From an uncultured Methylobacter sp. (GTDB taxonomy: Bacteria > Pseudomonadota > Gammaproteobacteria > Methylococcales > Methylomonadaceae), in the NCBI GenBank assembly GCA_903831545.1, contig CAIKYI010000631.1, positions 1 to 11,727 on the forward strand: 11,727 nucleotides of DNA, written 5' to 3'. This document shows positions 1 to 11,727 of the stretch, in pieces. Below the pieces are notes generated by a model. That model was not told the origin of the DNA. It ran no database searches and saw nothing but the letters and a program-made list of their open reading frames with translations. A program made the position numbers and the translations under genes. Within the stretch, counting starts at the first letter, position 1. Every line of letters starts with the position of its first letter.

Positions 1-110
1 CAAATAAATTATTTAAATATAATTTAATCAATTAGTTAAGTTTATTATTTAATCCCGATTACTATACTTGCAACCTGCGAACACAGACAATATTGGGTGT
101 TATTTTGAAC

Positions 111-128
111 TGTAACATTTTTGAGACA
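111..128. promoter_or_regulatory. Lone TGT-N12-ACA site
   Basis: The sequence TGTAACATTTTTGAGACA matches the sites at 4435-4452 and 9835-9852 (TGT, then ATTTTTG at the same offset, then ACA). The bases before it (GTTATTTTG, then AACTGTAACA) also resemble those before the distal site at 4601-4618. No sigma54 promoter lies within 110 bp on either side inside the window. If the layout matches the other loci, its promoter would lie beyond the left edge. Confidence 0.45.
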
Positions 129-180
129 GCTGCTTTGGCAGCCTTTTAAAACGTAATTTTTTGATGAAACTCAAACTCGG

Positions 181-272
181 CGTAGGTCTCGCTACCACGG
201 TGTTCGACAACCCGAGACCCTGGTCAAGCTCAAGATTAACGTTAGACTGGAAAAGTAATTGCCCGACCTACG
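181..272. repeat. GTCGG-family hairpin repeat, copy A
   Basis: A hairpin with arms GGTCTCG (185-191) and CGAGACC (213-219) is followed by a tail CAAGATTAACGTTAGACTGG (231-250) and AAAAG. The whole unit is bounded by CGTAGGTC (181-188) and its inverse GACCTACG (265-272). The tail matches that of copy B (720-744) at 22 of 25 positions. It resembles REP-type intergenic repeats; no function is shown. Confidence 0.6.
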
Positions 273-506
273 GGACTGTGGATATGTAGCAAAGCCAAAA
301 AACCGCACTGACCCTTTTGGATTGATGGTTTGGTAATTTCAACCATACATTTATCATACCCTATGACAAACACACCCACACAACCCGGCATTCCAGCAGG
401 AAGAGCAACGCAGGAGCAGTTGCCGAGAGGTCTGGGGTGAGGAGAATAAAATCATGCAGTTATATTTCCCTCATCCCCGCCTTCTCCCTCTGTAGAAGGA
501 GCAATG

Positions 507-575
507 TTACTTGTGTAGATGCCCTTGCTTTGCTCTCTCTGCCAAAATGACGTCGATTTTTACTTGTGAAGATAG
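507..575. repeat. Degenerate relative of the MITE-like element
   Basis: The segment AATGACGTCGATTTTTACTT (545-564) continuing as GTGAAGATAG matches, in reverse orientation, the left end of the 97-bp element at 5564-5660. A second near-copy of the end sequence (TTACTTGTGTAGAT, 507-520) lies 53 bp away as a direct repeat of TTACTTGTGAAGAT (560-573). The far inverted terminus is not recognisable, so this looks like a decayed or partial copy. Confidence 0.5.
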
Positions 576-681
576 TTATGGATAAAAAAGGGGAAGAAGA
601 GAACAAATTGCGACGCCCCCGATGACACTGGCCATGAGTAACGCAAGAGTTTGATTTTTAGAGGGGGATAAAATTTTTTAA

Positions 682-744
682 GTCGGGTTACCAGGTTATC
701 AGGCAACCCGACGTTTGACCAAGATCAACATTAGACTCGAAAAG
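682..744. repeat. GTCGG-family hairpin repeat, copy B
   Basis: An 11-bp hairpin with arms GTCGGGTTACC (682-692) and GGCAACCCGAC (702-712), allowing one G-U pair, is followed by the family tail (720-744), which matches copy A at 22 of 25 positions. The stem resembles those at 6460-6484 and 5668-5704. Confidence 0.65.
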
Positions 745-797
745 CACCAAGCCAACGTTGCGGCCAAAATTACTGCAGGAAAAATAACTTACTTAGC

Positions 798-865
798 AAG
801 TTGAGCTTCTGTAGGGCGTAATGAATTGGCCCCTACAAACTTTTCAAATCAAAGCCGCTCAACTT
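798..865 (-). terminator. Nested inverted repeat after the 254-aa gene, possible terminator
   Basis: The outer arms AAGTTGAGC (798-806) and GCTCAACTT (857-865) enclose inner arms GTAGGG (811-816) and CCCTAC (831-836). It lies 12 bp past the stop codon of the minus-strand gene ending at 878. There is no strong U tract directly after the outer stem, so it could be a repeat element or an mRNA 3'-end stabiliser rather than an intrinsic terminator. Confidence 0.45.
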
Positions 866-877
866 ATTTGATGCTGA

Positions 878-1642
878 TTACTTAGGAACCACGGTGATTT
901 GATCAATTACAAAAGCACTGGTACTACCTATCCCATACATATCAAGATCAGTAATACCGTCTGGCGCTTGCACACCTACCCATTGAACCGTTCCAGCTGC
1001 CAGCGGTTGATTAAGCGTTACCTGACTCGCACCCAGACCCATAACAAACTGGATACTCTCAATGGACGGAGCAACGCTTTGCCCCGAATCAACATTCATA
1101 GCAAACTGGGTTACCGGTTGGTTAAAGTGCACATGCACGGGTCTGCCAACGGAATCGCCCGGTATCAGTCCTTTAGGTGAAAGAAAATTGGCGGCATATA
1201 CCTGCTTGATTCCTCTGTTTGAATCGTTTCTTAAGTACACCAGATTAATTGGCGTGGTGTAGCTATACAGTTGATTGGCGCCAAAAGAGACCAGACCAGC
1301 ACCGCAACTGATAGGCGTGCCATTAATGTCTGTTGTTACCATACAAGGCGAAATGCCATAAACACTCAATTGACTGCTAAGCACTGCCATCTCCTGCGCA
1401 GCAGTTAACTTAATTTTTTTCTTGTTCATAAAAAACAAGGCATAAGTTGATCCTCCCATCGGCTTGGCGGTGATAAGACTGGGCGCTATGTCGGGTGTTA
1501 AAATGGTACTTGTAGTTGGGGTTGAAGTAGTTAAGGTAGTTGAAGTAGATGAAGTCCCCGCTTTCGCTACAGCCAAGGCGGAAACGCCTGAAATACTAGC
1601 CGCCGCTAACAGCAATAGTCCGAAATGTTTTTTAGTGCTCAT
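878..1642 (-). CDS. Secreted protein, paralogue of the 251-aa protein at 8826-9581
   Basis: The 254-aa product has a Sec signal peptide: MSTKKH, a leucine/alanine-rich core at 7-24, and likely cleavage after AVA (residue 26). A Ser/Thr-rich linker follows (29-50), then a folded region. The C-terminal half (about 160-253, GRPVHVHFNQPVTQF then VDSGQ) aligns closely with residues 153-247 of the 251-aa protein encoded at 8826-9581. The two also share a cysteine pair with identical spacing (C100/C113 here, C74/C87 there), a likely disulfide. The domain ending (F-x-ID-x-I-x-VVP) recalls beta-sandwich domains of PEP-CTERM proteins, but no sorting tail is present. The function is unknown; an extracellular or surface role is inferred. 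The start is preceded by a purine-rich GAGAG about 10 bases upstream. The gene lies 176 bp after the 768-aa gene and is probably co-transcribed with it, although hairpins lie between them. Confidence 0.85.
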   Translation of the reverse strand: MSTKKHFGLLLLAAASISGVSALAVAKAGTSSTSTTLTTSTPTTSTILTPDIAPSLITAKPMGGSTYALFFMNKKKIKLTAAQEMAVLSSQLSVYGISPCMVTTDINGTPISCGAGLVSFGANQLYSYTTPINLVYLRNDSNRGIKQVYAANFLSPKGLIPGDSVGRPVHVHFNQPVTQFAMNVDSGQSVAPSIESIQFVMGLGASQVTLNQPLAAGTVQWVGVQAPDGITDLDMYGIGSTSAFVIDQITVVPK

Positions 1643-1688
1643 GATTAATACTCTCTGTTCTATTGTTACATGCGCAAATATGGTAATT

Positions 1689-1721
1689 ATTCAGCCCCCC
1701 CTTTTTCAAAGGGGGGTGAAT
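1689..1721. repeat. C-run/G-run hairpin between two secreted-protein genes
   Basis: Arms ATTCAGCCCCCCCTTT and AAAGGGGGGTGAAT form a long near-perfect stem with a three-base loop, ending 46 bp before the start of the 254-aa gene. Hairpins of this CCCCCTTT/AAAGGGGG type recur as dispersed repeats in several bacteria (general knowledge). Its position between two same-strand genes could reduce read-through into the second gene or protect the first transcript's 3' end. Confidence 0.6.
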
Positions 1722-1750
1722 GCTTAGCAAATATGCGTTATTGGTTGGGC

Positions 1751-1779
1751 TATAAATGTTTGGCAATCCAATATTTATA
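1751..1779 (-). terminator. Weak AT-rich hairpin after the 768-aa gene
   Basis: TATAAAT-gt-TTGG and CCAA-t-ATTTATA form an interrupted stem 40 bp past the stop of the minus-strand gene ending at 1819. It has low GC and no U tract, so termination is uncertain. Confidence 0.3.
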
Positions 1780-1818
1780 GCGAACCTAATTTCCTTGTTA
1801 CTCTTGCAAAACCGACAT

Positions 1819-4125
1819 TTATTTAGCTAAAGTAACCCCAGCAGCCAATCCGCCAGACGTGGTCTTACATCTCATGGCGGCATTATTGATAGCTACCGGG
1901 GCCTTTGCTGTTGTCGCCAACTGGTAACCGCCGAGGCCATCAACTGCAGTTGATCCGATCAACGTAGTAGCCGTTGGAGCAGTTGCGGTACCTACCCAGC
2001 AGGTAGCAGTTAAGTTAGTCAGATTAGCTCCGAACCAGCTGGTTGTGCCGACGATATCCCACTTGTTTTGTGCGATGGTGTATTTTGCGCTGGTCACTCG
2101 AACGACTTCCGCTGCCGAAAAGTTGGTAATATCCACTCTTGCCAGGTTGGACGCCAGAGGCGGAGTGGAAAAGTTATTCACCCTGTAAGTGAAAAAATCT
2201 GCTCCACCCGATACTGCTGTCGCTGTTTTGGTGACATAAGTGATTTGGCCGGAAGCGAGCTTGGTTAGATTACCTTTGGTAGGTGCAGTCACAATGGTCA
2301 AACTGGTAACGGCAGGATTGATTTGATCCAGCGCATTGATAGAAGCCGGTTTATCATTACCCAAGATGGTCACCGTTTTGGTTTTTGCCGCTACAGTTCC
2401 CGCGTAGGTCGCCGCAAACTGATCCGCGACAGCCGTCGGCGCCGTTGGATTAAAGGACAGCGTCAGATTGCCGGTAGCTACGTTGGAAACCGGCGCATTG
2501 TTGGCTGCTTGTCTGACAAACTTAAAGCTGTCGGTACCGACAGCCGCCGTTGCATTGGCGGTAAAAGTCCAAACACTGCCAAGGAGGGCAATCGTTCCGT
2601 TTGCCGGTTGCTGAATAATCAACGCATCAGCCGGCAAAGCATCCGTTAGCGCTGTTGCTCCACCTGTACTTACAGTAAAGCCGGGAGCCGGAATAGCTGT
2701 TGCAACCGGTGGATTGAGCGGATTTTGCGGAGCACCGTTAATGCTTAACAAATGATCAGCATGAAAACCTGACTCCGTTGAAACCACCGAAATACTTTCA
2801 GGTGGCTCTATAGCAGCCGGCAATAATCCTGAAAAACAGACGCTAGCCGTATCAGTGATCGTAACGGGACATTGCGCCTTTGTCATTACGGTGCTTACTG
2901 CAGGCGGAGTTACAGGTGTATTAGGCTCTGCCCCAGTTAAACCCTCTACGACCAAACCTGGATTGGAAACCTCATCGGAGGAATGCGCCACAACGAGAAT
3001 TTGACGTGAAGCGGTGTCAAAACTCGCCTTACTGATTTCAACGCCATCTTTGAGCGCTGTTGATACACTATTCACCGGGTTACTGCTCAGGTTGGTGACA
3101 GTAATTTGCGGCGGAATTGCTTGCGTCGAAGGATACTCGATATGCCCATGATATTTACCGGACACTGTGCCACTTGGGTACATTTGCAGGCTCGGCATAC
3201 CCTCACCCGTGACGATTAATCTTTGATCAGGCGTTGACGTTGCCCAAACATCAACACCGTTGGTGCCAGCTTTACGGACTTTATAAGCCGAATCCACTTT
3301 CAACGCTTGAGCAATCGGCGCTGTCCATTTCTGACCGAGAACACTTCCCAAAGATTCCTCAATAAAATCGTGACCTAATCCATCCAGGTTAGAGCCAACC
3401 GGCCCCTGTATGCGAATCAAATTGGTGCCGAATGGACTGCCGGTGAAGGTATGTGGAACAGTAGGATCGCCGACAAACTCTTCTGCACCGGCAATCAGCG
3501 GAAGATCTGTGTCCCATTTAATAAAAGGACCTACCGGGCCTTCCAATGCCCCATCAAAGCCTGTTCCCATAGGTATATCGACCGTGAAGAAATTTGCTGC
3601 TTGTGAGCCAATCAAATTGGTTTTGGTGGTCGCCTGAACGTTTTCAAAGGTATGAACGCCGTAGGGATGCGTTACTACATAGGTACCACTTTTAGCGGGA
3701 TCGTTAAAGTTAAAGGTGATGCGAATCCGGGCAAACACAGTTTCATCGCCATGTTTGGGTGTCGGACCTGGCAGATATGAAGCTTCCAGAGCGCCCAGGT
3801 AACGATATTGAAAATCCGACCCTGTTGCTGTATTTTTAAACTCAATCAAACTGTAAAAAGCCTCGTCGCCAATATTACCTGCAAAGCCGGCGGGGTTGGC
3901 AGCAAGTGGAAAACAATAGTCAGTTGTTGAACGACATAAACCCAGCGCCAAACCTTCAGTGTCGCGATACCACGACGGAAAAGTAATAACTGCGTCAGAC
4001 GGACCATGATCCAGCAATTTTGCTGTAGCCATGCCGCTGGCCAGCACTGAACTGGCCAGGGCAAGTTGGATAGCTCTACGCAGAACGAGCTTACCCGAAA
4101 AGTTAGAAGTTAATTTTGTCTTCAT
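1819..4125 (-). CDS. Large secreted Ig-like protein (768 aa)
   Basis: The product has an N-terminal Sec signal (twin Arg at 16-17, hydrophobic 18-33, cleavage likely after ATA at 35). Residues 48-165 hold a segment with FPSWYRDTEGLALGLC, GDEAFYSLIEF, ARIRITFN and GTYVVTHPYGVHTFENV, a pattern I associate with uncharacterised secreted bacterial proteins. Residues 472-560 and 563-667 look like cadherin/Ig-like (Big_9 or VCBS type) modules; the second has the typical VTILGND and FFTYRV signatures. Residues 672-768 form a C-terminal segment related to that of the 773-aa protein (R-[VI]-[ST]-x-A start, W-x-[IV]-x-G, LxAT, LG/IG). There is no PEP-CTERM tail, LPXTG motif or lipobox. AATTGAGGTAATAAC directly before the ATG gives a good ribosome site. 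A sigma54 promoter with two upstream sites lies about 165 bp upstream. The 254-aa gene follows. A role as a surface or matrix protein is inferred; no enzymatic motif was seen. Confidence 0.9.
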   Translation of the reverse strand: MKTKLTSNFSGKLVLRRAIQLALASSVLASGMATAKLLDHGPSDAVITFPSWYRDTEGLALGLCRSTTDYCFPLAANPAGFAGNIGDEAFYSLIEFKNTATGSDFQYRYLGALEASYLPGPTPKHGDETVFARIRITFNFNDPAKSGTYVVTHPYGVHTFENVQATTKTNLIGSQAANFFTVDIPMGTGFDGALEGPVGPFIKWDTDLPLIAGAEEFVGDPTVPHTFTGSPFGTNLIRIQGPVGSNLDGLGHDFIEESLGSVLGQKWTAPIAQALKVDSAYKVRKAGTNGVDVWATSTPDQRLIVTGEGMPSLQMYPSGTVSGKYHGHIEYPSTQAIPPQITVTNLSSNPVNSVSTALKDGVEISKASFDTASRQILVVAHSSDEVSNPGLVVEGLTGAEPNTPVTPPAVSTVMTKAQCPVTITDTASVCFSGLLPAAIEPPESISVVSTESGFHADHLLSINGAPQNPLNPPVATAIPAPGFTVSTGGATALTDALPADALIIQQPANGTIALLGSVWTFTANATAAVGTDSFKFVRQAANNAPVSNVATGNLTLSFNPTAPTAVADQFAATYAGTVAAKTKTVTILGNDKPASINALDQINPAVTSLTIVTAPTKGNLTKLASGQITYVTKTATAVSGGADFFTYRVNNFSTPPLASNLARVDITNFSAAEVVRVTSAKYTIAQNKWDIVGTTSWFGANLTNLTATCWVGTATAPTATTLIGSTAVDGLGGYQLATTAKAPVAINNAAMRCKTTSGGLAAGVTLAK

Positions 4126-4195
4126 GTTATTACCTCAATTAAAAAATTTTACTATCAATAAAAGTAACTGGAATAAAATTTAAAATAATATTTAG

Positions 4196-4318
4196 TTACG
4201 TGTTTTTAGGTTTATTCTTAGCTTTATTCCAGACTTCGCCATGATCCTTTGGCTTTATCCAGCGAACTTCAGTAGCTGCTTTGACTAAAGCAATAACGAT
4301 GCCAAGATACAAAAACAC
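4196..4318 (-). CDS. Possible 40-aa leader ORF overlapping the sigma54 promoter
   Basis: A GTG-initiated frame encodes a short hydrophobic stretch (FLYLGIVIALVKAA) followed by a charged tail (RWIKPKDHGEVWNKAKN), which has protein-like composition. No ribosome binding site is evident before the GTG, and the frame contains the -24/-12 promoter core, so the sigma54 transcript would begin inside it. A chance reading frame is the more likely explanation; the paralogous locus has nothing similar. Confidence 0.18.
   Translation of the reverse strand: MFLYLGIVIALVKAATEVRWIKPKDHGEVWNKAKNKPKNT
4289..4305 (-). promoter_or_regulatory. Sigma54 (-24/-12) promoter of the 768-aa gene
   Basis: On the minus strand the sequence is TTGGCATCGTTATTGCT, against the RpoN consensus YTGGCACGRNNNTTGCW. 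The GG and GC dinucleotides are ten bases apart, as required. Transcription would start near 4278, giving a leader of about 150 bases. Two TGT-N12-ACA sites lie 89 and 144 bp behind the -12 element, the usual range for enhancer-binding proteins. The promoter at 9687-9703 agrees at 10 of 17 positions, including the TTATTGC block. Confidence 0.75.
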
Positions 4319-4379
4319 AGTATTTACAGGTGTTACAGAACTTTTAAGCTAAAATCGACCAGGCCATTTAAAGGGCCAG

Positions 4380-4452
4380 TGTAATATTTTTGATACACCA
4401 ATCCAGCCAAGTACCGAAAAGACTTGAATGTAGGTGTAATATTTTTGAGACA
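4380..4452. promoter_or_regulatory. Twin TGT-N12-ACA upstream sites of the 768-aa gene
   Basis: TGTAATATTTTTGATACA (4380-4397) and TGTAATATTTTTGAGACA (4435-4452) differ at one base and start 55 bp apart, roughly five helical turns. The first extends to GTGTA-N10-TACAC, a partial dyad typical of a dimeric regulator site. Their distance from the sigma54 promoter matches that of the pair at 9779-9852 to within 2 bp. They are probable binding sites for a sigma54 enhancer-binding protein of unknown identity. Confidence 0.7.
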
Positions 4453-4600
4453 AGCTTTAAAAATACCAGACCCGGAAGGAAGGAAATTTAAACCGGGCAA
4501 GACACAGTGGTTTACTGCATACCGCGCCACACGCGGTTTTAGCTTACAAAAAGACTATTGTGCCGCTTAGAAGTTGCGTTATTTTGGGTTTTTTTGTAAC

Positions 4601-4618
4601 TGTAACAAAAATGAGACA
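4601..4618 (-). promoter_or_regulatory. Distal TGT-N12-ACA site
   Basis: On the minus strand it reads TGTCTCATTTTTGTTACA, with the ATTTTTG core at the same offset as in the proximal pair but in opposite orientation. It starts 166 bp beyond the second proximal site. A comparable distal site is at 9969-9986. It could be a further enhancer site or an end of an ancestral mobile element. Confidence 0.45.
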
Positions 4619-4747
4619 TTAGCCGTTTTGGGATGAAGCAGCTTATTGATCCTAGAAAACGCAGTTGATCGTTTTTATTATGCTCACATCCTGTATGCTT
4701 GTAATTCTGACAGCCTCAAAGCTGATCAGCGTTTAGGTGAGGCATTT

Positions 4748-4773
4748 ACTAGGAGCGGGCCATGCCCGGGAGC
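4748..4773. repeat. GGAGCGGGC REP-like repeat
   Basis: ACTAGGAGCGGGCCATGCCC contains a GGGC-CATGCCC dyad and resembles widespread TAGGAGCGGGC-type intergenic repeats of gammaproteobacteria. A relative in the opposite orientation is at about 10124-10150 (TAGGAGCCGGTCATGCCTGC on the minus strand). It generates a chance GG-N10-GC match that should not be read as a promoter. Confidence 0.55.
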
Positions 4774-4971
4774 ACTTGGTTTTCCAGGTTGATTTTGAAA
4801 ATTTTTTGCGGGGATGGATAGCAAGGCAATCTGCAATAAATAACACCACAACTATTATTATGTGGATACTGGGTATTGTTGTATTTTTTATGCCTTGTTT
4901 GGGTCTGGGCGGATTATATTAAGGCTGCAGTTCTTTAGAAGTGCTGTTTGTAGTAATATCTGAGGCAGATG

Positions 4972-5051
4972 ATTAATGGGGTCAAGGATTTTGAAGCGTT
5001 TGGTTTGAAGAGAATGCGCCAGGATCAAACACTTCGACACCATTCATTAAT
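4972..5051. repeat. Nested inverted repeat upstream of the DUF2934 gene
   Basis: The outer arms AATGGGGTC (4975-4983) and GACACCATT (5036-5044) and the inner arms GAAGCGTTTG (4993-5002) and CAAACACTTC (5026-5035) each pair with one mismatch. It ends 37 bp before the plus-strand start codon. It could be a dispersed repeat, an operator or a leader RNA structure; the sequence does not decide. Confidence 0.5.
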
Positions 5052-5087
5052 ACCCACTAAACCCTGTTAAAATCTCGGGATATTTAT

Positions 5088-5513
5088 ATGGAAAATCGTT
5101 CAAACGTAAGGCCATCGGATTGTGCGTTTCGATTCCAATGGGTTTCGAAAGCCGCATATTATAAAGCCGAGAGTAGAGGTTTTATGCCAGGCCTAGAATT
5201 GGAGGATTGGTTTTTTGCCGAGAATGAGTTTGTAGTGATGCAAATTATGCGTTATCAGGTCATTAGTAGTGAAGATGGAGGCATGAGCATTAGAGGTCTT
5301 CAGCGCCTGGCAAAATCATTGGGGGTTGAAAATGCTGAAGCGATCACGCTGATAGCAAACTTGATTCAGGCTATTCAAAAAGTAACTCATAATGATCCCT
5401 GCTTCAGTTCTGATCCAGAAAATCATTGCAACACCTCCGAGCATTGCTTGTGGAAATCTGAATGCAAGAAAATGATTGCAAAATGGCTTCCTTCGAACAA
5501 CTTGTATAGCTAG
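5088..5513 (+). CDS. DUF2934 protein with a four-cysteine C-terminal motif
   Basis: The 141-aa protein has no signal peptide or membrane segment and is probably cytoplasmic. Residues 17-47 (WVSKAAYYKAESRGFMPG, then LELEDWFFAENE) match the DUF2934 pattern of an aromatic/alanine helix, a glycine turn and a D-W-x-x-AE block. A middle helical segment (63-100) follows. The C-terminus carries C105-x8-C114-x5-C120-x5-C126 with LW between the last two cysteines and KKMIAKW after them, which could bind a metal such as zinc. The function is unknown. The ribosome site is weak (TCGGGA about 8 bases before the ATG). It stands alone on the plus strand between two minus-strand blocks, downstream of a nested inverted repeat. 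Confidence 0.8.
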   Translation: MENRSNVRPSDCAFRFQWVSKAAYYKAESRGFMPGLELEDWFFAENEFVVMQIMRYQVISSEDGGMSIRGLQRLAKSLGVENAEAITLIANLIQAIQKVTHNDPCFSSDPENHCNTSEHCLWKSECKKMIAKWLPSNNLYS

Positions 5514-5563
5514 CGGTGCGGTTATAAGCGAGTTAACTGACTGCAGCAGCGTTAAAGGGCAGA

Positions 5564-5660
5564 GGTATCTACACAAATAAAAATCGACGTCATTCCAGCC
5601 GGGAGATGCGCTCTAACGAGTCCGGCAATCCATGCCGAGATGACGAATTATGTAGATACC
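5564..5660. mobile_element. 97-bp MITE-like element
   Basis: Perfect 10-bp terminal inverted repeats GGTATCTACA (5564-5573) and TGTAGATACC (5651-5660) enclose a second inverted pair, CGTCAT (5588-5593) and ATGACG (5640-5645). The inner part (GTCATTCC and AATCCATGCCGAGATGACG) resembles common GTCATTCC-type hairpin repeats. It has no coding capacity. A partial relative is at 507-575. No clear target-site duplication is visible. Confidence 0.6.
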
Positions 5661-5667
5661 GATGATT

Positions 5668-5704
5668 AAAGGTCGGACTGCCAGCCATTGGGCAATCCGA
5701 CTTT
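5668..5704 (-). terminator. Hairpin terminator after the PEP-CTERM-type gene (GTCGG family, copy C)
   Basis: Arms AAAGGTCGGACTGCC (5668-5682) and GGCAATCCGACTTT (5691-5704) form a stem of about 13 bp with A and T flanks, suited to termination from either side. It lies 58 bp past the stop of the minus-strand gene ending at 5762. The flank at 5709-5733 is a diverged version of the tail of copies A and B, so this terminator was apparently formed from a dispersed repeat. Confidence 0.65.
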
Positions 5705-5761
5705 AAGCCAGGGTTGATGTTGGACGGGGAAAGGCCCAATCCAGCCTGCGAGGAGATTTAG

Positions 5762-6367
5762 TTAAGCTTGAAGAATATCATTTCTACGTCGGGAGATACC
5801 CATAAAACCGGCAAGGGCTGAACCAAACAACCAAACAGAAGCAGGTACCGGCACAGCGGTCAAAACATCAAGACTGACACTCCAGTTGCCGTTCATGTTT
5901 AAATCAGCAAATGTTCTGGTAGGACTGGCCGGATGCCAGGAATCCAAATCCCAATTCGTCCAATGAGTCTGAAAACCATCTGGTTCTATATTCTCGGCTA
6001 TATAGTTTCCGTTAAAGGAAACCGTATAGAAATAATTTCCCTTAACCAGATTATCTATGGTCACAAAGGCATTAAAATCAACGGGAAAATTAATGTCATC
6101 ATTTTCAGCAATCAAATCACCATCAGCATTTCCGGCACTTTGATGACCATCCCCATAAAACAAAGTCAAGTAAGGATCTGCATCACTAGGACTTGCCCAC
6201 GAAGTAGTCGATAAGGTTAAGCTAGCGGCATCATTCAACAGGGTAAAATTCTGCCTGAAGACTTCACTATCATTAACGGCAGTTCCAGTATAGGTGGTCA
6301 AATCTGCATTTGCAGTGCCCATAAAACCCATTAAAGCAATGGCACCGCATGTAATTATTTTTTTCAT
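5762..6367 (-). CDS. VPxPA-type PEP-CTERM sorted exported protein
   Basis: The 201-aa precursor has a signal peptide with cleavage expected after ANA (residue 21). Residues about 34-135 (FTLLNDAASLTLSTTSW, DPYLTLFYGDG, GNYFYTVSFNGNY) resemble the DVUA0089-type beta-sandwich domain common in PEP-CTERM proteins. The tail at 172-201 has the complete tripartite sorting signal: VPVPAS, a hydrophobic helix (WLFGSALAGFMGI) and an SRRR basic cluster. By family knowledge (VPLPA-CTERM/PEP-CTERM) it would be cut and transferred by an exosortase, then exported with exopolysaccharide to the cell surface or matrix. The exosortase is not in this window. GGAGAATATAG before the ATG is a good ribosome site. 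It lies 125 bp after the 773-aa gene, behind a hairpin; no sigma54 match was found in that gap, so it may be a separate transcript. Confidence 0.88.
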   Translation of the reverse strand: MKKIITCGAIALMGFMGTANADLTTYTGTAVNDSEVFRQNFTLLNDAASLTLSTTSWASPSDADPYLTLFYGDGHQSAGNADGDLIAENDDINFPVDFNAFVTIDNLVKGNYFYTVSFNGNYIAENIEPDGFQTHWTNWDLDSWHPASPTRTFADLNMNGNWSVSLDVLTAVPVPASVWLFGSALAGFMGISRRRNDILQA

Positions 6368-6459
6368 CTATATTCTCCAAAATCAATAAAGTAGCCATCG
6401 TTAAGTTTGGCCTTAAAAAACACTCATCCAAACCAAACATTAACTTGAGTGGCAAATGA

Positions 6460-6484
6460 TCGGGCTACCAATTTGGCAACCCGA
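6460..6484 (-). terminator. Hairpin terminator after the 773-aa gene
   Basis: The minus strand forms an 11-bp stem TCGGGTTGCCA / TGGTAGCCCGA (two G-U pairs) with a 3-base loop, 8 bp past the stop codon at 6493. The U tract after it is weak. Its stem sequence belongs to the same family as the hairpins at 682-712 and 5668-5704. Confidence 0.6.
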
Positions 6485-6492
6485 CCGGTTGA

Positions 6493-8814
6493 CTACCGAA
6501 CTAATACCGCTATATTTTCAAGTACTTTACCGGTTGCACTGGAACGCAAACTAATAGGACTGGTACAGGCTGGACCAACGGGGTTCTGGAACAGCCAGGC
6601 ACCTTTCGCTACCGGTGCCGCACCGAGTTTACTGGCAGCCAAGTTTGCCGGCACAGTAGACGTAGCATACAACTGGATAGTGTTGCCGGTTAAAATGGTG
6701 CTACTACCTTGCACGCTCCATTGACCGGAAGTTGCCGAGACTTTTTTGCACTGCGCTTTTGAAATCCGGATTGTTTCGGTAATCACTACTGGTGGCGCGG
6801 TAACCGTTACCAACTGGGAACAGGTAGAACTTAGCCCGGCCTGATCGGTGGCTTTCCAGGTTACTGCTGTTGTTCCTGTCACAAGACTGGCGGGAGCGCC
6901 GGTTACGACAGCCGCACCTTGTGCATCAGTCGCTGTGGGTTGTGACAAGGCTTGGCCTTGAGTCAAAGCAACCGTCGCAGGACAACTGCCGAACACTGGC
7001 GCTACCGTATCGATTTTGATAGCCGCAGTATTGGCACTGGCCACACCACCGGCACTGGTAGCTGCGCAAGTATTAGCCGGATTTGTACCGTTGGTGGTTA
7101 TAGTCGCTGAAGGACAAGGAGTCGATGTGATTGCCGACTCATTATCAACCGCAGACCACGCGACTGAAACGGGACTGGTAAACCAGCCATTGGCCCCAAC
7201 TGTTCCAGTCAAAGTTGGTGTAATGACAGGTGGCGTCTGATCGGCAACCGTGACTACAAAACTACCGGAAGCGTTATTGCCGGCAGTATCTTTAGCCGAA
7301 CAATTCACCGTAGTTGCCCCAACAGCGAAAATTGCCCCGGAAGCTGGGAGACAACTTACCGCGCCACTCACACCCGACAACGTATCGCTTGCCGTCGGCA
7401 ACGCGTAAGTCACGCTAGCGCCATTCAGACTGGATGCCTGTTGAGTAAAATTAGCCGGAACATTCGCCAATACTGGCGCTACCGTATCCACTTTAATTGC
7501 GGGCGTCGTTACTGGAACTGCGGTACCGCCGGTGCTGGTTGCCACACAGGAAAAGGTCTGACCGGCGGTATCAGTTACCGTTGCATTAACACAGCCCACT
7601 TTGGAGGTAACAGCCGTTTCGGGATCAGTCACCGACCAAACCAGACTTGGCGCAGCCACATACCATCCTGTAACGCCAGGCGCAGCAGGTGTTAAAGTAT
7701 ACTTGATGACAGGCGGCGTGGCATCGGACACCAGTTTTTTAAGCAAAAATGCATGACGCTCGCCAGCAATGCCTGCACCGGTGAAGATACCCACACCGGT
7801 GATATATCTGCCATCATCACTGATAGCTTGCGCTTCAAGGAGTGTCCAGCCACTCAGTGGGTCAATTAAGGTGTTCAGATCTTTCAGTCCCGAGCCGCTT
7901 TGCCATAAAAAAGCTTTCTGGGCGGCATTGTTAAGCGTCGTGGAATTTCCGACTACTTCGCCCAAACTGCTAATGCCATGTGCTTCACTAAAAGTGCCGC
8001 CTAAAGTACCCAGATCGCTCATTGGTGGAACGGACGTAGACTGCCACAAAAAGGCATGTTGCGCATCCAGAGTGGTAGTGGCGCTACCGGCAACATCGCC
8101 CTGGGCATTAAGCCCATAAGCCGCACTGTGCGTGCCGCCCAAAGTGCCCAGATCTGTTTTGGCGCCATCAGCTGCCCATAACACTGCATGGGTAGCCTTG
8201 TTACCGGTTAACGAAGAAAAACCCGCAACCTGCCCTGCCGCGTTAATGGCAAGGCCCTGACTGTTACCGGTACCGTCCAGAGTGCCCAAATCGGTTATGG
8301 TGTTATCCGTTTGCCAGATGACCGCATGCTCAGTTGCGTCAGCCGTAGTTGAAAAGCCGGTAACTTGATCCTTATCGTTAATCGAAAAAGCTCTGCTATC
8401 ACCCGAGACAACAAGCGCATTTAGATCCTTTAACGCCGCCAGCGGGGGAACTGCACCACTATTCAATTGAAAGGCATGATAACCTGAATCACCGGTCAAG
8501 CTGGCAGAGCCAACCATATTGCCCAGGTTATTGATACTGTAAGCCTGACTGTATATGCCGCCAAGCGTTCCCAGATCTTGTGGCGAGGTCAATCCATCAC
8601 CATTAATGGCATGTTCCGAGGAATCACCAGGCAGATATGAAAAACCGCTGACCAGACCACTGTTATTGACGCCCAGACCCACGCTGTAAATACCCCCCAG
8701 ACTACCCAGATCAACAACCGAATATTGCGGAGCCGCATGGGCAGCGGCAAAAGGCAAGCAGGCGCCAAGACAAACCGTCCATAACAAATTATTGTGTTTT
8801 AGTTTTGTTTTCAT
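6493..8814 (-). CDS. Secreted HAF-repeat / Ig-like / HYR protein (773 aa)
   Basis: After a signal peptide (cleavage after AHA, residue 27), residues 31-359 contain seven HAF-type repeats of 40-50 residues, with motifs DLGTLGG, INxxGxVxG and HAFLW; this matches the probable extracellular HAF repeat family. Residues 366-448 and 527-606 are Ig-like modules (TPPVI, GW[YF], W[SA]V.D.E.A, [IV]D.VAPV), each followed by an HYR-like module (449-525 and 607-673; DTAGN, VTVNC, TDQAGLSS), so the middle is a tandem duplication of about 155 residues. Residues 679-773 form a C-terminal segment related to that of the 768-aa protein. There is no sorting tail or lipobox. The start has an AAGGAAAC ribosome site overlapping the stop codon of the preceding gene, with only 11 bp between the genes, so the two are translated from one operon. 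An extracellular or surface structural role is inferred. Confidence 0.9.
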   Translation of the reverse strand: MKTKLKHNNLLWTVCLGACLPFAAAHAAPQYSVVDLGSLGGIYSVGLGVNNSGLVSGFSYLPGDSSEHAINGDGLTSPQDLGTLGGIYSQAYSINNLGNMVGSASLTGDSGYHAFQLNSGAVPPLAALKDLNALVVSGDSRAFSINDKDQVTGFSTTADATEHAVIWQTDNTITDLGTLDGTGNSQGLAINAAGQVAGFSSLTGNKATHAVLWAADGAKTDLGTLGGTHSAAYGLNAQGDVAGSATTTLDAQHAFLWQSTSVPPMSDLGTLGGTFSEAHGISSLGEVVGNSTTLNNAAQKAFLWQSGSGLKDLNTLIDPLSGWTLLEAQAISDDGRYITGVGIFTGAGIAGERHAFLLKKLVSDATPPVIKYTLTPAAPGVTGWYVAAPSLVWSVTDPETAVTSKVGCVNATVTDTAGQTFSCVATSTGGTAVPVTTPAIKVDTVAPVLANVPANFTQQASSLNGASVTYALPTASDTLSGVSGAVSCLPASGAIFAVGATTVNCSAKDTAGNNASGSFVVTVADQTPPVITPTLTGTVGANGWFTSPVSVAWSAVDNESAITSTPCPSATITTNGTNPANTCAATSAGGVASANTAAIKIDTVAPVFGSCPATVALTQGQALSQPTATDAQGAAVVTGAPASLVTGTTAVTWKATDQAGLSSTCSQLVTVTAPPVVITETIRISKAQCKKVSATSGQWSVQGSSTILTGNTIQLYATSTVPANLAASKLGAAPVAKGAWLFQNPVGPACTSPISLRSSATGKVLENIAVLVR

Positions 8815-8825
8815 GATTAGTTTCC

Positions 8826-9581
8826 TTAGAACTTGGCCAGTGGCACGAAAGAGAAGTGATCGGCAATCCAGCTGCGTGAATTGGATTGGGTATTGACATC
8901 TCCTGAAGCAATGATTGAGACATCGGTAAATCCGGCGCTATCTTCGACACCGACAAAAGTGGCCGCCCCGGCTGGCAAAGACTGTATCGGAGTGGTTTGA
9001 CGATTAACGATAAATTGAATGCCGCTTATCGAAGCCGCATCAACCTGCCCCGAATCCACCAGCATACCGAATTGCGCCACCCGTTGATTGAAATGAATAT
9101 TCACCACCCGTCCGGTTGCGTCGCCCGAATTTGCAACCCCAACCGTTCCAACACGAAAATTAGCCCCTTTACTTGTCAGAATTAATTTATTTAAAGGATC
9201 CGATTTTTTTGGATCTAACCCCACAACTTCAGTCTTACTTAAAGGAAAAGCAGGAATAATTGAAGCACCGTTGTAAGTGTAAAAATCGGCGTTACCAAAC
9301 TGCATTTCGCCTTTATCGCCGCATTTAACGGCAGTAATATTGGAATCGCCTGATACCCAACAAGCCGTTAATTTAGGTAACGCAGTACTTGCATTCAATT
9401 CACTTTGCACCATATTGCGCACCGTCAACTGTGTAACACCTGCTGGCAGCGTTTGTACTGTAAAGAAAGAATAAGTTGTTGCGGGACTGTCCATTGCCAA
9501 AATAGCCTTGGGTGCCGCGTCAGCTGTTGTTGCAAGACCTGCGCAAACAAGGGCGAGTCCGGTAAGTTTTAGTGTTTTCAT
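8826..9581 (-). CDS. Secreted protein, paralogue of the 254-aa protein at 878-1642
   Basis: The 251-aa product has a classic signal peptide (MKTLKLTGLALVCAGLATTA, cleavage after ADA at 22). Residues 153-247 (GRVVNIHFNQRVAQF, LVDSGQ, SGIQFIVN, FVGVEDSAGFTDVSI, IADHFSFVP) align closely with residues 162-253 of the 254-aa protein. Upstream, C74 and C87 keep the same spacing as C100 and C113 of the paralogue, and FGNADFYTY matches FGANQLYSY. It lacks the paralogue's Ser/Thr-rich linker. The function is unknown; a beta-sandwich surface domain is inferred. It is the first gene of an operon with the 773-aa gene and has a sigma54 promoter with upstream sites about 105 bp before the start. AGGA lies 9 bases before the ATG. 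Confidence 0.87.
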   Translation of the reverse strand: MKTLKLTGLALVCAGLATTADAAPKAILAMDSPATTYSFFTVQTLPAGVTQLTVRNMVQSELNASTALPKLTACWVSGDSNITAVKCGDKGEMQFGNADFYTYNGASIIPAFPLSKTEVVGLDPKKSDPLNKLILTSKGANFRVGTVGVANSGDATGRVVNIHFNQRVAQFGMLVDSGQVDAASISGIQFIVNRQTTPIQSLPAGAATFVGVEDSAGFTDVSIIASGDVNTQSNSRSWIADHFSFVPLAKF

Positions 9582-9686
9582 GATGATATCCTGGTGGGTA
9601 TTGATTATAAAATTAAGGCCAAACCGTTTAAGTTAAAACTAAACCAGGGCCAACGGTTAAGCCTTAATTGGCCTTGTAAAGAACTA

Positions 9687-9703
9687 TGCAATAAACGAAC
9701 CAT
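9687..9703 (-). promoter_or_regulatory. Sigma54 (-24/-12) promoter of the 251-aa/773-aa operon
   Basis: The minus strand reads ATGGTTCGTTTATTGCA, with GG and GC ten bases apart and a full TTGCA at -12. The -24 half is less perfect (TGGTTCG against TGGCACG). Transcription would start near 9676, about 95 bases before the ATG. The sites behind it lie 90 and 146 bp from the -12 element, matching the other locus. Confidence 0.7.
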
Positions 9704-9727
9704 AATTATTATCTATATGTTTATAAA

Positions 9728-9740
9728 CAATAAATTGAAT
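9728..9740. promoter_or_regulatory. Possible IHF site between promoter and upstream sites
   Basis: CAATAAATTGAAT matches the reverse-complement IHF consensus YAANNNNTTGATW with one mismatch. It lies in AT-rich DNA between the sigma54 promoter and its enhancer-like sites, where IHF commonly bends DNA. No equivalent match was found at the 4289-4452 locus, so support is modest. Confidence 0.35.
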
Positions 9741-9778
9741 ATTACTCGCACAGCAACCGCCAGCGAAAAACCCGCAGC

Positions 9779-9852
9779 TGTAATATTTACGATACACAAG
9801 ACTAAGCAAGCCTCCGAAACTCGGGACATGTGAGTGTAATATTTTTGATACA
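9779..9852. promoter_or_regulatory. Twin TGT-N12-ACA upstream sites of the 251-aa/773-aa operon
   Basis: TGTAATATTTACGATACA (9779-9796) and TGTAATATTTTTGATACA (9835-9852) start 56 bp apart. The second is identical to the site at 4380-4397. They are probable sites for the same enhancer-binding protein. Beyond the second site, GGAAGGAAG and CCGGG occur in the same order as at 4473-4499, showing that homology extends past the sites. Confidence 0.7.
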
Positions 9853-9968
9853 CCGCTAAACGGGAAGGAAGTGACCGGGACATGTTATGCACAGACAATA
9901 GAGTGCGTAACCATAGGGAATGCGGGGTTGACTACCGTGTTATGGCGTTTAAATGTTTTAACGGGGAC

Positions 9969-9986
9969 TGTAACAAAATCAATACA
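9969..9986 (-). promoter_or_regulatory. Distal TGT-N12-ACA site
   Basis: The minus strand reads TGTATTGATTTTGTTACA, keeping TGT, a T-run and GTTACA as in the distal site at 4601-4618. It starts 134 bp beyond the second proximal site (166 bp at the other locus). It is weaker than the proximal pair. Confidence 0.35.
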
Positions 9987-10047
9987 GTGGTTTATTACTT
10001 GGGGTGACCATGACTGTTTCGGGAAAGGATTCGGATTTAGCTTTTCA

Positions 10048-10150
10048 TGATGGGTTTCGGCTATCGCCTCTACCCATCCTACAGGCTACAGGCTGACAGG
10101 AACGGGCCGCCCGCGAGCAGTTTAATCGCAGGCATGACCGGCTCCTACAT
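10048..10150. repeat. Two hairpin repeats downstream of nasA
   Basis: The first part forms a hairpin with arms GATGGGT and ACCCATCC around an inner GGC/GCC stem (10048-10079), of the GGATGGGT type seen between genes of many methanotrophs and related bacteria (general recollection). A short tandem ACAGGCT follows (10081-10094). The second part (about 10097-10150) is a TAGGAGC-CATGCC-type REP relative of 4748-4773 in the opposite orientation. They lie 38 bp past the nasA stop and may act as its 3' end. Confidence 0.55.
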
Positions 10151-10187
10151 TACTTTAACTGCATTTTGTGGAGCTAAGGATTATTGT

Positions 10188-11727
10188 TTACAACAGTGCC
10201 TTAATCTCTGGCACACACGAGCCGCAGTTGGTTCCGGCTTTGAGACAACGCCCCACTTCCTGATGGGTTTTAAGACCTTTCTCCCGAATCGCGGCTTGAA
10301 TGGTTTTTTCGCCTACGTTAAAACAGGCACAAACGATAACGCCGGTATCTTCGACACCCACCGGCGACTGCCCGGTCAATAAGGCCCTGCGTTCAGCTTG
10401 CTCCAGGTTTGTTTTTGCAAACAAGCCCGTTAACCAACTGCGCTCTGCCAGCATAGTCCCGGCACTGATAAAAACTACGCTCTCAAGCTGATTATCTACA
10501 ATGCAGGCGGCGCGATAATTACCGTGACTTGAATCCTGATATTCCTGCCATTGCGGCGTTACGCCCTCGTCAACACCAAGATTTTGTTTTGCCCAACTCT
10601 GCCAGTTTTCAGGCAACGTTAAGCCAGCCAGCTCATAACGATAATACTGCTCACCCTTAATTTTTACCCAATAATCTGGCAGTTCCAAAGTTAAGTCTCG
10701 CCGCGACAAAATAAAGCCTTGCCAGACGGGTTGATAAGCCTTGATGCGCACCGGCGTGTGTTTGCTTTCCGGTTGTTTGGAATGCGGATCAACAACAGGA
10801 TTAACCAAAGCGCCCATGCGACCGCGACCGGCGTATTGTTCGGTCCAGTGCATAGGCACGAAAAGATTACCGGGAAGCTGGCTGTCGGTTATGTTTACCC
10901 GGGCCACCATTGAGCCTAAAGCGCTGTCAAGCAAGGCAAGACCGTTTGCCACCAAACCAAAGCGCCTGGCGTCATCTTCATGCACTTCGACAAAAGGCTC
11001 GGCTTTATGCTGGTTTAGTTTTGCGGCAAGCGCGGTTCGGGTCATGGTATGCCATTGATCGCGCAACCGGCCGGTATTTAAAATTAACGGATAAGCCTGA
11101 TCCGGCAAATTGACCGGCGCACGCGGCGTAATGGCAATAAACTGCGCTTTGCCCGATGCGGTAAAAAATTTTCCGTCTTCAAATAGCCGGGCCCGGCCTT
11201 GCGGATAAGCCTGATTAACCGGCCATTGCGTCGGCTGAAAATGCTCATAAGCCAGATCGGTAAGACCCGCTAACGCCGATATATCAAAATCGCGTTGCCC
11301 GTTGTTTTCAAAACCGGACAGCGCCGCGTGTTCACGAAAAATATCTGCCGGGCTTTGATAAGCAAACGCCTGTTCAAAACCCAGGCGTCTGGCTACCTGG
11401 GTAATAATCCACCAATCCGGCTTGGCATTTCCTGCCGGTTTAAACAAGGCCCGCTGCCGGGAGATTCGTCGTTCGGAATTAGTAACCGTACCGTCTTTTT
11501 CGCTCCATCCCTGTGCCGGCAATAAAACATGCGCCAAAGCAGTGGTATCGGTGTTTTTAATGCAATCGGAAACCACCACGAACTCGCAATTTTGCAAGGC
11601 TAGTTTAACCTTGTCGGCATTAGGTAAACTCACGACCGGATTAGTCCCCATAATCCAGACCGCTTTTACTTTACCCTCGTAAATGGCATCGAATAACTCT
11701 ACCGCTGGATAACCCGGCTTTTGGGCA
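10188..11727 (-). CDS. nasA: Assimilatory nitrate reductase catalytic subunit, C-terminal part
   Basis: The frame stays open to the right edge, so the 5' half is missing; 512 residues are visible and the internal ATG at 11651 is not the start. The first visible segment (ELFDAIYEGKVKAVWIMGTN then PVVSLPNADKV) and VLLPAQGWSEKDGTVTNSERR are typical of the molybdopterin oxidoreductase core of NasA/NapA-type enzymes. The C-terminal cofactor-binding domain follows (LILNTGRLRDQWHTMTRT, HEDDARRFGL, HWTEQYAGRGRMGALVNP). The last 51 residues form a BFD-like [2Fe-2S] domain with CAC and NCGSC cysteines, an extension found in Klebsiella-type NasA. The enzyme reduces nitrate to nitrite in the cytoplasm for nitrogen assimilation, using Mo-bis-MGD and Fe-S centres; the [4Fe-4S] motif would be in the missing part. 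The sequence shows no link to the secreted-protein modules. Confidence 0.93.
   Translation of the reverse strand, partial: AQKPGYPAVELFDAIYEGKVKAVWIMGTNPVVSLPNADKVKLALQNCEFVVVSDCIKNTDTTALAHVLLPAQGWSEKDGTVTNSERRISRQRALFKPAGNAKPDWWIITQVARRLGFEQAFAYQSPADIFREHAALSGFENNGQRDFDISALAGLTDLAYEHFQPTQWPVNQAYPQGRARLFEDGKFFTASGKAQFIAITPRAPVNLPDQAYPLILNTGRLRDQWHTMTRTALAAKLNQHKAEPFVEVHEDDARRFGLVANGLALLDSALGSMVARVNITDSQLPGNLFVPMHWTEQYAGRGRMGALVNPVVDPHSKQPESKHTPVRIKAYQPVWQGFILSRRDLTLELPDYWVKIKGEQYYRYELAGLTLPENWQSWAKQNLGVDEGVTPQWQEYQDSSHGNYRAACIVDNQLESVVFISAGTMLAERSWLTGLFAKTNLEQAERRALLTGQSPVGVEDTGVIVCACFNVGEKTIQAAIREKGLKTHQEVGRCLKAGTNCGSCVPEIKALL

Follow-up and report, generated by a model that had tools for sequence, protein, structure and literature searches.

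Promoters read by sigma54 (RpoN) carry a GG at -24 and a GC at -12 with ten bases between them (GG-N10-GC), in a TGGCAC-N5-TTGC-like context, and sigma54 activators are generally understood to reach them by DNA looping. One paper reportedly concerns an RpoN-dependent PEP-CTERM gene, and another is said to concern sigma54 and the cell exterior. In the PrsK/PrsR system (Haft et al. 2006), as far as the excerpted account goes, genes for exported proteins with long leaders stand behind sigma54 promoters (motif 2) that are preceded by a 17-nt motif 1, which ends in TTTACA, is sometimes repeated and lies at a spacer of 32-92; the activator, a response regulator with a partner kinase, was assigned by the phylogenetic profile of the site (PMC1569441). 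TyrR boxes are given in an excerpt of another paper as TGTAAA-N6-TTTACA, 18 bp long with the G-N14-C arrangement, at promoters that look sigma70-like and belong to aromatic metabolism (PMC4374768). VpsR reportedly does not depend on RpoN, and BerB of Burkholderia cenocepacia, an enhancer-binding protein with reported c-di-GMP binding, acts with RpoN and controls berA and exopolysaccharide, according to the portion of text available (PMC5552954).

The control layout described here is real and conserved, and has the architecture of a classical sigma54 promoter with enhancers in tandem. Its boxes and promoter with their spacing and conservation, as well as the co-occurrence and gene neighbourhood described below, were all read from sequence. 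Among the matches listed in open-licence PMC, there was no description of this box, of the activator subfamily or of the gene set, and none of sigma54 control of exported proteins in these methanotrophs.

Control regions and genes in the window

The window (the whole stretch of DNA that was analysed, 11,727 nucleotides) is the entire contig C631 of a draft genome with 805 contigs and 72.7% completeness, referred to below as the own genome (G000). Both of its exported-protein operons are preceded by a minus-strand sigma54 (-24/-12) promoter and two near-palindromic 18-bp boxes, TGTAAY-N6-RWTACA, with an inter-box distance of 55-56 bp and the nearer box 76-77 bp from the TGG element (Table 1). 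With at most three mismatches allowed, the pattern TGTAAYATTTTTGAKACA has 6 matches in the window; 0.06 would be expected, and none of 200 shuffles reached 6. Counterparts of the promoters of operons 2 and 1 were located at the equivalent places in G004 (TGGCGCATTTTTTGC) and G017 (TGGCATTGTTTTTGC), respectively. The earlier note had described a GG-N10-GC promoter and two sites at each locus; measured between lowest coordinates, the distances are 90 and 145 bp for operon 1 and 91 and 147 bp for operon 2, in agreement with its values (89/144 and 90/146) apart from one base of definition, and the site that it gave as identical between the loci is so, at 4380 and 9835. A GGAAGGAAG...CCGGG block, also claimed for both loci, is present at 4471-4497 and 9861-9879, but is not a conserved part of the layout: it occurs in 2 of 19 promoters tested, both in the window, and the block at 9861-9879 was dropped as a component of the system.

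Table 1. Positions of genes, promoters and boxes in the window
Feature	Positions	Strand	Sequence	Remark
Isolated perfect box	111..128	.		Near left contig end
Operon 1 gene 2	878..1642	-		254-aa exported protein
Operon 1 gene 1	1819..4125	-		768-aa exported protein
Operon 1 sigma54 -24/-12 promoter	4290..4304	-	TGGCATCGTTATTGC	9/11 consensus positions
Operon 1 proximal box	4380..4397	.	TGTAATATTTTTGATACA	Pattern match, putative activator site
Operon 1 distal box	4435..4452	.	TGTAATATTTTTGAGACA	55 bp from proximal box; putative activator site
Operon 1 weak third box	4601..4618	.		221 bp from proximal box
Operon 2 gene 3 (probable)	5762..6367	-		201-aa protein with PEP-CTERM/VPLPA-like sorting tail
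Operon 2 gene 2	6493..8814	-		773-aa exported protein; HAF repeats and HYR domain
Operon 2 gene 1	8826..9581	-		251-aa exported protein; paralogue of 878-1642
Operon 2 sigma54 -24/-12 promoter	9688..9702	-	TGGTTCGTTTATTGC	9/11 consensus positions
Operon 2 proximal box	9779..9796	.	TGTAATATTTACGATACA	Pattern match, putative activator site
Operon 2 distal box	9835..9852	.	TGTAATATTTTTGATACA	56 bp from proximal box; putative activator site
Operon 2 weak third box	9969..9986	.	TGTAACAAAATCAATACA	190 bp from proximal box

Many database relatives of the 768-aa protein are named Ig-like-domain protein. The product of 8826-9581 is 72% identical to that of a boxed gene in G004 and 55% identical to a protein of Methylobacter psychrophilus; the gene at 5762-6367 is, by gene order, probably the third of operon 2. 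The coding regions directly behind the two promoters had been called unrelated, which is right for the first genes; the 251-aa protein (first in operon 2) and the 254-aa protein (second in operon 1) are nevertheless 32% identical (E 8e-24), a relation that the earlier note had missed.

The isolated box at 111-128, like the weak third boxes absent from the earlier note, may be the remnant of a promoter cut by the contig end; it has a flank similar to that of the third operon-1 box. An apparent repeat, RCAACCCGA, gave 11 matches against 5.0 expected, a number reached by 2 of 200 shuffles. At the Rfam gathering threshold no RNA element was matched in the window, and a plasmid-borne origin was set aside, 4126-4640 having no match among plasmids in a distant-mode search.

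Recurrence, spacing and drift of boxed promoters

The own genome was scanned for two TGT-N12-ACA sites at 55 bp, which gave three exact places (operon 1, C194 and C139); with one mismatch, 8 further places were obtained against 7 control places. A single-site scan with at most three mismatches returned 27 matches against 15 with the reversed control, and lone 3-mismatch sites were not used because of this noise. On C194 the pair precedes a gene for a 652-aa multicopper oxidase (closest in sequence, among solved structures, to bilirubin oxidases, with CotA and others ranking lower), followed by one for a SCO1/SenC protein, and on C139 the boxed gene encodes an HDOD-domain protein. Both have their sigma54 site at 74-75 bp from the proximal box. 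In total, the layout is present at four own-genome promoters (operons 1 and 2, oxidase and HDOD). A block downstream of the sigma54 site, AAAGGTTCA, was seen to be kept in 5/5 aligned oxidase leaders (promoter L036:4574 and orthologues), and the stretch CCCATATAATCAGG between the boxes is common to all three HDOD/peptide promoters L037, L069 and L073; the last of these belongs to the G004 gene for a 74-aa exported peptide (L073:383-607 (+)), which has three boxes 55-56 bp apart.

Within a set of 151 genomes (the own genome and 150 relatives), pairs with a gap of 35-40 are distributed sporadically over 7: seven places in G004, four in G000, two each in G017 and G082, and one each in G023, G060 and G065, of which one of the two in G082 and the single G065 place are doubtful. 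When the GTDB species collection was searched with a stricter pair pattern, 12 stretches were obtained: six in G004 (uncultured Methylobacter), two in ZH-Oct18-35 (G017), and single ones in Methylobacter psychrophilus Z-0021 (G060), Methylococcaceae WB-IL-06 (G023), a MAG of Crenothrix polyspora (L164) and a contig that bears the label Legionella (L168), perhaps through a binning error. In this last stretch (L168:5461-7579) the pair stands ahead of a cytochrome c peroxidase-like gene, named by eye.

Spacing was scanned in ten genomes, namely six pair-bearing ones (G065 left out) and four others with the activator subfamily described below. Gaps of 35-40 gave 17 places, all at 36-38, with 0 matches to the reversed pattern; gaps of 5-34 gave 0 places and gaps of 41-70 gave 2 (G062 C362 and G023 C5). 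On G062 C362 the boxed promoter precedes the operon-1 homologue, which is followed by 244-aa and HAF genes; the promoter lies 90 bp from the start of the proximal box, and the distal box is at 79 bp; at the G023 C5 promoter the successive box distances are 84 and 73 bp. Because of these distal boxes at 79 and 84 bp, the promoter-to-box distance is the firmer constraint, and only some members of the group adhere strictly to the 55-bp spacing. The G023 oxidase promoter and a second nearby promoter have one box each, with a sigma54 site at the usual distance.

Twenty-one promoters from 8 genomes or records were tabled (23 rows, two of them reverse readings), consisting of the pair places minus the doubtful ones of G065 and G082, plus the two single-box G023 promoters and a second L164 pair; the later-found promoters on G062 C362 and G023 C5 lie outside this table. 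A GG-N10-GC site with at least 8/11 consensus positions was found at 73-78 bp (box end to TGG) in 17 of the 21, against a background of 6 of 16,059 positions. Such a site is absent within 20-160 bp at G023 C12 and at Crenothrix promoter 1 (nearest good site at about 170 bp), is weak (7/11) at the G082 promoter, and lies 95 bp from the box in L168. A weaker third box (score at least 11) was present 190-285 bp from the proximal box at 9/21 promoters. At the M. psychrophilus homologue of operon 1 the boxes depart from the 55-bp spacing, and the best promoter match is 350 bp away from them. Over 28 boxes T8 and T10 are invariant, as are T1-A5 and A16-A18, though these are mostly demanded by the search patterns, which required TGTAA and ACA and thereby built in the invariance of these bases and part of the spacing agreement.

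Drift was assessed in those 14 of the 21 tabled promoters that combine a strong pair (54-56 bp) with a promoter at the usual offset, leaving out G004 C196, the two single-box G023 promoters, G023 C12, G082, Crenothrix 1 and L168. Between orthologous promoters (9 pairs, 6 of which come from the oxidase promoter), mean identity was 0.87 and 0.89 for the boxes, 0.73 for the sigma54 site, 0.48 for the inter-box spacer, 0.40 for the box-to-promoter spacer and 0.33 for the upstream flank; between non-orthologous ones (82 pairs) the corresponding values were 0.88/0.88, 0.68, 0.36, 0.36 and 0.27, and shuffled inter-box spacers gave 0.29. Spacer lengths between orthologous promoters differ by 0-2 bases, and the HDOD orthologous pair is an exception in its inter-box spacer identity (0.78). 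Since most of the spacers have changed in sequence and the boxes, promoter and distances have been retained, the constraint is functional, which was one of two explanations offered in the earlier note. The pattern for which it proposed a test, spacing kept while neighbouring bases drift, was borne out for boxes, promoter, distances and most spacers, but not for the distal spacing of G062 and G023.

These data bear on two readings in which the spacing or the boxes would have no function. If the control region of operon 2 were a recent copy of the first with an inherited, functionless spacing, the common contig, the identical box, the shared GGAAGGAAG block and the paralogous 251/254-aa genes would all be expected; outside boxes and promoter, however, the two regions are alike only at 0.43 (inter-box) and 0.37 (box-to-promoter), near the non-orthologous means, and the operon-2 layout is already present in G004 and that of operon 1 in G017, with spacers drifted and distances kept, which makes this reading highly improbable. 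A copied control region may be the origin of the operon 2 promoter, but copying leaves the persistence of the distances unexplained. Several near-identical copies of the box in one genome could also suggest a dispersed, non-regulatory intergenic repeat; to this reading we assign practically no probability, given the fixed offset to a sigma54 site in 17 of 21 cases, the near-palindromic form, the tandem placement at a fixed distance, the drop of similarity outside the box and the retention of boxes at orthologous places.

A candidate activator

The activator of the boxes is most likely a VpsR-domain enhancer-binding subfamily, as judged by co-occurrence and neighbourhood, and its identity is the weakest link of the proposal. 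On contig C259 of the own genome two VpsR-domain sigma54 activators, the short form being of 468 aa, flank a second HDOD gene; both have Pfam domains PF00158, PF25601 and PF02954 (AAA+ with Fis-type HTH architecture) and match the VpsR domain PF20161 at 53.0 and 40.9 bits (cut-off, 23.7). The members in G060 and G082 are missed by PF20161 and detected by model A1, which was made from the N-terminal part of the activators (8 rows; subfamily call at 190 bits or more). This level was reached in 9/151 genomes (G000, G004, G023, G025, G039, G060, G062, G069 and G082), with 21 of slightly more candidates scored in many genomes; 11 further genomes at 102-133 bits were not counted. The subfamily is present in 5/7 pair-bearing genomes against 4/144 others (Fisher p 4e-6, a value that ignores relatedness, in a co-occurrence that is partly circular because A1 was built partly from the box-adjacent activators of G004 and G082), and G062 becomes a sixth activator genome with boxes if the wider-gap scan is counted. 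The activator was not found in G017 (two pairs; assembly 70% complete) or in G065 (one poor pair), and G039 has an intact activator and no pair, with no box scoring at least 13 in 15 kb around the activator. Box pair scans of G025 and G069 found none; the activator genes of these drafts (L184:6467-7892 and L182:1423-2855) are each split over two frames, which may be sequencing error. The activator genes of the own genome show sigma54-like sites without a box pair. In a class-wide sample of 274 genomes the subfamily was found in G000 only, and two genomes of one other family reached 165 bits.

The same distribution was followed gene by gene. Oxidase orthologues with at least 73% identity numbered 11, own included, and are boxed in G000, G004, G017, G060 and G023 (one strong box); the oxidase upstream regions of G089, G010, G019, G050 and G064 contain no box scoring 11 or more, and that of G008 cannot be judged, since only about 134 bases separate the gene start from the end of the contig. 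Without G008, activator-bearing genomes hold 4/5 boxed against 0/5 unboxed orthologues (two-sided p about 0.05); a two-by-two p of 0.015, for which G008 had been counted as box-less, was set aside. The 768-aa protein has a match in 13/151 genomes, and 11 of 19 matches were scanned upstream, partial ones being omitted: homologues are boxed in G000, G017, G062 and G023 (a second G023 copy has a weak box only), boxes are displaced in G060, and no boxes were found upstream of those of G089 (two copies), G126, G143 and G055. The activator subfamily is absent from the genomes with unboxed 768-aa homologues.

Activator genes also adjoin boxed genes. In M. psychrophilus Z-0021 a gene for a 465-aa activator lies directly upstream of genes for 790-aa, 252-aa and HAF-repeat proteins, which bring the homologues of both window operons together in a single row; some 13 kb further along comes the boxed oxidase operon. 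The Crenothrix polyspora MAG (L164:1680-5489) has a box pair between two same-strand activator genes; its sigma54 site is 75 bp away from the proximal box, and the next activator gene begins about 400 bp downstream; a box pair and sigma54 site ahead of an activator gene suggest that the Crenothrix activator is autoregulated. The activator gene is convergent with the boxed gene for the 74-aa exported peptide in G004, and with boxed genes for 93-aa and 1666-aa exported proteins (weak sigma54 site) in G082. The second HDOD gene on the activator contigs (L038:6099-7163 (+), site 6006; L185:718-1818 (-), site 1875) has a good sigma54 site and no box, and is perhaps under another activator.

In 12 aligned full-length members the HTH stretch GISRVSLYRL is kept, with a single change in two (G039 and G023b), and the loop GxFTGA is present in 10/10 non-Crenothrix members, the two Crenothrix ones having GAYTG[AS]. 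The activator may be controlled by phosphorylation, as the presumed phosphorylatable receiver position, located by eye, is D in 9/12 members (G or E in 3/12). An AlphaFold model of a Crenothrix activator (mean pLDDT 77, pTM 0.55, 32 sequences) matches structures of NtrC1, NtrX, VpsR and FleQ, with VpsR 7v2b and FleQ 8p53 among the best 20 Foldseek matches. Rmsd is 13-25 A for full-length matches, because the domain arrangement differs, and 1.5-2.9 A with few exceptions for AAA+-only rows; the VIA-align rows cover mainly the AAA+ part, and families missing from them were given no weight. A long form (L038:3526-5271 (-); L092:163-1932 (-); P0023, P0024 and P0025), which occurs in the own genome, G004 and database proteins, has a hydrophobic 17-residue stretch after the HTH (in the two genomic ones, hydropathy averages about 2.2 to 2.3), continues for about 90 residues beyond it, and may be membrane-tethered.

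Two other assignments of the boxes were weighed against the VpsR-type activator. The boxes would be PEP-CTERM boxes and the activator PrsR if the shared architecture (motif 1, sometimes repeated, and sigma54 motif 2, in the excerpt of PMC1569441) and the PEP-CTERM-like tail at 5762-6367 were decisive, but the phylogenetic profile disfavours PrsR. It scores over cut-off in 59/151 genomes but in only 2/7 pair-bearing ones (p 0.7), and in none of G000, G004 (99% complete, 7 pairs) and G017, as scored with TIGR02915 for 10/63 first-look candidates in G004 and 79/79 in G000, where the best score was 377.9 bits against a cut-off of 502.6 in a genome 72.7% complete. The boxes are also one nucleotide longer than the published motif 1, which was compared from its text, the logo not being visible, and their promoter-side ends (n=28) are ATTACA in 24, GTTACA in 2, TTTACA in 1 and CTTACA in 1; among the minority of boxed-promoter genes scanned, a PEP-CTERM-like tail was found only in the third gene of operon 2. 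PrsR is thus a very unlikely activator. Another sigma54 activator of the genome, for instance a TyrR/PhhR-like or a PAS-domain one, might instead bind the boxes, the VpsR-type co-occurrence then being hitch-hiking in a mobile gene set: the box resembles the TyrR box (PMC4374768, excerpt), the own genome has 13 sigma54-activator matches above 200 bits, and boxes and activator, both sporadic, could travel together. A widespread activator would, however, leave unexplained both the restriction of pairs to 7/151 genomes and the box pair upstream of the Crenothrix activator gene, and we consider this reading unlikely, though less so than PrsR.

Proposed regulon and comparison with known systems

The boxes probably define, with good confidence on our part, a sigma54-dependent regulon of exported proteins, including a copper oxidase, that is switched on by a VpsR-type activator at paired boxes. 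In the mechanism that we infer, 9687-9986 would be the control region of a sigma54 (RpoN)-dependent exported-protein operon; activator dimers would occupy the pair of 18-bp palindromic boxes, whose centres fall, on conventional numbering, at about 110 and 165 bp ahead of the transcription start, and DNA looping would bring the assembled AAA+ ring to the sigma54-RNA polymerase waiting at the -24/-12 promoter, which the ring would open at the expense of ATP. The same boxes would control operon 1, the multicopper oxidase/SCO1 operon and the HDOD-domain gene; by these shared boxes at four own-genome promoters the genes would form one regulon, and their common function may be to build a surface layer that contains a copper oxidase. 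That c-di-GMP controls the activator is guessed from the analogy with VpsR, FleQ and BerB. A wider picture is doubtful though conceivable: a lineage-restricted, sigma54-dependent VpsR branch, perhaps gated by c-di-GMP, might be a master switch of the freshwater-methanotroph surface (multicopper oxidase and copper chaperones, very large repeat proteins, small exported peptides and an HDOD protein), its longer paralogue being a membrane-tethered sensor of the periplasm.

The proposal offers a testable assignment of activator, box and targets in methanotrophs, including a named strain, Methylobacter psychrophilus Z-0021, and would tie together proteins of unknown function (multicopper oxidase, Ig-like and HAF-repeat proteins). 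Paired enhancers kept at narrow spacing in many natural promoters also provide material on the assembly of sigma54 activators on DNA.

Compared with PrsK/PrsR, as excerpted in PMC1569441, the regulon proposed here has in common the sigma54 promoters, the upstream, sometimes repeated motif, the exported products and the assignment of the activator by phylogenetic profile; it differs in its 18-nt near-palindrome, in the narrow spacing of pair and promoter, and in an activator of another subfamily in place of a response regulator with a partner kinase. TyrR boxes resemble the boxes here in their length of 18 bp; with respect to their G-N14-C arrangement, G2 and C17 are 14 bases apart in 28/28 boxes here, but both bases were demanded by the searches. 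The arms here are TGTAAY and mostly GATACA, the promoters are of the sigma54 type, and the candidate has a VpsR-type N-terminus. VpsR (Vibrio) and FleQ (Pseudomonas) have the same combination of a receiver-like N-terminal domain, AAA+ and Fis-type HTH, but, whereas VpsR reportedly acts without RpoN, the proteins described here keep a GAFTGA-type loop and have sigma54 promoters as presumed targets. BerB, likened here by description only (PMC5552954, in part), resembles the candidate as an enhancer-binding protein acting with RpoN, and differs in its targets, berA and exopolysaccharide.
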